Source: Bordetella genomosp. 1 (GTDB lineage Bacteria; Pseudomonadota; Gammaproteobacteria; Burkholderiales; Burkholderiaceae_B). From it: a DNA stretch of 64,000 nucleotides. A model generated the notes under the pieces. It saw only the letters and a program-made list of their open reading frames with translations, made no database searches and had not been told where the DNA came from. Location of the stretch: the NCBI RefSeq assembly GCF_002261335.1, contig NZ_NEVL01000003.1, positions 1,488,001 through 1,552,000 of the forward strand. The letters are read 5' to 3'. Of this stretch, positions 1 to 64,000 are shown piece after piece (the stretch's first letter is position 1; each line of letters starts with the position of its first letter). Made by a program: the position numbers and the translations under genes.

Positions 1-563
1 TGTTCATCCCGCCGGCGGTGCGACTCGGCCTCGTGGCCGAGTGCGACCTCGAGGCCGTGGCGCTGGGCCTGGCGTGGCTGGATGAACATCCGGGCGAGCT
101 GGCGGTGCGCATCGCCCTGCCCTCGCTGCGCAGCCCCGCCTTCCTGACCCACCTGGCCGACCGGCTCGAGGCGCAGCCGGCGCTGGCCGCGCGACTGTTC
201 GTCGAGGTAGACGCGCACGGCCTGGTCGAGGCGCCGCAGGACGTCGCCGCCCTGGGCCGGGTGCTCAACCATGCCGGCGCGCGGCTGGGCTTGCGCCGCC
301 TGGCCCAGCAGTTCGCCGCCGTGGCGCAGCTGCACACCGTGCCGCTCGCCTATGTAAAGCTGGGCGGCGGCTTCGTGGGCGGCATGTCGCAAAGCCCCGG
401 CAGCCAACAGCTCACGGCCTCCGTGCTGCAGACGGCGCGCAGCCTGGGCATCGAGGTCTACGCGGAGGATGTGCCCGACGCGGCGACGCGCCGCATCCTG
501 TCGGGCCTGGGCATCGACGTCATGCGCGGGCCCGGCGTCATGCCGCAGAACCAGGGCGACTGA
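1..563 (+). CDS. LapD-like degenerate EAL-domain protein, C-terminal part
   Basis: The reading frame is open from the left edge, so the start of the gene lies outside the window and only about 187 C-terminal residues are visible. They match, nearly block for block, the EAL part of the fusion protein encoded at 5052-7823: an RLGLxAxCD stretch, DAHGLV, GARLGLRRLAQQF, PLAYVKLGGGFV. The acidic and lysine residues that coordinate metal and water in active EAL phosphodiesterases are not in the expected places, so this is more likely a cyclic-di-GMP binding receptor of the LapD type than an enzyme. The missing N-terminal part, which would show membrane segments and a GGDEF domain, cannot be judged. 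Confidence 0.75.
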   Translation, partial: FIPPAVRLGLVAECDLEAVALGLAWLDEHPGELAVRIALPSLRSPAFLTHLADRLEAQPALAARLFVEVDAHGLVEAPQDVAALGRVLNHAGARLGLRRLAQQFAAVAQLHTVPLAYVKLGGGFVGGMSQSPGSQQLTASVLQTARSLGIEVYAEDVPDAATRRILSGLGIDVMRGPGVMPQNQGD

Positions 564-604
564 GCCGTCCCTGCACGATCACCCGTGCCGGCGCGCCGCG
601 CCGG

Positions 605-725
605 TGCCTCGTGCCGGTCCCTTGTGCCGGTGCCTTGTGCCGGCGCGCCTGCGGCCACCCTGCGGACGGCCCCCGCTCGCCCCCCGCTCGCCCCCCGCTC
701 GCCCCCCGCTCGCCCCCCGCTCGCG
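605..725. repeat. short GC-rich tandem repeats in an intergenic region
   Basis: The 359-base gap between the EAL gene and the phasin-like gene holds no convincing gene. It contains three 13-base units ending in TTGTGCCGG or close variants (605-643), then four full and one partial 11-base units of GCTCGCCCCCC (675-725). Further copies of CCCCCTGCGCGCGCC-like sequence follow to about 816. Several long frames cross the region but are only a by-product of the repeats. Confidence 0.8.
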
Positions 726-922
726 CCCCGATTGCCGCCCCCTGCGCGCGCCACCCTGCGGGTGCCCCCGCGGGCGCCCTCTGCAGGCCCCCTGCAGTCG
801 CCCCCTGCGCGCGCCCCGTCCGGCACGGCGCTTGCGTGGCGAGCCTGCCCCGCCCGCTCGCGGCGGCGCCGGCGCAATCGTGCCCCCGGCGCAGGCCCGG
901 GCGGCTCACCGAGGAGCTCCCC

Positions 923-1348
923 ATGGCATCCCGACGCCGCGGCAACGCCGCCACGCTCTCCCGCAACGCCGCCGAGCTCGCGCTCGCCACGCCCCAGGTC
1001 ATGGCGCACCGCCTGGCGCGGCTGGCCCTCGCCGGCCCCACCTGGTCGCCGCGCGACCGCAAGGAATTCACGTTGATGGGCATGGAAAAGGTCGGCGCCT
1101 TCGCGCAGGCCTGGAACGCCATGTTCTGGTCCGGCGTGGTCAGCAGCCAGACCATCGCGATGCAGTACTGGTCGGCCTGCTTCATGCCCTGGCTGGGCAC
1201 GCGCCGCACCGAAGACGTGATGCGGCAATGGCAGCGCGCCGGCCTCACCGCGATGGGCCGTGGCCTGGCGCCGATTCACGCCAAGGCCACGGCCAACGCC
1301 CGCCGCCTGGCCACGACGCCGTTGCTGCCGATCGGCGGCAAGCGCTGA
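923..1348 (+). CDS. phasin-like polyhydroxyalkanoate granule protein
   Basis: A 141-residue protein. The start at 923 is chosen because GAGGAG lies at 911-916 at good spacing and the sequence before it is repeat-rich. It begins with a basic stretch (ASRRRGN), followed by ELALATPQVMAHRL and RDRKEFTLMGMEKVGAFAQAW. This resembles short Burkholderiales phasins, helical proteins that coat polyhydroxyalkanoate granules and carry a similar TPQVxAHR segment. No catalytic motif is visible. It ends 5 bases before a hairpin shared with the convergent M48 gene. Assignment is from recalled family similarity. A general stress or granule-associated role is inferred. Confidence 0.6.
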   Translation: MASRRRGNAATLSRNAAELALATPQVMAHRLARLALAGPTWSPRDRKEFTLMGMEKVGAFAQAWNAMFWSGVVSSQTIAMQYWSACFMPWLGTRRTEDVMRQWQRAGLTAMGRGLAPIHAKATANARRLATTPLLPIGGKR

Positions 1349-1353
1349 AAAGC

Positions 1354-1380
1354 AACACGGCCGGAAGACCCGGCCGTGTT
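1354..1380. terminator. bidirectional hairpin between convergent genes
   Basis: Perfect 11-base inverted repeat AACACGGCCGG / CCGGCCGTGTT with a 5-base loop, lying between the stop of the phasin-like gene and the stop of the M48 gene. The stem flanks are A- and T-ended, as in a bidirectional terminator, though there is no long T run. Confidence 0.7.
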
Positions 1381-1418
1381 GAGACATTAGCCCGCGCCCG
1401 CGCGGGGCCGCGGCGCGC

Positions 1419-2270
1419 TCAGCGCTTGCCGCGCGCCTGCTCGTAGAGCGGCAACACCTGCTGCGAGGTGGCCTGCAACTCGCTGATGCGGGTCGAGGCC
1501 GAGGGGTGGGTGGAGAGGAATTCGGGCGGCGAATCGCCGCCGGCCGCCGCGCCCATTTTCTGCCACAGCGTCACCGCGGCGCGCGGATCGAAGCCCGCGC
1601 GCGCGGCGAGCTCCACGCCCATGCGGTCGGCCTCGGTCTCGTGGGTGCGGCTGTTGGGCAGCGTGAACATCACCTCGCTGAGCTTGCCGCCCAGGTCGGA
1701 GGCGGCCGACGAGCCGGTGGCCATCGACAGCACCTGCAGGCCGATGCTGGTGGCCATCTGCTGCGACACCCGCTCGCGCGCATGTTCGCGCAGCGCATGC
1801 GCGATCTCATGGCCGAGCACCGCCGCGAGCTCGTCGTCGGTGGGCTTGACCTTGCTCAGCAGGCCCGTGTAGACCGCGATCTTGCCGCTCGGCATGCACC
1901 AGGCGTTGACCTCATCGACCGACAGCACGTGCACTTCCCAGGGCCAGCCGGCGGCGTCGGCACGAAACACGCCGACCTGCGCGATCAGCCGCTGCGAGAT
2001 CGCCTTCACGCGATTGACCTGGGTCGCATCGCGGTCGAGCAGGTTCTTGCTGCGGGCTTCCTGGATGATCTCGGAATACTGCTGCGCGGCTTCCTGGTTG
2101 AGCTGCTGCTCGGGCACCAGGCTCGACATGTATTGCTTGCGGTCGACCCCGACCGAACCCGACTGGGTGGTATTGACGCTGGCGCAACCGGTGAGGATGG
2201 CCAGCGCGGTGGCCGCGGCGGCCAGGGCGGCGCGGCGCAGCCAGGGCGAGGGATTCATCATAGGCGTCAT
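1419..2270 (-). CDS. M48-family metalloprotease lipoprotein
   Basis: A 283-residue protein with a lipoprotein signal: hydrophobic stretch from about residue 14 and lipobox LTGC with Cys29. The zinc-protease motif HEIAH is at residues 154-158, and a downstream HETEAD supplies the third ligand glutamate typical of M48 peptidases. Proteins of this build (LoiP/YcaL-like) act at the inner face of the outer membrane in envelope protein quality control. The start used gives MTPMMNPS; an internal Met four or five codons later is also possible. It lies downstream of aroC on the same strand with a 63-base gap. Confidence 0.9.
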   Translation of the reverse strand: MTPMMNPSPWLRRAALAAAATALAILTGCASVNTTQSGSVGVDRKQYMSSLVPEQQLNQEAAQQYSEIIQEARSKNLLDRDATQVNRVKAISQRLIAQVGVFRADAAGWPWEVHVLSVDEVNAWCMPSGKIAVYTGLLSKVKPTDDELAAVLGHEIAHALREHARERVSQQMATSIGLQVLSMATGSSAASDLGGKLSEVMFTLPNSRTHETEADRMGVELAARAGFDPRAAVTLWQKMGAAAGGDSPPEFLSTHPSASTRISELQATSQQVLPLYEQARGKR

Positions 2271-2333
2271 GAGGGTCTCCGGCGGGGGTCAGGGGCAGTC
2301 AGGGCGCGTGGCGCGCGGGCAAAGCCCGGGGCT

Positions 2334-3392
2334 TCAACCGCACTGGCCGCGATGGATCAGCGCGTGGTCGATCAGCACCAGCGCCAGCAGCGCCTCGGCG
2401 ATCGGCGTGGCGCGGATGCCCACGCAGGGATCGTGCCGGCCGAGCGTCTGCACCACGGTGGGCTCGCCCGCGCGGTTCACGGAACGGCGCTCCACGCGGA
2501 TGCTGGAGGTGGGCTTGATCGCCAGCGACACGGTGATGGGCTGGCCGGTGGAAATGCCACCCAGCACGCCGCCGGCGTGATTGGACAGGAAGCCGTCGGG
2601 GGTGATCTCGTCGCCGTGCTCCGAGCCGCGCTGCGCGATGCTGGCGAAGCCCGCGCCGATCGACACGCCCTTGACGGCGTTCAGGCCCATCATGGCGTGG
2701 GCGATGTCGGCGTCGAGGCGGTCGTAGATCGGCGTGCCCCAGCCGGCCGGCAGGCCTTCGGCCACGACTTCGATGCGCGCGCCGATGGAGTCGCCATCGC
2801 GGCGCAGTTCGTCCATGTAGTTTTCGAGCTGTTCGACCACGCCGGCATTGGGCGCGTAGAACGCGTTGTTGGGCACTTCATCCCAGGATTCGAACGGGAT
2901 CTCGATCGGGCCGAGCTGGCTCATGTAGCCGCGCACCCGCACGCCGAATTCGCTCGCCAGCCATTTCTTGGCCACGGCGCCGGCCGCCACGGTGGGCGCC
3001 GTCAGGCGGGCCGACGAGCGGCCGCCGCCGCGCGGATCGCGCACGCCGAACTTGCTCCAGTAGGTGTAGTCGGCGTGGCCCGGACGGAAGGTGTCGGCGA
3101 TGTTCGAGTAATCCTTGCTGCGCGCGTCGGTGTTGCGGATCAGCAGCCCGATCGGCGTGCCGGTCGTGACGCCCTCGTACACGCCGGACAGGATCTCGAC
3201 CTGGTCGGCCTCCTGGCGCTGCGTGACGTGGCGCGACGTGCCGGGACGGCGGCGGTCGAGCTCGCGCTGGATGTCGGCCGCTTCCAGCGGCAGTCCGGGC
3301 GGGCATCCGTCGATCACACAGCCAATCGCGGGGCCGTGCGACTCGCCGAAGTTGGTAACGGTAAAGAGAGTGCCTAAGGTATTGCCGGACAT
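2334..3392 (-). CDS. aroC: chorismate synthase
   Basis: A 352-residue protein, normal for the family, starting [20 protein letters not shown]. It makes chorismate from 5-enolpyruvylshikimate 3-phosphate using reduced flavin, the last step of the common aromatic pathway. Visible signatures include GESHGPAIG near the N-terminus, [11 protein letters not shown], and [15 protein letters not shown]. The frame stays open far upstream of 3392, but that sequence is antisense to the neighbouring EAL gene and has no family similarity. Cytosolic housekeeping enzyme. Confidence 0.97.
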
Positions 3393-3430
3393 GGGATTTT
3401 TCTGGGAAGCGGGGTTGATGCCAGCCCAGA

Positions 3431-4804
3431 TTATGACACCGACGCCGCCAGAATCCGTATCTGGTGGGCCGGCACGGGCCGGCCGAGCAGGAATCCCTGC
3501 ATGTAACGGCAGCCCATGCGGCTCAGGATGTCGCGCTGGGCCTCGGTCTCGACGCCCTCGGCCACCACCATCAGGCCCAGGGCCCGGCACATGCCCATCA
3601 GGGCCGACACCAGCTCCTGGCTGACCACGTCCGACTCGATCTCCGCCACGAAGCCGCGGTCGAGCTTGACCCAGTCGATCGGCAGGCGGCGCAGGTGCGT
3701 GAGGCTGGAGTAGCCGGCGCCGAAGTCGTCGAGCGCCACCTGCACGCCGCGGGCGCGCAGCGCATTGAGGGTGGCGACGTGGCGTTCGTATTGCAGGATG
3801 AAGACCGACTCGGTGATCTCGAGCACGAGGCGATGCGGCGACAGCCGGCTGTTGGCCAGCACGTGCGCCACCTGCAGCGGCAGCTCGTCGGCATACATCT
3901 GGCGCACCGACACGTTCACGTGCAGGATCCACGACGCCGGCCAGGTGACGGCGCGGGCGCAGGCCGTCTCGAGCACCCACGCGCCCAGCGCCACGATCAG
4001 CCCGGTGCGTTCGGCCAGCTCGATCACCACCAGTGGCGACACGTCGCCATGCACCGGATGGTGCCAGCGCAGTAGCGCCTCGCATCCCTGTATCACACCG
4101 GAGTCGGTGTCGCAGACGGGCTGGTAGTGCACCTCGAACTGATCCATCGACGACGAGGCCAGCGCCACGCGCAGGTCGTGTTCGAGGCCCTGGAAATGAC
4201 GCTGGCGCTCCAGCATGGCCGGCTCGAACAGGTTCCATGCCGGGCCGCCTTCGTCGAGCTGCAGCATGGCGATGTGCAGGCTGCGCTCGAGTTCGTCGAA
4301 GTCGGCGCCGTGCTCGGGATAGAGCGCGGCCGACAGCCGGAAGCCCACGATCAGGGGTTGCCCGCGCAACTCGTAGGGCCAGGACAGCTGTTCGAGGATG
4401 TGCGGCGCGAGCTCGGCGATCTGCCAGGCCTCGACGTCGGGCGCCCACACCATGAAGGAATCGGTGGAGTAGCGCGCCACCAGAAAGTCGTCGGAGAGCT
4501 CGTGCAGGCGCTGCGCGACCATGGCGAGCAGGGTCTTGTTGTCGGCCATGTTGAGCATGGCCGACAATGACGGGTGCTGGATCAGCTTGACCAGCAACAC
4601 GGTATCTTGCGTGGCGATGGCGCCGCTGCGGCGCATGCTGCGCTCGACTTTCTGGCGCAGTGAGTCGGGCGTGAGCGCGCCCGTAAGCGAATCGCGCGCC
4701 AGGCGGCGACGCAATCGATACTCTCTACATACAAAGAAAATCAGTGTGGCGGCAAAAGCCACTCCCGGCAGCAGACTCTGTCCCACCAGGTCATCCAATC
4801 CCAC
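3431..4804 (-). CDS. EAL-domain cyclic-di-GMP phosphodiesterase with degenerate GGDEF
   Basis: A 457-residue protein with one N-terminal membrane segment (about residues 9-27). A GGDEF-like domain follows whose signature has decayed to STDSF (113-117), so it should not make cyclic-di-GMP. The C-terminal EAL domain looks active: EALLRW with E242, [24 protein letters not shown], and AEGVETEAQ are all present. It should hydrolyse cyclic-di-GMP to pGpG at the inner membrane. The gene is divergent from the receptor-kinase fusion at 5052 and just upstream of aroC. Substrate control by the degenerate domain (for example GTP binding) is a known theme in the family but not visible here. Confidence 0.93.
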
Positions 4805-5051
4805 GGAGCCCCCTTCTCGCGAGTACAGCGCCGGTGTCAGACACCGTCACGGGTATCAGCGGGATTATGCATGATTTGATACGAATTCAACCGGATATTT
4901 AGCGCCGGTTTCTGCATAAAGGCGCTCGAATCCGGGAAAGCGATTAGGCCGTCCGTCCCGCCGGCAATGTTTTGATTCGTATGTTGAGAAAAATCACTAC
5001 ACTGGGAAACATCTTCGAAGCCGGGCGCGCGCCCTTCTTTCTCCCCCCTCG

Positions 5052-7823
5052 ATGCCTTTGCTCCCACGTCTCGCCCGGGCGGTGCTGCCTCCGCTGCTCG
5101 CCCTCTGGATCGGCGCACAAGCGCTCGGCGCCTGGTCCGGCTGGCGCATCGCGCTCGATGGCCAGCGCGAGCATGCCGACCTGATCGCACGCGCTTACGC
5201 CACGGTGCTCGATCAGGGCGCCGCGCCCGCCGCTGCCGCGCCGCGTCTCGCCCTGCCGCAGGGCATGAGCGTGGCCATCTTCGAGAACGAGCGCCTCGCG
5301 CTCACGCTGCCCGACACGGCGGCCTCGGCCACCCGCACCCTTGCCCGCGCGCCCTGGCGCAGCGCGGACGGCGCGCGCCAGGGCGAGGTGGTGGTGGGCG
5401 CCCTGCCCCTGGCGCCGCCGCCGGCGCTCTGGCACGCGGCGGGCCTGCTGCTGTTGCTGGGCGTGGCGGCCGCCGCGTGGCTGCTGTGGAATCTGCGCGC
5501 CGGCCGCCGGCGCTGGCAAGCGGGCCCGGTGGCCCGGCTGGCCGAACACGTGCGCCAGGCCGGCAGCCAGGCCGCCGCAGGCGATGAGCGCGGCGACTTC
5601 GGCGCCGTCCACAGCGCGCTCGACGAGCGCGACGCCCAGCATCAACGCCAGCTCGCGGAGCGCGACGAGCGCATCGCGGCCCTCGAAAACGAAGCCCGCT
5701 ACGACGCCGTCACGCGCCTGATGAACCGGCGCGTGTTCTTCGACGTGTTCCGCAATGCGCTGCGCGCGCCGGGCCAGGGCAATCCGGCCGGCCACGTGCT
5801 GATCTTCCGCCAGCGCGACATGGCAGAGATCAACCGCCACATGCATCACGAGGCCACCGATCAATGGCTGCGCCTGACCGCCACGCACCTGAGCCAGACG
5901 CTCAGCAGCAACGGCGGCGTCGGCAGCATGCTGGCGCGCATCAACGGCTCGGACTTCGCCGCCCTGCTGCCCGACGGCAGCGGCCGGGCCGCGCGCGAGC
6001 TGGCCGAACACATCCGGCGCGAGCTGCGGCTGCGCCGCCTGCCGCTCAAGACCGGCCAGTGGTGCCGCTGGGCGCTCGCGCTCACCGCCTATCGCGCCAA
6101 CGAGCAGGTCGGTACCGTGCTCGCCCGCCTGGATCACGCGCTGATGCGCGCCGAGATCTCCAACAGCGACGAGCTGCAGCTCGCCGACGACAGCAGCGCC
6201 ACGCGCGTCGACGGCGAATACAGCTGGCAGGACATCCTGGTGCGCGCGCTCGAAGAGCATCGCTTCTTCCTGCGCCGCGAGACCCGCCGCGACACGCTCG
6301 GCAACGTGATGCACTACAAGGCCACCCTGTGGCTGCGCGATCCCGGCGCGACCGAGCCGATCCATTCGTCGCAGTTCATGCCGCCGGCCAGCCGCCTGGG
6401 CCTGGCCGCCGACTGCGACATCCAGTCGGTGCGGCTGGCGCTCGACCAGCAGGTCGGCGCGCCGGGCGAGCTCGCGGTGCAGCTGGCCCCCGCCTCGCTC
6501 GATCAGCCCTCGTTCCGCCAGCGCCTGCGGCGCCTGCTCGAAGACCGGCCGGCGCTGGCGCGCCGCCTGGTGCTCGAGATCGATGCGCACGGCCTGGTCG
6601 ATTACTTCGAGGGCGTGCAGGCGCTGTGCGAGATCGCCGCGTCGGCGGGTGCGCGCGTGGGCGTGCGCCGTCTGTCCGAACAGTTCGCCGCGCTCGAGCG
6701 CCTGCACCAGTTGCCGCTGGCCTATCTGAAGATCGGCGGCAGCTTCGTGCACAGCCTCGCCGCCAGCCCCGGCAACCGCCATCTCGCCGCCACGGTCGCG
6801 CAGACCGCGCGCACGCTGGGCGTGCCCGCGTACGCGCAGCACGCCCCCGACCAGGCCATCCGCGAGTTGCTCGGCTCGCTCGGCTTCGTCGTGCTCGAGG
6901 CCGAGGAGATCAACGAATCCACGCTGCACGCGCTCGACGATGAAGACGAGATCGAGGCCGCGCCGCCCGCCGCCGACACGCTGGCCGTGCACGCACCGGC
7001 GGCCGACGGCGCCGGGGCCGGCAGCGGCGAGGCCGCGTTGCCCGCCTGGCCGCTGAGCGGCAGCGGCGTGTCGCGCAAGCGCCAGGAGCAGGCCGACCAG
7101 CGCCTGTCGGAGCTGGCGGGCGCGCTGCAGGCGCAGCGCCAGATGCACTCGCTGCTGTCGCACGAGCTGCGCACGCCGGCCGCCACCATCAGCGCCGCCG
7201 CGCAATCGCTCGAGACCATCCTGGCCGGCAGCGGCCAGGAGGTCGACAGCCGGCTCGCCCGCATCCGCCGCGCGGTAACTCGCATGATCGACATGCTGGA
7301 CACGGTGCTCAGCCCGCAGCGCCAGCACGACCAGGCGCTCACGCCGCGCCCCGAATCCTGCGACCTGGGCGAGCTGGTGCGCGAGACGGCCGCCAGCATC
7401 CAGCCCGACACCGCGCACCTGCTGGTGGTCAACACCGAGCCGCACGTGCCGGTGCTGTGCGACCCGCTGCTGACCGGGCTGGTGCTGCGCAACCTGATCC
7501 AGAACGCGATCAAGTATTCGCCGGCCGACAAGTCGATCCAGATCGACGCGGGGCTGTCGAGCGGCGCGCATGGCGCGCTGGCCTGGCTGGCCGTGACCGA
7601 CCAGGGCAGCGGCATCGACGAGGCCGACGCCGAGCAGATCTTCGAGCCGCACTTCCGCCGCGCGGCCCATCGCGAGACGCCGGGCAGCGGCCTGGGCCTG
7701 CACCTGGCGCGCCAGATCTGCATCAGCCAGGGCGGCTCGCTGACCGTGCAGACCCAGCCCGGCCAGGGCGCCCGCTTCGTGATCGCCCTGCCCACGCCGG
7801 CGGCGGCCGGCCGGCGCGGCTGA
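5052..7823 (+). CDS. LapD-like degenerate GGDEF-EAL receptor fused to a histidine kinase
   Basis: A 923-residue membrane protein. Two membrane segments (about 8-28 and 126-148) enclose a periplasmic region of about 100 residues, followed by a HAMP-like stretch. A GGDEF-like domain starts at YDAVTRLMNRR (217-227), but its signature is NGSDF (298-302). An EAL-like domain has KATL (423-426) in place of EAL, and the DDFGAG and EVE-type motifs are gone. This is the layout of the cyclic-di-GMP receptor LapD. After a linker (about 640-690) comes a complete kinase core: LLSHELRTP with His704, N-box RNLIQNAIKYSP (Asn814, Asn818), DQGSGID from Asp850, and PGSGLGLHL. The inferred role is cyclic-di-GMP controlled phosphotransfer, with the convergent regulator at 7891-8628 the obvious partner. 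Confidence 0.88.
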   Translation: MPLLPRLARAVLPPLLALWIGAQALGAWSGWRIALDGQREHADLIARAYATVLDQGAAPAAAAPRLALPQGMSVAIFENERLALTLPDTAASATRTLARAPWRSADGARQGEVVVGALPLAPPPALWHAAGLLLLLGVAAAAWLLWNLRAGRRRWQAGPVARLAEHVRQAGSQAAAGDERGDFGAVHSALDERDAQHQRQLAERDERIAALENEARYDAVTRLMNRRVFFDVFRNALRAPGQGNPAGHVLIFRQRDMAEINRHMHHEATDQWLRLTATHLSQTLSSNGGVGSMLARINGSDFAALLPDGSGRAARELAEHIRRELRLRRLPLKTGQWCRWALALTAYRANEQVGTVLARLDHALMRAEISNSDELQLADDSSATRVDGEYSWQDILVRALEEHRFFLRRETRRDTLGNVMHYKATLWLRDPGATEPIHSSQFMPPASRLGLAADCDIQSVRLALDQQVGAPGELAVQLAPASLDQPSFRQRLRRLLEDRPALARRLVLEIDAHGLVDYFEGVQALCEIAASAGARVGVRRLSEQFAALERLHQLPLAYLKIGGSFVHSLAASPGNRHLAATVAQTARTLGVPAYAQHAPDQAIRELLGSLGFVVLEAEEINESTLHALDDEDEIEAAPPAADTLAVHAPAADGAGAGSGEAALPAWPLSGSGVSRKRQEQADQRLSELAGALQAQRQMHSLLSHELRTPAATISAAAQSLETILAGSGQEVDSRLARIRRAVTRMIDMLDTVLSPQRQHDQALTPRPESCDLGELVRETAASIQPDTAHLLVVNTEPHVPVLCDPLLTGLVLRNLIQNAIKYSPADKSIQIDAGLSSGAHGALAWLAVTDQGSGIDEADAEQIFEPHFRRAAHRETPGSGLGLHLARQICISQGGSLTVQTQPGQGARFVIALPTPAAAGRRG

Positions 7824-7843
7824 CCCGCCCGGGACCGGGCAAG

Positions 7844-7876
7844 AAAAAGCGGCGCCCGCGGGCGCCGCTTTTTTTT
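7844..7876. terminator. strong bidirectional rho-independent terminator
   Basis: A perfect 20-base palindrome (7849-7868) flanked by A's on the left and eight T's on the right. It can end transcription of both the receptor-kinase gene and the convergent response regulator gene. Confidence 0.93.
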
Positions 7877-7890
7877 GAGCTTGCCGCCGC

Positions 7891-8628
7891 TCAGGCCGCG
7901 AACACGTAGCCCTGGCCGCGCACCGACAACACCGGCAGCTTGAAGCCCGCCGATTGCGCCTTGGCGCGCAGCCGGCTGACCATCACGTCGACCCGGCGCG
8001 GTTCGAAATCGTCGGGATTCTCGGGCTGGATGATCTCGGCCAGCACCTGGCGCGTGACCGCCTTGCCGGCGCTGTCGATCAGGGTCATGAGAAAGATGCG
8101 TTCCTGCGCGTTGAGGTGCAGCGACACCCCTTCCGGGCCCACCAGCACCCAGCCGCCTTCCTGCAGCGACCACTGTGCCGAGGGCCGGCCGGCCTCGGCC
8201 ACCGCCTGGCTGGAGGCCGCCGCGGCCGCCGCGCCGCCGCGCGCCAGGCGCATGCGGCGCGCGAGGCTGCGGATCACCGAGCTGAGCTCGAGCAGATCGA
8301 CCGGCTTGGTGAGATAGACGTCGGCGCCGCCTTCCAGGCCGCGCACGCGGTCTTCGAGCGCGCCCCGGCCGGTCAGCATCACGATGCCCATGGGGCTGAG
8401 CGCCCGCAGGCGGGTCGCGACGGAGAAGCCGTCTTCGCCCGGCACGTTGGCGTCGAGGATGACGATATCGCAGGGTTGGGACTGGAGATTGCGGTAGAAC
8501 GACGCCGCGTCCGCGCAATCGAAAACCACATTGAACCCATAGCCACCCAGACCCAGGGCCAACTCTTCGCGAAAGTCTTCATCGTCTTCGAGCAGACCAA
8601 TACGCAACAATCCGTCGGCAGCCAGCAT
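7891..8628 (-). CDS. OmpR-family response regulator
   Basis: A 245-residue protein with an N-terminal receiver domain (acidic pair Asp15/Asp16, phosphorylated Asp59 in VILDANVP, Thr86, Lys108). An Ala-rich linker leads to a C-terminal winged-helix domain with VDVMVSRLRAK and VRGQGYVF. It should bind DNA when phosphorylated. AAGGGGAAG just before the ATG supports the start. It is convergent with the fusion kinase at 5052, with only a terminator between, so that kinase is the likely phosphodonor. This pairing is inferred from position. An inverted repeat upstream of the gene may be its own operator. Confidence 0.92.
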   Translation of the reverse strand: MLAADGLLRIGLLEDDEDFREELALGLGGYGFNVVFDCADAASFYRNLQSQPCDIVILDANVPGEDGFSVATRLRALSPMGIVMLTGRGALEDRVRGLEGGADVYLTKPVDLLELSSVIRSLARRMRLARGGAAAAAASSQAVAEAGRPSAQWSLQEGGWVLVGPEGVSLHLNAQERIFLMTLIDSAGKAVTRQVLAEIIQPENPDDFEPRRVDVMVSRLRAKAQSAGFKLPVLSVRGQGYVFAA

Positions 8629-8667
8629 GGCTTCCCCTTACTTCGATATGGCCCCTTGATGAAATAA

Positions 8668-8692
8668 CACATCACAGGCCGTTGATGATGTG
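8668..8692. promoter_or_regulatory. inverted repeat upstream of the response regulator gene
   Basis: CACATCA (8668-8674) and TGATGTG (8686-8692) form a 7-base inverted repeat with an 11-base spacer, 40-64 bases upstream of the response regulator start, in an AT-richer stretch. A dimeric regulator could bind here, possibly the gene product itself. No clear -35/-10 pair could be fixed. Confidence 0.4.
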
Positions 8693-8787
8693 ACAAATTT
8701 TACCCGTGATGCAACGATTTGCGCGCGAACGGACACGGGACACGCGCGAAGTGTGTCCAATCGTGGCGCCCTAGCGTCAGCGTGCGG

Positions 8788-10287
8788 TCAGGAAGAGCAG
8801 CTCACCTCGATGCCGGCGGCCCAGTCGGGCGGCAGCCCGGCATAGGCCTCGAAGCCCGGGCGCGCCTCGAATGGCGCGCGCAACAGCGTGAAGAGCCGGT
8901 CGATCTCGCTGGCGTCGCCCCGCGCCGCGGCGCGGATGGCCTGCTCGGCCAGGTGATTGCGCAGCACATAGAGCGGATTGACGCGGTCCATCGCGGCGGC
9001 CCGCTCGGCGGGCTCGCGCGCCTCCTGCGCGTGCCGCGCCGCCAGCCGCGCGTACCAGGCCTGCGCCGCCGCGCGGTCGATGAACAGGTCAGCGAAGCCT
9101 TGCGGCTCGCCCCGCACCGCGTCGGACAGGCGGCGAAAGCTCAGGGTGAAGTCGGCGTGATGGGTGTCCATCAGCCGCAGCAGGTCATCGAGCAGCGCCG
9201 CGTCGTCGGGCTGCCATTGCGCCAGCCCGAGCTTGGCCGCGATGCGGTCGTGAAAGGCGCTGGTGAAGATGGCCTCGTAGCCGTCGAGCACGCCGCGCAG
9301 CGCATCGGCGTCGGGCACCAGCGTGTGCAGGCTGCTCGCCAGGCGATAGAGATTCCACAGCGCCACCGAGGGCTGGTGGTCCCAGGCATAGCGGCCCTGG
9401 GTGTCGGTGTGGTTGCAGATGTGGTTGAGCGCGAAACCATCCATGAAGCCATATGGGCCGTAATCCAGCGTCAGGCCCAGGATCGACATGTTGTCGGTAT
9501 TCATCACGCCGTGGCAGAAGCCGACCGACTGCCAGCCCGCCATCAGCAGCGCGGTGCGATGCGTGACCGCCTCGAGCAGGGCCAGCAGCGGGCCATGCTC
9601 GCCCGGCGCCTCGCGGCAGGCGGGGTAGAACCGGTCGATCACGTAGTCGGCCAGGATCCGGAGCTGTTCGGGCTGGCGCCGCGACGACCAGTGCTCGAAC
9701 GAACCGAAGCGCACGAAGCTGGGCGCCATGCGGGTCACCACCGAGGCGGTCTCGATGGTCTCGCGCACCACCGGATCGTCGGACACGGTGATGGCCAGCG
9801 CCCGGGTGGTGGGGATGCCGAGGCCCTGCATGGCCTCGCTGGCGAGATACTCGCGCACCGACGAGCGCAGCACCGCGCGGCCGTCGCCCATGCGCGAATA
9901 CGGCGTCATGCCGGCGCCCTTGAGCTGCAGTTCCCAGTTACCCTGCGGACCGCGGACCTCGCCCAGCAGGTGCGCCCGGCCGTCGCCCAGCTGGCCGGCC
10001 CACACGCCGAACTGATGGCCGCTGTAGACCGCGGCCAGCGTGTCGCCACCGGGCAGCGGCGCATGGCCGGACACCACGTCGAGAAAGCGCTGCGTGCCGA
10101 GCTCCGCCGGGTCGAGCCCGATCAGGGCGGCCGCCTCGGTGTTGACGTGCAGCAGGCGCGGCGCCGACGGCGGCCGCGGCTGCAGGCGGGTATAGAAGTC
10201 GGGCGGCAGCGCCGCGAAGCTGTTGTCGGTGCTGAGCTGGTCGAGCCGCAGGCCGGCGGCGGTGGGGGATGTGGATGGCTGGGTCAT
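8788..10287 (-). CDS. selO: SelO-family protein adenylyltransferase (YdiU/UPF0061)
   Basis: A 499-residue pseudokinase-fold protein. Family members transfer AMP from ATP to Ser, Thr or Tyr of target proteins in redox stress responses. Typical segments are YSGHQFGVWAGQLGDGRA, ELQLKGAGMTPYSRMGDGRAV, GFCHGVMNTDNMSILG and DYGPYGFMD, and the C-terminus is EVSCSS, with Cys where some relatives have selenocysteine. The start at 10287 overlaps the stop of the DUF2069 gene as ATGA, indicating translational coupling; the longer open frame upstream is antisense noise. Confidence 0.93.
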   Translation of the reverse strand: MTQPSTSPTAAGLRLDQLSTDNSFAALPPDFYTRLQPRPPSAPRLLHVNTEAAALIGLDPAELGTQRFLDVVSGHAPLPGGDTLAAVYSGHQFGVWAGQLGDGRAHLLGEVRGPQGNWELQLKGAGMTPYSRMGDGRAVLRSSVREYLASEAMQGLGIPTTRALAITVSDDPVVRETIETASVVTRMAPSFVRFGSFEHWSSRRQPEQLRILADYVIDRFYPACREAPGEHGPLLALLEAVTHRTALLMAGWQSVGFCHGVMNTDNMSILGLTLDYGPYGFMDGFALNHICNHTDTQGRYAWDHQPSVALWNLYRLASSLHTLVPDADALRGVLDGYEAIFTSAFHDRIAAKLGLAQWQPDDAALLDDLLRLMDTHHADFTLSFRRLSDAVRGEPQGFADLFIDRAAAQAWYARLAARHAQEAREPAERAAAMDRVNPLYVLRNHLAEQAIRAAARGDASEIDRLFTLLRAPFEARPGFEAYAGLPPDWAAGIEVSCSS

Positions 10288-10655
10288 GCGCGGCGCTCCC
10301 GGGCCGCGCGCTTGGCCGGCCTCACGTAGAAAATGGCGCTCAGGAAGAACACCGTGGCCAGAATGGCCTCGACCGCTCCCAGCAAGGCAGCTGCCGCGCC
10401 GGGATCCGAGGTGGCGCGCACCACGCCCTCCATGACGTAGAGCAGCATCATCATGCTGGCCCACTGATAGGTATAGAGCCGGCCCCGGGCGATGCCGCGC
10501 AACGGCGCCACCAGCGGCAGGGCCTTGAGCACCAGCCAGGAACCGCCCGGACGCAGCGGCGCCAGCCACAGCTCCCAGGCAACGCACAGCACGATCAAAG
10601 CCAGCAACGACGCGGTCGCGAGGCGGCGCAGGTTCGGATTGAGTTCGGCGGTCAT
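10284..10655 (-). CDS. DUF2069 family membrane protein
   Basis: A 123-residue integral membrane protein with about three to four hydrophobic segments. The central part WELWLAPLRPGGSWLVLKAL, GIARGRLYTYQWASM and YVMEGVVRA is characteristic of DUF2069 proteins. These have no assigned biochemical role. The gene is divergent from the YihY-type gene with only 17 bases between the two starts, and overlaps selO by four bases. Start MTAELNPN fits the usual family length. Confidence 0.85.
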   Translation of the reverse strand: MTAELNPNLRRLATASLLALIVLCVAWELWLAPLRPGGSWLVLKALPLVAPLRGIARGRLYTYQWASMMMLLYVMEGVVRATSDPGAAAALLGAVEAILATVFFLSAIFYVRPAKRAARERRA

Positions 10656-10672
10656 GCTGCTATTATCGCCTG

Positions 10673-12055
10673 ATGGAGCACCCCGCCGAGACCCATCAGC
10701 CAGGGGCGGTTCCGCCCGCCACTCCCCGCCCCGTCCGGTCGTCCTGGCCGGCACGCGTGCTCAAGATCGTCCGTTTCGCGGCCCATCGCGCCGACGAAGA
10801 ACGCCTGCTCCAGGTTTCCTCCAGCCTCACCTTCACCACCGTGCTCGCCATCGTGCCGATGCTGGCCGTGGTGCTGTCGCTGTTCACCGCCTTTCCGGTG
10901 TTCCAGGAATTCCGCGTGGCGCTCGAGGATTTCCTCACCAACAGCCTGATGCCGCCGTCCGTCTCGGACAACATCATGGACTACCTGAACCAGTTCGCGC
11001 GCCAGGCCTCGCGCCTGACGGCGATCGGCGGCGCCTTCCTGATCGTGACCTCGCTGTTGTTGATCATGACGATCGACAAGACCTTCAACGACATCTGGCA
11101 CGTCACCCGCCAGCGCCCCCTGCCGCAGCGCGCCCTGGTCTACTGGGCCGTGATCACGCTGGGCCCGGTGGTGGCTGGCGCGAGCCTGTGGGCCACCTCG
11201 TTCGTGGCGCGCGAGTCGCTCGGCCTGGTGAAAGACGTGCCCGAGCTCGTGTCGCTGGCGATCTCGTTCATCCCGCTGCTGCTCACGGGCCTGGCCTTCG
11301 CGGCGCTGTTCGTGGTGGTGCCCAACCGCCACGTCTACTGGAAAGACGCGCTGACCGGCGGCTTCGGCGCGGCCATCCTGCTCGAAATCATGAAGTCGGC
11401 GTTCGCGTACTACCTGACGCGATTTCCCGCCTACACCATCATCTATGGCGCCTTCGCCACGCTGCCGGTGTTCCTGCTGTGGATCTATCTCTCGTGGCTC
11501 TCCATCCTGTTCGGCGCCACGGTCGCGGCCACGGCGCCGATGATCCGCATGGGCCGCTGGGACATCAACCGCGCGGCGGGTGCCGCGTTCATCGACGCGC
11601 TGGGCGTACTCGAAACGCTGGTGCGCGCGCAGGGCACCCTGCCCGCCGGCCGCAGCTCGAACCATCTCTCGCGCCTGCTGCGCCTGCACCAGGACGAGCT
11701 CAACGACGTGCTGGAAGCGCTCAACAGCCTCGGCATGGTGGCGCGCACCGCCGAGCAGCGCTGGGTGCTGGCCTGCGATCCGCGCGACACCTCGCTGGCC
11801 CCGCTGGCCGACCGCTTCCTGCTCGACCGCAACCAGCGGCGCGTGCGCGAAGACCCGCGCATCGAGACCCTCGCGCAGCGTTTGCTGCAGCGCGACAATG
11901 CGCCCACGCTGGCAGATCTGATCGAGCTGTCGCACAATAACGGCATAGACTCGGCGCAACCCGCCACGCCCACGGCCGATCCCGGCACCGTGGCCATTCT
12001 GCCGCTCGACACCGCAAAACGGTTACCCGACCCGGGCAGGGCCAACAAGGGCTGA
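10673..12055 (+). CDS. YihY/UPF0761 family inner-membrane protein
   Basis: A 460-residue protein with about six membrane segments in residues 40-290, including SLTFTTVLAIVPMLAVVLSL, LLLIMTIDKTFNDIW, and AYYLTRFPAYTIIYGAFA. These are hallmarks of the YihY family, formerly mislabelled ribonuclease BN. The cytoplasmic C-terminal 160 residues look like a winged-helix-type extension (LLRLHQDELNDVLEALNSLG) found in many betaproteobacterial members. Function is unknown. The CBS-domain gene follows 44 bases downstream and could share its message. Confidence 0.9.
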   Translation: MEHPAETHQPGAVPPATPRPVRSSWPARVLKIVRFAAHRADEERLLQVSSSLTFTTVLAIVPMLAVVLSLFTAFPVFQEFRVALEDFLTNSLMPPSVSDNIMDYLNQFARQASRLTAIGGAFLIVTSLLLIMTIDKTFNDIWHVTRQRPLPQRALVYWAVITLGPVVAGASLWATSFVARESLGLVKDVPELVSLAISFIPLLLTGLAFAALFVVVPNRHVYWKDALTGGFGAAILLEIMKSAFAYYLTRFPAYTIIYGAFATLPVFLLWIYLSWLSILFGATVAATAPMIRMGRWDINRAAGAAFIDALGVLETLVRAQGTLPAGRSSNHLSRLLRLHQDELNDVLEALNSLGMVARTAEQRWVLACDPRDTSLAPLADRFLLDRNQRRVREDPRIETLAQRLLQRDNAPTLADLIELSHNNGIDSAQPATPTADPGTVAILPLDTAKRLPDPGRANKG

Positions 12056-12099
12056 TCCGAGACAGGCATAGGCGGGCCGTGCGCCCCAGGAGAATCACC

Positions 12100-12567
12100 A
12101 TGTTGAAAGTCAGCGAAATTCTGCGCGTCAAGGGCGACACCTTGTACACCGCATCGCCCGACACCCCGGTGTCGGTGGCGGTGCGCACCATGAGCGAGCA
12201 AGACATCGGCTCGCTGGTCATCATGGAATCCGGCATGCTCACCGGCATGCTCACGTTCCGCGAGATCATCCGCTGCATCCACGCCGCCGACGGCAAGCTC
12301 GGCGACACCACCATCCGCGCCATCATGGACGACGCCCCCGTGAGCGTCTCGCCCAACACCAGCGCCGACGAGGTCCAGCGCCTGATGCTGGAGAAGCACG
12401 CGCGCTACATCCCGGTCATGGACGGCCCGACCCTGATGGGCGTGATCTCGTTCTACGACATGGCGCAGGCGATCGTGGCCGCCCAGCAGTTCGAAAACAA
12501 CATGCTGAAGGCCTACATCCGCGACTGGCCCATGGAAAGCGCGGGCGCCGAAGACAAGCAGCCCTGA
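12100..12567 (+). CDS. CBS-domain pair protein
   Basis: A 155-residue cytosolic protein made almost entirely of two CBS motifs (about residues 8-62 and 73-130). Visible signs are VAVRTMSEQDIGSLVIME and LMLEKHARYIPVMDG followed by GVISFYDM. CBS pairs bind adenine nucleotides and usually regulate a partner protein. Start chosen at MLKVSEIL because AGGAGA lies at 12089-12094. It is followed by a strong terminator. Target not identifiable from the sequence. Confidence 0.9.
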   Translation: MLKVSEILRVKGDTLYTASPDTPVSVAVRTMSEQDIGSLVIMESGMLTGMLTFREIIRCIHAADGKLGDTTIRAIMDDAPVSVSPNTSADEVQRLMLEKHARYIPVMDGPTLMGVISFYDMAQAIVAAQQFENNMLKAYIRDWPMESAGAEDKQP

Positions 12568-12592
12568 CGGCCTGCCTTCGCTGCGAATTCCG

Positions 12593-12625
12593 AATGGGGC
12601 GCCCTGGCGGCGCCCCATTGTTTTT
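12593..12625 (+). terminator. rho-independent terminator after the CBS gene
   Basis: Eleven-base stem AATGGGGCGCC / GGCGCCCCATT with loop CTGGC, followed by GTTTTT (12620-12625). Confidence 0.92.
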
Positions 12626-12733
12626 CAGGCCAACACGCGCAGCCAGCGGGGCGGCCGGGCGGGACGCGGATGGCGCGCATCGCGATCTCCCTCCGCACCC
12701 GCCACGATGGCGAGCGCCGGCCCGACGCCCGCC

Positions 12734-13729
12734 TCACGAGGCCGCGCTGCGCGCGGCGTGTCGTTGCGCGACCGCGGCGTGGCCGAACTGCTCGCGATAC
12801 GCGCTGGGGCTGGTCAGCACGATGCGGCGGAAGTGCCGCCGCAGCGACTCCTCGGAGCCGAACCCCGCCAGCTCGGCGATGCGGCCGATCGGCAAGGGGG
12901 TCGGCACCTCGAGCATCTCGCGCGCCGCCGCCACGCGTTCGCGCACGAGCCATTCATAGGGCGCCATGCCGGTGGCGTCGTGAAACTGCCGTTGCAGCGT
13001 GCGCGGGCTCATCGCCGCGCGGTCGGCCAGCGAGCGCAGGGTGTGCGCCTCGGCGCAATGCTGGCGCATCCAGTCCATCAGCCGGGTCAGGCGTCCGCTT
13101 TCGTCCTGCGGCATGGGGCGCGGCACGAATTGCGCCTGCCCGCCCTCCCGATGCGGCGCCACCACCAGCCGCTGCGCCACGCGATTCGCCACCGCGCCGC
13201 CGTGATCGCCCCGCACCAGATGCAGCAACATGTCCAGCCCCGCCGCCGAGCCCGCCGAGGTGATGACCTGCCCCGCGTCGACATACAGCGCGTCCGGCTC
13301 GACGCGCACCAGCGGATAGCGCTGCTGCAGCGTCGCCGCATAGCGCCAGTGGGTCGTCACGGTCTTCCCGTCGAGCACGCCGGCCGCTGCCAGCACGAAC
13401 ACACCGGAGCAGATCGAGCACAGCCGCGCGCCGCGCCGGTACGCGCGGCGCAGCGCCTTCAGGAGGGGCTCGGGCGGCGGTTCGTCTGCATCGCGCCAGC
13501 CCGGGATCACGATCGTGTCCGCACGATCGAGCAGCTTGAGGTCGTAGGGCGCGGCGACCGTGATGCCGCCCGCGGCGCGCAGCGGCCCGGGCTCGATCGC
13601 GCAGACCGCGAAGCGATACCAGTCGACCCCGAGCTCGGGACGCTCGAGCGCGAAGAGTTCGGTCACGCAGCCGAATTCGAAGGTGCACAGCCGGTCGTAG
13701 GCCAACGCGACGACGAGATGCTTTTTCAT
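12734..13729 (-). CDS. ftrA: GlxA/FtrA-type AraC-family transcriptional regulator
   Basis: A 331-residue regulator. Residues about 1-185 form a DJ-1/PfpI-like domain with the nucleophile-elbow sequence LCSICSGVFVLAAAG. Residues about 215-320 form an AraC-type double helix-turn-helix (SLADRAAMSPRTLQRQFH and IAELAGFGSEESLRRHFRR). It is divergent from the rhodanese gene at 13856, an arrangement known for FtrA-type regulators, so it probably controls that gene. The ligand is unknown. The N-terminal domain in this family senses small molecules and is not usually catalytic. Confidence 0.88.
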   Translation of the reverse strand: MKKHLVVALAYDRLCTFEFGCVTELFALERPELGVDWYRFAVCAIEPGPLRAAGGITVAAPYDLKLLDRADTIVIPGWRDADEPPPEPLLKALRRAYRRGARLCSICSGVFVLAAAGVLDGKTVTTHWRYAATLQQRYPLVRVEPDALYVDAGQVITSAGSAAGLDMLLHLVRGDHGGAVANRVAQRLVVAPHREGGQAQFVPRPMPQDESGRLTRLMDWMRQHCAEAHTLRSLADRAAMSPRTLQRQFHDATGMAPYEWLVRERVAAAREMLEVPTPLPIGRIAELAGFGSEESLRRHFRRIVLTSPSAYREQFGHAAVAQRHAARSAAS

Positions 13730-13855
13730 GGCGTAATGTTACCGGACATTGGCATTCACGCCACTTATCCGCGGCCGGGTCCGGCGCCAGAATGGGCACC
13801 TGGACGGCGCATCGGGCCCGTCCACTTTCCAGCCCCCTTGAAACAGAGTTCGCCC

Positions 13856-14305
13856 ATGTCGACCACCAATGCCGTCACCGCCCTCCCTGCCGCCGACGCC
13901 GCGGCCGCCCTCGCCCACTTTCGCGCCTCGCTGCAGTTCGAAACCGATTGCTCCGATGTGGCCAGCGCGCTGGCCAGCGGCACGCCCGGGTTCGTGCTGC
14001 TGGATGTGCGCAGCCCGGCGCTGTATGCGCAGGGCCATGTGCCCGGGGCGGTGAATCTGCCGCACGGCAAGATCGTCGAATCGAAGCTCGTCGACTATCC
14101 GGCCGACACCCTGTTCGTCACCTACTGCGCGGGCCCGCACTGCAACGGCGCCACGCGCGGCGCGCTGCGCCTGGCGCAACTGGGGCGTCCGGTGAAGCTC
14201 ATGATCGGCGGGGTGACGGGCTGGCTCGACGAGGGCTTCGACCTCGCCACGAGCGCGGACGCGGCCGAAGGCCGCAATGCGGACCGCGCGGTGGCGCCGT
14301 CCTGA
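13856..14305 (+). CDS. rhodanese-like sulfurtransferase
   Basis: A 149-residue single-domain rhodanese. FVLLDVRSPALYAQGHVPGAVNLPH is the standard CDC25/rhodanese N-motif, and the active loop CAGPHCNGATR holds catalytic Cys91 with a second Cys at 96. It should transfer sulfane sulfur, for example from thiosulfate. The start follows a 126-base divergent region shared with ftrA. The extra cysteine in the loop might allow an intramolecular disulfide or persulfide relay; that is inference. Confidence 0.9.
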   Translation: MSTTNAVTALPAADAAAALAHFRASLQFETDCSDVASALASGTPGFVLLDVRSPALYAQGHVPGAVNLPHGKIVESKLVDYPADTLFVTYCAGPHCNGATRGALRLAQLGRPVKLMIGGVTGWLDEGFDLATSADAAEGRNADRAVAPS

Positions 14306-14399
14306 GGCCGCCGCCGGGACGGCGCGCGAGGCTGGCATGCTCGAGCCGGCGGGGCAGGCGCCGCGGGCGCCCGAAAGAAAGGCGCTGCCCGAAACGAAC

Positions 14400-14426
14400 G
14401 GGGCGCCCGACATGAAGGGGCGCCCC
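14400..14426. terminator. hairpin between rhodanese gene and dusA
   Basis: Nine-base stem GGGGCGCCC / GGGCGCCCC with a 9-base loop, between convergent genes. There is no T run, so termination strength is uncertain. Confidence 0.5.
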
Positions 14427-14478
14427 GGGGGGATGCGGGCTCAGGCCGAGGCCGCGCCGGCGTTCTGCCCGGCAGGCC

Positions 14479-15513
14479 TCAGGCGGCCGCGAGTGGATCG
14501 TCGAGCAGTTGGGGCTCGCGCGGGCCGTTGCGCAGGCTGCGCCAGGCCTCGTAGATCAGGGCGGGATCGTTTGCCGCCAGGCGCGTCGGATCCGACAGCA
14601 GGCGGCGCCAGCGCCGTGCACCGGACTGGCTGTTGACCAGGCCCAGCATGGGCCGCGTGATCACGCGCAGCGGCACGCCGCGCGCCACCTGGTCGGCGGC
14701 GTAGGCCGTCATGGCATCGACCACCTGCGCATCCGAAGGCAGGCGGACCGACGGCCACAACTGCATCGACACCTCGGACAGCACGCGCGGATTGTGCCAG
14801 GCCGCGCGGCCCAGCATCACGCCGTCGAACTGCCCGGCAGCGTGCACGGATTGCGCCGCATCAGCCAGACCGCCGTTGAGCACGATGGTGCAATCCGGAA
14901 AGTCGCGCTTGAGCTGCGCCACCACGTCGTAGCGCAGCGGCGGGATCTCGCGGTTGTCCTTGGGCGAGAGGCCCTTGAGCACCGCGTTGCGCGCGTGCGC
15001 GACGAACACGCGGCAGCCGGTGTCGTAGATCTTGCCCACGAAGTCGCGCACGAAGGCGTACGACTCGTCGTAGTCGAGACCGAGCCGGTGCTTGACCGTG
15101 ACCGGCACGCTGACGGCGTCCTGCATCGCCTTCATGCAGTCGGCCACCAGGTCGGGCTCGGCCATCAGGCAGGCGCCGAACGAGCCCCGCTGCACGCGCT
15201 CCGACGGACAGCCGCAGTTGAGGTTGATCTCGTCGTAGCCCCACTGCTCGCCCATCCGGGCCGCCTGCGCCAGCGCATCGGGCTCGCTGCCACCGAGCTG
15301 CAGCGCCACGGGATGCTCGGCCGCGTCGAAATCGAGGTGCCGCGCCACGTTGCCATGCAGCAGCGCACCGGTGGTGATCATCTCGGTGTACAGACGCGCG
15401 CGCGGCGCCAGCAGCCGGTGGAAGTAGCGGCAGTGGCGGTCGGTCACGTCGATCATCGGGGCGACGCACAGCCGCCAATCGGGAGAGGTCAAGAATCGCT
15501 CATGAAAAAACAA
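14479..15513 (-). CDS. dusA: tRNA-dihydrouridine(20/20a) synthase DusA
   Basis: A 344-residue FMN-dependent enzyme that reduces uridine 20 and 20a in the tRNA D-loop. VAPMIDVTDRHCRYF is the DusA form of the flavin-binding N-motif. INLNCGCPSERVQ contains the catalytic Cys (Cys102), and VKHRLGLD, HARNA and LNGGL complete the TIM-barrel signature. The length and the HCRYF variant separate DusA from DusB/C. Stand-alone housekeeping gene on the minus strand. Confidence 0.95.
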   Translation of the reverse strand: MFFHERFLTSPDWRLCVAPMIDVTDRHCRYFHRLLAPRARLYTEMITTGALLHGNVARHLDFDAAEHPVALQLGGSEPDALAQAARMGEQWGYDEINLNCGCPSERVQRGSFGACLMAEPDLVADCMKAMQDAVSVPVTVKHRLGLDYDESYAFVRDFVGKIYDTGCRVFVAHARNAVLKGLSPKDNREIPPLRYDVVAQLKRDFPDCTIVLNGGLADAAQSVHAAGQFDGVMLGRAAWHNPRVLSEVSMQLWPSVRLPSDAQVVDAMTAYAADQVARGVPLRVITRPMLGLVNSQSGARRWRRLLSDPTRLAANDPALIYEAWRSLRNGPREPQLLDDPLAAA

Positions 15514-15743
15514 GGACTTGCGTTATTTTACCGGGCTGTGACCGTCCGCGGGAATGGCCCCGGCCGGCGCCGCCTGCGGCCCGCGCGTGCGGGTGGATCT
15601 CTGGGTGGATCTCTGTTCGGTGGCCCGCTGATCCGGGCCGGGCCTCGCGTGGTCTAAAATTGCGGCGCTGCGGAGCCGCGCGATGCGCCGGCCCGCCCCC
15701 GCCAGGCCCGCCTGTACGTCAACTTCAGCCCCGTCACCGATCA

Positions 15744-16712
15744 ATGGCCGTTTTCACCCTCGTATCCGAGCAAGACGCGCGCGCCCTGCTGGCGCACTAT
15801 GACTTGGGAGAGCTGATCTCCCTGCGGGGTATCACCGCCGGTATTGAAAACACCAATTTCTTCCTGCACACGACGCGGGGAGAGTACGTGCTGACGCTGT
15901 TCGAGGTGCTGACCCAGGAGCAACTGCCGTTCTATATCGAGCTGATGCACCACCTGGCGAGCCGCGGCATTCCGGTGCCCCAGCCCCAGACCCTGAAAGA
16001 CGGCACCCGCCTGACCACCCTGCACGGCAAACCGACGGCCATCGTGTCGCGCCTGCCGGGCGGCTATGAGCCGGCCCCGGGCCCGCGCCACTGCGCGCTG
16101 GCGGGCGCCACCCTGGCCCGCACCCACCTCGCCGGCCAGGACTATCCCCTGCAACAGCCGAACCTGCGCGGCCTGCCCTGGTGGGAACAGACCGCGCCCA
16201 AGGTGCTGCCGTTCCTCACGCCCGAGCAGGCCACGCTGCTGCAAAGCGAGCTGCAAGCGCAACAGACCGCCGCCGCCAGCTCGCTGTGGCCGCAACTGCC
16301 CAGCGGCCCGGCCCACTGCGATTTGTTCCGCGACAACGTGCTGTTTGCCGGCACTTTCGACGACCCGCTCATGGGCGGCTTCATCGATTTCTACTTCGCC
16401 GGCTGCGACTCCTGGCTGTTCGACGTGGCGGTGAGCGTGAACGACTGGTGCATCGTGCGCGAGACCGGCGAGTTCGTGCCCGAGCTGGTCGAGGCCTGGC
16501 TGGCCGCCTATGCCGCCGAGCGCCCCTTCACGGACGCCGAGCGCGAGGCCTGGCCGACCATGCTGCGCGCGGCCGCCCTGCGCTTCTGGCTGTCGCGCCT
16601 GTTCGACTTCTTTTTGCCGCGCCCGGCGCAGACGCTCAAGCCGCACGACCCACGTCATTTCGAGCGAGTGTTGCAAGCACGCCACCGAAGTGCACTTCCC
16701 GTCTTGCCCTGA
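15744..16712 (+). CDS. thrB: homoserine kinase, aminoglycoside-phosphotransferase fold
   Basis: A 322-residue kinase that phosphorylates L-homoserine for threonine synthesis. It belongs to the ThrB type with an APH-like fold common in proteobacteria, not the GHMP type. GITAGIENTNFFLHT forms the nucleotide loop, CDLFRDNVLF the catalytic loop, and GFIDFYFAG the metal-binding loop. Start MAVFTLVSEQDA is the usual family start; upstream in-frame sequence is GC-rich noise. The BPSS1780-type gene follows 64 bases later on the same strand. Confidence 0.95.
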   Translation: MAVFTLVSEQDARALLAHYDLGELISLRGITAGIENTNFFLHTTRGEYVLTLFEVLTQEQLPFYIELMHHLASRGIPVPQPQTLKDGTRLTTLHGKPTAIVSRLPGGYEPAPGPRHCALAGATLARTHLAGQDYPLQQPNLRGLPWWEQTAPKVLPFLTPEQATLLQSELQAQQTAAASSLWPQLPSGPAHCDLFRDNVLFAGTFDDPLMGGFIDFYFAGCDSWLFDVAVSVNDWCIVRETGEFVPELVEAWLAAYAAERPFTDAEREAWPTMLRAAALRFWLSRLFDFFLPRPAQTLKPHDPRHFERVLQARHRSALPVLP

Positions 16713-16776
16713 AAGCTCAGGTCAGCATAATGATGAGTAAGCGTTCCGTCCCCGGCTCCTCCCCCTGACGAGACCT

Positions 16777-17580
16777 ATGCAAGCAGCATCCCTCCCCGCA
16801 TCCTACGGCTGGCAATGGGTACGCGACGGCCTCAGGCTGTTCGCCAAGCAGCCCCTGGCCATCTTCTTCTGGGCGATGTTCATCAGCTTGCTGGTGGTGT
16901 TCGCCACCGTGACGCCGCCCGTCGGCCCGCTGCTGTTCGTGGCGCTGATGCCCGCGATCACTGTGATGACGCTGGCCGCCTGCAAGCACATCGAGGCCGA
17001 CCGCGTCATGCTGCCCTCCATGTGGCCCAAGGCGCTGCAGCTCCCGGGCGTGTTCCGCAAGCTGCTGGTCATGGGCGTGGCCTATGCCGTGGTGAGCCTG
17101 CTGGCCGGCCTGGTCAGCTTCCTGCCTTTCTCCGATGCCCTCACGGCCGGCCTGCGCGCCGCGTCGGTGGAAAACGACCTCACGCCGTTCGTGTTGGCCA
17201 TGCGCGTGCCGCTCTTCATCTTCGCGGTGCTCTACGTGATCATCGCCGCGCTGTTCTGGCACGCGCCGGTGCTGGTCGCCTGGCACGGCCTGCGCCTGCG
17301 CCAGGCCCTGTTTTTCTCGGGCATCGCCTGCTGGCGCAACAAGTGGCCCTTCATGGTCTACGGCGCCGCCTGGATCCTGATCTTCTTGTTCATCGACCTG
17401 TGCGCCGGCATCCTGGTGTGGATGGGCATTCCGGCCAACCTGGCCAACACGCTGCAGATCCCGTTCAACATCGCGGCGGGCGGCATCCTGTATTGCAGCT
17501 TCTATCCTGCCTATACCTCCGTGTTCGGCATCGATAACCCCCACGCGCATCTCGACCACCGCCACAGCGCGCACGCATGA
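16777..17580 (+). CDS. BPSS1780-type integral membrane protein
   Basis: A 267-residue protein with about six hydrophobic segments, beginning with a conserved soluble start (ASYGWQWVRDGLRLFAKQP) and ending in a His-rich tail (HAHLDHRHSAHA). This matches a conserved betaproteobacterial membrane family named after BPSS1780, of unknown function. Its last codons overlap, antisense, the open frame of the DUF192 gene that ends the Tad operon. Confidence 0.8.
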   Translation: MQAASLPASYGWQWVRDGLRLFAKQPLAIFFWAMFISLLVVFATVTPPVGPLLFVALMPAITVMTLAACKHIEADRVMLPSMWPKALQLPGVFRKLLVMGVAYAVVSLLAGLVSFLPFSDALTAGLRAASVENDLTPFVLAMRVPLFIFAVLYVIIAALFWHAPVLVAWHGLRLRQALFFSGIACWRNKWPFMVYGAAWILIFLFIDLCAGILVWMGIPANLANTLQIPFNIAAGGILYCSFYPAYTSVFGIDNPHAHLDHRHSAHA

Positions 17581-17832
17581 CGCCATGCGCCAGGGGCGCA
17601 GCACCGGCACCCACCGGAGCACGCGCCCCGCGTCGCTGATGAAGGCGACGCTGATCGGATAGCGCATGCCGATCGTGTGCACCGCCCGGCAGGGCGCCAG
17701 CCACAACCCGGTGCGACGGCCCAACGGCCGACGCCGCCCCAGCAGGCCACGCAGCCGGCCCCGCCACCCTCGCGCACGCACCAGCCGCAAGCGGTCGGCC
17801 CCGGGCGCGGCCGCAGCGCCCGGCCCCGTCAT
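17530..17832 (-). CDS. DUF192 family protein, 3' end unclear
   Basis: Starts at 17832 in an ATGA overlap with the tadC stop. It shows the DUF192 core: GLWLAPCRAVHTIGMRYPI, VAFISDAGRVLRWVPVLRPW and AVAVVEMRVG. These proteins are small, often exported, and in this group often follow pilus or secretion genes; their role is unknown. After about 100 residues the similarity ends close to the 3' end of the convergent BPSS1780-type gene, and the frame then stays open, antisense to that gene, to a stop at 16717. The end coordinate given is where recognisable similarity stops. The gene may have lost its own stop or C-terminus. Confidence 0.55.
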
Positions 17833-18881
17833 CGAAAGAGCGGCGCCAACTGCCGCAGGATCGGGAAGGCGAGCACGATGAAGGTGCACGGAAAAATGCA
17901 CAGCACCAGCGGCAGCAGCATCTTCACCGGCGCCTGCATCGCAGCCTCCTCCGCCCGCTGAAAGACATCGGCGCGCTGCTGCGCGGCCAGCCCGCGCAAC
18001 ACCGGGCCCAGGCTCGCGCCGCTCTGCTCCGCCTGGATCAGCGTGGCCACCCAGGCGCCCACGCCGGGCGCGGCCAGGCGCGCCGCGAGATGGGTCAGCG
18101 CCTGCTGGCGCGGCATCCCCGCCCGCATGTCGGCCAGCGCCGCGGCCAGGGCATGGCGCAAGACCCCGGGCGGCGCGTGCTCGTGCATCAGGCTCAAGGC
18201 CCCATTCACGCTCTGCCCGGCCTCCACGCACAACACCATCAGGTCGAGCAGGAACGGCAGGTCCTGGTCGGCATGGCGGCGCAACGTGGCCGCCCGTCGC
18301 CGCAGCCACAGCAGCGGCCAGCTGCCCGCCGCAAGCATGGCCACTGCCGTCAGGGCGAACACCCGCCCGGGTCCGACGCCGTTCGCCGAGGCTGCGGGGC
18401 CTGCCTCCGGGACGCCCGCCGGCGCGGCGGCGTCGGCGCCGTCCGCCCGCGCGGTCGAAACACTGCCGCCCGCCCGCTCGGCCGCGGGGTCGTCGCCCTG
18501 CCCGCCCGCCGCGCGGGGGTCGACCGTGCCGGCCGGCAAAACCAGCAGCGTGAGCGCCAGCGCCCCGGCGCCGACCGACATCACCACCATGAACGCGACC
18601 GGCAAGGCATGCGGCACGGCGGCCGACATGCCCGCGCGCAGCAGACCGATGCGCAGCCGATGACGGCTCTGCCAGGTCAGCCTGCGATCGCAGCGCTCGC
18701 ACAGCGCGCGCCACAACGGCCAGCTGGCGCGGCACCAGCGCGGCAATTCGGCGGGCGCGGGGTCGGGCCGGCGCGGCCGGCCGGCCAGGCGCCGCAACAG
18801 GCGCCACGCCATCGCGCCCAGCAGCGCGGCGACGCCCCCGGCGAGCACGCTGGCGAGCCAGGCCAGCGGCACGAAGCTCAT
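17829..18881 (-). CDS. tadC: Tad pilus inner-membrane platform protein TadC
   Basis: A 350-residue GspF-domain protein. Four membrane segments (about 8-28, 92-115, 172-195 and 318-340) flank a cytoplasmic domain with DLPFLLDLMVLCVEAGQSV and LTHLAARLAAPGVGAWVATL. TadC pairs with TadB to form the platform that the TadA motor acts on. An Ala/Gly/Asp-rich insert (about 122-170) between the second and third membrane segments looks poorly conserved. It lies 52 bases after tadB. Confidence 0.9.
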   Translation of the reverse strand: MSFVPLAWLASVLAGGVAALLGAMAWRLLRRLAGRPRRPDPAPAELPRWCRASWPLWRALCERCDRRLTWQSRHRLRIGLLRAGMSAAVPHALPVAFMVVMSVGAGALALTLLVLPAGTVDPRAAGGQGDDPAAERAGGSVSTARADGADAAAPAGVPEAGPAASANGVGPGRVFALTAVAMLAAGSWPLLWLRRRAATLRRHADQDLPFLLDLMVLCVEAGQSVNGALSLMHEHAPPGVLRHALAAALADMRAGMPRQQALTHLAARLAAPGVGAWVATLIQAEQSGASLGPVLRGLAAQQRADVFQRAEEAAMQAPVKMLLPLVLCIFPCTFIVLAFPILRQLAPLFR

Positions 18882-18933
18882 GACGCGCCCCGCATCACGA
18901 GGGGCGAACGGGACAGGCCCGCGCGCTGGCCCC

Positions 18934-19782
18934 TCACGCCCGGATCTGCAGGATCCGGCGTATCAGGTGCAGGCCGACGGCCTCGAGCACCAGCATCACG
19001 CCCAACACGGCCCAGCCGCCGGGCGTCTGCCACAGCGGTGCGATCTCCTCCGGCTGGAGCTGGTAGAGCGCAAAGCCCACCAGCACCGGCATGCCGGCCA
19101 ACAGCCCGGCCTGCATCCGGCCCTGCGCGGTGAGCGCGCGCAACTTGCCCTGCAACTGCTGGCGCAGCCGCAGCGTCTGCGCGATGTTGTCGAGCGTCTC
19201 GGCCAGATTGCCGCCGCTGGCCGACGCCACCCGCAACGCGGCCGTCACGAGCAGCACCGCGTCGGTGGGCATGCGATGGCGCAAGCGCTGCAGCGCCTCG
19301 TCGAATGTCACCCCGAGTCGTTGCTCGCGCAACATCAGGCCGAACTCCTGCGACACCGGGCGCTCGCTCAGCTCGGCGAGATGACGCAGGCCCTGGCTCA
19401 GGCTCGCGCCCGCACGCAAGGCGCCGGCCAGGGACAACAGCGCGCCCGGCAGTTGATGCTCGAAGCGCTGCACGCGCCGCGCCCGCAGGCGCCGCAACAG
19501 GCGGTGCGGCACATGCACGGCGATCGCCCCGCCCGCCACTGCCATCATGGCATCGCCGGTGAGGATGAGCACCAGCAACGCCGAGAGCGCTGCGAACAAC
19601 AGCGCCACGCCGAAGAGCCGGGCCGGGTCGATGAACAGAAACAGCTCCGCCAGCCCCAACCCGGCGGACCGGGTGTAGGTTGCGCGGTATTGCTGCGCCG
19701 CGGGCCCCACCCAGACGCTGGCCTGCCAGGCCAGCCCACCCGCCGCCAGCAAGGCCCCCACGACGGCTAGCCACGACCACAT
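18934..19782 (-). CDS. tadB: Tad pilus inner-membrane platform protein TadB
   Basis: A 282-residue GspF-domain protein with membrane segments near 5-20, 58-95, 228-243 and 258-278. The cytoplasmic domain contains QLPGALLSLAGALRAGASL and VASASGGNLAETLDNIAQTL, the standard TadB core. It assembles with TadC as the pilus platform. It starts 6 bases after the tadA stop within the operon. Confidence 0.92.
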   Translation of the reverse strand: MWSWLAVVGALLAAGGLAWQASVWVGPAAQQYRATYTRSAGLGLAELFLFIDPARLFGVALLFAALSALLVLILTGDAMMAVAGGAIAVHVPHRLLRRLRARRVQRFEHQLPGALLSLAGALRAGASLSQGLRHLAELSERPVSQEFGLMLREQRLGVTFDEALQRLRHRMPTDAVLLVTAALRVASASGGNLAETLDNIAQTLRLRQQLQGKLRALTAQGRMQAGLLAGMPVLVGFALYQLQPEEIAPLWQTPGGWAVLGVMLVLEAVGLHLIRRILQIRA

Positions 19783-19788
19783 CGCCGC

Positions 19789-22173
19789 TCACCATGCCGC
19801 TGCGGCGCGAGCCGTCGTGGCGGCGCCAGCACTCGCCGCGAGCGGCTGCGCAGCGGCCGACGTCGCGGCGCCCTTTGTCGCGGCGCGTGTCGTATCCGAA
19901 GCCATGTCCGAAGCCATGTTTGAAGTCGCGTACGAAGCCGCGTCCGAAGTCGCGTTGGCCGCAGCCATGGCGGCGGTGATGGTGGCAACCGGATCGCCTG
20001 CGACAGGCATGCCGAACGCCCGACCGGCAGCCGTCGCATCGACCGCGTCAAGCAGGGTATCGGCCTGCACGCGCCAGGGCGCGGGCGACATCGCGAGCGC
20101 ATCGGTTGCGACAAAGCCGCGGCGCGCGTCGTGGACAAACAGCGCCTGCGTCTGGATGCAGCCGCTCTCGATGCCAGTGATTTCGACGATATCCGTGATG
20201 ACGCGCAGCCCGGAGGCGAGCCGGCTCTGCTGCACCACCAGGTCGACGCTGGAGGCGACATAATCGCGCACCACCGGCAGCGGCAGGTCGAGGCCCGCCA
20301 TCAACACCATCGACTCCAGGCGGCCGAGCGCATCGCGCGGCGAATTGGCGTGCAAAGTGGTGAGCGAGCCCTCGTGGCCTGTGTTCATGGCGGTCAGCAT
20401 GTCGAACGCCTCCGCGCCCCGGCACTCACCCACCACGATGCGGTCCGGGCGCATGCGCAACGCATTGCGCACCAGATCCCGGATCTCGATACGACCGCGC
20501 CCTTCGGCATTCGCCGGTCGGGCCTCCAGGGCAATCCGGTGCGCATGCGCCAACCGCAGCTCGGCGGCGTCTTCGATCGTGATCAGTCGCTCGCCCTCGG
20601 GAATCGCATCCGAGAGCACGTTGAGCAAGGTGGTCTTGCCAGCCCCCGTGCCCCCGGACACGACGATGCTGCGGCGCGTGCGCACCGCATGCTGCAGAAA
20701 CGCCGCCATGGCCGCGTCGAGCGCACCCGCCGCGACCAGGTCGGCCATGCGCCAGCGCCGCTGCGGAAACTTGCGGATCGTGATCACCGCGCCGCCCAGG
20801 GCAATGGGCGGGATCACGGCATTGACACGAGACCCATCGGCCAGCCGGGCATCGACCATCGGCGCCGATTCATCGACGCGCCGCCCCAATGGCGCCACGA
20901 TGCGCTCCAGCACGCCGCGCACGGCGGCCTCGCCGCTGAACTCGGCGGCGTGATGCTCGATGCGGCCGGCGCGCTCGACGTAGATGCGATCGAAACGATT
21001 CACCATGATCTCGGTCACGGTGGGATCCGCCAGCAGCGCCTCGAGCGGGCCCAGCCCCAACGCCTCGTCGAGCACGTCGGCCGAGAGCCGCGCGAGATCG
21101 AGCGCCTCTGGCAGCCCGGACCCACGCACGGGTGCCGCACCGCGGGAGTGCGGGCCATCGCCGGCCTGCGCAGCCGCATCGGTGCCGCCTCCGGAAGGCG
21201 CGGCGCCGCCCGGAGCGGCGCGCGCTGCAGCTTGCCGCTCTGCCTCGAGCTCGACCACGAGCGACCGCATGTGCGCGGCCGCCTGTTCGCGCAACACCGC
21301 GTCGCTCATGCCCGCCACATCACGCCGCCGCAGCTCCAGCCGCTCGAGCAGCTCGGCGTGCAGACGCACGCGCAACGCGCGAATCTCCGGCGTGATCGGG
21401 GCGGGTCCGCCGCAAGTGCCCTTGCCTCGGCCGCCGCATCCTCCGTCAGTGCGGCCGAGGCAAGGGTGGGCGACGCCGAGCGAGGGGCAGGCTTCGCTCT
21501 CGAGGGCCGCGGCGCCGAGGGAGCCACCGCGCGGCAGGCCGTCGCGCAGGCCGGCCGCCCGTGCAATGGCAACGCCTGCCGCCGCGTGGCCTGCCGGCCC
21601 GTCGGATGACGCGGGTGAGCGCTGCGCTAGAGCGTCGTCTTGGGGCGTCTGCGCGCTGCGGTTTTGGCCGAGGGGTGCGGACTCGCTGGCTTGCGGTGGG
21701 TCTGCGGGCACACGGCTGGACGCCCCCGAGACGGGCGCCGCCGCGCCTGGCGCATCCGGAATGGCCGCCCCAGGGATGGGCGCGGCCGGCGGAGGCGCGG
21801 CCGGCAGAGGCGCGGCCGGCAGAGGCGCGGCCGGCAGGGGCACGGACGGGACAGTCGCCTCGGCATCCGGCCCGGCCCCCAGCGCGAGCACGCGCAACCG
21901 ACACGCGCCGATCACGATGCCGTCGGCGGCGTTCAGGGGCCCGTAGGTCGCGACGCGCACGCCGTTGACGTAGGTGCCGCTCAGGGTCCCGAAGTCTTCG
22001 ATGAAGAGCGCATCGCCCTGCATCAGCAGTCGCGCATGTCTTCGGCCGACACGCCAACCGGGCAAACGCAGCGCGCAATCGGCGCCACGACCGATCTGCA
22101 GCGGCAAGGCGTGACGGCATTGCTCGCGTCGGCCAGACTCGAAGTGCAGCTCCAATGAAACGCTCGGGCTCAT
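19789..22173 (-). CDS. tadA: Tad pilus motor ATPase TadA/CpaF with N-terminal FHA domain
   Basis: A 794-residue protein. Residues about 5-95 are an FHA-type phosphothreonine-binding domain (LQIGRGADCALRLPG, GRRHARL, SGTYVNGVRV). A Pro/Ala linker contains four near-identical 15-base units. Residues about 320-710 are the CpaF ATPase: Walker A GGTGAGKTT with Lys513, an RRVDESAPMVDARL segment, the ECRGAEAFDML Walker B region, and TGHEGSLTTLHAN. The C-terminal tail is Ala/Ser/Thr-rich and partly made of 12-base repeats. The motor powers pilin polymerisation at the inner membrane. The start at 22173 overlaps the secretin stop by ATGA. The fused FHA domain is the unusual part. Confidence 0.92.
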   Translation of the reverse strand: MSPSVSLELHFESGRREQCRHALPLQIGRGADCALRLPGWRVGRRHARLLMQGDALFIEDFGTLSGTYVNGVRVATYGPLNAADGIVIGACRLRVLALGAGPDAEATVPSVPLPAAPLPAAPLPAAPPPAAPIPGAAIPDAPGAAAPVSGASSRVPADPPQASESAPLGQNRSAQTPQDDALAQRSPASSDGPAGHAAAGVAIARAAGLRDGLPRGGSLGAAALESEACPSLGVAHPCLGRTDGGCGGRGKGTCGGPAPITPEIRALRVRLHAELLERLELRRRDVAGMSDAVLREQAAAHMRSLVVELEAERQAAARAAPGGAAPSGGGTDAAAQAGDGPHSRGAAPVRGSGLPEALDLARLSADVLDEALGLGPLEALLADPTVTEIMVNRFDRIYVERAGRIEHHAAEFSGEAAVRGVLERIVAPLGRRVDESAPMVDARLADGSRVNAVIPPIALGGAVITIRKFPQRRWRMADLVAAGALDAAMAAFLQHAVRTRRSIVVSGGTGAGKTTLLNVLSDAIPEGERLITIEDAAELRLAHAHRIALEARPANAEGRGRIEIRDLVRNALRMRPDRIVVGECRGAEAFDMLTAMNTGHEGSLTTLHANSPRDALGRLESMVLMAGLDLPLPVVRDYVASSVDLVVQQSRLASGLRVITDIVEITGIESGCIQTQALFVHDARRGFVATDALAMSPAPWRVQADTLLDAVDATAAGRAFGMPVAGDPVATITAAMAAANATSDAASYATSNMASDMASDTTRAATKGAATSAAAQPLAASAGAATTARAAAAW
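19895..19954. repeat. five 12-base tandem units in the tadA tail
   Basis: TCCGAAGCCATG occurs twice exactly (19895-19918), followed by three diverged copies (TTTGAAGTCGCG, TACGAAGCCGCG, TCCGAAGTCGCG). The unit length is a multiple of three, so copy changes keep the tadA frame. Confidence 0.85.
21781..21840. repeat. four 15-base tandem units in the tadA linker
   Basis: CGCGGCCGGCAGAGG and single-base variants repeat four times without gaps, encoding repeats of Leu/Pro-Pro-Ala-Ala-Pro in the linker between the FHA and ATPase domains. Confidence 0.88.
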
Positions 22174-23810
22174 CGCGCCTCCCATTGAGATCGCCCGCCA
22201 TCCGCCCGCGGATCGGCGGCGGTGCGCGGGTCGGCATCGGCCGCTGCGTGGGACGCCCCATCGAGCCCCACGCCGGCTGCCTTGCCGGCGGATGTGTCGG
22301 TGGATGTATCGGCTCGTGTTCCGGCTCGTGTGCCGGGGCCCGCTGTCGCCTGCGACCCGCCATCGAACTCCGGCTCGGGTGCCCATTGCGAACCGCGATG
22401 CCAGGTCGTGGGTGCAGGCCGCGCACCGCCGACCGGCATGTCGAGGCCCAGCGGCGTGTGTTCGGGGAAGGCGGCGCGCAACTGCCGATCGGCACGCTCG
22501 AGGCGCCGGGCATGGACGGGATGCTCGGCGCCCATGATGGTGGGCGTGACGAAAATGGCGAGCTCGGTGTCGCGCCGGGATTCGCGTTGCACGGAAAACA
22601 GCGCGCCGATGCCGGGGATGTCGCCGAGCAACGGCAGGCCGCTGCGCTGCACGGAAGTCTCGCGCGACAGGAAACCGCCGAGCACCAGGGTGCGGCCCGA
22701 CGGCACGTTGAACTCGGTGCTGGCGCGACGCGTGCGCAAGGCGGGCCCCGCCGGCAAGGACAGCGATCCATCGATCGCGCTCGCCTCGACCTCGATGCGG
22801 CAGCGCACGCCGCCCGTGGCGTCGATATGCGGCGTGATCGTCAGGCGCACGCCATAGGGTTTGAAACGGGTTTCGCTGCGCTCATCGCGCTGGACGCTGG
22901 TGTAGGGCACCTCCCCACCCGCCAGGAAGCTGGCGGTGCTGCCGCTGCGTGCGATCAGTTGCGGCCGGGCCAGCATCATCGCATCGCCGCGTTCGGCCAG
23001 CGCATTGAGCCGCGCCGACACGCCGGCCTGCAACAGCCACTGACGCGGCGCCGGCGCCGCCACGGCCGGAAACTGCCACTGCACGCCGGAACGCGGCGGC
23101 GCGGCCGATTGCAGGTCCCAGCCCAGGCCGAACTCGCGCAGGCGCGAACGCGGCAGTTCCACGACCTGCACGTCGAGCATCACCATGTTGTCCCAGCCCA
23201 CCTGGCCGGTGAAGTCGACGATGCGCGGATAACGCTCGGCGAGCGCAGCGATGCGCGTGCGGTCGTCGTCGGACAGCCCATCACCCTCGATGACGATGCT
23301 GTCGCCCGCCACGCTGGAGCGGGCATTGGGCACGTGCTGCAACAGCGCCTGCACCTCTGCCCGCATCGCGGTGAAGCCCGCGGGCCTGACGTGCACGGTG
23401 TAGGTCAGCGTGCGCTGCCCCCGCCGCCAGATCTGCACCGACGAAGTGCCCTCGCCACGGCCAAAGAGCACGACCTCGCGCCCCTCCACCGCCGCGGCCT
23501 GTACCACCTGTCCGCTACCCACCGCCACACGCGCCACCCCGGGCGTCGCGAGGTTGAAGGTCTGGCCCACATCGAGGGTGATCTGCGGCAACGATTCATG
23601 CGCGCTCCGTGTGGAAGAATCCTTGAACGCCGCCGCTTCGGACGCGCGCGGCGGGGCCGAGACGAAGCCAGCGGCATCCGCCGCCGCCTGCGCCGGGCGG
23701 GCCGCGGCGGCCGGTGCCGGCGCGGCGCCGATGCTGAGCATCGCCAGCACGCCCGCGCGAATGACCCGCTGCCGCCGCGCAGCGATCGGGCCTGGCAAGA
23801 CCTTGGACAT
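22170..23810 (-). CDS. rcpA: Tad pilus outer-membrane secretin (RcpA/CpaC)
   Basis: A 546-residue exported protein with a signal peptide of about 36 residues. An N-terminal domain (about 75-145; LDVGQTFNLATPGVARVAVG) is followed by a BON-like segment. The secretin core (about 205-440) includes GEVPYTSVQ, YGVRLTITPHI, LVLGGFLSRE and PLLGDIPGIGALF, which places the C-terminal gate region. It forms the channel through which the pilus leaves the outer membrane. The last 100 residues are Gly/Ala/Asp/Thr-rich, partly encoded by 12-base repeats at 22291-22338. Start overlaps the cpaB stop by one base. Confidence 0.93.
   Translation of the reverse strand: MSKVLPGPIAARRQRVIRAGVLAMLSIGAAPAPAAAARPAQAAADAAGFVSAPPRASEAAAFKDSSTRSAHESLPQITLDVGQTFNLATPGVARVAVGSGQVVQAAAVEGREVVLFGRGEGTSSVQIWRRGQRTLTYTVHVRPAGFTAMRAEVQALLQHVPNARSSVAGDSIVIEGDGLSDDDRTRIAALAERYPRIVDFTGQVGWDNMVMLDVQVVELPRSRLREFGLGWDLQSAAPPRSGVQWQFPAVAAPAPRQWLLQAGVSARLNALAERGDAMMLARPQLIARSGSTASFLAGGEVPYTSVQRDERSETRFKPYGVRLTITPHIDATGGVRCRIEVEASAIDGSLSLPAGPALRTRRASTEFNVPSGRTLVLGGFLSRETSVQRSGLPLLGDIPGIGALFSVQRESRRDTELAIFVTPTIMGAEHPVHARRLERADRQLRAAFPEHTPLGLDMPVGGARPAPTTWHRGSQWAPEPEFDGGSQATAGPGTRAGTRADTSTDTSAGKAAGVGLDGASHAAADADPRTAADPRADGGRSQWEAR
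22291..22338. repeat. four imperfect 12-base tandem units in the secretin tail
   Basis: Units GATGTGTCGGTG, GATGTATCGGCT, CGTGTTCCGGCT and CGTGTGCCGGGG encode a repeating Thr/Arg/Asp/Ala tail. Divergence between copies is clear, so this is an older array than the one in the tadA linker. Confidence 0.7.
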
Positions 23811-24739
23811 CAGTGCTCCCTCCCGAAATCGCCGAGCCCTTGCCGCACACCGACAACGCCGTCGTCGGCCGATGCGGCCGGCTCCAATGCCATGCCGCCC
23901 GCCGCTTCGCGGGCCTGCGCCGGCGCGCCGTCCTGGCCCGCTGCCTCGGCGTCGCCATACAGCACCTGCACTTCGGCCGGCGGCGCCGCGGCTTCGTGCA
24001 GGCCGAGCAGATGCTCGAGAGCCTGCGGCTGGGCGGAAGTCTGCGTGGTGTCGCCGGCGGTGCGCAGCACCGCGGTGAGCGCGCCGGCCTGGCGCGCCGC
24101 GATCACGCGCACGGCCTCCTCGGGCGTGGCCTCCAGCGTGAGGGCATCGATCTCGCCGGCCTCCGGCGCCGTCACCGACAACACGCGACCCGCCGCCAAC
24201 AGCGGCAACGTGAGCGCTCGCGCCTCATGGGTGATCGACACATAGATGTCGAGCCGGTCGCCGGCCTGCAAGGGGCGCGGCAAGGCCAGGAAATCGTGCG
24301 CGGCGAGCGTGAGGGCGCGGCGCCCGGGCGCGATCCGCGACGCCAGCGATGCCGGCGCCGGCGCGGTCGCCATGCCTTGCAGAATCATCTGGCCCGCCTG
24401 CACCGGCAGGCCGAGGTGGCGCGACAGCAGCAGCTCGGCCTCTTCCGCAGCGAGCGCGCCGTCTGGCACGAAGCGCGCCGGCACCTCGCGCAGCGCCAGC
24501 ATGTCGGCATCGAGGCGCGTGCCGGCGGGGAGGTCGCGGCTCGCCACGATGCGGCTCACCGTAGGCACCCGCGACTGGCGCAGGAGCTCGTCTTCACGGC
24601 GGGCCAGATGCGCATGCACGGCCCAGGCGGCCGCACCACCCGCGGCCAGCGTGACGATCCACACGCCATAGGCGCGGACCAGCCGGGCCATGCGCTCGCG
24701 CACGGCGAGACGGCCGGAGCGGGTCGGATCGCCGCTCAT
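23810..24739 (-). CDS. cpaB: Flp pilus assembly protein CpaB/RcpC
   Basis: A 309-residue protein with one N-terminal membrane segment (about 23-43) and a periplasmic SAF/CpaB domain: ASRDLPAGTRLDADMLALREVP, VQAGQMILQ, IAPGRRALTL and LQAGDRLDIYVS. CpaB/RcpC proteins support secretin function in the periplasm. The start at 24739 gives an ATGA overlap with the upstream gene and fits family length. The C-terminal 60 residues are low-complexity. Confidence 0.9.
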   Translation of the reverse strand: MSGDPTRSGRLAVRERMARLVRAYGVWIVTLAAGGAAAWAVHAHLARREDELLRQSRVPTVSRIVASRDLPAGTRLDADMLALREVPARFVPDGALAAEEAELLLSRHLGLPVQAGQMILQGMATAPAPASLASRIAPGRRALTLAAHDFLALPRPLQAGDRLDIYVSITHEARALTLPLLAAGRVLSVTAPEAGEIDALTLEATPEEAVRVIAARQAGALTAVLRTAGDTTQTSAQPQALEHLLGLHEAAAPPAEVQVLYGDAEAAGQDGAPAQAREAAGGMALEPAASADDGVVGVRQGLGDFGREH

Positions 24740-25674
24740 CGGAACAGCTCCTCGGCGGGCACCTCGGCCGCGGTGCCTGTGGCGCGCGCCCGGGTGGTGA
24801 CCACCTGGGAAGCCATCGCCGGGGCCACGCCGGGCGCGCCTGAGCCATCGACGCGCGGAGCCGCCCGTGCCGATGCCTCGCGCCGCCGGAACCACACGCC
24901 GCTCCCCTCGGGCAACGCAGCGACGACATACGCAAGGGTGTCACCGCCTCGATGGCGCTGCACGAGCGCGCCGACGGCCGACGCGGCCAAGGTATTGGCC
25001 ACGCCGTCGCGCTGCCAATGCTGCGCATCCAGGTGCGCGTGCAACCAACGCGCCAGTGCGGCCGGCGACATCGCCACTGCCCAGACCTGCTGCGAGACAC
25101 GGCCGGCCGCCTCCGCGAACGACAGGTCGAGCATCAGGCGCGCGCCCGGCGCATCGCGCAGCGCCAGCGTCTCGGGATCGCGAGCGGGCTGCGCCAGCGC
25201 ATCGGCCCGCGGCGCAGCGGGCGCGGCAGCGGCCTCTGCCGCCGGGGCGCAGACGCTCGCCAGCACACCCGCACTGCCCCCGCCCGCGAGCGGGGTGACG
25301 CTGACGCTCTGGCCGCACGGCGCCGCCTCGGCAATCAGGGTGAGCCGGTCGGGCTCGACCAGCAGCTGATGGAAGCGCGGATTGCGCTGCGCAAGGAAGT
25401 CGAGCAGATCGGCCGCGGCCTGCGGCGCGCGAAACACCGCGATCCGGGCCGCGTTGCCGGCGAGGCGGATGGACTCCGCCAGCGGCATGATCTGCGCCCC
25501 GGCCGGCAGCGTGGGCAAGGCCGCCGGTGCAGGGAGTGCGCCCCCCGCTGCAGCAGCGGCCTGCACGATGGCATCGGCGGCTGCGGCAGGCAAGCAGGCG
25601 AAAGCCGAGAGCACCCCCACGGCCAGCCACACGCCAGCCCGCCACACACCCGCGCGCGCATGCCCGGCGCTCAT
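24736..25674 (-). CDS. exported protein of unknown function in the Tad operon
   Basis: A 312-residue protein that I do not recognise. It has a clear signal peptide (basic start, hydrophobic core VWLAVGVLSAFACLPAAAA). The mature part has a single Cys pair (in APCGQ and SVCAP) that could form a disulfide. The first half contains IMPLAESIRLAGNAARIAVFR and DLLDFLAQRNPRFHQLLVE; the second half includes QQVWAVAMSPAALARWLHAHLDAQHW. ATGA overlaps on both sides tie it to TadE-like and CpaB genes, so a periplasmic or outer-membrane accessory role, filling the place of RcpB or TadD, is a reasonable guess only. Confidence 0.7.
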   Translation of the reverse strand: MSAGHARAGVWRAGVWLAVGVLSAFACLPAAAADAIVQAAAAAGGALPAPAALPTLPAGAQIMPLAESIRLAGNAARIAVFRAPQAAADLLDFLAQRNPRFHQLLVEPDRLTLIAEAAPCGQSVSVTPLAGGGSAGVLASVCAPAAEAAAAPAAPRADALAQPARDPETLALRDAPGARLMLDLSFAEAAGRVSQQVWAVAMSPAALARWLHAHLDAQHWQRDGVANTLAASAVGALVQRHRGGDTLAYVVAALPEGSGVWFRRREASARAAPRVDGSGAPGVAPAMASQVVTTRARATGTAAEVPAEELFR

Positions 25675-26405
25675 GGCGCGGCTCCGGCATCGGCGATGTC
25701 GGCCCAGGGCCGCAGCCAATCGGGCGTGAGGTGGCGGGCGCGCCACGGCCGGTCGATCGGCTCGCCAGCGCGAGCCACACGGCGTGCCAGGGCCAGGCTG
25801 GGCTCGGCCGCATTGCGCCAACCGGTGCGCGAATGCGCCAGACGCTGCTGCATGTCGGCCGTGGACGCGGCGCTGCCCGATTGCGTGGCCAGCAGCAGGC
25901 GGCGCGCGGGCAGACGCGCCGCCTGCGCTGCGCTCTCCGGCTCGGGCACGCCCCACAACGACGGCATGGCGGTGTCGGCGCGGCGAGATGGCAACGCGGC
26001 CGCAGCGGATGCCTGCGCCCGGGCCGGCGCAGCGGGCGCAACACTGGCGGCGACCACGCCGTCGAGCCGGTTGGTGAGACGCAGCCAATCGGCGGCAAGC
26101 AGGCGGGCCGGCCGCGCGGCACTGGCCGGCGCCGACACACCCACGGCGCTCAGCGCCATGGGCGCCCCACCCAACGCATCGGCCTGCTGCTCGGCGGCAA
26201 GCGGCGCACCCGCTGCACGCGAGAATGCCCACAGGCGCGCGCTCTCGCTGGCATGCAGCGCCATGCCGCGCACCCGATAGAACTGGCCGAACGCATGCCA
26301 GCAGACGATCAACAGCGCGCCGAGCAGGACCATCTCGGCGAGCGCCTGGCCGCGATCGTGTGGGCGCGCCGTGCCCGGCCACGGCATGCGATGGCGCGCG
26401 CTCAT
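25671..26405 (-). CDS. TadE-like minor pseudopilin
   Basis: A 244-residue protein with a type IVb prepilin-like signal: DRGQALAEMVLLGALLIVCW, where cleavage after Gly would place Glu at position 5 of the mature protein. One membrane segment follows. The remainder is Ala-rich and largely featureless. TadE-like pseudopilins are part of or prime the Tad pilus. ATGA overlaps link it to both neighbours. The start at 26405 gives a leader of about 19 residues, normal for the class. Confidence 0.8.
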   Translation of the reverse strand: MSARHRMPWPGTARPHDRGQALAEMVLLGALLIVCWHAFGQFYRVRGMALHASESARLWAFSRAAGAPLAAEQQADALGGAPMALSAVGVSAPASAARPARLLAADWLRLTNRLDGVVAASVAPAAPARAQASAAAALPSRRADTAMPSLWGVPEPESAAQAARLPARRLLLATQSGSAASTADMQQRLAHSRTGWRNAAEPSLALARRVARAGEPIDRPWRARHLTPDWLRPWADIADAGAAP

Positions 26406-27919
26406 CGCCGCACCTCGCCCGGGCCGAGCGAGGCCGAGTGCGCCGACCCGCCGCCGGAGAACGCGGCCTCATCGATGCGGCGCGCCTGCCAGTAAGGCCG
26501 CAGCAACAGGGTGAAGGGCTCGGGCTCCTGGCTGGCCCGCTCGCCGCGCCCCGATGGCGGCGCCGCACCGAGCCCGGGCGGCGCAACGAAATAGGCCTCG
26601 GCCGCCGCCTCGCGCGCGACGAACGCCGTGTCGAGGCCTGGCCATACCAGGCGCCACGCAAGCGCTTCGGTCGCGGTGCCGGCGCGCGCGCTGTCGGCCT
26701 GCCCGATCGCGGACCGCAGCCGGATCGCGATGGCGGGCCAGGGATGCGCACCCGAAGCATGGACGGCGGGCAGCCCCTGCCCGGGCAGATGCCAGGCCTG
26801 CGCCAACGCACGCCAGCTGGCCTGGGGATTGGCGCCGTCGAAGCCGCCCCCATGGCGGCCGATCTCGTAGAGCCGCCACGCGTGTTCGGCGAGGGCGGGC
26901 GGCATCACGCGATCACCGGTGGCGAGCAGACCACCCGCATGGACGCGCGCCCATCCCATCGGATACTCGCGGTGATAGCAGCCACGCCAGCGACTGAAGC
27001 GCAGCGAATGGAACGACAAGGTATCGGCGGCCTGCCAGCGGCCGTCTGCGCCCAGGCGGGTGGCGCCGCGCCGGCGCAGCTCGTGCCGCAGCCAGGGGCA
27101 CCATGCATACACGAGCCAGTCGCTGGGGCGCGTGTGATCGCGCGGGTAGAGCAAGGAGTAGTGCCCGGCGGCGGCGAGCGCCCACGGCCGCAGGCCGTCT
27201 GGCGCCGTGGCGCCGCGCTCGACGACGGCCTGCGGCCAGCCGTCGAAGATCAGGTGCAACGCGGGCGGCACCGTGCCATCGCTGTTGGCGCGCAGCACGG
27301 CCTGCATCAGCTGGGCGCGCAACTCCGGCGTGGCCTGCCACTGCGCCCGCGCGGCCTGCTGCAGCACCTGATGCACGGCCTGGTCGTGCCAGTGCACGGC
27401 GGCGCGCAGGCTCGCGAGCGATACCGGCCCGGGACGCGCGCGGCCGAAGGCCCATCCCACGCTCAAGCCGAACAGCCCCCCGATCAGCGAGGGCGGCGGA
27501 TTGCGCATGCCGGCCTGCCGCGCCTGCGCGGTGGCGAACTGATTCCAGGCGCCAACCGTGGCGAGGTGCGCGAGCGCGACCTGATGCGCGATCTGGGCGC
27601 GATTGATGTAGGACAGCAGGTTGAGCGAGCGTGCATGGGCCAGCGCGCCGCTGTAGGCGGTGGCGTCGGCCACATGGGCGAGACGCGTGCGCGCGCCGGC
27701 CACGCGCCCGACCGCCGCGGAGCCCGCCCACGCCAGCGTGACGACCGCCATCAGCAACATGCCGAGCGCAAGGGCCTGGCCTTGCTCATGAGCCGGCATG
27801 GCGAGCGGCGACGCGGCGCCACGGTACGGGATGCGGGCGCGCACGGCATCCGATGAATCGGCACGGCCAGCGGCGCGCGCCGCAACGCGCGCTGGCACCA
27901 GGGTAGCGGGCGCGCTCAT
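26402..27919 (-). CDS. TadG-like Tad pilus-associated protein
   Basis: A 505-residue protein with a prepilin-like segment at about residues 46-70 (EQGQALALGMLLMAVVTLAW), lacking the Glu5 of true pseudopilins. TadG-type features follow: ADATAYSGALAHARSLNLLSYINRAQIAHQVALA-type helices (about 85-120) and a long periplasmic domain. A second possible start (MPAHEQGQ, residue 41) would shorten the unusual N-terminal 40 residues. The chosen start overlaps the pilin stop by four bases, favouring it. Confidence 0.78.
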   Translation of the reverse strand: MSAPATLVPARVAARAAGRADSSDAVRARIPYRGAASPLAMPAHEQGQALALGMLLMAVVTLAWAGSAAVGRVAGARTRLAHVADATAYSGALAHARSLNLLSYINRAQIAHQVALAHLATVGAWNQFATAQARQAGMRNPPPSLIGGLFGLSVGWAFGRARPGPVSLASLRAAVHWHDQAVHQVLQQAARAQWQATPELRAQLMQAVLRANSDGTVPPALHLIFDGWPQAVVERGATAPDGLRPWALAAAGHYSLLYPRDHTRPSDWLVYAWCPWLRHELRRRGATRLGADGRWQAADTLSFHSLRFSRWRGCYHREYPMGWARVHAGGLLATGDRVMPPALAEHAWRLYEIGRHGGGFDGANPQASWRALAQAWHLPGQGLPAVHASGAHPWPAIAIRLRSAIGQADSARAGTATEALAWRLVWPGLDTAFVAREAAAEAYFVAPPGLGAAPPSGRGERASQEPEPFTLLLRPYWQARRIDEAAFSGGGSAHSASLGPGEVRR

Positions 27920-28404
27920 TTGCCGGCGGCCGCGTTGCCGGTGTAGGCCTTGAGCGAGCGCGACTTAGCCTGGTCGACGGCCTTGGCCGCCGCGCCCTGG
28001 GCCTTGCGTGCCTGGGCCGTGCCATCCTCGCCGGCGAGCTCGCGGGCCATGGCCGCCGTTTGCGCGCGCACCACCTGCCCGAACAACTGATAGACCGCGA
28101 TGGCCGCCACGGCGATCAGCGCGACGATCACGATGTATTCGGTCATGGCCTGCCCGCGCTGCCTGCGCGGCGCAGGGAGGCCACTGCTGCGGCCGGCACG
28201 GGCCTCGCCAAACACGGAGGCGATCGCGGCCGTGGGCAAGCCGGCGTGCCGGCGGGGCGACGGCGCGCACGGCCACGGCGACGGTAGCGGCGATGCGCCG
28301 GCGCGACGCACAGGCCTGCTCACGCAGGGCCGCGGCAAGAATGCGCGCAGCGCGGGCGGCGCGCCGGGAAAGGAACGGACAGAGAGGGCGGAGAGCGGTG
28401 ACAT
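27916..28404 (-). CDS. Flp-type pilin or pilin-like protein
   Basis: The C-terminal part is a type IVb pilin core: RRQRGQAMTEYIVIVALIAV, where cleavage after Gly84 leaves Glu5 and Tyr6 in the mature protein, then one hydrophobic helix and an Ala/Lys/Gln-rich tail of about 50 residues. The ATG at 28404 has GAGGT at good spacing but would give an 84-residue Arg/Pro-rich leader, far longer than usual. A GTG at 28215 would give a normal leader of about 21 residues but has no clear ribosome site. First gene of the Tad operon and likely its major subunit. Confidence 0.7.
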   Translation of the reverse strand: MSPLSALSVRSFPGAPPALRAFLPRPCVSRPVRRAGASPLPSPWPCAPSPRRHAGLPTAAIASVFGEARAGRSSGLPAPRRQRGQAMTEYIVIVALIAVAAIAVYQLFGQVVRAQTAAMARELAGEDGTAQARKAQGAAAKAVDQAKSRSLKAYTGNAAAGK

Positions 28405-28512
28405 GGCACACCTCGCTAAACGGAACGAAGTGCCAGGATGCGTCGGCGCATGAGTCCCCGACTATGCGTAGATGCCGATGCCCCCACGCGGCATGTCCGC
28501 ACGCCGCCAAAG

Positions 28513-28541
28513 AAAAACCCCTTGCCCGCAAGGGCAAGGGG
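28513..28541 (-). terminator. rho-independent terminator after the entericidin gene
   Basis: Read on the minus strand: stem CCCCTTGCCC / GGGCAAGGGG, followed by TTTTTCTTT. It ends the entericidin transcript just before the Tad operon begins. Confidence 0.93.
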
Positions 28542-28582
28542 TCAGGCCATCGAGAGGCGAGATCGCGCGCGCGGCGCGCGCT

Positions 28583-28714
28583 TCACTTCTCGGCGGCGTT
28601 GCTGATGGCGTTACCGGCGCGGGACATATCCTTGCCCATGCCAGCCACCGTGTTGCAGCCCTGCAGTACGAATCCGAACACCACAAAAGCCGTCAGCACG
28701 ATCTTGCTGCGCAT
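28583..28714 (-). CDS. ecnB: entericidin-type small lipoprotein
   Basis: A 43-residue peptide with a lipoprotein signal (hydrophobic stretch, then LQGCNTVAGMGKDM). The GCNTVxGxGKD core with NAISNAAEK at the end is typical of EcnA/EcnB entericidins, small membrane lipoproteins linked to stationary-phase lysis control. AAGGAGTG sits before the ATG. It lies 24 bases downstream of the hydrolase gene. A second copy of identical length is at 53962-54093. Confidence 0.88.
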   Translation of the reverse strand: MRSKIVLTAFVVFGFVLQGCNTVAGMGKDMSRAGNAISNAAEK

Positions 28715-28737
28715 AATCACTCCTTGCTTACACACAC

Positions 28738-29433
28738 TCAGGCGATGCGCACGCGCAGCTCGCCGAGACCCTCGACGCCGCCAGTGATGACGTCGCCCTT
28801 GACCACCGCGCCCACCCCTTCGGGCGTGCCGGTGAAAATGATGTCGCCCGGCTGCAGCTCGAACAGGCCGGACAGGTACGAGATGCTTTCGGGGATGTTC
28901 CAGATCATCTGCGACAGATCGCTCACCTGCTTGCGCTCTCCGTTGACGTCGAGCCAGATGGCGCCGCTGTCGATGGTGCCGGTGACGCTGCGCGGATGGA
29001 TCGGGCCGATGGGCGCCGAGAAGTCGAAGGCCTTGCCCACTTCCCACGGGCGGCCCTGCTTCTTGGCCTCGCCCTGCAGGTCGCGGCGGGTCATGTCCAG
29101 ACCCAGCGCATAGCCCCACACGCATTCGTTGGCCTGGTCGACCGGGATGTCCTTGCCGCCCTTGCCCAGCACCACCACCAGCTCCATTTCGTAATGCAGG
29201 TTGCTGGTCTTGGAGGGATAGGGCATGGAACCGGTTTCACCGTCGGCGATCGTCAGCAGCGCATCGGCGGGCTTGCTGAAGAAGAACGGATCTTCGCGGC
29301 CGGTGAAGCCCATTTCCTTGGCGTGTTCGGCGTAGTTGCGACCGACGCAATAGACGCGGCGGACCGGGAAACGCGCATTGCTGCCGGCCACGGGCACGGC
29401 CGCGACGGGCGCGGGCTGGATGACGTATTCCAT
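28738..29433 (-). CDS. fumarylacetoacetate hydrolase family protein (fumarylpyruvate hydrolase-like)
   Basis: A 231-residue FAH-fold hydrolase. [40 protein letters not shown] and [14 protein letters not shown] supply the residues that form the metal and substrate site, and [13 protein letters not shown] closes the barrel. Members split C-C bonds of acylpyruvates such as fumarylpyruvate. The exact substrate cannot be read from the sequence. No aromatic-degradation genes adjoin it, so a housekeeping oxaloacetate-decarboxylase-like role is also possible. Confidence 0.9.
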
Positions 29434-29552
29434 GTTCGAAAACCTCGGTGAAAGCGCGGCCGGCGGCGCCGGCGAATGGCGTTTGAATAATGCGCGAGTT
29501 TATCCCGATTCGACGCGTGCGGCGGACAGGCCGCCACGTCGCGCGCGGTCGC

Positions 29553-29582
29553 AAAAAAGGCGGCGATCGCTCGCCGCCTTTT
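29553..29582 (-). terminator. terminator after ppa
   Basis: Eight-base stem GGCGGCGA / TCGCCGCC with loop TCGC. On the minus strand it is followed by TTTTTT. Confidence 0.9.
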
Positions 29583-29597
29583 CAGCGGACCCAGGAA

Positions 29598-30134
29598 TCA
29601 GGCCTGGCCCTTGGTGTAGCGCTCGGCGCTCTTGACGATCTCTTCGTGAGCGGCGTCGACACCCTTCCAGCCCTTGACCTTGACCCACTTGCCCTTCTCG
29701 AGGTCTTTGTAGTGCTCGAAGAAGTGCTGGATGCGGGCCACGTCTTCGGTGGGCAGGTCTTCGTACGACTTGATGTTGCGGTACGGGGGGTAGAGCTTTT
29801 CGATCGGCACGGCCAGCAGCTTGGCGTCACCGCCCGACTCGTCGTCCATCTCGAGCACGCCGATGGCGCGGCAGCGCACGACGGCGCCGATCTGGATCGG
29901 GAACGGCGTGAGGACCAGCACGTCAGCGGGGTCACCATCTTCCGACAGGGTCTGCGGGATGTAGCCGTAGTTGCACGGGTAGTGCATGGCGGTCAGCATG
30001 AAACGGTCCACGAAAATGGCGCCGCTGTCCTTGTCGACTTCATACTTGACGGGGTCGGCGTTCATCGGGATTTCGATGATGACGTTGAAATCTTCCGGCA
30101 GCTTCTTGCCGGGCGCGACGCGATCGAGACTCAT
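29598..30134 (-). CDS. ppa: inorganic pyrophosphatase
   Basis: A 178-residue family I soluble pyrophosphatase. It hydrolyses PPi to two phosphates, pulling biosynthetic reactions forward. Visible are [27 protein letters not shown], the metal-binding signature [11 protein letters not shown], and [15 protein letters not shown]. Length and start ([10 protein letters not shown]) fit the family. It is followed by a terminator. hemY lies 36 bases upstream on the same strand. Confidence 0.97.
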
Positions 30135-30170
30135 AGTGGAACCTTGCTGTGCAAATAATGGGTCGGAAAA

Positions 30171-31760
30171 TCAGGCTTTGTTTTTGTTGCGGGCGGCCTC
30201 GCCCGCTGCCGGCGGCGTGACGCGATCGACGGGATCGGTGTCGCCAGGCAGGCTGTGCAGCGGCGCCTCGAGGGCGGACCGCGGAATCGGCGCGCTGTCG
30301 AAGTAGTCTTCGATGTCGACCGCCGAACGCACCGGCACCGCGACGGTCTCGGGCTGCGGCGTGGCGCGGCCCGCCGTGCGTGCGTCGGGATCGAGCACGT
30401 AGTCGACCGCCGATGCGGCCACGGGCGGCTCGTCGTCGGGCAGGCCATCGACCAGCGGCGGCGTGTACGGCTCGGCCTCGACCGTGAGATAACCGGCCTC
30501 CGCATCGAAGTGAGCCGGATCGGCGCCGGTGTCGGCGGCCGGCAGCGCGGCGTCGGTGGCGAGCACCGGCAGCGCCATGCGCGCGGCCGTGGCGAGGCGC
30601 CAGTGGCGCACCGCATCGGCCGGACGGTTCAGGCGGTCGTAGAGACTGCCGAGCAGCGCATGAGTCTGGGCTTCGTTGCTGCGCGACAGGCTGCGCTGCA
30701 GATAGCGTTCGGCCTGGCCCCACAGCTGGCCGTTGAGGCAGAGCTGGCCCAGCGCGCTGAGCAGGTCGGTGTCGGCCGGGCGCTTCTGCAGCCAGGTCTC
30801 GGCCTTGGCCAGGCGGCGCGGCACCTGCTCCGACTCGCAGCGGGCATAGGCCGCCACCAGGGTGGGATTGAACTTGACCTCGATGGCCGATTCGAGAATG
30901 CGCGCGGCCTCGTTGTATTCGCCGGCGGCCTCGAAGGCCTGCGCGCCGACCAACGCGATGTTGGGCAACAGGCGCTCTTCGGACTTCAGGTCTTTCCAGA
31001 TGGCACGCCATTCGTCGGTGGCCAGGCCGGCGCGCAGGCGCGCGGCGCCGGAGGCATCGATCAGCGCGTCGGCCTCGGGCTTGGCCAGCGCGTTGCGGCG
31101 CGCCAGGCCGCGGGCCAGCACGAACACGCGCTCCTGGTGACCCAGGGCGGTTTCGGCACGCAGCAGCAGGCGCATCGTGTGCAGGTGACGCGCGCCGCCA
31201 TCCTGCAGCGGCGCCAGCACGGCCAGCGCACGCGCGGCCTCGCCCTGGTCGAGCAGCATGTCGGCCGACACCGTGGCCACCGCTTCCTGCAGGCCGGCAT
31301 CGTCGCCGGCGTGCTCGCGCGCGGCGTCGAGCATGCGGTCGCGGCGTTCGAATTCGCCCAGGCCGTGCGCGGCGCGGGCGGCCGACAGCGCGGCCAGCAC
31401 GCGGCGGCTGCGTTCGCGGGTCTGTTCGAGCAGTTTGGTGAGGTCTTTCTCAGCGTGGGCGAAGCGGCCCTCGAGCAGCTCGATCCAGCCGCGTTCGAGC
31501 AGCTCGTGATCGCGCGCCTGGGCACGGCGGCCGCGCCAGGCGCGCAGGCGGTCGGGGATCGCCACGAGCCAGGCCAGCACCCGCAGGCCCACATACAGCA
31601 GCACGAAGGCGGCCACGAGCAGCAGCACCGCGAGCGTGAGCGACAGCTCGATGCGCCACGGCGAGATGAGGATCAGCACATTGCCGGGGTGGGCGCGCAG
31701 CATCACGGCGAGCGCCACGGCCACGACGGCCAGCAGCAGGGTCCAGAACCAGGTACGCAT
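30171..31760 (-). CDS. hemY: HemY-type TPR membrane protein
   Basis: A 529-residue protein with two N-terminal membrane segments (about 4-18 and 38-65), then tetratricopeptide-like helices over about 90-390 (ARAAHGLGEFERRDRMLDAA, AFEAAGEYNEAARILESA). The tail of about 130 residues is acidic and low-complexity. This is the proteobacterial HemY found beside hemC-hemD-hemX, not protoporphyrinogen oxidase. Its role in porphyrin metabolism is not firmly defined. It lies 3 bases downstream of hemX. Confidence 0.9.
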   Translation of the reverse strand: MRTWFWTLLLAVVAVALAVMLRAHPGNVLILISPWRIELSLTLAVLLLVAAFVLLYVGLRVLAWLVAIPDRLRAWRGRRAQARDHELLERGWIELLEGRFAHAEKDLTKLLEQTRERSRRVLAALSAARAAHGLGEFERRDRMLDAAREHAGDDAGLQEAVATVSADMLLDQGEAARALAVLAPLQDGGARHLHTMRLLLRAETALGHQERVFVLARGLARRNALAKPEADALIDASGAARLRAGLATDEWRAIWKDLKSEERLLPNIALVGAQAFEAAGEYNEAARILESAIEVKFNPTLVAAYARCESEQVPRRLAKAETWLQKRPADTDLLSALGQLCLNGQLWGQAERYLQRSLSRSNEAQTHALLGSLYDRLNRPADAVRHWRLATAARMALPVLATDAALPAADTGADPAHFDAEAGYLTVEAEPYTPPLVDGLPDDEPPVAASAVDYVLDPDARTAGRATPQPETVAVPVRSAVDIEDYFDSAPIPRSALEAPLHSLPGDTDPVDRVTPPAAGEAARNKNKA

Positions 31761-31763
31761 GCG

Positions 31764-32960
31764 TCAGTCCTGCCCGTCTTCAGGCTTGAACCCCGCCGCG
31801 CGCAGCGCCGCGATGTTGTTCAGGCTGTCGGCCACGTCGGGCACGCGCACCGCGATGTCGGTCTGGGCCAGGTCGCGCGCGAGATGCAGCGCGGCCTGGG
31901 TGTCGGCGGAACGGCCGTCGAAGTAGCGGGAGAGCGTGTCGGACACGGTGTCGAGCTCGCTCTTCCAGACGGACGACTGGCGCATCAGCATCGAGAGCTG
32001 GACGGTCATGAGGCGCTGGCGCAGGGTCGAGCGGACCTGTTCGGCCTGTTCGGGCGACAGCAGCAAGGCGGCCGGGGCATCGGCGCGCTGCACCGAGATC
32101 ATGTCGCCCAGCTCATGGGCCAGCGCGGAGCCGGCACGGCCGGGCCAGGAGGTGACTTCGGCGCGCCAGCGCTGCCACCACGGCGCATCGGCGGCGACGG
32201 CGGGCTCGGCGGCAGCGGGTGCCGGGGCCGGCGCGGCGGCCGACGGCGCGACCACGCCCGCGGGCGCGGCGGTGTCGGGCACCAGCAGCGGCGCGCGGCC
32301 GACCAGCGCCACCAGGCGATCGATGCGGGCCGACTGCGCCGGGATGTCGACGGTGGGCACGGCGCGCAGGCGATCGATGTCGCCATTGATGCTCTGCTGC
32401 AGGCTGGCGAAACGCGGACGGTCGGCGCGGGCGAGACGGCCCTGGGCGGTTTCGAGGGCGACGATGGCGTTGCCGACGTTGCCGGCCAGGCGCAACTGCT
32501 GGCTGGCGATGGTGACCAGACGCTCGATGTCGTTGGCCAGCATTTCGTCGCTGGTGCCGTCGTTGAGATTCTGCAGGGCCTGCTGCAGCGTGTTGTATTG
32601 GCTCTGGGCCTCGCGCACGCGGGTTTCGAGCTCGCTCACCTTGCCGGCCTGCGCCTGCGCGAGCGACAGCGCTTCGCGCGTGTCGTTGCGGGATTGGTTC
32701 AGGTCGCGGGTGAGCTGGTCGAGACGGGCGGCGACTTCGCGGCCCGAGTTCATGAACTGCTTGCGCTGCGCCCACAGGCCGGCGCCGAGGGCGCCCGCCA
32801 GGATGACCACGATGACGAGCGCCGTGATCAGGGTACTGCCGGACCGCTTGCCGCGCACCGCTTCAGGCTTGCGGGACGTCGATACGTCTGGCGCCGCGGC
32901 GCTGTCGCCAGAACGAGCCGGCGGCTGCACCGGCGGCGTGGATTGGGTGTTGTCTGTCAT
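31764..32960 (-). CDS. hemX: HemX-type membrane protein (uroporphyrinogen-III C-methyltransferase-like annotation)
   Basis: A 398-residue protein with a short Pro/Ser-rich cytoplasmic start, one membrane segment (about 43-66, STLITALVIVVILAGALGAG), a coiled-coil stretch (about 75-130) and a periplasmic helical domain. No methyltransferase motifs are present, although HemX proteins are often labelled that way. Start MTDNTQS is preferred over an in-frame Met 24 codons upstream because the extra residues do not fit the family. It lies between hemD and hemY. Confidence 0.9.
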   Translation of the reverse strand: MTDNTQSTPPVQPPARSGDSAAAPDVSTSRKPEAVRGKRSGSTLITALVIVVILAGALGAGLWAQRKQFMNSGREVAARLDQLTRDLNQSRNDTREALSLAQAQAGKVSELETRVREAQSQYNTLQQALQNLNDGTSDEMLANDIERLVTIASQQLRLAGNVGNAIVALETAQGRLARADRPRFASLQQSINGDIDRLRAVPTVDIPAQSARIDRLVALVGRAPLLVPDTAAPAGVVAPSAAAPAPAPAAAEPAVAADAPWWQRWRAEVTSWPGRAGSALAHELGDMISVQRADAPAALLLSPEQAEQVRSTLRQRLMTVQLSMLMRQSSVWKSELDTVSDTLSRYFDGRSADTQAALHLARDLAQTDIAVRVPDVADSLNNIAALRAAGFKPEDGQD

Positions 32961-32997
32961 GACGCGATTGTATTCGGTGATGGCATAAAACGACGAT

Positions 32998-33771
32998 TCA
33001 ACCAGCAACAAAAGCCGCGAATATCGCCTCATCGGCAGGGATGCACTCTTTTACCATCGCCACGCCGGGGCCGCCAACGCGCAGGGCCTCGGCCAGCGCG
33101 GGATGCGTGATGATGGCGCGGCCGCGCGACCACCACTGCCCCGCATGGGCACGCGCGATGTTGGCCCGGACCGCGGCGATGCTTTCCGCGCTGGTCAGCA
33201 ACCAGTGGGCCCGCACGTCGCGCGCGGCCCAATCCCGGATCTGTGCGAGCCGGGCGTCGTCCCAGAGACAGGGCACGCGACGGTAGACCGCCAGCGGCGT
33301 CACCGCCGCCCCCACGTCGCGCAGCCGCTCGGCCAGCCATTCGCGGCCGCGCGTGCCGCGCACGATCAGCACCCGGCGCGGCAGCGGACGCTGCGACAGG
33401 ATGGCCCAGAGCGCCTCGGAATCATGGGTGGGCGCCTCGGCGCCCGGATGCAGGACTGTTGTATTCGCGCCAAACGCGCCGGATTCGTAGAGCGCGGCCG
33501 CGCTGGCCGGGCCCACCGTGGCCGCGGCCGTGGCGGCGGGCCAGGCGACCCCGCCGCGCGCGCGCCAGCGCTCGAGGAACAGGCGCGCCGCATTGCCGCT
33601 CACGAACACGACCAGATCGAAGCCGGCCGGATCGGGCAGGTCTGCGGCCGCCAGCACGGGCTCGAGCGCGAGCGCCGGCCAGCCGTGCGCCTCCCAGCCG
33701 GCGCCGCGCAGGCGGTCGGCAAGCGCTTCGTTGCGGCCGTCGGGCCGCGTCAGGATCGCGAGAGGCACCAT
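32998..33771 (-). CDS. hemD: uroporphyrinogen-III synthase
   Basis: A 257-residue two-lobed enzyme that closes and inverts ring D of hydroxymethylbilane. Sequence is poorly conserved in this family, but ILTRPDGRNEALADRLRGAGW, VFVSGNAARLFLERW, VLIVRGTRGREWLAERLRDVG and WLLTSAESIAAVRANI match expected positions, and it follows hemC directly (53 bases). It acts in the cytosol on the HemC product. Confidence 0.92.
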   Translation of the reverse strand: MVPLAILTRPDGRNEALADRLRGAGWEAHGWPALALEPVLAAADLPDPAGFDLVVFVSGNAARLFLERWRARGGVAWPAATAAATVGPASAAALYESGAFGANTTVLHPGAEAPTHDSEALWAILSQRPLPRRVLIVRGTRGREWLAERLRDVGAAVTPLAVYRRVPCLWDDARLAQIRDWAARDVRAHWLLTSAESIAAVRANIARAHAGQWWSRGRAIITHPALAEALRVGGPGVAMVKECIPADEAIFAAFVAG

Positions 33772-33824
33772 CGGAACTCCAGCTCAGGCAGGTCGCGGCC
33801 GCCCCGGCGGGACGGCCGCAGGCC

Positions 33825-34775
33825 TCATTGCGGGTCTTGCGCGCCGGGCTGCAGCAGTTCTGCGAGGATGCCCGCGGCGCCCGCCGACAGCAAGTCGCGG
33901 GCCACGCCCACGCCCAGCGCGTCGGCCTGCGCGGGCAGGCCACGGCCTTCGGCGCGCACGATGCGCTGCCCGTCGGGCGAGGCCACCAGCGCGCGCAGGT
34001 GCAGCTCCTGGCCGTGCAGCTCCGCATACGCGGCGAGCGGCACCTGACAGGAGCCGCCGAGCTCGCGCGACACGGCGCGCTCGGCCGTCACGCACGCGGT
34101 GGTTTCTGCACAGGCGAGCGGGGCGAGCCAGGCGATCATGTCGGCACGATCGGCACGGATCTCGATGCCGAGCGCGCCCTGCCCTGCGGCAGGCAGGCTG
34201 TCGACCGGCGCCAGGCGTGCGCGGATGCGCGCCTCGAGGCCGAGCCGTTCCAGGCCCGCGGCGGCCAGCACGATCGCGGCGTAATCGCCGTTGTCGAGCT
34301 TGCCCAGACGCGTGTCGAGGTTGCCGCGCAGCGGCTTGACCTGCAGGTGCGGGTAGCGGGCGCGCACCTGCGACTCGCGCCGCAGGCTGGAGGTGCCCAC
34401 GACCGCGCCCGGCGGCAGCGCCGCGAGATCGGGGTAGTCGTTGGAGACAAAGGCGTCGCGCGGATCGGCGCGGTCCAGCACGGCCGACAGCGCGAACGGC
34501 GCATGCAGGTCGACGGGAACGTCTTTCAGCGAATGGACGGCCAGATCGGCGCGCCCATCGAGCAGCGCCGTTTCCAGCTCTTTGACGAACAGCCCTTTGC
34601 CACCGACCTTGGAAAGCGTGCGATCCAGGATCTGGTCGCCGCGGGTGGTGAGGGTGAGAAGCTCGACTTCGCACGCCGGGTAAAGCGTGCGAAGCCGGTC
34701 ACGTACGTGCTCGGCTTGCCACAGGGCAAGCCGGCTCGCACGGGTCGCGATGACCAGGCGTTGCGGAGCGGGCAC
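33825..34775 (-). CDS. hemC: porphobilinogen deaminase (hydroxymethylbilane synthase)
   Basis: A 316-residue enzyme that joins four porphobilinogen units. [20 protein letters not shown] opens the protein; [29 protein letters not shown] and [12 protein letters not shown] form the active site. The dipyrromethane cofactor would be attached to the Cys in [14 protein letters not shown]. First gene of the hemC-hemD-hemX-hemY row. Confidence 0.97.
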
Positions 34776-34781
34776 GACGCG

Positions 34782-34904
34782 TCAGAGGAACGACGAGACG
34801 ATGACCGAGGCGACGACGCCGATGATGGCCAGTACGAACAGGCCTTGCAGCAGGCTCAGGCCCGATTCGGTTTGCTGAGCGTTGTGGGTCTTACGCAGAC
34901 TCAT
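34782..34904 (-). CDS. small single-span membrane peptide, unknown function
   Basis: A 40-residue frame with a basic, polar start (MSLRKTHNAQQTESG) and one hydrophobic helix (LSLLQGLFVLAIIGVVASVI). It starts within the last 14 bases of the TerC gene and ends 6 bases before hemC, so it fills the gap between them exactly. No family recognised. The tight fit and the sharp polar/hydrophobic division make it plausible, but it could be noise. Confidence 0.5.
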   Translation of the reverse strand: MSLRKTHNAQQTESGLSLLQGLFVLAIIGVVASVIVSSFL

Positions 34905-35610
34905 GTGCGGATTCCTTGGAGGCGGTTTTGCGGCTTGCGAGCCACCGTCCCAGGACAATGACCAGCAGCGCGCCAATAACTTCAGCGGCGATTTTAACCG
35001 CCTGCGGCTGCTCGCCGAATTGACGTACGACAACCACGTCCGTAACAAGCATGCCACCGGCGATCCAGCCCAGCAGGCCGGCACCGAACGTGACGACCAG
35101 CGGGTAGCGGTCGATAAGCTTCAGGACCAGGGTGCTGCCCCAGATGATGATGGGCACGCTGACGACCAGGCCGAAGACGACCAGGCCGATCTGGTGGTCG
35201 GCATGGGCGTTCTGGGCGGCGCCGGCGATGGCGATCACGTTGTCCAGGCTCATGACGAAGTCGGCCACGATGATGGTCTTGACGGCGGCCATGATGGAGG
35301 TGCCGCCCTTGATGCCGTCATGTCCCTCGTCTTCGGGGATCAGCAGCTTGACGCCGATCCACAGCAGCAGCGCACCGCCGACGACCTTCAGGAACGGGAT
35401 GTTGAGCAGCGTGAGGGCGAAGGCGATCAGGACGACGCGCAGGATGATGGCGCCGGCCGTCCCCCAAAGAATGCCCTGCATGCGCTGTTTGGGGGCCAGA
35501 TTGCGGCACGCCAGAGCGATGACCACGGCATTGTCGCCGCCGAGCAGGATGTCGATCATGATGATCTGGAAGACAGCCGCCCAGCTCAGCGTTTGGAAAA
35601 ACTCGAGCAC
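34891..35610 (-). CDS. TerC-family membrane protein (first copy)
   Basis: About 239 residues and seven membrane segments. The paired acidic motifs of TerC proteins are present: IDILLGGDNAVVIALA and ADFVMSLDNVIAIAGAA. These transporters are associated with manganese or tellurite export or metal loading of exoenzymes. The GTG at 35610 (VLEFFQTLSWAAVF) matches the N-terminus of the second copy. An upstream ATG in the same frame would add 29 residues of leader sequence that includes no membrane motif. Confidence 0.88.
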   Translation of the reverse strand: MLEFFQTLSWAAVFQIIMIDILLGGDNAVVIALACRNLAPKQRMQGILWGTAGAIILRVVLIAFALTLLNIPFLKVVGGALLLWIGVKLLIPEDEGHDGIKGGTSIMAAVKTIIVADFVMSLDNVIAIAGAAQNAHADHQIGLVVFGLVVSVPIIIWGSTLVLKLIDRYPLVVTFGAGLLGWIAGGMLVTDVVVVRQFGEQPQAVKIAAEVIGALLVIVLGRWLASRKTASKESAHESA

Positions 35611-35686
35611 TTTAAAAACCCCCAACGGTGTTATGTAGGAAACCTCTCCGACACCGGACCACCTCGGGGAACAACCCGGGCGCCCG

Positions 35687-35710
35687 CCCGATTTCACGGG
35701 GGAAATCGGG
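35687..35710. promoter_or_regulatory. hairpin between the two TerC genes
   Basis: Nine-base stem CCCGATTTC / GAAATCGGG with a 6-base loop in the 172-base gap between the TerC genes. No T run on either strand, so it may be a leader structure of the downstream copy or a weak attenuator. Confidence 0.45.
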
Positions 35711-35782
35711 ATCGGTACAGCCCGGTATTGTAGTTCAGCTTTGCGTCATTAAGTTAACGATCAGCTTTCATTAAGCCATCAC

Positions 35783-36481
35783 TCAGCTTCGTTGCTGGCG
35801 CAACAAGAAGAACTTGCCCAGTGCCAGCACCAGCAGCGCACCGATGACGCCGGTCAGCATCGCGAAGTGGTGCTGCGTCATGCCCAGGGCGGCGTCGATG
35901 CGGGCCACGGGCTCCTGCAGCGCGGGGTCGCCCACCAGCAGCTCGCCGGCGATGAAGCCCAGCAGCGCGGCACCCACCCAGACGATGACCGGGAAGCGCT
36001 CGATGACCTTGAGCAGCAGCGTGCTGCCGAAAATGACCAGCGGGATGCTGATGGCCAGGCCCAGCACCAGCAGCGTGGTGTCGCCCATGGCAGCGGCGGC
36101 CACGGCCACGACGTTGTCCAGGCTCATCACCAGGTCGGCGATCATGATGGTGCGGATGGCGGTCATGAGGTTGCCGTGCTCTTTGCCACCGCCGTCTTCC
36201 TCGCCCTCGGGCAGCAGCAGCGTGACGCCGATGTAGACCAGCAGCAGCGCGCCGATCAGCTTGAGATACGGCAGCATCAGCAGCTTGGCGGCGACCAGGG
36301 TCAGCACGATACGCATGATGATCGCGGCGGCGGAACCGACCACGATGGCTTTCTTTTGCTGTTGCGGGGGCAACGATCTGGCGGCCAGTGCGATGACGAC
36401 GGCGTTGTCGCCCGACAGCAGAATGTTGACCCAAATGATCTGGAGCAACGCGATCCAGAATGCTGCAGAACTGAGTTCCAT
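35783..36481 (-). CDS. TerC-family membrane protein (second copy)
   Basis: A 232-residue paralogue of the gene at 34891-35610 with the same motif pair (VNILLSGDNAVVIALAARSL and ADLVMSLDNVVAVAAAAMG) and about seven membrane segments. Likely a divalent-metal (manganese) exporter or metallation factor by family. It precedes the first copy on the same strand and has a leader of more than 100 bases containing a small hairpin next to the ribosome site. Confidence 0.9.
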   Translation of the reverse strand: MELSSAAFWIALLQIIWVNILLSGDNAVVIALAARSLPPQQQKKAIVVGSAAAIIMRIVLTLVAAKLLMLPYLKLIGALLLVYIGVTLLLPEGEEDGGGKEHGNLMTAIRTIMIADLVMSLDNVVAVAAAAMGDTTLLVLGLAISIPLVIFGSTLLLKVIERFPVIVWVGAALLGFIAGELLVGDPALQEPVARIDAALGMTQHHFAMLTGVIGALLVLALGKFFLLRQQRS

Positions 36482-36491
36482 GCCTCTCTTT

Positions 36492-36509
36492 CCTAGTTGA
36501 TCCCCTAGG
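36492..36509. promoter_or_regulatory. small hairpin near the ribosome site of the second TerC gene
   Basis: CCTAG / CTAGG with an 8-base loop. Read on the minus strand, the second arm abuts the GGAAAGAGAGG ribosome-binding region, so folding could affect translation. Weak stem, so only suggestive. Confidence 0.35.
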
Positions 36510-36622
36510 TTTTATTGATGGATGTATGACCCGCAATGCACGGCCGCCGTCCTGTCCTGCGAGCCGGACGGCTATTGTTGTGTGAGTGCACTGGAGGCAT
36601 AGGGAGAACGCCCTACCCTTTC

Positions 36623-36628
36623 ATTATA
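36623..36628 (-). promoter_or_regulatory. putative -10 element of the TerC genes
   Basis: A perfect TATAAT on the minus strand, about 140 bases upstream of the second TerC start. No good -35 at 16-18 bases. The 313-base gap 36482-36794 otherwise holds only this leader and the sucD terminator. Confidence 0.4.
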
Positions 36629-36737
36629 GTTTCGTATCACTGTCCGACGTCTTTCAATTTCGGCTGGCGTGGCGCAACCCGGGAAATCCCCGAGAAAATG
36701 CGTCCATGGCATGGGCACGCCGCCCGCGCCGGCAAAG

Positions 36738-36765
36738 AAAAAGCCCGCCTTTGCAGGCGGGCTTT
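36738..36765 (-). terminator. terminator after sucD
   Basis: Ten-base stem AAAGCCCGCC / GGCGGGCTTT with a 6-base loop, followed on the minus strand by TTTCTTTG. Confidence 0.92.
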
Positions 36766-36794
36766 CACGGTCATGGGAGACCCGAAGACGGCGA

Positions 36795-37676
36795 TTACAG
36801 AACCGACTTCAGCAGCTTGCCCATTTCCGACGGGTTGCGCGTGGTACGGATACCGCACGCTTCCATCACTTCCAGCTTGGCGTCGGCCGTGTCGGCACCG
36901 CCCGAGATCAGCGCGCCGGCGTGGCCCATGCGCTTGCCCGGAGGGGCGGTGACACCCGCGATGAAGCCGACGACCGGCTTCTTCATGTTGTCCTTGGCCC
37001 ACTCGGCGGCGTTCACTTCGTCCGGACCGCCGATTTCGCCGATCATGATGACGGCGTCGGTGTCGGGATCGTCGTTGAACAGCTTCAGGACGTCGACGTG
37101 CTTCAGGCCGTTGATGGGATCGCCACCGATGCCGACGGCGCTCGATTGGCCCAGACCCAGCTCGGTGACCTGCGCCACGGCTTCATACGTCAGGGTGCCC
37201 GAACGGCTGACGATGCCGATGCGGCCCTTGCGGTGGATGTGACCCGGCATGATGCCGATCTTGATTTCGTCGGGGGTGATCAGACCCGGGCAGTTCGGGC
37301 CCAGCAGCAGCGTCTTGCTGCCCTTGGCCTTCATGCGGTTCTTCACTTCCAGCATGTCACGCACCGGGATGCCTTCGGTGATGCAGACCACCAGATCCAG
37401 CTCGGCCTCGACGGCTTCCCAGATGGCGGCGGCAGCGCCCGCGGGCGGCACGTAGATCACCGAAACGGTGGCGCCGGTGTCCTGCTTGGCGTCCTTGACC
37501 GAGGCGTAGATGGGGATGCCTTCGAAGTCTTCACCCGCCTTTTTGGGGTTCACGCCGGCCACGAAGGCGGCTTTGCCATTGGCGTAGTCACGGCACATAC
37601 GGGTGTGGAACTGGCCCGTCTTGCCCGTGATGCCCTGGGTGATGACTTTGGTGTCCTTGTTGATCAGAATCGACAT
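36795..37676 (-). CDS. sucD: succinate-CoA ligase, alpha subunit
   Basis: A 293-residue subunit that binds CoA and carries the phosphohistidine. [14 protein letters not shown] forms the Rossmann CoA site, [11 protein letters not shown] and [13 protein letters not shown] are family signatures, and [11 protein letters not shown] contains the phosphorylated His. It works with SucC in the TCA cycle, making ATP or GTP from succinyl-CoA. It is 21 bases after sucC and ends at a terminator. Confidence 0.98.
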
Positions 37677-37697
37677 TTGTGAATCCTTGGCAATTTT

Positions 37698-38858
<1,161 letters not shown>

Positions 38859-38868
38859 GTGTTACCTG

Positions 38869-39477
38869 TCAGGACGTATGAGAAAAAGAGGGTGAATCGG
38901 AATCCGCAACGACCGCCTCCCCTTGCGCCTCGCCCGTATACCACTGAGGGTAGTACTCGAGCACGACGGGGCCGTCGGTACGCAATGCATGGCAGCCGTC
39001 CAACTGAAACGGACGCCGCTCCGGATTACTGGCACTGTTCTGGCGCCGCTCGCCGGCCATCATCTGGACGGCAGACGTGGGCAGCACCTGCGAAAGCTCA
39101 GTCATGTGCGTACAGCCCGCGACATGGCCGAAGCGCTCTTTGACCTGGCGGCGGAACCCCTTGAGCAGGTTCATGCCGACCAGATCCGCATAAGCGCCGT
39201 CGATCGCCATACAGGACTCACCATAAGGCGCGGCATCGTACGCGGCGACTGCCGCGACGATGGTGTAGCCGTCGTCGATGGTGATGCGCAAATGCATGTG
39301 ATGAATGGGATCGCCCGCCTTGAAGGTTTCGCCGTTGCGCTTGGGAAAGTCGTAGCCCTTGACATCGATCAGCTCGGCTTCCAGGTCCCAGAGCCCGTCT
39401 TCGCGCCCATAGCACTGCACGCGTATCGAACGCGTGTGTAGGGGTTGGCGCGAAATTTCAGACGGAGGCAAGGGCAT
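38869..39477 (-). CDS. DUF2889 family protein
   Basis: A 202-residue soluble protein. LHTRSIRVQCYGREDGLWD, ELIDVKGYDF, IHHMHLRITID and GFRRQVKERFGHVAGCTHMTEL are typical of DUF2889 proteins, whose function is not known. The conserved Cys/His pairs (GCTHM, SCMAIDG) hint at metal binding. Start MPLPPSEIS fits; the longer open frame upstream crosses the metE terminator and is not coding. Its stop is 10 bases before the sucC start, suggesting co-transcription. Confidence 0.85.
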   Translation of the reverse strand: MPLPPSEISRQPLHTRSIRVQCYGREDGLWDLEAELIDVKGYDFPKRNGETFKAGDPIHHMHLRITIDDGYTIVAAVAAYDAAPYGESCMAIDGAYADLVGMNLLKGFRRQVKERFGHVAGCTHMTELSQVLPTSAVQMMAGERRQNSASNPERRPFQLDGCHALRTDGPVVLEYYPQWYTGEAQGEAVVADSDSPSFSHTS

Positions 39478-39603
39478 AAACGACCTGCTGGCACGACTTT
39501 GACGCAAGGCAGCAAAACCAACAAAGTATAACGCAGCACTCAGACATAAGGCCGTCCCGTCTTCCGGCCCTTGATCCGCGGCAAGTGTCCATTGCACCTG
39601 CAC

Positions 39604-39641
39604 AAAAAAACCGCCGGCACCCGGATTTCGGACGCCAGCGG
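39604..39641 (-). terminator. terminator after metE
   Basis: Read on the minus strand: a 13-base stem with two or three G-T pairs (CCGCTGGCGTCCG / CGGGTGCCGGCGG), followed by TTTTTTT. Confidence 0.85.
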
Positions 39642-39713
39642 TCGTGAGGAAACGCTGCGGCGGGATCGCCACGGCCCTGCCGGCCGTGCCAATTCCCTAC
39701 CGATATCAATCGC

Positions 39714-42008
39714 TTAGGCGGATTCCCGCAGCGCGCGGGCGGCCTGCACCATGCTGATGAGCGCGGCTTCGGTTTCCGGCCAGGCGCGGGTCTTGAGCCC
39801 GCAATCCGGGTTCACCCACAGCCGCTCCCTGGGCAGCCGGCTGGCGGCCTTCTGCATCAGGCCGACCATCCAGTCCACCTCGGGCACGTTGGGCGAGTGG
39901 ATGTCGTAGACGCCCGGGCCGATGTCGTTGGGGTAGCGGAAGTCCTCGAACGCCTTGAGCAGCTCCATGTTGGAGCGCGAGGTCTCGATGGTGATCACGT
40001 CGGCGTCCATGGCGGCGATCGACTCGATGATGTCGTTGAACTCCGAATAGCACATGTGGGTGTGGATCTGGGTCTCGCTGCCGACGCCGGCCGTGCTCAG
40101 GCGGAAGCAGTCGACGGCCCAGTCCAGGTAGGCGGCCCAGTCGGCGCGCCGCAGCGGCAGGCCCTCGCGGATGGCGGGCTCGTCGATCTGGATGACCTTG
40201 ATGCCGGCCCGCTCCAGGTCCACCACCTCGTCGCGCAGCGCCAGGGCCAGCTGGCGGCAGGTGGCCTCGCGCGGCTGGTCGTCGCGCACGAACGACCACT
40301 GCAGGATCGTGACCGGCCCTGTCAGCATGCCCTTGACCGGCTTGTCGGTCAGGGACTGGGCGTAGGAAGACCAGCCCACGGTCATGGGCGCGGGGCGCGC
40401 CACGTCGCCGAAGATCACCGGCGGCTTGACGCAGCGCGAGCCATAGCTCTGCACCCAGCCGTTTTTCGTGAAGGCGAAGCCGGCCAGCAGCTCGCCGAAG
40501 TACTCCACCATGTCGTTGCGCTCGGGCTCGCCATGCACCAGCACGTCCAGGCCCACTTTCTCCTGGAAGCGGATGACTTCCTCGATTTCCTTGCGGATGG
40601 CGGCCTCGTATGCCGAGTCCGTCAGCGCACCCGCCTTCCAGTCGCGCCGCAGCGCGCGGATCTCGGCGGTCTGCGGGAACGAACCGATGGTGGTGGTCGG
40701 GAAGGCGGGCAGCTTGAGGTCGGCCTGCTGGCGCGCGATGCGCTCGGCGAACGGCGCGCGCTCGCGGCTGACCTGGGCGGCGCTTTCCATGCGCCGGGCG
40801 ACGGCGGGATTGTGGATGCGCGGCGAGGCGGCACGGGCGGCCAGCGCGGCGCGCTGCGCCGCCAGGCCGTCCTGCACCGCTGCGTCGGAGCCGCCCGCGA
40901 GCGCGCGGCCCAGCAGCCTGAGCTCCTCGAGCTTCTGCACGGCGAACGACAGCCAGCTCTTGAGCTCGGCGTCGAGCTCGGTTTCATAGGCCAGATCGAC
41001 CGGCACGTGCAGCAGCGAGCACGACGGCGCCAGCCAGAGGCGCTCGCCCAGCTGCCGGGCCACGGGCCCGAGCACCGCCAGCGCGGCGTCGAGGTCGGTG
41101 CGCCAGATGTTGCGGCCGTTGATCACGCCGGCGGACAGGATCTGATCGTCGCGCAGCCCGGCCGCCACCTCGGCCAGTTGGCCGGGCGCACGCACCAGGT
41201 CCACGTGCAGACCGGCCACCGGCAGGGCCAGCGCGGTGTCGAGATTGTCTTTCAGCCCGTCGAAATAACTGGCGACCAACAGCTTGACGGGCGCCGACGC
41301 GAGCGTGGCGTAGGCCGACGCAAAGGCCTCGCGCCAGGCCTGCGGCAGGTCGAGCGACAGGATGGGCTCGTCGATCTGCACCCATTCCACGCCCTGGGCG
41401 GCGAAACGCCGCAGCACCTCGCCATAGACCGGCAACAGCGCCTCGAGCAGGCCCAGCTTGGCGACGTTGTCCGCGCCCTCGAACGCGTCGCCCTTGCCCA
41501 GCCAGAGCCAGGTGAGCGGGCCGGGGATGACCGGCTTGACCGCATGGCCCAGCGCCTGCGCTTCGCTGACCTGGGCGAACAGGTCTTCGCGCGCGATACG
41601 GAAGGTCTGGCCCGGCGCGAGCTCCGGCACGATGTAGTGGTAGTTGGTGTCGAACCACTTGGTCATTTCGCAGGCGGCGGCAGGCGTGCCGCTGGGTGCG
41701 CGGCCACGCCCCATGCGAAACAGCGTGTCGAGCGACACGGGCTCGCCGGCCGGCTGGCCGAAGCGGGCGGGCACGGCGCCCAGCAGCGTGGTCCATTCCA
41801 GGATGTGGTCGTACCAGGCGAAATCGCCGACCGGCACGAACTTCAGGCCGTTGGACGCCTGCAGGCGCCAGTGTTCGGCGCGCAGCGCCCGGCCGGTTTC
41901 CTGCAGCGCCTGCGCATCCTGCTTGCCGGCCCAATAGGCCTCGACCGCACGCTTGAGTTCGCGCTGGGCACCGATGCGGGGGAAACCAAGATTATGAATG
42001 ATCGTCAT
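39714..42008 (-). CDS. metE: cobalamin-independent methionine synthase
   Basis: A 764-residue enzyme that moves the methyl group of methyltetrahydrofolate polyglutamate to homocysteine. [15 protein letters not shown] opens the N-terminal barrel. The C-terminal barrel holds [27 protein letters not shown], and zinc-ligand motifs [11 protein letters not shown] and THMCYSEF with NPDCGLKTR. Start MTIIHNLG is preferred over an in-frame Met seven codons earlier. It is divergent from a MetR-type regulator with operator-like repeats between. Confidence 0.97.
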
Positions 42009-42070
42009 GAGAAATCCGGCCTCACACAAAGTTTGTTCAAGTAGACCGGTATTCTGCGCGTAGAATAGCG

Positions 42071-42114
42071 TGAGTCAAAATCAATCTGGACAAGTTTTTA
42101 TTGAGTTTGACTCA
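42071..42114. promoter_or_regulatory. MetR-type operator pair between metE and metR
   Basis: TGAGTTTGACTCA (42102-42114) has the 4-5-4 palindrome of MetR boxes (TGAN-N5-NTCA). A second, imperfect copy (TGAGTCAAAATCA, 42071-42083) overlaps a TTGACT that could be the -35 of metE on the minus strand. The outer arms TGAGTCAAA and TTTGACTCA (42071-42079, 42106-42114) are also exact inverted repeats of each other. Confidence 0.65.
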
Positions 42115-42198
42115 TGCAATAGACGCACGGCCGTGAGGCGACTCCGCTCGGCCCGCGCCTTTGCACTCATCGTCACCTCTACGAAGTCAGGGCATCGA

Positions 42199-43119
42199 AT
42201 GCTTGAGATCCGCCATCTGGAAACCCTCGCCGCCATCCGCGACGGGGGCAGCCTGCAGGAAGCCGCCGAGCGGCTGCACCTCACCCAATCCGCGCTGTCG
42301 CACCAGTTGCGCGATCTGGAGACCCGGCTGGGCACGCCGCTGCTCAACCGCCGCACCCGCCCCGCCCGCCTCACCACCGCCGGGCTGCGCGTGCTGGCCC
42401 TGGCCGACGAGGTGCTGCCCAAGATGCGCAGCACCGAACGCGAGCTGCAGCGTCTGGCGGCGGGCCGCACGGGACGGCTGCACCTGGCCATCGACTGCCA
42501 CTCCTGCTTCCAATGGCTGATGCCCGCGCTCGACGAGTTTCGCGGCCAATGGCCCGACGTGGCGCTCGATCTGTCGGCGGCGTTTTCGTTCGCCCCCCTG
42601 CCCGCGCTGGTGCGCGGCGATCTCGACCTGGTGATCACCTCCGACCCGCAGCCGCTCGAGTCGGTGACCTACCTGCCCTTGTTCAAGTATGAATTGGTGC
42701 TGGCGGTGTCCGAGGCCAATCCGCTCGCGGCGAGCCGCAACATCATGCCGGAGCAGCTGGTGGACCAGACGCTCATCACCTACCCGGTCGACCGCCAGCG
42801 TCTGGACATCTTCACGGCGTTCCTGGATCCGGCCGACGTGGAGCCCGCCGGCGTGCGCCGCGCGGAACTCACGCCGATGATCGCCCAGCTGGTGGCGAGC
42901 AATCGCGGCGTGGCGGCGCTGCCGCACTGGACCCTCACGGAATATTTGGACCAGGGCTGGCTGCGGGTCTGCCATCTCGGCCCGCAGGGGGTGTGGCGCA
43001 CGCTGTACGCCGCGGTCCGTGCCGAGGACAGCGACACCTCGTACATCCGCGAATTCCTGACGATCGGCCGCGACGTCTGCTTCAAGACGCTGACCCACAT
43101 CAAGTCGGCGAAAAGCTGA
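42199..43119 (+). CDS. metR: MetR-type LysR-family regulator
   Basis: A 306-residue regulator. The N-terminal helix-turn-helix (LQEAAERLHLTQSALSHQL, about residues 18-36) starts MLEIRHLETLAAIRDGG, as in MetR. The effector domain (about 90-300) should bind homocysteine. Divergent pairing with metE, as in other proteobacteria, supports the assignment. The frame is open upstream, but that sequence contains the operator repeats and is not coding. Activates metE when methionine is short, by family knowledge. Confidence 0.92.
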   Translation: MLEIRHLETLAAIRDGGSLQEAAERLHLTQSALSHQLRDLETRLGTPLLNRRTRPARLTTAGLRVLALADEVLPKMRSTERELQRLAAGRTGRLHLAIDCHSCFQWLMPALDEFRGQWPDVALDLSAAFSFAPLPALVRGDLDLVITSDPQPLESVTYLPLFKYELVLAVSEANPLAASRNIMPEQLVDQTLITYPVDRQRLDIFTAFLDPADVEPAGVRRAELTPMIAQLVASNRGVAALPHWTLTEYLDQGWLRVCHLGPQGVWRTLYAAVRAEDSDTSYIREFLTIGRDVCFKTLTHIKSAKS

Positions 43120-43161
43120 GGCGGCAGCTGGCGACGCGGGTCTTGCGGCCCGCGTCCGGCC

Positions 43162-43287
43162 GCGCCTCGCTGGCAGCGCCTCGCCGGCAGCGCCTGGCCG
43201 GTCGCGCCTTGCCGAGCGCACCTGGCCGGCCGCACCTCGCCGGCCGCACCTGGCCGGTCGCACCTCGCCGGCCGCACCTGGCCGGCC
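43162..43287. repeat. nine tandem 14-base units beside recX
   Basis: Nine gapless 14-base units of the form GCRCCTSGCCGGYC fill the space between the metR stop and the recX stop. The five right-hand units are nearly identical and alternate between TGG and TCG centres; the left-hand units are more diverged. Confidence 0.9.
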
Positions 43288-43290
43288 GCC

Positions 43291-44055
43291 TCAGAACTCG
43301 TCTTCGGCGCCGGCGCTGCCGATCACGCGGCGGATCGCATCGTGCGCAAAGCCCCGGCTGGCGAGAAAGCGCACCTGCTTGGCGTAGGCGGCGCGATCGG
43401 CCGGCGCCTCGCCGAAGCGCTTGCGCCAGACCTCCAGCGCACGCTCGTACTCGGTGGCACGCAGCGTGTCGCGCACCTCGGCGATCTGGACGTCGTCGAT
43501 GCCGCTGTGCTTGAGCTCCTGCACGATGCGCGCGGTGCCCTGGCGCGGCGCGCGGCGGTGGGCGAGCGATTGCGCGTAGCGTTCGTTGGACTGCCAGCCC
43601 TCGCGCGTGAGCGCCTCCAGCACCTGCGCAACCTCTTCCTCGCTCTCGGCATGCGGCGCGAGCTTGCGTGCGAGGTCCTGGCGCGAGTACTCGCGACGCG
43701 ACAGATACCCCACCGCGCGCATCTTGAGGCTCGGGCCGCGCCGCGCCGTGCGTGCGGACGCGGCGGCGTCCGGACCAGCACCGCCGGGGGCCGCAGCCTC
43801 GGCTGCCGCAGCATCAACTGCCCCACCGTCCTGCCGTGCCTCGCGGTCGGCGCGGCGCCGCGCGGTACGCTCGGCCTTCGCCGCACGCAGCTCCGAACTG
43901 CGCGTGTAGACCGGCGCCTCGGGCGCGTCGTCCGGCTGGCGTTCGGATGCGGCGGGCGTGCGCGCCCCGCCCCCGCTGCGCGGCGCAACGGTTTCGAACT
44001 CGTCGTCGAGGCGCTCCAGCGTGCGTTCGGAAGGGGTGCGGAATCGGGAGGTCAT
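43291..44055 (-). CDS. recX: regulatory protein RecX
   Basis: A 254-residue protein that modulates RecA filaments. The RecX core is in residues about 110-250: RAVGYLSRREYSRQDLARKL, LEALTREGWQSNERYAQSL, and ELKHSGIDDVQIAEV with the three-helix repeats. The first 105 residues are a charged, low-complexity extension not seen in most RecX proteins. It lies downstream of recA after that gene's terminator, so expression probably depends on read-through. Confidence 0.9.
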   Translation of the reverse strand: MTSRFRTPSERTLERLDDEFETVAPRSGGGARTPAASERQPDDAPEAPVYTRSSELRAAKAERTARRRADREARQDGGAVDAAAAEAAAPGGAGPDAAASARTARRGPSLKMRAVGYLSRREYSRQDLARKLAPHAESEEEVAQVLEALTREGWQSNERYAQSLAHRRAPRQGTARIVQELKHSGIDDVQIAEVRDTLRATEYERALEVWRKRFGEAPADRAAYAKQVRFLASRGFAHDAIRRVIGSAGAEDEF

Positions 44056-44198
44056 GGTGCGGTCAGGGTGGGCCCGGGACGCGCCGGCGCGCAGGCCGAA
44101 AAATCGCAGGGACAGGCACTAGGGTAACGCGGCCGGCGCTGGCCGCGGCGACCGGGCGGCGACGCCAGGCGCGGACGGCGATCGAGGGCGAAAGCAAA

Positions 44199-44230
44199 AC
44201 GGGCGAAGCCTCCTGCGAGGCCTCGCCCGT
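44199..44230 (-). terminator. hairpin terminator after recA
   Basis: Fourteen-base stem (one G-T pair) with loop GCAG, followed on the minus strand by TTTTGC. It separates recA from recX. The rest of the 313-base gap 44056-44368 shows only degenerate CGACGAC-type repetition (44239-44310). Confidence 0.85.
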
Positions 44231-44368
44231 GAACCGGCAGTCGCGACCATCACGACCCTCGCTGCAATTGCGACGACCGCGACGATCGCGCCAGTCGCGC
44301 CAATCGGCTGAACCCGTGGCCGGCGGCCTGCATGGACCCATGCGTGACCGCCATGCCGCGCCCGGGAC

Positions 44369-45430
<1,062 letters not shown>

Positions 45431-45627
45431 GAGGTGTCCTATCTGTATGAGTGAGCGGGGTGCGGGACGGTTTCGAGTGGCGGGCGTATCGGATCGGGCA
45501 GGCATCACGCGCTGCCCCTGGGCCGAAAAAGCTTGCCGACAAAGTGGGGACAAATAACCCCGACGCTGTCGCGCCGACGGGCCTGCCGCCCCCGCTCCCG
45601 GAATTTCGATGGCGATTATGGCATTGA

Positions 45628-45657
45628 ATTGTACTGGATAAAAATCCAGTAAGACAA
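45628..45657 (-). promoter_or_regulatory. recA promoter with LexA (SOS) box
   Basis: On the minus strand: TTGTCT (45652-45657), 18-base spacer, TACAAT (45628-45633). The spacer is filled by the palindrome CTGG-N8-CCAG; with flanks it reads TACTGGAT-AAAA-ATCCAGTA on the plus strand (45632-45651). LexA bound here would block the promoter. Confidence 0.85.
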
Positions 45658-45755
45658 GTTTTCCACGTATTCCCTGAGTGGGCAAGCCTCGCCCCCTATG
45701 ACAGAATCGTCGGCACCCCGGCGCCCCGCGCCGCCCCGCCCTCTTCCATAGCCCG

Positions 45756-46445
45756 ATGCGCATTCTCATAGCCGAAGACGACAGCATTCTCGCCGACGGA
45801 TTGTCCCGCTCCCTGCGACACAACGGCTATGCGGTCGACGCGGTGCGCGACGGCCTGGCCGCGGATTCGGCCCTGGCGGCTCAGCCCTTCGACCTACTGA
45901 TCCTCGACCTCGGGCTGCCCCAGCTCACCGGCCTCGAGGTGCTGCGGCGCCTGCGCGCGCGCAACTCCGTGCTGCCGGTGCTGATCCTCACCGCGGCCGA
46001 CAGCGTGGAGCAGCGCGTCAAGGGCCTGGACCTGGGCGCCGACGATTACATGGCCAAGCCCTTCGCGCTGTCCGAACTCGAGGCGCGCGTGCGCGCCCTC
46101 ACGCGCCGCGGCGCCGGCGGCGGCGCCACCATGATCCGCCACGGCCGCCTCACGTTCGACCAGACCGGCCGCGTGGCCATGGTCGACGACCAGACCCTCG
46201 ATCTCTCCGCCCGCGAGGTCAGCCTGCTCGAGATCCTGCTGGCACGCAGCGGCCGCATGGTGAGCAAGACGCAGCTCGTGGACCATCTGTGCGAATGGGG
46301 CGAGGAGGTCAGCACCAACGCGATCGAGGTCTATGTCCACCGCCTGCGCAAGAAGCTCGAGCCCAGCGGCGTGAAGATCATCACCGTGCGCGGCCTCGGC
46401 TACTGTCTGGAGCGAGACCACGGTGCCAACTTCCTCGCCAGCTGA
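45756..46445 (+). CDS. OmpR-family response regulator, TctD/QseB type
   Basis: A 229-residue regulator. Receiver domain with acidic patch AEDDS, phosphorylated Asp51 in [10 protein letters not shown], and Lys in YMAKPF; winged-helix domain with [14 protein letters not shown] and TVRGLGYCL. It overlaps the sensor kinase gene by 23 bases, forming a two-component operon. By similarity to TctD it may control a carboxylate transporter; the MHS-family transporter gene downstream is a candidate target. Confidence 0.93.
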
Positions 46446-47943
46446 ACCGGCGCGCACCGAATCCCTGAACCAGGAGGCCCTCGAGGCGCTGCGCGGCGGC
46501 GTCAAAGGGCCGAGCTTCGCGCCGCCGCAGCGCTCGCTGCTGGGCGAAATCCTCGACTGGATGCTGGCGCCGCTGTTCCTCTTGTGGCCCATGAGCGTGG
46601 CCATCACCTACGTGGTCGCGCAGAACATCGCCAATGCGCCCTACGACCGCGCGCTGGCCAACAACCTGAACGTACTCGCGCACCAGGTGCAGGCCGACCA
46701 GGGCCGCGCGGTGCTGCGCATGAGCGATCCGGCGCGCGAGGTGCTGCGCGCCGACGAGACCGACAGCGTGTTCTGGCTCGCGCTCGGCAGCCGCGGCGAG
46801 TACCTGGGCGGCGACCGCGCCCTGCCGCTGCCGCCGCTGGCCGGCCAGCCGCAGCCCGGCCGGGTGCTCTACGCCGACGACACGTTGCGCGGCTTCGGCG
46901 TGCGCCTGGCCTACACCTGGGTCGACCTGAAGATTCCCGATACCCAGCCCGCGCTGGTCATCGTGGCCGAAACGGTCGAGAAGCGCGCGCAGCTCGCCAA
47001 CGACATCATCAAGGGCGTCATCATTCCGCAGTTCGTGGTGCTGCCCATCGCGGTGCTGCTGGTGTGGTTCGGGCTGTCGCGCGGGGTGGCGCCGCTCAAC
47101 GCGCTGCAACAGCGCCTGCGCGCGCGCAAGCCCGACGATCTGTCGCCCATCGACGAACGCGCCGCGCCTTCAGAGATCGCGCCGCTGGTGGGCGCCATGA
47201 ACGAGCTGCTCGAGCGGCTGTCGGCCAACGTCGAAGCGCAACGCCGCTTCGTCGCCGACGCGGCGCACCAGCTCAAGACGCCGCTGGCCGGGCTGCGCAC
47301 GCAGGCCGAACTGGCCTTGCGCGACGCGAGCCCCGAGGAGATGCAGTCGAGCCTGCGCCAGCTCGTCACGGGCTCCGAACGCGCCACCCGGCTGGTGAAC
47401 CAGCTGCTGCTGCTGGCACGCGCCGAAACGCCCGACGCCACCGGCCTCACCCGCGTCGACCTCAACACCATCGCGTCCGAACAGACCATGCACTGGGTGC
47501 CGCACGCGCTCAACCTCGGCACCGACCTGGGCTTCGAGGGCAATCCCACGCCGCTGTACGTCAACGGCAACCCGATCCTGCTGGCCGAGCTGCTCAACAA
47601 TCTGATCGACAACGCGCTGCGCTACACGCCGCGCGGCGGCCACATCACCGTGCGCGTGCGCGCCCCCAATCCGCTGGCCATCGTCGAGGTCGAGGATTCG
47701 GGCCCCGGCATCCCGGTGCATGAGCGCGAACGCGTGTTCGACCGCTTCTACCGCGTGCTGGGCACGCTGTCCGATGGCAGCGGCCTGGGCCTGGCCATCG
47801 TGCGCGAGATCGCGCAGAAGCACCGCGCCAGCGTCCGAATCGACGATCATCCGAGCCCGCACTCCACCCTGCCGGGCACGCGCATCCAGGTCGTGTTCGC
47901 GCAATACCAGCCCGACCCGGCTCCGCCGCAGTCCTCTACCTGA
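46423..47943 (+). CDS. sensor histidine kinase, TctE type
   Basis: A 506-residue membrane kinase starting at a GTG inside the end of the regulator gene. Membrane segments near 48-68 and 200-222 enclose a sensor domain; a HAMP region follows. VADAAHQLKTPLAGLRTQAE holds the phosphorylated His282, and NLIDNALRYTPRGG, EDSGPGIP and GSGLGLAIV are the ATP-binding boxes. Pairs with the regulator at 45756. Signal unknown; TctE relatives sense tricarboxylates. Confidence 0.93.
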   Translation: MPTSSPAEPARTESLNQEALEALRGGVKGPSFAPPQRSLLGEILDWMLAPLFLLWPMSVAITYVVAQNIANAPYDRALANNLNVLAHQVQADQGRAVLRMSDPAREVLRADETDSVFWLALGSRGEYLGGDRALPLPPLAGQPQPGRVLYADDTLRGFGVRLAYTWVDLKIPDTQPALVIVAETVEKRAQLANDIIKGVIIPQFVVLPIAVLLVWFGLSRGVAPLNALQQRLRARKPDDLSPIDERAAPSEIAPLVGAMNELLERLSANVEAQRRFVADAAHQLKTPLAGLRTQAELALRDASPEEMQSSLRQLVTGSERATRLVNQLLLLARAETPDATGLTRVDLNTIASEQTMHWVPHALNLGTDLGFEGNPTPLYVNGNPILLAELLNNLIDNALRYTPRGGHITVRVRAPNPLAIVEVEDSGPGIPVHERERVFDRFYRVLGTLSDGSGLGLAIVREIAQKHRASVRIDDHPSPHSTLPGTRIQVVFAQYQPDPAPPQSST

Positions 47944-48134
47944 CCTAGGGGATCCCCGGATGCTCCTGGGAGGGGGTTACATAATGTTTCACTATTAAGA
48001 TTCAGGTAAGGGTCACGTCAGAACCTCGTCAGCCTCGGGACCTACCTTGTCAGCAGCTCGAGGCCACCCCCAATAAAACGGCTGCGGGTAGAACGCACGG
48101 CGGATGCACCGCCGGCACGATCCGAGGAGACATC

Positions 48135-49808
48135 ATGAGCACCAGCACCTTGCAGGGTGGGCCCACGGCAGCGCCGCGTCCCATGACCCGGGACGAGCGT
48201 CGCGTGATTTTCGCGTCGTCGCTTGGTACCGTTTTCGAGTGGTACGACTTTTATCTGTATGGCTCGCTCGCGGCCATCATCGCAGCGCACTTCTTTTCGG
48301 GCGTGAACCCCACCGCGGGCTTCATCTTCGCCCTGCTCGCCTTCGCCGCCGGCTTCGCCGTGCGCCCGTTCGGCGCCCTGGTGTTCGGCCGTCTCGGCGA
48401 CCTGGTGGGCCGCAAGTACACCTTCCTCGTCACCATCGTGCTGATGGGCGTGTCGACCTTCCTGGTCGGGATCCTGCCCAGCTACGCCAGCATCGGCATC
48501 GCCGCGCCCGCCATCCTGATCGTGCTGCGCCTGCTGCAGGGCCTGGCGCTCGGCGGTGAATACGGCGGCGCGGCCACCTACGTGGCGGAACACGCGCCGC
48601 AAGGCCGCCGCGGCTTCTACACCAGCTGGATCCAGACCACGGCAACGCTGGGCCTGTTCCTGTCGCTGCTGGTGATCCTGGGCGTGCGCACCGCCATGGG
48701 CGAAGAGGCGTTCAAGGAGTGGGGCTGGCGCATTCCGTTCCTGATCTCGGTGATCCTGCTGGGCATCTCGGTCTGGATCCGCCTGCAGCTCAACGAATCG
48801 CCGACCTTCAAGCGCATGAAGGAAGAAGGCAAGGGTTCGAAGGCGCCGATCGCCGAATCGTTCGGTCAGTGGCGCAACCTGAAGGTCGTGATCCTGGCGC
48901 TGCTGGGCCTGACCGCCGGCCAGGCCGTGGTCTGGTACACGGGCCAGTTCTACGCGCTGTTCTTCCTGACGCAGACGCTGAAGGTCGACGCGAACACCGC
49001 CAACATCATGATCGCGATCGCGCTGCTGATCGGCACGCCGTTCTTCGTGATCTTCGGCGCACTGTCCGACAAGATCGGCCGCAAGCCCATCATCATGGCG
49101 GGCTGCCTGATCGCGGCACTGACCTACTTCCCGATCTTCAAGGCCATCACGCACTACGCCAACCCGGCGCTGGAGCGTGCCCAGGCCACCGCCCCCGTGA
49201 CGGTGATCGCCGACCCGGCCACGTGCTCGTTCCAGTTCAACCCGGTGGGCACCGCCTCCTTCACCAGCTCGTGCGACGTGGTCAAGTCGTTCATGGCACG
49301 CAACGCCGTGAACTACGACAACCAGGCTGCACCGGCCGGCACGATGGCCTCGGTGAAGATCGGCAACGACGTGTTCCCCTCGTTCGACGGCGCCAGCATG
49401 GCACCGGCCGAATTCAAGGCGAAGGCCGCCGAGCTCGACAAGGCCCTCACCGCCGCGATCCGCGCCCACGGCTATCCGGCCAAGGCCGACCCGGCCCAGA
49501 CCAACAACGTGATGGTCGTGGTCATGCTGACGATCCTGGTCATCTACGTGACCATGGTCTACGGCCCGATCGCGGCGATGCTGGTGGAAATGTTCCCGAC
49601 CCGCATCCGCTACACCTCGATGAGCCTGCCGTACCACATCGGCAACGGCTGGTTCGGCGGCTTCCTGCCCCCGGTCGCCTTCGCGGTCGTGGCCGCCACC
49701 GGCAACATCTACGATGGCCTGTGGTACCCGATCATCATCGCGGTCATGACGCTGGTCATCGGCACCCTGTTCGTACGTGAAACCAAGAACAACGACATCA
49801 ACGCGTAA
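48135..49808 (+). CDS. MFS transporter, metabolite:H+ symporter (MHS) family
   Basis: A 557-residue transporter with 12 membrane segments. SSLGTVFEWYDFYLYGSLAA, FGRLGDLVGRKYTF and LGGEYGGAATYVAEHAP are MHS signatures, a family that carries carboxylates, betaine or shikimate with protons. A soluble insert of about 100 residues (about 345-450, with a Cys pair in ATCSFQF and SSCDVV) lies in a periplasmic-facing loop late in the protein and is seen in a subset of long MHS members. GAGGAGA at 48124-48130 supports the start. Substrate not determinable. Confidence 0.9.
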   Translation: MSTSTLQGGPTAAPRPMTRDERRVIFASSLGTVFEWYDFYLYGSLAAIIAAHFFSGVNPTAGFIFALLAFAAGFAVRPFGALVFGRLGDLVGRKYTFLVTIVLMGVSTFLVGILPSYASIGIAAPAILIVLRLLQGLALGGEYGGAATYVAEHAPQGRRGFYTSWIQTTATLGLFLSLLVILGVRTAMGEEAFKEWGWRIPFLISVILLGISVWIRLQLNESPTFKRMKEEGKGSKAPIAESFGQWRNLKVVILALLGLTAGQAVVWYTGQFYALFFLTQTLKVDANTANIMIAIALLIGTPFFVIFGALSDKIGRKPIIMAGCLIAALTYFPIFKAITHYANPALERAQATAPVTVIADPATCSFQFNPVGTASFTSSCDVVKSFMARNAVNYDNQAAPAGTMASVKIGNDVFPSFDGASMAPAEFKAKAAELDKALTAAIRAHGYPAKADPAQTNNVMVVVMLTILVIYVTMVYGPIAAMLVEMFPTRIRYTSMSLPYHIGNGWFGGFLPPVAFAVVAATGNIYDGLWYPIIIAVMTLVIGTLFVRETKNNDINA

Positions 49809-49826
49809 GCCAGGACACTTCCCCCG

Positions 49827-49885
49827 CCGGGTTGGACCGCTGCGCCAACCCGGCCCTTCAAAGCTCCTTATGGAGCTTTTTTTTT
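49827..49885 (+). terminator. two hairpins ending the MHS transporter transcript
   Basis: A 9-base stem CCGGGTTGG / CCAACCCGG (49827-49853) is followed by AAAGCTCC / GGAGCTTT with loop TTAT (49860-49879) and a T run to 49885. The second is a textbook rho-independent terminator. Confidence 0.93.
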
Positions 49886-49924
49886 GCCTGTCGCGCGCTT
49901 GCCCGGCCGCGCCGCGCTTGATTC

Positions 49925-50118
49925 AGGACCCTGTCAGACCCCCACGCGTAGACTGGCCGCTCAGATCACGGTCTTGCGTTTTTCTCCGGACAAACGATCC
50001 CCTGTACGGAGTTTGCAGGGCCAGTACTCTGACACCGATATCGCGTTCCCCGCGAGCCTTTTTTGACGCGATATCGTGTGCCCCGTATCGGCCCGGCCCT
50101 AGCCGGGCCGTCTTTTTT
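49925..50118 (+). ncRNA. candidate structured small RNA with its own terminator
   Basis: No gene fits the 328-base gap between the transporter terminator and the minus-strand gene at 50214, yet it holds ordered structure. TGTCAGA (49932-49938) pairs with TCTGACA (50028-50034), ACTGGCC (49952-49958) with GGCCAGT (50019-50025), and CTCCGgACA with TGTaCGGAG (49984-50011), giving one nested rod with a one-sided bulge. An 11-base stem (50036-50046 / 50066-50076) and a terminator hairpin with TCTTTTTTT (50090-50118) follow. Rod architecture recalls 6S RNA, but length and order do not match a full 6S. Family not identified. Confidence 0.5.
50090..50118 (+). terminator. orphan plus-strand terminator
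   Basis: GGCCCGGC / GCCGGGCC with loop CCTA, then GTC and seven T's. No protein gene on the plus strand lies between it and the previous terminator at 49885, so it implies a separate short transcript. Confidence 0.85.
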
Positions 50119-50157
50119 TGTGCCGCGCGCGGCGCGCCCTCCCCCGACCTCACCCGC

Positions 50158-50183
50158 AAAAAAAAGACCGCCCGAGGGCGGTC
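50158..50183 (-). terminator. terminator of the small membrane protein gene
   Basis: GACCGCC / GGCGGTC stem with a short loop (50166-50183). On the minus strand it is followed by eight T's. Confidence 0.9.
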
Positions 50184-50213
50184 AGAAGCCTTTGAATCCA
50201 GGGGTGATGCGGA

Positions 50214-50432
50214 TCAGCGGCGCATGCCTGCGCCCACCGCCAGCACGCCGACGACGATCGCGGCGATGCCTGCCCACGTGGGGATCGGCACCGACTTCTC
50301 GGTCTCGGCCGTGGCCTTGACCGAGCCGACCTGCAGCACGGTTTCCTCGGATTTGTAGTTAAAGCCCTTGTACACGAGCGCCGCAGCGCCGAGCACGATC
50401 AGAACAGCACCAATTAGGGTTGCGGGTTTCAT
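50214..50432 (-). CDS. small two-span membrane protein, unknown function
   Basis: A 72-residue protein with two hydrophobic segments (about 5-22 and 51-68) separated by a polar stretch with many Lys and Glu (KGFNYKSEETVL). Small proteins of this layout are widespread in Burkholderiales as conserved hypotheticals. It has its own terminator and sits alone between the small-RNA candidate and rdgC. Confidence 0.75.
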   Translation of the reverse strand: MKPATLIGAVLIVLGAAALVYKGFNYKSEETVLQVGSVKATAETEKSVPIPTWAGIAAIVVGVLAVGAGMRR

Positions 50433-50582
50433 GGCACTCCTCTTTCAGCCGTGGATGATGGTGGGGACATTACCGGAAGGCCCACAGGGTGTCAGTGACA
50501 GAGCGTGTCGCCGTTGACACGCAAGATACAAACGCCGCGCGGCCACCGCGTCGTATAGAATCGATGCTTTTGCGCTGAAGCC

Positions 50583-51482
50583 ATGTGGTTCAAGAATCTC
50601 AAGATCTACCGACTGTCCTCGCCCTGGACGTTGACCGGCGAGCAGCTTGAAGAAAGCCTTGCCCGGCACGCCTACCAGTCCGGCAACAACCTCGAAATGC
50701 AGAGTCTGGGCTGGATCCCGCCGCGTGAAAATGGCGGCCTGGCCCATATGGTGAACGGGCAGATCCTGCTCACGCTGCGCGCCGAGAAAAAGCTGCTGCC
50801 CGGCACCGTGGTCAACCAGGTCACGAAGGCCCGCGCCCAGGAAATCGAAGAGCAGCAGGGCTACAAGCCCGGCCGCAAGCAGATGAAGGAGCTCAAGGAG
50901 CGCGTCACCGACGAACTCCTGCCGCGCGCCTTCAGCGTGTACCGCGACACCCGCGTCTGGATCGACACCGTCAATCACTGGCTGGTGATCGACGCCGCCG
51001 CCTCGGCCAAGGCCGATGAGGTGATCGGCCTGCTCGTGAAGTCCGTCGACCCGCTGCCGCTCGAAAACCTCTACGTGGCCGAATCGCCCGCCTCCGCCAT
51101 GACCGGCTGGCTGGCCGAAGACGAGGCGCCGGCCAACTTCTCGATCGACCAGGACACCGAGCTGCGTGCCTCCGGCGAGAGCCGCGCGGCGATCCGCTAC
51201 GTGAAGCATTCGATCGACGCCGACGACGTGCGCCGCCATATCCAGTCGGGCAAGCAGTGCACCCGCCTGGCCATGACCTGGGCCGATCGCGTCTCCTTCG
51301 TGCTGACCGAGGCGATGGACGTCAAGCGCGTCGCGCCGCTCGACGTGCTGAAGGAAAATCCCGACGCGATCTCGCAGAACGACGACGAGAAGTTCGAGTC
51401 CGACATGGTGCTCATGACCGGCGAACTCTCCAAGCTGATCGCCGAGCTGGTCGAGGCCCTGGGCGGCGAAAAGAAGATCTGA
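50583..51482 (+). CDS. rdgC: recombination-associated protein RdgC
   Basis: A 299-residue ring-forming DNA-binding protein that limits RecA access. Start [12 protein letters not shown] is the family start. [41 protein letters not shown] (read in two parts), and LRYVKHSI-like [17 protein letters not shown] are characteristic. It is followed by a strong bidirectional terminator. Confidence 0.95.
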
Positions 51483-51500
51483 CGCGCCCTGCCCGGCGGC

Positions 51501-51544
51501 AAAAAAAAACCGCGCATCCCTTTTCGGGGCTGCGCGGTTTTTTC
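51501..51544. terminator. bidirectional terminator between rdgC and pyrB
   Basis: AACCGCGCA / TGCGCGGTT stem with a 14-base loop, preceded by A's and followed by T's, between convergent genes. Confidence 0.93.
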
Positions 51545-51573
51545 TTGTGGCCCGATGCGGGCCACGCCGGGTC

Positions 51574-52869
51574 TCAATCCAGGCCGTGGAACACCGAGTC
51601 GTCCGGACCGATGTGCGACGGATGCTTCCACGTCACGTCGCGCATGGAGTGCTGCACCAGGCCCTCGACACCGAGCAGCACGGCGAAGATGGCCATGCGG
51701 ATGGGGATGCCGTTGTCGGTCTGGCGGAAGATCGCCAGGCGCGGATCGTGGTTGAGATCGTTGCTCAGGTCGTTGGCGCCGGGGCGGCTGTCGCGCGGCA
51801 GCGGGTGCATCACGATGGTGTCCGGGCCGCAGTACGTATCGATGATGGCGCGGCTCACCTGGAAGTCCGCCGTGTAGCCCTCGGCGCTTTCCTCGTTGGC
51901 GAAGCGCTCCTTCTGCACGCGGGTGGCGTAGATCACGTCGGCGCCCGGCAGGCCTTCGGCCAGCGAACCCTTCTGCTCGATCACGTTGCCGTTGCGCGCG
52001 GCCTGCTCGACGATGTATTGCGGCATCTCCAGGCCCGGCGGCGAGATGAGCGTGAACTTCACGCCCTTGTAGAGCGCCAGCAGCTTGATCAGCGAGTGCA
52101 CGGTGCGGCCGTACTTCAGGTCGCCCACCATCGCGATGTGCGCGCCGTCCAGCAGCTTGCCCAGGCGCGAGAACTCGGTGAGGATGGTGTAGAGATCCAG
52201 CAGGGCCTGGCTCGGGTGCTCGCCCGGGCCGTCGCCGCCGTTGACCACGGGGATGTTGGTGGCGGCCGCGAACTCGGCCACCGAGCCCTGGTCCGGATGG
52301 CGGATCACCATCGCATCCACGTAACCCGACATCACGCGGCTGGTGTCATAGATCGACTCGCCCTTGGCCATCGACGAGAACGTAAAGCCCGTGGTGTCGC
52401 ACACCGAACCGCCAAGCCGGCAGAACGCCGAGCCGAAGCTCACGCGCGTGCGGGTGCTGGCCTCGAAAAACAGATTGCCCAGCACCGCGCCCTCGAGCAC
52501 GCGCGAGACCTTCTGGCGCCGCGCGATGGGCTGCATCATGTCGGCCACGCGGAACAGGTCTTCGACCGACTCGCGCGTGAACTGATCGACCGACAGCAGT
52601 TGCGGCTTGCCGTCCACGGCGATGCGATCCCGCAGCGGGCCCACCTGTGCGCTTTGCGTATATTTCTCGAGCAGATCGCGGTTTTGCACGATCTCGCTCA
52701 CGAAGCGCTCCACCACTTCCGGCATCGCGCGGAACTCCTGCGAGCCCTCCGGCAGCAGCCAGGTATCCAGGGCGCGCCGCTTCACACCGATGCGGGCGGC
52801 GAAAACGTCACGAGTGAGGTTCAGGCGGCGCATGGCGTCGCGCAGGAAGGCTTGCTGGGAGATGGACAT
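51574..52869 (-). CDS. pyrB: aspartate carbamoyltransferase-like enzyme with N-terminal HTH-like segment
   Basis: A 431-residue protein, about 110 longer than a usual PyrB catalytic chain. Residues about 90-425 carry the carbamoyltransferase core: FFEASTRTRVSF (carbamoyl-phosphate loop), VINGGDG-type VVNGGDGPGEHPSQALLD, GDLKYGRTVHSL and MHPLPRDSR. Residues about 5-60 (QAFLRDAMRRLNLTRDVFAA, RIGVKRRALDTWLLP) look like an XRE-type helix-turn-helix. It should make carbamoyl aspartate for pyrimidines. Start MSISQQAF; an in-frame Met 17 codons earlier is less likely. No pyrI is adjacent. Confidence 0.9.
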   Translation of the reverse strand: MSISQQAFLRDAMRRLNLTRDVFAARIGVKRRALDTWLLPEGSQEFRAMPEVVERFVSEIVQNRDLLEKYTQSAQVGPLRDRIAVDGKPQLLSVDQFTRESVEDLFRVADMMQPIARRQKVSRVLEGAVLGNLFFEASTRTRVSFGSAFCRLGGSVCDTTGFTFSSMAKGESIYDTSRVMSGYVDAMVIRHPDQGSVAEFAAATNIPVVNGGDGPGEHPSQALLDLYTILTEFSRLGKLLDGAHIAMVGDLKYGRTVHSLIKLLALYKGVKFTLISPPGLEMPQYIVEQAARNGNVIEQKGSLAEGLPGADVIYATRVQKERFANEESAEGYTADFQVSRAIIDTYCGPDTIVMHPLPRDSRPGANDLSNDLNHDPRLAIFRQTDNGIPIRMAIFAVLLGVEGLVQHSMRDVTWKHPSHIGPDDSVFHGLD

Positions 52870-52974
52870 GAAGGCCTCGGCGGTGGGTAGCGAAATATAC
52901 GCAATGCGCATATTAATCACCGAGCCTCGGCAAGTCCAGCGGAAATCGGGGGTTTACCCAGGGGACGGAACGCC

Positions 52975-53385
52975 TCAGGCCCGGCTTGCGTATACGGTGT
53001 CGGTGGCGTCCGAATCGTCCACGGGCGCCCCCGTTGCCGTCCAGCAACCCGCGCCGAAGGCGAGCAGCGCGGCAATGTAGCAGAAAAGCATCAGGATCAG
53101 GGCCGGCCAGAACAGCCGGCCGCGGCGCAGCGCCGGTCCGCGTCGCGTGACCTGACGGGCCGCGAGCGCCGCGAACAGGGCCGTGAGGCCGCTGGCGGCA
53201 AAGCCCAGCAGGAAAGCAGACAGCGGCAGACTCAGGTCGGGCGGCGCGTAATCGCCCCCCACGATGCCGAGCGAGAACGCGGCCAGCAGCAGCGCCGCCC
53301 CGCCATTGAGCCAGGTCAGCGTGCGGGCCGCGCCCGCCACCAGCAGAAAGCCGCGGCCCTGGCCGCGATCGTCGGCATCCGCCAT
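52975..53385 (-). CDS. membrane protein of unknown function
   Basis: A 136-residue protein with about four hydrophobic segments (near 20-45, 52-75 and 93-115) and short charged ends. No family recognised. It follows the lipoprotein gene by 8 bases and probably shares its message. The start at 53385 avoids overlap with that gene; one nine codons upstream is possible. Confidence 0.65.
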   Translation of the reverse strand: MADADDRGQGRGFLLVAGAARTLTWLNGGAALLLAAFSLGIVGGDYAPPDLSLPLSAFLLGFAASGLTALFAALAARQVTRRGPALRRGRLFWPALILMLFCYIAALLAFGAGCWTATGAPVDDSDATDTVYASRA

Positions 53386-53393
53386 GGTTCGTA

Positions 53394-53822
53394 TCAGTTG
53401 AGCGGGCGGCACACGGGCGTGGCCGTCTCGATCGATTTGCGTGCGGCCGCGATCTCGGCGCTGTCCCAGATGCCTTCATTGAGCACCGACACCGTCACGC
53501 GCGACCAGCCCGGCTTTTCGCTCGGCAGCGTCTGGATGATCTCCAGGATCTTGGCGCGCTCGGTGCTGCGATAGACGATGACCTCGTTCGGATCGCCCTT
53601 CTCGCCTTCGGCCCGGCCGTAGTTGTAGGTCGCGCCATAGGGATGCGCGCGTTGCTCGTGGCAGACACGGGCGTATTCCGTGGCTCGGCGATAGGAGGCC
53701 TGGAAGTCGGCATTGACCTCGAAGGTTTCCTTGATGCCGGGATTCTCGCGCAGGCCCGTGCTCGCGCATCCCGCCAAGGCGGTCAGTGCCACCGCCGCCA
53801 ACAACACCACCTGCTTGCGCAT
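53394..53822 (-). CDS. small lipoprotein, Bordetella-type hypothetical
   Basis: A 142-residue protein with a lipoprotein signal (VALTALAGCAS, Cys19). The mature part, with FEVNADFQASYRRATEYARVC and Cys residues at both ends of the domain, is similar to a conserved lipoprotein of Bordetella and relatives with no assigned function. Likely outer-membrane anchored. First gene of a two-gene unit. Confidence 0.78.
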   Translation of the reverse strand: MRKQVVLLAAVALTALAGCASTGLRENPGIKETFEVNADFQASYRRATEYARVCHEQRAHPYGATYNYGRAEGEKGDPNEVIVYRSTERAKILEIIQTLPSEKPGWSRVTVSVLNEGIWDSAEIAAARKSIETATPVCRPLN

Positions 53823-53891
53823 ACCCGCTCCTGCAATCCGAACTCAACGCCGCGATTATGCATCAAGCAGGACGCGTCGCGGCGAGCCAGC

Positions 53892-53938
53892 AAAAAGGCC
53901 GATGGCCTCGCGCGTGTGCACGCGCGGTCCATCGGCCT
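53892..53938 (-). terminator. long terminator hairpin after the second entericidin gene
   Basis: Outer stem AGGCCGATGG / CCATCGGCCT and inner stem CGCGCGTG / CACGCGCG. Read on the minus strand it is followed by TTTTTG. Confidence 0.88.
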
Positions 53939-53961
53939 GTACCAAAGCTCCGCTGGGCGGA

Positions 53962-54093
53962 TTATCGGTTCGCGGCTCCCTGGATCTTCTCTCCACCACG
54001 CTCGATGTCCTTGCCCGCACCGGAGACGGTGTTGCAACCTGCGGTGACAGCGGCCACGGCCAGCATCAAAACCAGAAAGACTCGATTCTTCAT
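53962..54093 (-). CDS. ecnA: entericidin-type small lipoprotein, second copy
   Basis: A 43-residue peptide, the same length as the copy at 28583-28714, with lipobox TAGC and the GCNTVSGAGKDIERGGEKI core. AGGAG precedes the ATG. In enteric bacteria EcnA and EcnB act as antidote and toxin; which copy plays which role here cannot be told. It stands alone with its own terminator, divergent from the nuclease gene. Confidence 0.88.
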   Translation of the reverse strand: MKNRVFLVLMLAVAAVTAGCNTVSGAGKDIERGGEKIQGAANR

Positions 54094-54233
54094 GAAGCAT
54101 CTCCTATCAGGGAAACGTCTAAACGTCTGCGGAAGTCTCCGGGGCGCCCGATCGGGCATCCGGACAAACCCAGAATACATGAGTCCGCCAACTGTGGCAC
54201 ATGCCCGCAACAAAAAACATAAAATGCTGCGCC

Positions 54234-54977
54234 ATGAAACTATATGCTGTTGCATTACTGGCCGGCCTGATCCTGGCGGCCCCGGCTGACGCCGAACTGG
54301 TCACTCGTCCCGATGCGGTAGGCCCGCGGGATTTTCGCAATGCCAAGAAGGTGCTGCCGCGTGTCTATCGCGGCCTCGAAGAAGACTTCTATTGCGGCTG
54401 CCCGTACACGGGCAAGGAAATGGACCTGAAGCGCTGCGGCTACCAGCCGCGCAAACAGCTCGCGCGCGCCGAGCGGCTCGAATGGGAACACGTGGTGCCC
54501 GCCTGGGTGCTGGGGCACCAGCGCATGTGCTGGCAGGAAAAGGTGAAGGGCAAATCGGGCGGCCGCAAGAATTGCACCGACAACGATCCGGTGTTCGCGC
54601 GCGCCGAGGGCGACCTCATCAATCTCGTGCCCTCGGTCGGCGAGGTCAACGGCGACCGCCAGAATTTCCGTTTTTCGATCTGGACCGACAAGCCCACGCC
54701 GATGTATGGCCAGTGCCAGACGGTGGTGGATTTCAAGGAACGCCGGGTGCAGCCGCGCCAGGAAGTGCGCGGCCGGATCGCGCGCATCCAGTTCTACATG
54801 GCGACGCGCTACGACCTGAGTCTGTCGCGCGAGGACAAGCGCATTTTCTGTGCGTGGGCCCGCGCCTATCCGGTCGATGCCTGGGAACGGCAACGCGACC
54901 AGCGCATCGCGCAGATCCAGGGCAATGGCAATCCGTATGTCAGCGACGCCCAGGCCGTCAGCAAGGTGTGCGGCTGA
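54234..54977 (+). CDS. secreted endonuclease I (EndA/Dns family)
   Basis: A 247-residue protein with a signal peptide (KLYAVALLAGLILAAPADAE). Endonuclease I marks are FYCGCPYTG, RLEWEHVVPAWVLGH with the catalytic His, and GDLINLVPSVGEVNGDR with NFRF. Four or more Cys suggest disulfides, as in periplasmic DNases. It would degrade extracellular or periplasmic DNA. The start at 54234 is chosen because the signal peptide begins there. Confidence 0.92.
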   Translation: MKLYAVALLAGLILAAPADAELVTRPDAVGPRDFRNAKKVLPRVYRGLEEDFYCGCPYTGKEMDLKRCGYQPRKQLARAERLEWEHVVPAWVLGHQRMCWQEKVKGKSGGRKNCTDNDPVFARAEGDLINLVPSVGEVNGDRQNFRFSIWTDKPTPMYGQCQTVVDFKERRVQPRQEVRGRIARIQFYMATRYDLSLSREDKRIFCAWARAYPVDAWERQRDQRIAQIQGNGNPYVSDAQAVSKVCG

Positions 54978-55063
54978 GGCCGGCTCGGCGCTGCGCGCCG
55001 CTCATGTTTTGAGCAGCGGAGGCAAGCCCTTGAGTTGCAAGGTGAATTCGAGAGTATTCCAGT

Positions 55064-55112
55064 GATGTTGCGGCGGTTTTCCACAAGAGTTGTGGGTAAC
55101 CGTCGCAACATC
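55064..55112. repeat. 49-base quasi-palindrome with DnaA-box-like halves
   Basis: Two 23-base arms pair at 20 of 23 positions around a 3-base centre (GAG). The inner halves read TTTTCCACA and, on the other strand, TTACCCACA, each one base from the DnaA box TTATCCACA. It lies between convergent genes. A cruciform-type terminator is an alternative, but there is no T run. Confidence 0.7.
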
Positions 55113-55119
55113 CGGAAGG

Positions 55120-55455
55120 TCAGGCGGCGACCATGGCGCGCATCGGGCCCGCCCAGGGCACCGCGTCGAGCTGCAGCCGGGTTTCCTGGAAACCGGTGGC
55201 GCCGTTGAGCAGATGTTCGCGCACCGCCTGCCCCATGGCACGCCGGCACAGGGTCTCGACGTCATCGGGCATCGACTGGAACACGCTGTCGGGGATCCGC
55301 AAGCGCAGTTGCGCTTCGGACTTGCCGTTGTCTTCGAGACGGCCGATGTGGATGTGCGCCGGATAACCATGGGGGCACCAGATGCCGATCAGGTACTGAC
55401 CGTCGGTGCCGGTGTCCGCGACAAATCCCGGGTGATCGTATTTCGCTGTGCCCAT
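55120..55455 (-). CDS. small conserved hypothetical protein
   Basis: A 111-residue soluble protein with no recognised family. GTAKYDHPGFVADTGTDGQY and IWCPHGYPAHIHIGRLED (Cys/His cluster) are the most distinctive parts. The GTATKYDHPGF-like start is at 55455, before which sequence is not conserved-looking. Function unknown. Confidence 0.65.
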   Translation of the reverse strand: MGTAKYDHPGFVADTGTDGQYLIGIWCPHGYPAHIHIGRLEDNGKSEAQLRLRIPDSVFQSMPDDVETLCRRAMGQAVREHLLNGATGFQETRLQLDAVPWAGPMRAMVAA

Positions 55456-55632
55456 GCATGACTCCTGTGTTGCCGAGCGATATCGGGGTTTGCTTCCTGG
55501 ACGATGGTAGCCCAAGCCGGACGCGACGGGAAACCGGATAAACCTGCAGTTTTTTGCGCTGCCGCATGGCGCGGCCGCATGGCGCGGCCGATCAGGCCGG
55601 GTGCCAGGCGGCAGCGCCGGCGCTCGCGCGCC

Positions 55633-57594
55633 TCAGGAACTCGCCACCTCGACACGCAGCACCACGCCGGACGGACCGTCGAGCACCCAGATGCCGGGCG
55701 CGGGCGGCGTCCAGGTCACTACAGAGCGTTGGCCCGGCGCCACACGCACCGTGTCGACGGCATGCCGCGCCGCGGCCGGGATCGCGCCGCCGTCGCGCTC
55801 GCTTTCCTCGAGCAGCCCGTCGGAGAGATGGAACGCCAACGTGCCCACCGTCTGCGTGCCGAGCAAGCGCAACCGCAGCGTCTCGCCGACGTGCATGTGC
55901 AGGGTGTCGGCGGCCTGCCGCCCATTGACGACGATCAGGTTGGGCGCGATCCCTGCCATGCCCCCGGCAGGGAAACTCAGGCCGCCGCTGCGCACCCAGG
56001 CATCGGGCTGGATCAGGTAATCCTGCTGTGCCGGCGCGTCGGCCGTTGCGGGGTCGACGATCAGCGCGCCGTGCAGGCCCAGCGCCTGGCCCCGGCTCAC
56101 CCCCACGGCGGGCCGATAGAAACCCGTGCCGGGCCGGCTCGCGGTGAACTCGTAGGAGCGCGAGCCGCCGGGCGCAATCGTGGCCGGCGCGCGGCCGGCG
56201 TCGAGCATGCCGGGCGCATACAGGCCGGTGCGCTCGGGCAGGCCGTTGAACACGTCGATGCGCACGTGATCGCCCTGCCGCACGTGGATGCGCGGACCCG
56301 GCACCCGGCCGTTGTAGGCGTAGGCCTCGACGGCGACGCCGGGGCGCACCGTCCAGCGCACCACCGAGGCCGTGAGCTCGAAGACCTTCACGCCGTTTTC
56401 GATGCGGAACGGCAGCGCATGGTCGCCCCGCCCTTCCGCCTCCGGGTCTTGCGTGGCGAGCCGGGGGTCGATGGCGGCCATCGCCCGCATCGCCGCCGCG
56501 CTGGTGTCGCGACTGCCCGCCATGCCCGCCGGCATGATGAGGCCGCCCACGTCGTCGGCCGACAGCGAAAGATTCAACCAGTTGGCCGGCACGATCAGGC
56601 CGAGCAACAACGCGACGATTGAGAAGGCGCTCACCGCACCGACCTGAGCGCGCGTGGCGTCGGAGGCCATGCCATGTCCGGCGTGCCCGCCGTGGCCGGC
56701 GCCATGGGCACGAGGCGGCGTGCCGGGCGTCGATGCGCCGGGCGTCGATGCGCCGGGCGCCGTCGCGCCAGGTGCCGCATCGTTGGCCGCCTCCGCGTGC
56801 GCGTGCGCCTCGGTGCCCTCGTGCGCTTCGTGGACCTCGTGGACGCCGTGGCCGGTGGCGTGCGCAGCGGCGTGTGCAGTGGCGACAGCGGCGCCCGCGG
56901 CGACCCGCTCGTGTGCGGCCGCGGCGGGCGGGCGGACCGTCATGAGCCCGTGCTTGAGCCCGCGTGCCACCAGCCAGACGTTGCACGGATAGGTGAGCAC
57001 GAACCCCGCGGTCACGCCGATCGACATCACGCCCCAGAACAGCAGCTCGGTCGGCACCATTGCCCGCATGTCGCCGCCCATCATCAGAAACACCATCACC
57101 GGCGCCATCCCGGCCAGCATGAAGTTCATCGAGATGAACTCCGGCAGGAAGCTCTTGCGCACGTTCTCCCAATAGGTGCCGCCCATCAGGGACTTCATGA
57201 AGAGCGACTGGAAAATGAACCAGCCGAAGGCAAAGCCCACCAGGTACTCGAGGATCAGGTCCAGCCACATCGGCAGGCCGAGCAGCGCGGTGATCACTGC
57301 CACCAGGATGATGCCGGTGGCGTCGCCCGCGACGCAGTGGATGGTGGATCCGATGCCCTGTTTCCAGAGCGGCCGGATGAAGGCCTCGTGCTCGCCCGGC
57401 CGCGGTTCCTTGTCGGCCAGCACATAGAGCAGCAGACCGAGCGGCCCCATGTAGAGCGTGACGAGGATGAAGCCCCACTTCATCACGACCGGCTCGGGGT
57501 TGTTGCGATACTGGTCGATCCCGACGTAGAGGGTGGACAGGCCGGCCAGCACGAACCAGACGGCAAGGAAGTAATCGACGGGCTGCACGAACAT
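55633..57594 (-). CDS. DUF4396 membrane domain fused to a degenerate cupredoxin (multicopper-oxidase-like) domain
   Basis: A 653-residue protein. Residues 1-222 are a DUF4396 membrane domain of about six helices (PVVMKWGFILVTLYMGPLGL, GSTIHCVAGDATGII, NFMLAGMAPVMVFLMMGGDM). Residues 223-315 form a linker with many His (HAAAHATGHGVHEVHEAH, HGAGHGGHAGHG). One helix (317-337) follows, then a two-part cupredoxin region (398-653: YNGRVPGPRIHVRQGDHVRI, ALGLHGALIVDP, HMHVGETLRLRL). The usual copper ligands are absent: HWHG is LYAPG, and the C-terminal HCH motif is missing. Lies in a copper gene cluster; role probably copper handling, not oxidation. GAGG precedes the chosen start. Confidence 0.85.
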   Translation of the reverse strand: MFVQPVDYFLAVWFVLAGLSTLYVGIDQYRNNPEPVVMKWGFILVTLYMGPLGLLLYVLADKEPRPGEHEAFIRPLWKQGIGSTIHCVAGDATGIILVAVITALLGLPMWLDLILEYLVGFAFGWFIFQSLFMKSLMGGTYWENVRKSFLPEFISMNFMLAGMAPVMVFLMMGGDMRAMVPTELLFWGVMSIGVTAGFVLTYPCNVWLVARGLKHGLMTVRPPAAAAHERVAAGAAVATAHAAAHATGHGVHEVHEAHEGTEAHAHAEAANDAAPGATAPGASTPGASTPGTPPRAHGAGHGGHAGHGMASDATRAQVGAVSAFSIVALLLGLIVPANWLNLSLSADDVGGLIMPAGMAGSRDTSAAAMRAMAAIDPRLATQDPEAEGRGDHALPFRIENGVKVFELTASVVRWTVRPGVAVEAYAYNGRVPGPRIHVRQGDHVRIDVFNGLPERTGLYAPGMLDAGRAPATIAPGGSRSYEFTASRPGTGFYRPAVGVSRGQALGLHGALIVDPATADAPAQQDYLIQPDAWVRSGGLSFPAGGMAGIAPNLIVVNGRQAADTLHMHVGETLRLRLLGTQTVGTLAFHLSDGLLEESERDGGAIPAAARHAVDTVRVAPGQRSVVTWTPPAPGIWVLDGPSGVVLRVEVASS

Positions 57595-57709
57595 GATGGA
57601 ATCCTCGGCGGGGAGCCGTCGGAGCCAAACGGGGCCGGCCGTGGCGCAGGGCCCGGCGCGAGGCGGCAACCTCGCGCGCCGCCTGCGCGATCCCGCGGCC
57701 CGCGCGGGC

Positions 57710-57913
57710 TCAGTCGGGCAGTTTGGTGTTGGTGTAGCCGGCGGCGCTGATGGCGGCGCGTATCATTTCTTCGTCGGCGTCGGTATCCACGATGACCGTG
57801 CGCGCCGGCACGTCGACATGCACGTTGGCGTCGGGGTCGACCGCCAGCACGGCGCGGTCGATGGTGCCGGCGCAATGGCCGCAGGTGATCTGGGGAACAC
57901 TGAGTTTGAGCAT
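57710..57913 (-). CDS. copZ: CopZ-like copper chaperone (HMA domain)
   Basis: A 67-residue single HMA domain with the metal motif ITCGHCAG (Cys11 and Cys14). CopZ-type proteins carry Cu(I) to the P-type ATPase. The gene is divergent from copA with the CueR-type operator between, and precedes the DUF4396-cupredoxin gene. The start at MLKLSVPQ fits the fold; upstream in-frame residues do not. Confidence 0.9.
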   Translation of the reverse strand: MLKLSVPQITCGHCAGTIDRAVLAVDPDANVHVDVPARTVIVDTDADEEMIRAAISAAGYTNTKLPD

Positions 57914-58036
57914 GGCTCGCCTCCGGAAGGGTTGGGAAGCCTGTATGGTGCAGGCCCTCCCGCATGGCAACGCCAGCCGTCGCGAGACAATCAGACCCGT
58001 CCTAAATCCACGCGCGCCTCACCCGGGCGACGCCGC

Positions 58037-58067
58037 TTGACCTTCCAGTGATGGGAAGGTCTATCTT
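58037..58067 (+). promoter_or_regulatory. CueR-type copper promoter of copA
   Basis: ACCTTCC-N7-GGAAGGT (58040-58060) is the CueR operator palindrome. It sits in a 19-base spacer between TTGACC (58037-58042) and TATCTT (58062-58067), the stretched spacing that MerR-family activators correct. No cueR gene is in the window. Confidence 0.9.
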
Positions 58068-58097
58068 GGCCTCATTCCCTCAGAAAGGAGCCGCATC

Positions 58098-60635
<2,538 letters not shown>

Positions 60636-60690
60636 TCCCGACGGTGCCGGCGAGCAGAGCCGCCGGCACCGCGCCGGCCGGAGACCCACC

Positions 60691-60939
60691 ATGACCGCGC
60701 ACACCATCGAGATCTACACCACGCCCGACTGCCCCGATTGCCATGCGCTCAAGGCCTGGCTGACGGCGCAGGGCGTGCCGTTCATCGAACACGACCTGAC
60801 CCAGCCGGCAGTGGCCGACGAGGCGCGCCGGCGCACCGGCATGCGCGTGGCGCCGCTCACCTTGATCGACGGTCAGGTCTTCTACGGCGTGTTTTCCGAG
60901 CAGCAGCCGCGCATCGCGGCGCTGCTGGGGCTCACGTAG
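60691..60939 (+). CDS. glutaredoxin-like protein
   Basis: An 82-residue thioredoxin-fold protein with active site CPDC (in TTPDCPDCHALK) near the N-terminus and the cis-Pro region RVAPLTLID. Close in size to NrdH/glutaredoxin 3-like proteins. Located just after copA, it may reduce cysteines of copper-handling proteins; that is inferred from position. Confidence 0.85.
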   Translation: MTAHTIEIYTTPDCPDCHALKAWLTAQGVPFIEHDLTQPAVADEARRRTGMRVAPLTLIDGQVFYGVFSEQQPRIAALLGLT

Positions 60940-60956
60940 CGCTGCGGCGCACGGCC

Positions 60957-60983
60957 GGCAGGGCCGCGGCCGGCGGCCCTGCC
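60957..60983. terminator. hairpin between glutaredoxin and hydrolase genes
   Basis: GGCAGGGCCG / CGGCCCTGCC with a 7-base loop between convergent genes. No T run on either side; fair candidate for a bidirectional terminator. Confidence 0.5.
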
Positions 60984-60984
60984 C

Positions 60985-61851
60985 TCAACGCGCCAGCCGT
61001 TGCGCGCGCAACCGCGCCATGCGGCGCAAGGCCGGCTCGAAGTAGGTCTTGCACAGCGGGTAGTTTTCGGAGATCGGGAAGTGGCCGATGCCGGCCATCC
61101 GGCCGCCCTCGGCGCCCGGAATCCGGGCCAGCGTGGCCTCGGTTTCTTCCGGCGAGCAGGCGAAGTCGTATTCGCCCGTGAGCAGCGTCACGGGGCAGGC
61201 CCGGGTATCGATCTCGTGTTCGTGCCCGCGCAGGTCGAAGCTGTCGCTGTAGAAGTATGTGTCGCCGCGATAGATGCCGGGACCGCCCTGGCTGTAGATC
61301 CACCAGACCTCCCTGCGCGCCGCCTCCGGCCCCTGCGGCGCCATCAACGCCGCGGTCCAGCTCGGCACCACCTGGTTGGCATTGACGTCGGGGGCCAGCG
61401 GCCAATCCTGGAAGCGGCCCTCGACCTTGGCCGCCCCCGAGAAGCCGATCACGCCGCCCAGCCGGTCGGCGTGGCTGCGCGCGAGCTCCAGCACGACCGA
61501 CCCGCCCATCGAGCAGCCCATCACGATGGGCCGCTCGAGCGCGAGCGCCTCGATCACCGCCATGATGGTGGCGGTGTAACGCTCGACCGTGAGCAGGTAT
61601 TCCTCCTGCCACCAGCCTGCGGGCGGCAACGACTTGCCATGCCAGGGCAGGTCGAACGCCACGATGCGAAAGTCGGCCAGCAGCTCGGGATCGTTCTGCA
61701 GATGGCGGTATTGCCGCGCATCCGCGCCCGCAGTGTGCAGGCACACCACCGGGGCGCCGTCGCCGGAGGTTTCGACATAGATCCGCTGCGCCCTGCCCTG
61801 CACTTCGAGCGGGTAGTAGCGGCCAACGATGGGTTCGGGCGCGATGGTCAT
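60985..61851 (-). CDS. alpha/beta-fold hydrolase
   Basis: A 288-residue hydrolase. The nucleophile elbow is GCSMGG with Ser114, the oxyanion region is CLHTAGADARQYRHL, and GEYDFACSPEET and GIGHFPISENY supply the acid and the base (His). Cytosolic. The ATGA overlap with the gene before it and the AroQ-like and MFS genes upstream indicate a catabolic operon. Substrate unknown; esters or C-C hydrolase substrates are possible. Confidence 0.88.
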   Translation of the reverse strand: MTIAPEPIVGRYYPLEVQGRAQRIYVETSGDGAPVVCLHTAGADARQYRHLQNDPELLADFRIVAFDLPWHGKSLPPAGWWQEEYLLTVERYTATIMAVIEALALERPIVMGCSMGGSVVLELARSHADRLGGVIGFSGAAKVEGRFQDWPLAPDVNANQVVPSWTAALMAPQGPEAARREVWWIYSQGGPGIYRGDTYFYSDSFDLRGHEHEIDTRACPVTLLTGEYDFACSPEETEATLARIPGAEGGRMAGIGHFPISENYPLCKTYFEPALRRMARLRAQRLAR

Positions 61852-62246
61852 GCAACCTCCGGGGCCAGGGCGGCCGGATAGGCGCAGGCCCGGGCCAGCT
61901 CGAAAACCCGGGTCAGCACGCGCAGATGGCGGATGTAGGCGGGCCGACCGTGGGCGATGCTGAAATCGCTGCGGCGACGCTCCATGCCGAGGAAATGCTG
62001 ATTCGGCGGGAACGGCACCGGCGCGAGAAATGCCGCCCACGCCACCGCCGGCGCCGAGAACACCATGGCCGCGCGCGCCTTGCCGTAGAGCGGACTGAGC
62101 ACGCCCGCCTCCAGGCGATAGGCCGCGGCCAGCTTGCCCGACACGATCTCGAACGAGGTCTCGGTGTAGCGCCCGATCAGGCGCGCCTCGGGATCGGCGT
62201 TCACCTGGTGCAGCCAGGCGGCTTCATCCACCATGCCTTGCCACAT
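61848..62246 (-). CDS. hypothetical protein in the AroQ-like/hydrolase operon
   Basis: A 132-residue protein of unknown family (MWQGMVDEAAWLHQVNADPE, RYTETSFEIVSGKLAAAYRL). It is mixed alpha/beta with a central hydrophobic stretch but no clear membrane segment. Its start lies 2 bases after the stop of the AroQ-like gene, and its stop overlaps the hydrolase start, so it is almost certainly translated. Could be a small binding or steroid/lipid-carrier-like domain; no motif confirms this. Confidence 0.65.
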   Translation of the reverse strand: MWQGMVDEAAWLHQVNADPEARLIGRYTETSFEIVSGKLAAAYRLEAGVLSPLYGKARAAMVFSAPAVAWAAFLAPVPFPPNQHFLGMERRRSDFSIAHGRPAYIRHLRVLTRVFELARACAYPAALAPEVA

Positions 62247-62248
62247 GG

Positions 62249-62782
62249 TCAGCTCCCGAGCGTCTGGCCGAGAAAGGCCTCGTCGTCGAGCGCGGCCACC
62301 AGCGACACCAGCGCGCCCAGATAACTGTAGTGGCGCATGCCCATGCACATGCCCGTGGCCGAACGGGTGAAGTTCGACTCCCAGGGGCCGCCCGGCAGGC
62401 CGCGGCCGGACCAGGGCGGCGCCGAGATGTTGGAGAAATGCACCTCGACCCAGGGCTTGCCGGTTTCCTCGAGCGCGTGGCGCGTGGCCTCGCCCGTGCG
62501 GGTCAGGCCCGCGGGGTTGACGATGTAGCCGTCGACCTGCGCGGCGCTCTCGTGCAGCGCGTCGAGAATGCTGCCCTCGTGGTTGTCTGCGATGGCCGTG
62601 AACGACACGCCCAGGCCCTCGCACATTTCTCCCATCCACTGATGCAGGGCGTCGATGGAGGCGATCGGCCCATAGACGCGCTTGTTGCGGGCGCCGAGAT
62701 TCGGCATGTTGGGCCCGTCGATCAACATGATCCGGTGCGTGCGGTCGCCCTGGCGCAGCCAATGCAGGTGCTGATTGCTCAT
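62249..62782 (-). CDS. type II dehydroquinase-like (AroQ-fold) protein
   Basis: A 177-residue protein with the AroQ flavodoxin-like layout: LIDGPNMPNLGARNKRVYG, ADNHEGSILDALHES, YIVNPAGLTRTGEAT, VEVHFSNIS. Equivalents of the catalytic Arg (Arg32), Tyr (Tyr37), Asn (Asn89) and His (His115) of 3-dehydroquinate dehydratase are visible, but the second active-site His is Arg95, and the C-terminal Arg lid region is replaced by APPWSGRGLPG. It is longer than usual (about 145-150). Context with transporter and hydrolase points to catabolism of a quinate-like compound, not to aromatic biosynthesis. Confidence 0.8.
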   Translation of the reverse strand: MSNQHLHWLRQGDRTHRIMLIDGPNMPNLGARNKRVYGPIASIDALHQWMGEMCEGLGVSFTAIADNHEGSILDALHESAAQVDGYIVNPAGLTRTGEATRHALEETGKPWVEVHFSNISAPPWSGRGLPGGPWESNFTRSATGMCMGMRHYSYLGALVSLVAALDDEAFLGQTLGS

Positions 62783-62837
62783 GATGTGGTTCCTCGTGGA
62801 AAGCGCGGGGCGCCGCGCGTCGGCGCCCCGTCGTGGG

Positions 62838-64000
62838 TCAGGCCGGCGTGATGCCGGCGGCGTGATGCGCGCGCTCCAGGCGCAGCAGCGAAACGGCGAT
62901 CAGGGCCGCGATGAAGAAGCTCAGGCTCAGCACCAGCAGCCCTTGCGCGTCGCCGCCCGTGCTCTGGCGGATGAGGCCGAGCACGTAGGGGCCGATGAAG
63001 CCGCCGATGCCGCCGACGGAATTCACGAAGGCCAGCGCGATGGCGTTGCGCGTGCCGTTGAACTCGTGCGACACCACGGCGTAGAGCAGCGGCACGGCGG
63101 ACTGGATCACGGCGCCCATGCTCAGCCCCACCAGCGCGACGAACGCGCTCTCGGCCTGGCTGGAGATCAGCATGCCCACGCCGCAGAAAGCCAGCACGAA
63201 GATCAGCGCGGGCACGCGGCGCCCGGACCACGACACATAGCGGGAGGACACGAACAGCGCGATCGCCGACACGACCCACGGGATCGCCGACATCATGCCC
63301 GCGTCGATGTTGCTCAGCCCCATGCGGTGCTTGATGATCTGCGGCAGCCAGTAGATGACCGAGTAGAAGCCCAGCATCATGAAGATGAAGATGATGGAGA
63401 ACAGCCATGCGCGCGGGCTCTTGAGCACTTCCATGAAGGCCGCGATGCCATGCTCGTCGGTCTGCTCGCCGTCGCGCCGCAGCATCTGGATCAGCGCGGT
63501 CTTCTCGGAGGGCTCGAGAAACTTCGCATCGGCCGGGCCCCGGCTGGTGACGACATACCAGATCACGCCCACGATCATGGTGATGGCGCCTTCGATGATG
63601 AAGACCCATTGCCAGCCGGACACGCCGAGCATGCCGTGCATGTAGAGGATGGTGGAGGTGAAGATGCTGCCGATCGCGAGCGACACCGGAATGCCGAGCT
63701 GGAACATCGAGAAGGCGCGCGCGAGGTGTTTGCGCGGCAGAAACAGGCTGATGTAGAACAGCACGCCCGGATAGAAGCCCGCCTCGGCGACGCCGAGCAG
63801 GAAGCGCATGACATACAGCGAGGTGGGCCCGCCCACCCAGGCCGTGGCCAGGCAGACCAGGCCCCACGTGACCATGATGCGGGCCAGCCAGATTCGCGCG
63901 CCGACGCGCCTGAGCGCGAAGTTGGACGGCACCTCGAACAGCACATAGCCGATGAAGAACAGGCCGGCCGACAGCCCGAACAGGGCGGGCGTGAGGCCGA
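62838..64000 (-). CDS. MFS transporter, anion:cation symporter (ACS) family, partial
   Basis: The N-terminal end is cut by the window edge; the frame continues through FGLSAGLFFIGYVLFEVPSN to the last base. About 387 residues are visible, with ten or so membrane segments. GVAEAGFYPGVLFYISLFLP and FNGTRNAIALAFVNSVGG are typical of ACS-family carriers of organic anions such as 4-hydroxyphenylacetate, phthalate or hexuronates. First visible gene of the operon with the AroQ-like protein and hydrolase, 55 bases upstream of the former. Confidence 0.9.
   Translation of the reverse strand, partial: GLTPALFGLSAGLFFIGYVLFEVPSNFALRRVGARIWLARIMVTWGLVCLATAWVGGPTSLYVMRFLLGVAEAGFYPGVLFYISLFLPRKHLARAFSMFQLGIPVSLAIGSIFTSTILYMHGMLGVSGWQWVFIIEGAITMIVGVIWYVVTSRGPADAKFLEPSEKTALIQMLRRDGEQTDEHGIAAFMEVLKSPRAWLFSIIFIFMMLGFYSVIYWLPQIIKHRMGLSNIDAGMMSAIPWVVSAIALFVSSRYVSWSGRRVPALIFVLAFCGVGMLISSQAESAFVALVGLSMGAVIQSAVPLLYAVVSHEFNGTRNAIALAFVNSVGGIGGFIGPYVLGLIRQSTGGDAQGLLVLSLSFFIAALIAVSLLRLERAHHAAGITPA

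What the first reader, a model, noticed from the sequence alone, without database searches (positions are those of the whole stretch)
5052..8628. LapD-like receptor fused to a histidine kinase, with a convergent response regulator
One 923-residue frame joins TM-periplasm-TM-HAMP, a GGDEF-like domain (NGSDF), an EAL-like domain (KATL in place of EAL), and a complete HisKA/HATPase core (His704, Asn818, Asp850). Both cyclic-di-GMP domains lack catalytic residues, as in LapD, where they bind the nucleotide. A fused kinase would turn cyclic-di-GMP (or periplasmic input) into phosphorelay output, with the adjacent regulator as receiver. I do not know of a characterised system with this architecture.
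Basis: partly seen in the sequence, partly recalled or inferred. Interest (0 to 1): 0.75.

Follow-up and report, generated by a model that had tools for sequence, protein, structure and literature searches.

The report
Bordetella DdpA: LapD-like half plus kinase
This is a Bordetella copy of DdpA, a protein already described, in which a worn-down relative of a biofilm-signal receptor is joined to a sensor kinase that pairs with the regulator gene beside it; related bacteria carry the two halves as separate neighbouring genes, which suggests how the joined protein arose and that the receptor-like half controls the kinase.

Summary
[quoted passage not shown] It is no artefact: 9 of 15 genomes of its genus carry the fusion. 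The genus is Bordetella, and the order regulator-fusion-phosphodiesterase matches BB2108-BB2109-BB2110, so this is DdpA. In print DdpA has "a predicted histidine kinase domain", is needed by the cyclase BdcA, and with BB2108 is called a putative two-component system.

New here: (1) kinase and regulator occur in the same 61 of 268 family genomes; (2) in 52 of these the kinase is a separate gene, just downstream of a LapD-type gene in 12 of 12 loci examined (4-nt ATG overlap in 3); (3) the fused half derives from LapD but lost the LapG-anchoring Trp125 (0 of 38 rows, against 11 of 11 true LapDs); (4) Glu617, needed for c-di-GMP binding in LapD, is lost in 8 of 9 fused proteins, this one included. 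So the LapD-derived half is probably the kinase's input, but direct c-di-GMP sensing by this protein is doubtful.

The parts
5052..7823 (+). ddpA: LapD-like (TM-periplasmic-TM, S helix, degenerate GGDEF and EAL) fused to HisKA-HATPase kinase, 923 aa
5694..6155 (+). degenerate GGDEF (NGSDF, no RxxD I-site), residues 215-368
6237..6890 (+). degenerate EAL (KATLW; Glu617-equivalent is Gln596), residues 396-613
6909..7067 (+). linker between EAL and DHp, roughly residues 620-672; pLDDT under 50 over 633-670; lowest amino-acid identity of the seven pieces in five of the six pairs compared
7134..7796 (+). kinase core: HisKA (His704) and HATPase (Asn818, Asp850, G2 box GSGLGLHL)
7844..7876 (.). GC-rich palindrome flanked by A5 and T8 between the convergent genes: likely bidirectional terminator
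   Evidence: read directly from sequence printed; no terminator scan run
7891..8628 (-). OmpR-type response regulator (Asp15/16, Asp59, Thr86, Lys108), likely partner; position of BB2108
3431..4804 (-). divergent phosphodiesterase PdeB (position of BB2110): degenerate GGDEF, EAL with EALLR, DDFG, AEGVE motifs present
1..563 (+). 3' end of the true lapD (680 aa, L009:8521-10563), preceded outside the window by a LapG-like protease (Pfam Peptidase_C93) and an RTX/VWA/cadherin-like adhesin

Best explanation
This is the DdpA orthologue of a Bordetella species: one membrane two-component sensor whose input module is a duplicated, re-purposed LapD and whose output is phosphorylation of the convergent OmpR-type regulator. 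Shown by sequence: LapD origin, loss of the LapG anchor, intact kinase and regulator, kinase-regulator co-occurrence, unfused relatives. Inferred: the LapD-derived S-helix/GGDEF/EAL module, dimerising and possibly binding a partner such as a diguanylate cyclase, controls the kinase across a flexible linker. The published DdpA-BdcA dependence would be the partner-facing side of the same protein. In relatives with separate genes, LapD or LapD2 would control the kinase in trans; the fusion replaced the kinase's own multi-helix membrane part. Direct c-di-GMP binding by this fused protein is probably lost or altered.
For: Gene order regulator-DdpA-PdeB as in BB2108-2110; nearest relative 76-77% identical over nearly the full length in Bordetella genomosp. 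5. Kinase and regulator in the same 61 of 268 genomes, convergent in 60 of 60 same-contig pairs, within 250 bp in 57 of 61. Two Bordetella genomes (G080, G089) that keep LapD, M48-AroC-PdeB and SelO lack both ddpA and regulator. Separate kinase downstream of a LapD-type gene on the same strand in 12 of 12 loci examined (of 52); 4-nt ATG overlap in 3, and in 3 more a TTG at that spot. DdpA rows form one clade (96/100), on the same side of an 84/93 branch as the g2 LapD2 rows. Kinase boxes intact in 9 of 9. Trp125 in 11 of 11 LapD1 and 0 of 38 LapD2/DdpA rows. Linker disordered in the model.
Against: No biochemistry seen for DdpA kinase activity; the published work I saw (passages of a review) stresses BdcA activation, not phosphorelay. 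A disordered linker is poor for rigid signal transfer. In 6 of 12 loci the kinase frame's first possible start lies 51-194 nt past the LapD stop, so tight coupling is not general. Fusion and neighbourhood show association, not direction of control. LapD2 as a whole is not one clade. Co-occurrence counts are not independent: 43 of the 61 genomes are one genus.
Confidence: 0.6

Rival explanations
1. c-di-GMP-gated kinase: the EAL domain binds c-di-GMP as in LapD and switches phosphorylation of the regulator.
For: LapD ancestry; Glu531- and Lys581-equivalents kept in 8 of 9 and 9 of 9 DdpA; one fused protein (G084) and all 23 g2 LapD2 rows keep Glu617; the 11 true LapDs of this family lack Arg450 too, yet Bordetella LapD is reported to act in a c-di-GMP-dependent way.
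Against: Glu617 is Gln here and lost in 8 of 9 fused proteins; E617A severely reduces c-di-GMP binding in LapD. Phe566 is Leu in 3 of 9. No I-site.
Confidence: 0.2
2. Scaffold only: DdpA works as an activator of diguanylate cyclases; the kinase is vestigial or does unrelated work.
For: Published dependence of BdcA on DdpA, compared by the review to GcbC-LapD.
Against: All kinase boxes intact in 9 of 9, DHp 84-99% identical in the six pairs compared; regulator always found with the kinase; B. pertussis is said to keep DdpA without BdcA.
Confidence: 0.15
3. Assembly or frameshift artefact joining two genes.
For: Separate genes exist in relatives; in two g9 loci (L046, L054) the LapD2 and kinase frames are in phase with a single TGA between them.
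Against: Same fusion in 9 of 15 genomes of the genus, the other eight 52-78% identical to this one, without stops.
Confidence: 0.01

Closest known systems
DdpA (BB2109 of B. bronchiseptica, BP1092 of B. pertussis)
   Same: Degenerate GGDEF and EAL plus predicted histidine kinase domain, membrane protein, next to a response regulator (BB2108) and PdeB (BB2110); review and paper passages seen.
   Different: Here it starts about 4.5 kb past the end of an intact adhesin-lapG-lapD cluster; locus numbers put them apart in B. bronchiseptica (BB1184 and BB2109). I could not compare with the BB2109 sequence by name.
LapD (P. fluorescens, 3pjw/3pjv)
   Same: TM-periplasm-TM, S helix, degenerate GGDEF-EAL; 1.7e-31 to 3pjw over 203-612.
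   Different: No Trp125, no Arg450, no Glu617, no detectable LapD_MoxY_N domain, and a kinase at the C terminus.
SgmT/DigR (Myxococcus xanthus)
   Same: A histidine kinase with a GGDEF domain that serves as c-di-GMP receptor, paired with a DNA-binding regulator (abstract only).
   Different: SgmT is GAF-kinase-receiver-GGDEF and an orphan; its abstract names no EAL domain and no link to LapD.
GcbC-LapD partnership
   Same: A LapD-type protein interacting with a diguanylate cyclase (passages).
   Different: No kinase.

Membership tests
DdpA | Degenerate GGDEF and EAL plus histidine kinase in one membrane protein | tested here: met
DdpA | Gene between a response regulator and PdeB in Bordetella | tested here: met
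   window order against BB2108-2110
DdpA | Sequence orthology to BB2109/BP1092 | tested here: inconclusive
   no named copy held; G084 has the fusion and no second match at E<=1e-60, as expected if it is B. pertussis, which the review says lacks LapD, but its name is inferred
DdpA | Needed for BdcA activity | not testable with these tools
   bench phenotype
LapD | LapD_MoxY_N periplasmic domain | tested here: not met
   5.7e-36 in own true LapD, none in DdpA
LapD | Trp125 LapG anchor | tested here: not met
   Ala at that column here; W in 11 of 11 LapD1
LapD | Glu617 for c-di-GMP binding | tested here: not met
   Gln here; importance
LapD | NCBIfam NF045673 curated cut-off | tested here: not met
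   175 bits against 1020; the own true LapD was not run against NCBIfam as a control
HisKA sensor kinase with OmpR-type partner | H, N, G1, F, G2 boxes and a complete receiver-wHTH partner | tested here: met
HisKA sensor kinase with OmpR-type partner | Phosphotransfer between the two | not testable with these tools
   needs purified proteins

The most novel reading that the evidence does not exclude
A LapD receptor was recruited as the input subunit of a two-component kinase. In both g38 genomes the canonical LapD gene, next to lapG and an adhesin, overlaps the kinase gene by 4 nt (ATGA), so one receptor could both hold the adhesin protease and report the attached state to transcription. Duplication then freed one LapD from protease work (Trp125 lost), and in Bordetella it replaced the kinase's own membrane sensor by gene fusion, later losing c-di-GMP binding.
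Probability: 0.4. Interest if true: 0.65.

Novelty: new member of a known kind. Interest (0 to 1): 0.42.

Why it matters
DdpA is described in print as needed for a cyclase, with its kinase domain only predicted. The comparative data say that kinase and neighbouring regulator are a conserved pair, that the c-di-GMP-receptor-like half is a separate, adjacent protein in the relatives examined, and that its binding residue is gone in most fused forms. That makes the open question of what DdpA senses and does directly testable, and gives a traceable case of a biofilm receptor becoming a kinase sensor.

Tried and rejected
Rejected: sequencing artefact (9 of 15 genomes share the join). Rejected as proven: c-di-GMP gating. 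Tried: a conserved operator upstream of the regulator; only a promoter-like GGTARAATTT-type stretch common to most of the nine Bordetella sequences appeared, nothing I would call a binding site. Tried: relatives in the wider order; 4 of a sample of 399 genomes matched at E<=1e-75, all from the own family, and the separate kinase of G216 gave the same four at E<=1e-40; these thresholds would miss distant cases. Named relatives from genome contigs: 4 loci, only one close. Hydropathy script stopped on one row and was rerun for the remaining rows; it counts segments in the whole open frame, so it is rough. First pass of LapD2 extraction read some loci on the wrong strand; the counts come from the corrected run, in which one g2 genome (G037) appears twice, so 23 g2 rows are 22 genomes. 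Dropped before that count: L019 and L030, the same genomes as L045 and L044. On checking, I withdrew a first wording of a 4-nt overlap in 6 of 12: only 3 have ATG there (L053, L060, L061; L060 also has an earlier in-frame GTG), 3 have TTG (L045, L065, L066), and 6 have none. One search prints frames of 1000 and 1491 aa for G102 and G104; these equal LapD2 frame plus TGA plus kinase frame, so I count them as unfused. Fold comparison could not be run. Papers: passages only of PMC12805831, PMC11537037, PMC12004968, PMC5231407, PMC3032545, PMC1965479, PMC11019879, PMC8076611, PMC4933386; passages and one section of PMC3032553; abstract and section list of PMC3509222; Belhart 2019 and Debandi 2024 not seen, known through the review. 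No print report of the unfused relatives or of the fusion event was seen in the listings; the library is open-licence papers only.
Full report
What is there. The 923-codon frame 5052-7823 is intact and carries GGDEF (215-368), EAL (396-613), HisKA (695-757) and HATPase_c (807-915). The best curated relative is LapD, over 195-612, at 175 bits against a cut-off of 1020. The convergent gene 7891-8628 is a receiver-winged-helix regulator with the usual acidic pair (Asp15/16), Asp59, Thr86 and Lys108. Between the two 3' ends lies a GC-rich palindrome with A and T tracts that looks like a two-way terminator (read). The AlphaFold2 model (mean pLDDT 82, pTM 0.42) has one long N-terminal helix, a small periplasmic alpha/beta piece, a second membrane helix, a helix at 184-216 where LapD has its S helix, then GGDEF, EAL, a disordered stretch 633-670, a long helical hairpin and the ATPase domain. 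Pfam finds no HAMP. Upstream lie, by Pfam, a LapG-type protease (Peptidase_C93), an RTX/VWA adhesin, the true LapD, an M48 peptidase, chorismate synthase and PdeB; downstream SelO.

Not an artefact. Among 268 family genomes, 9 of 15 in the same genus carry the full-length fusion (913-972 aa frames, no stops; the other eight 52-78% identical to this protein). Kinase boxes are intact in 9 of 9 and, in the six pairs compared out of 36, DHp identity is 84-99% while the linker is 32-71%.

Name. The closest named relative is Bordetella genomosp. 5 AU14646. A 2025 review describes DdpA (BB2109, BP1092 in B. pertussis): degenerate GGDEF and EAL, a predicted histidine kinase domain, needed for activity of the cyclase BdcA in B. 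bronchiseptica; its deletion in B. pertussis alters virulence-factor expression and intracellular survival (primary papers not seen). [quoted passage not shown] The window has the same order, regulator - DdpA - phosphodiesterase. BB2108 is listed as repressed in the Bvg+ phase (-18 and -39 fold) and bp1091, a regulator gene whose number neighbours bp1092, as repressed by RisA. G084 (4,043,846 bases) I take to be B. pertussis from its size, which I recall, and from its lack of a second LapD-type match; this is inference.

Kinase and regulator as a pair. Searched separately, the kinase part (E<=1e-45) and the regulator (E<=1e-70) hit the same 61 of 268 genomes, in 5 of 43 genera, one match each. 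They are convergent in 60 of 60 same-contig cases and within 250 bp in 57; exceptions are G020 (3.5 kb), G215 and G216 (1.1 kb), and G014 (different contigs). Two Bordetella genomes, G080 and G089, retain LapD, M48-AroC-PdeB and SelO but lack both ddpA and regulator. Because 43 of the 61 are one genus (g2, probably Achromobacter by size and number, unnamed here), these counts are not independent.

Origin of the fusion. In the other 52 genomes the kinase is a separate gene; I examined 12 of these loci. A LapD-type gene lies immediately upstream on the same strand in 12 of 12. The kinase frame overlaps the LapD stop by 4 nt with ATG in 3 (G171, and both g38 genomes) and has a TTG at that spot in 3 g2 loci; in the other six its first possible start lies 51-194 nt downstream. 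In two g9 loci the two frames are in phase with one TGA between them. The separate kinase has its own hydrophobic N-terminal part, 2-6 segments by a rough hydropathy count; Pfam named it in none of the four run. In 10 of the 12 the upstream LapD lacks Trp125 ('LapD2'); 9 of those 10 genomes have a further LapD-type match, G171 has none at E<=1e-60. In the two g38 genomes the upstream gene is the canonical LapD directly behind adhesin and lapG. The order M48-AroC-PdeB / LapD2 / kinase / regulator / SelO is shared, with gaps. In a tree of 50 GGDEF-EAL rows the nine fused proteins form one group (96/100) on the same side of an 84/93 branch as the g2 LapD2 rows, while true LapDs form another group (92/96); the outgroup branch is very long, so the root is unsure, and LapD2 as a whole is not one clade.

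What was lost. With numbering checked on 3pjw (S229, E262, R450, F566, A602, E617 all match): Trp125, the main LapG anchor, is present in 11 of 11 LapD1 rows and 0 of 38 LapD2 and DdpA rows (4 have no residue there). Glu617 is present in 11 of 11 LapD1, 23 of 23 g2 LapD2, 2 of 6 other LapD2, 1 of 9 DdpA. Phe566 is present in 11 of 11, 29 of 29 and 6 of 9. Arg450 is absent in all 49 family rows, true LapDs included, so its absence alone says little. E617A in P. fluorescens LapD shows a severe reduction in c-di-GMP binding. The alignment is gapless around 617. The Pfam LapD_MoxY_N score falls from 5.7e-36 (own LapD) to 1.8e-4, under cut-off (a g2 LapD2), to nothing (this DdpA and two others run).

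Mechanism. Shown by sequence: complete kinase and receiver, conserved pairing, LapD origin, loss of the LapG and c-di-GMP marks. From known families: HisKA kinases phosphorylate OmpR-type partners (general knowledge); LapD EAL domains dimerise on activation. Inferred: the LapD-derived module sets kinase activity through dimer arrangement, probably through protein partners rather than c-di-GMP in this protein; the linker is flexible, so proximity or dimerisation is more likely than a rigid lever. I put the whole chain at 0.6, direct c-di-GMP gating at 0.2.

Verdict. A real and well-read observation, but of a described protein. The comparative history is what adds to it.

Noticed in passing
L009 about 9600-9700 (outside the window, in own lapD): The GGDEF domain of the true LapD holds a run of near-identical short repeats (QTGAV units). 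GGDEF-EAL length is 441-444 in L009, L048 and L052 against 412-420 in the other eight LapD1 rows, so an insert there may vary.
   Followed up: no
L056:12031-13137: In G082 the true lapD matches only as two fragments while ddpA and the regulator stay intact, so DdpA seems not to need a working LapD.
   Followed up: no
L009, L044, L045, L048, L052, L053, L055, L061, L064, L065, L066 (LapD1 rows): All 11 true LapDs examined in this family lack the Arg450 that sits in the c-di-GMP site of P. fluorescens LapD, yet keep Glu617 and Phe566.
   Followed up: partly
window 611-1348: ORF just after lapD whose C-terminal half reminded me of phasins (recalled, by eye) with a repetitive Ala/Pro-rich N-terminal half; Pfam found nothing at E<=0.001.
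   Followed up: partly
literature, PMC8076611: A phosphoproteomics paper lists BP1092 as a response regulator with phosphosites in its DNA-binding domain, which conflicts with BP1092 being DdpA in the review; perhaps a numbering slip for BP1091.
   Followed up: no
window 3431-4804: PdeB, divergent from ddpA, keeps its catalytic EAL motifs; its orthologue reportedly resisted deletion in B. bronchiseptica.
   Followed up: partly
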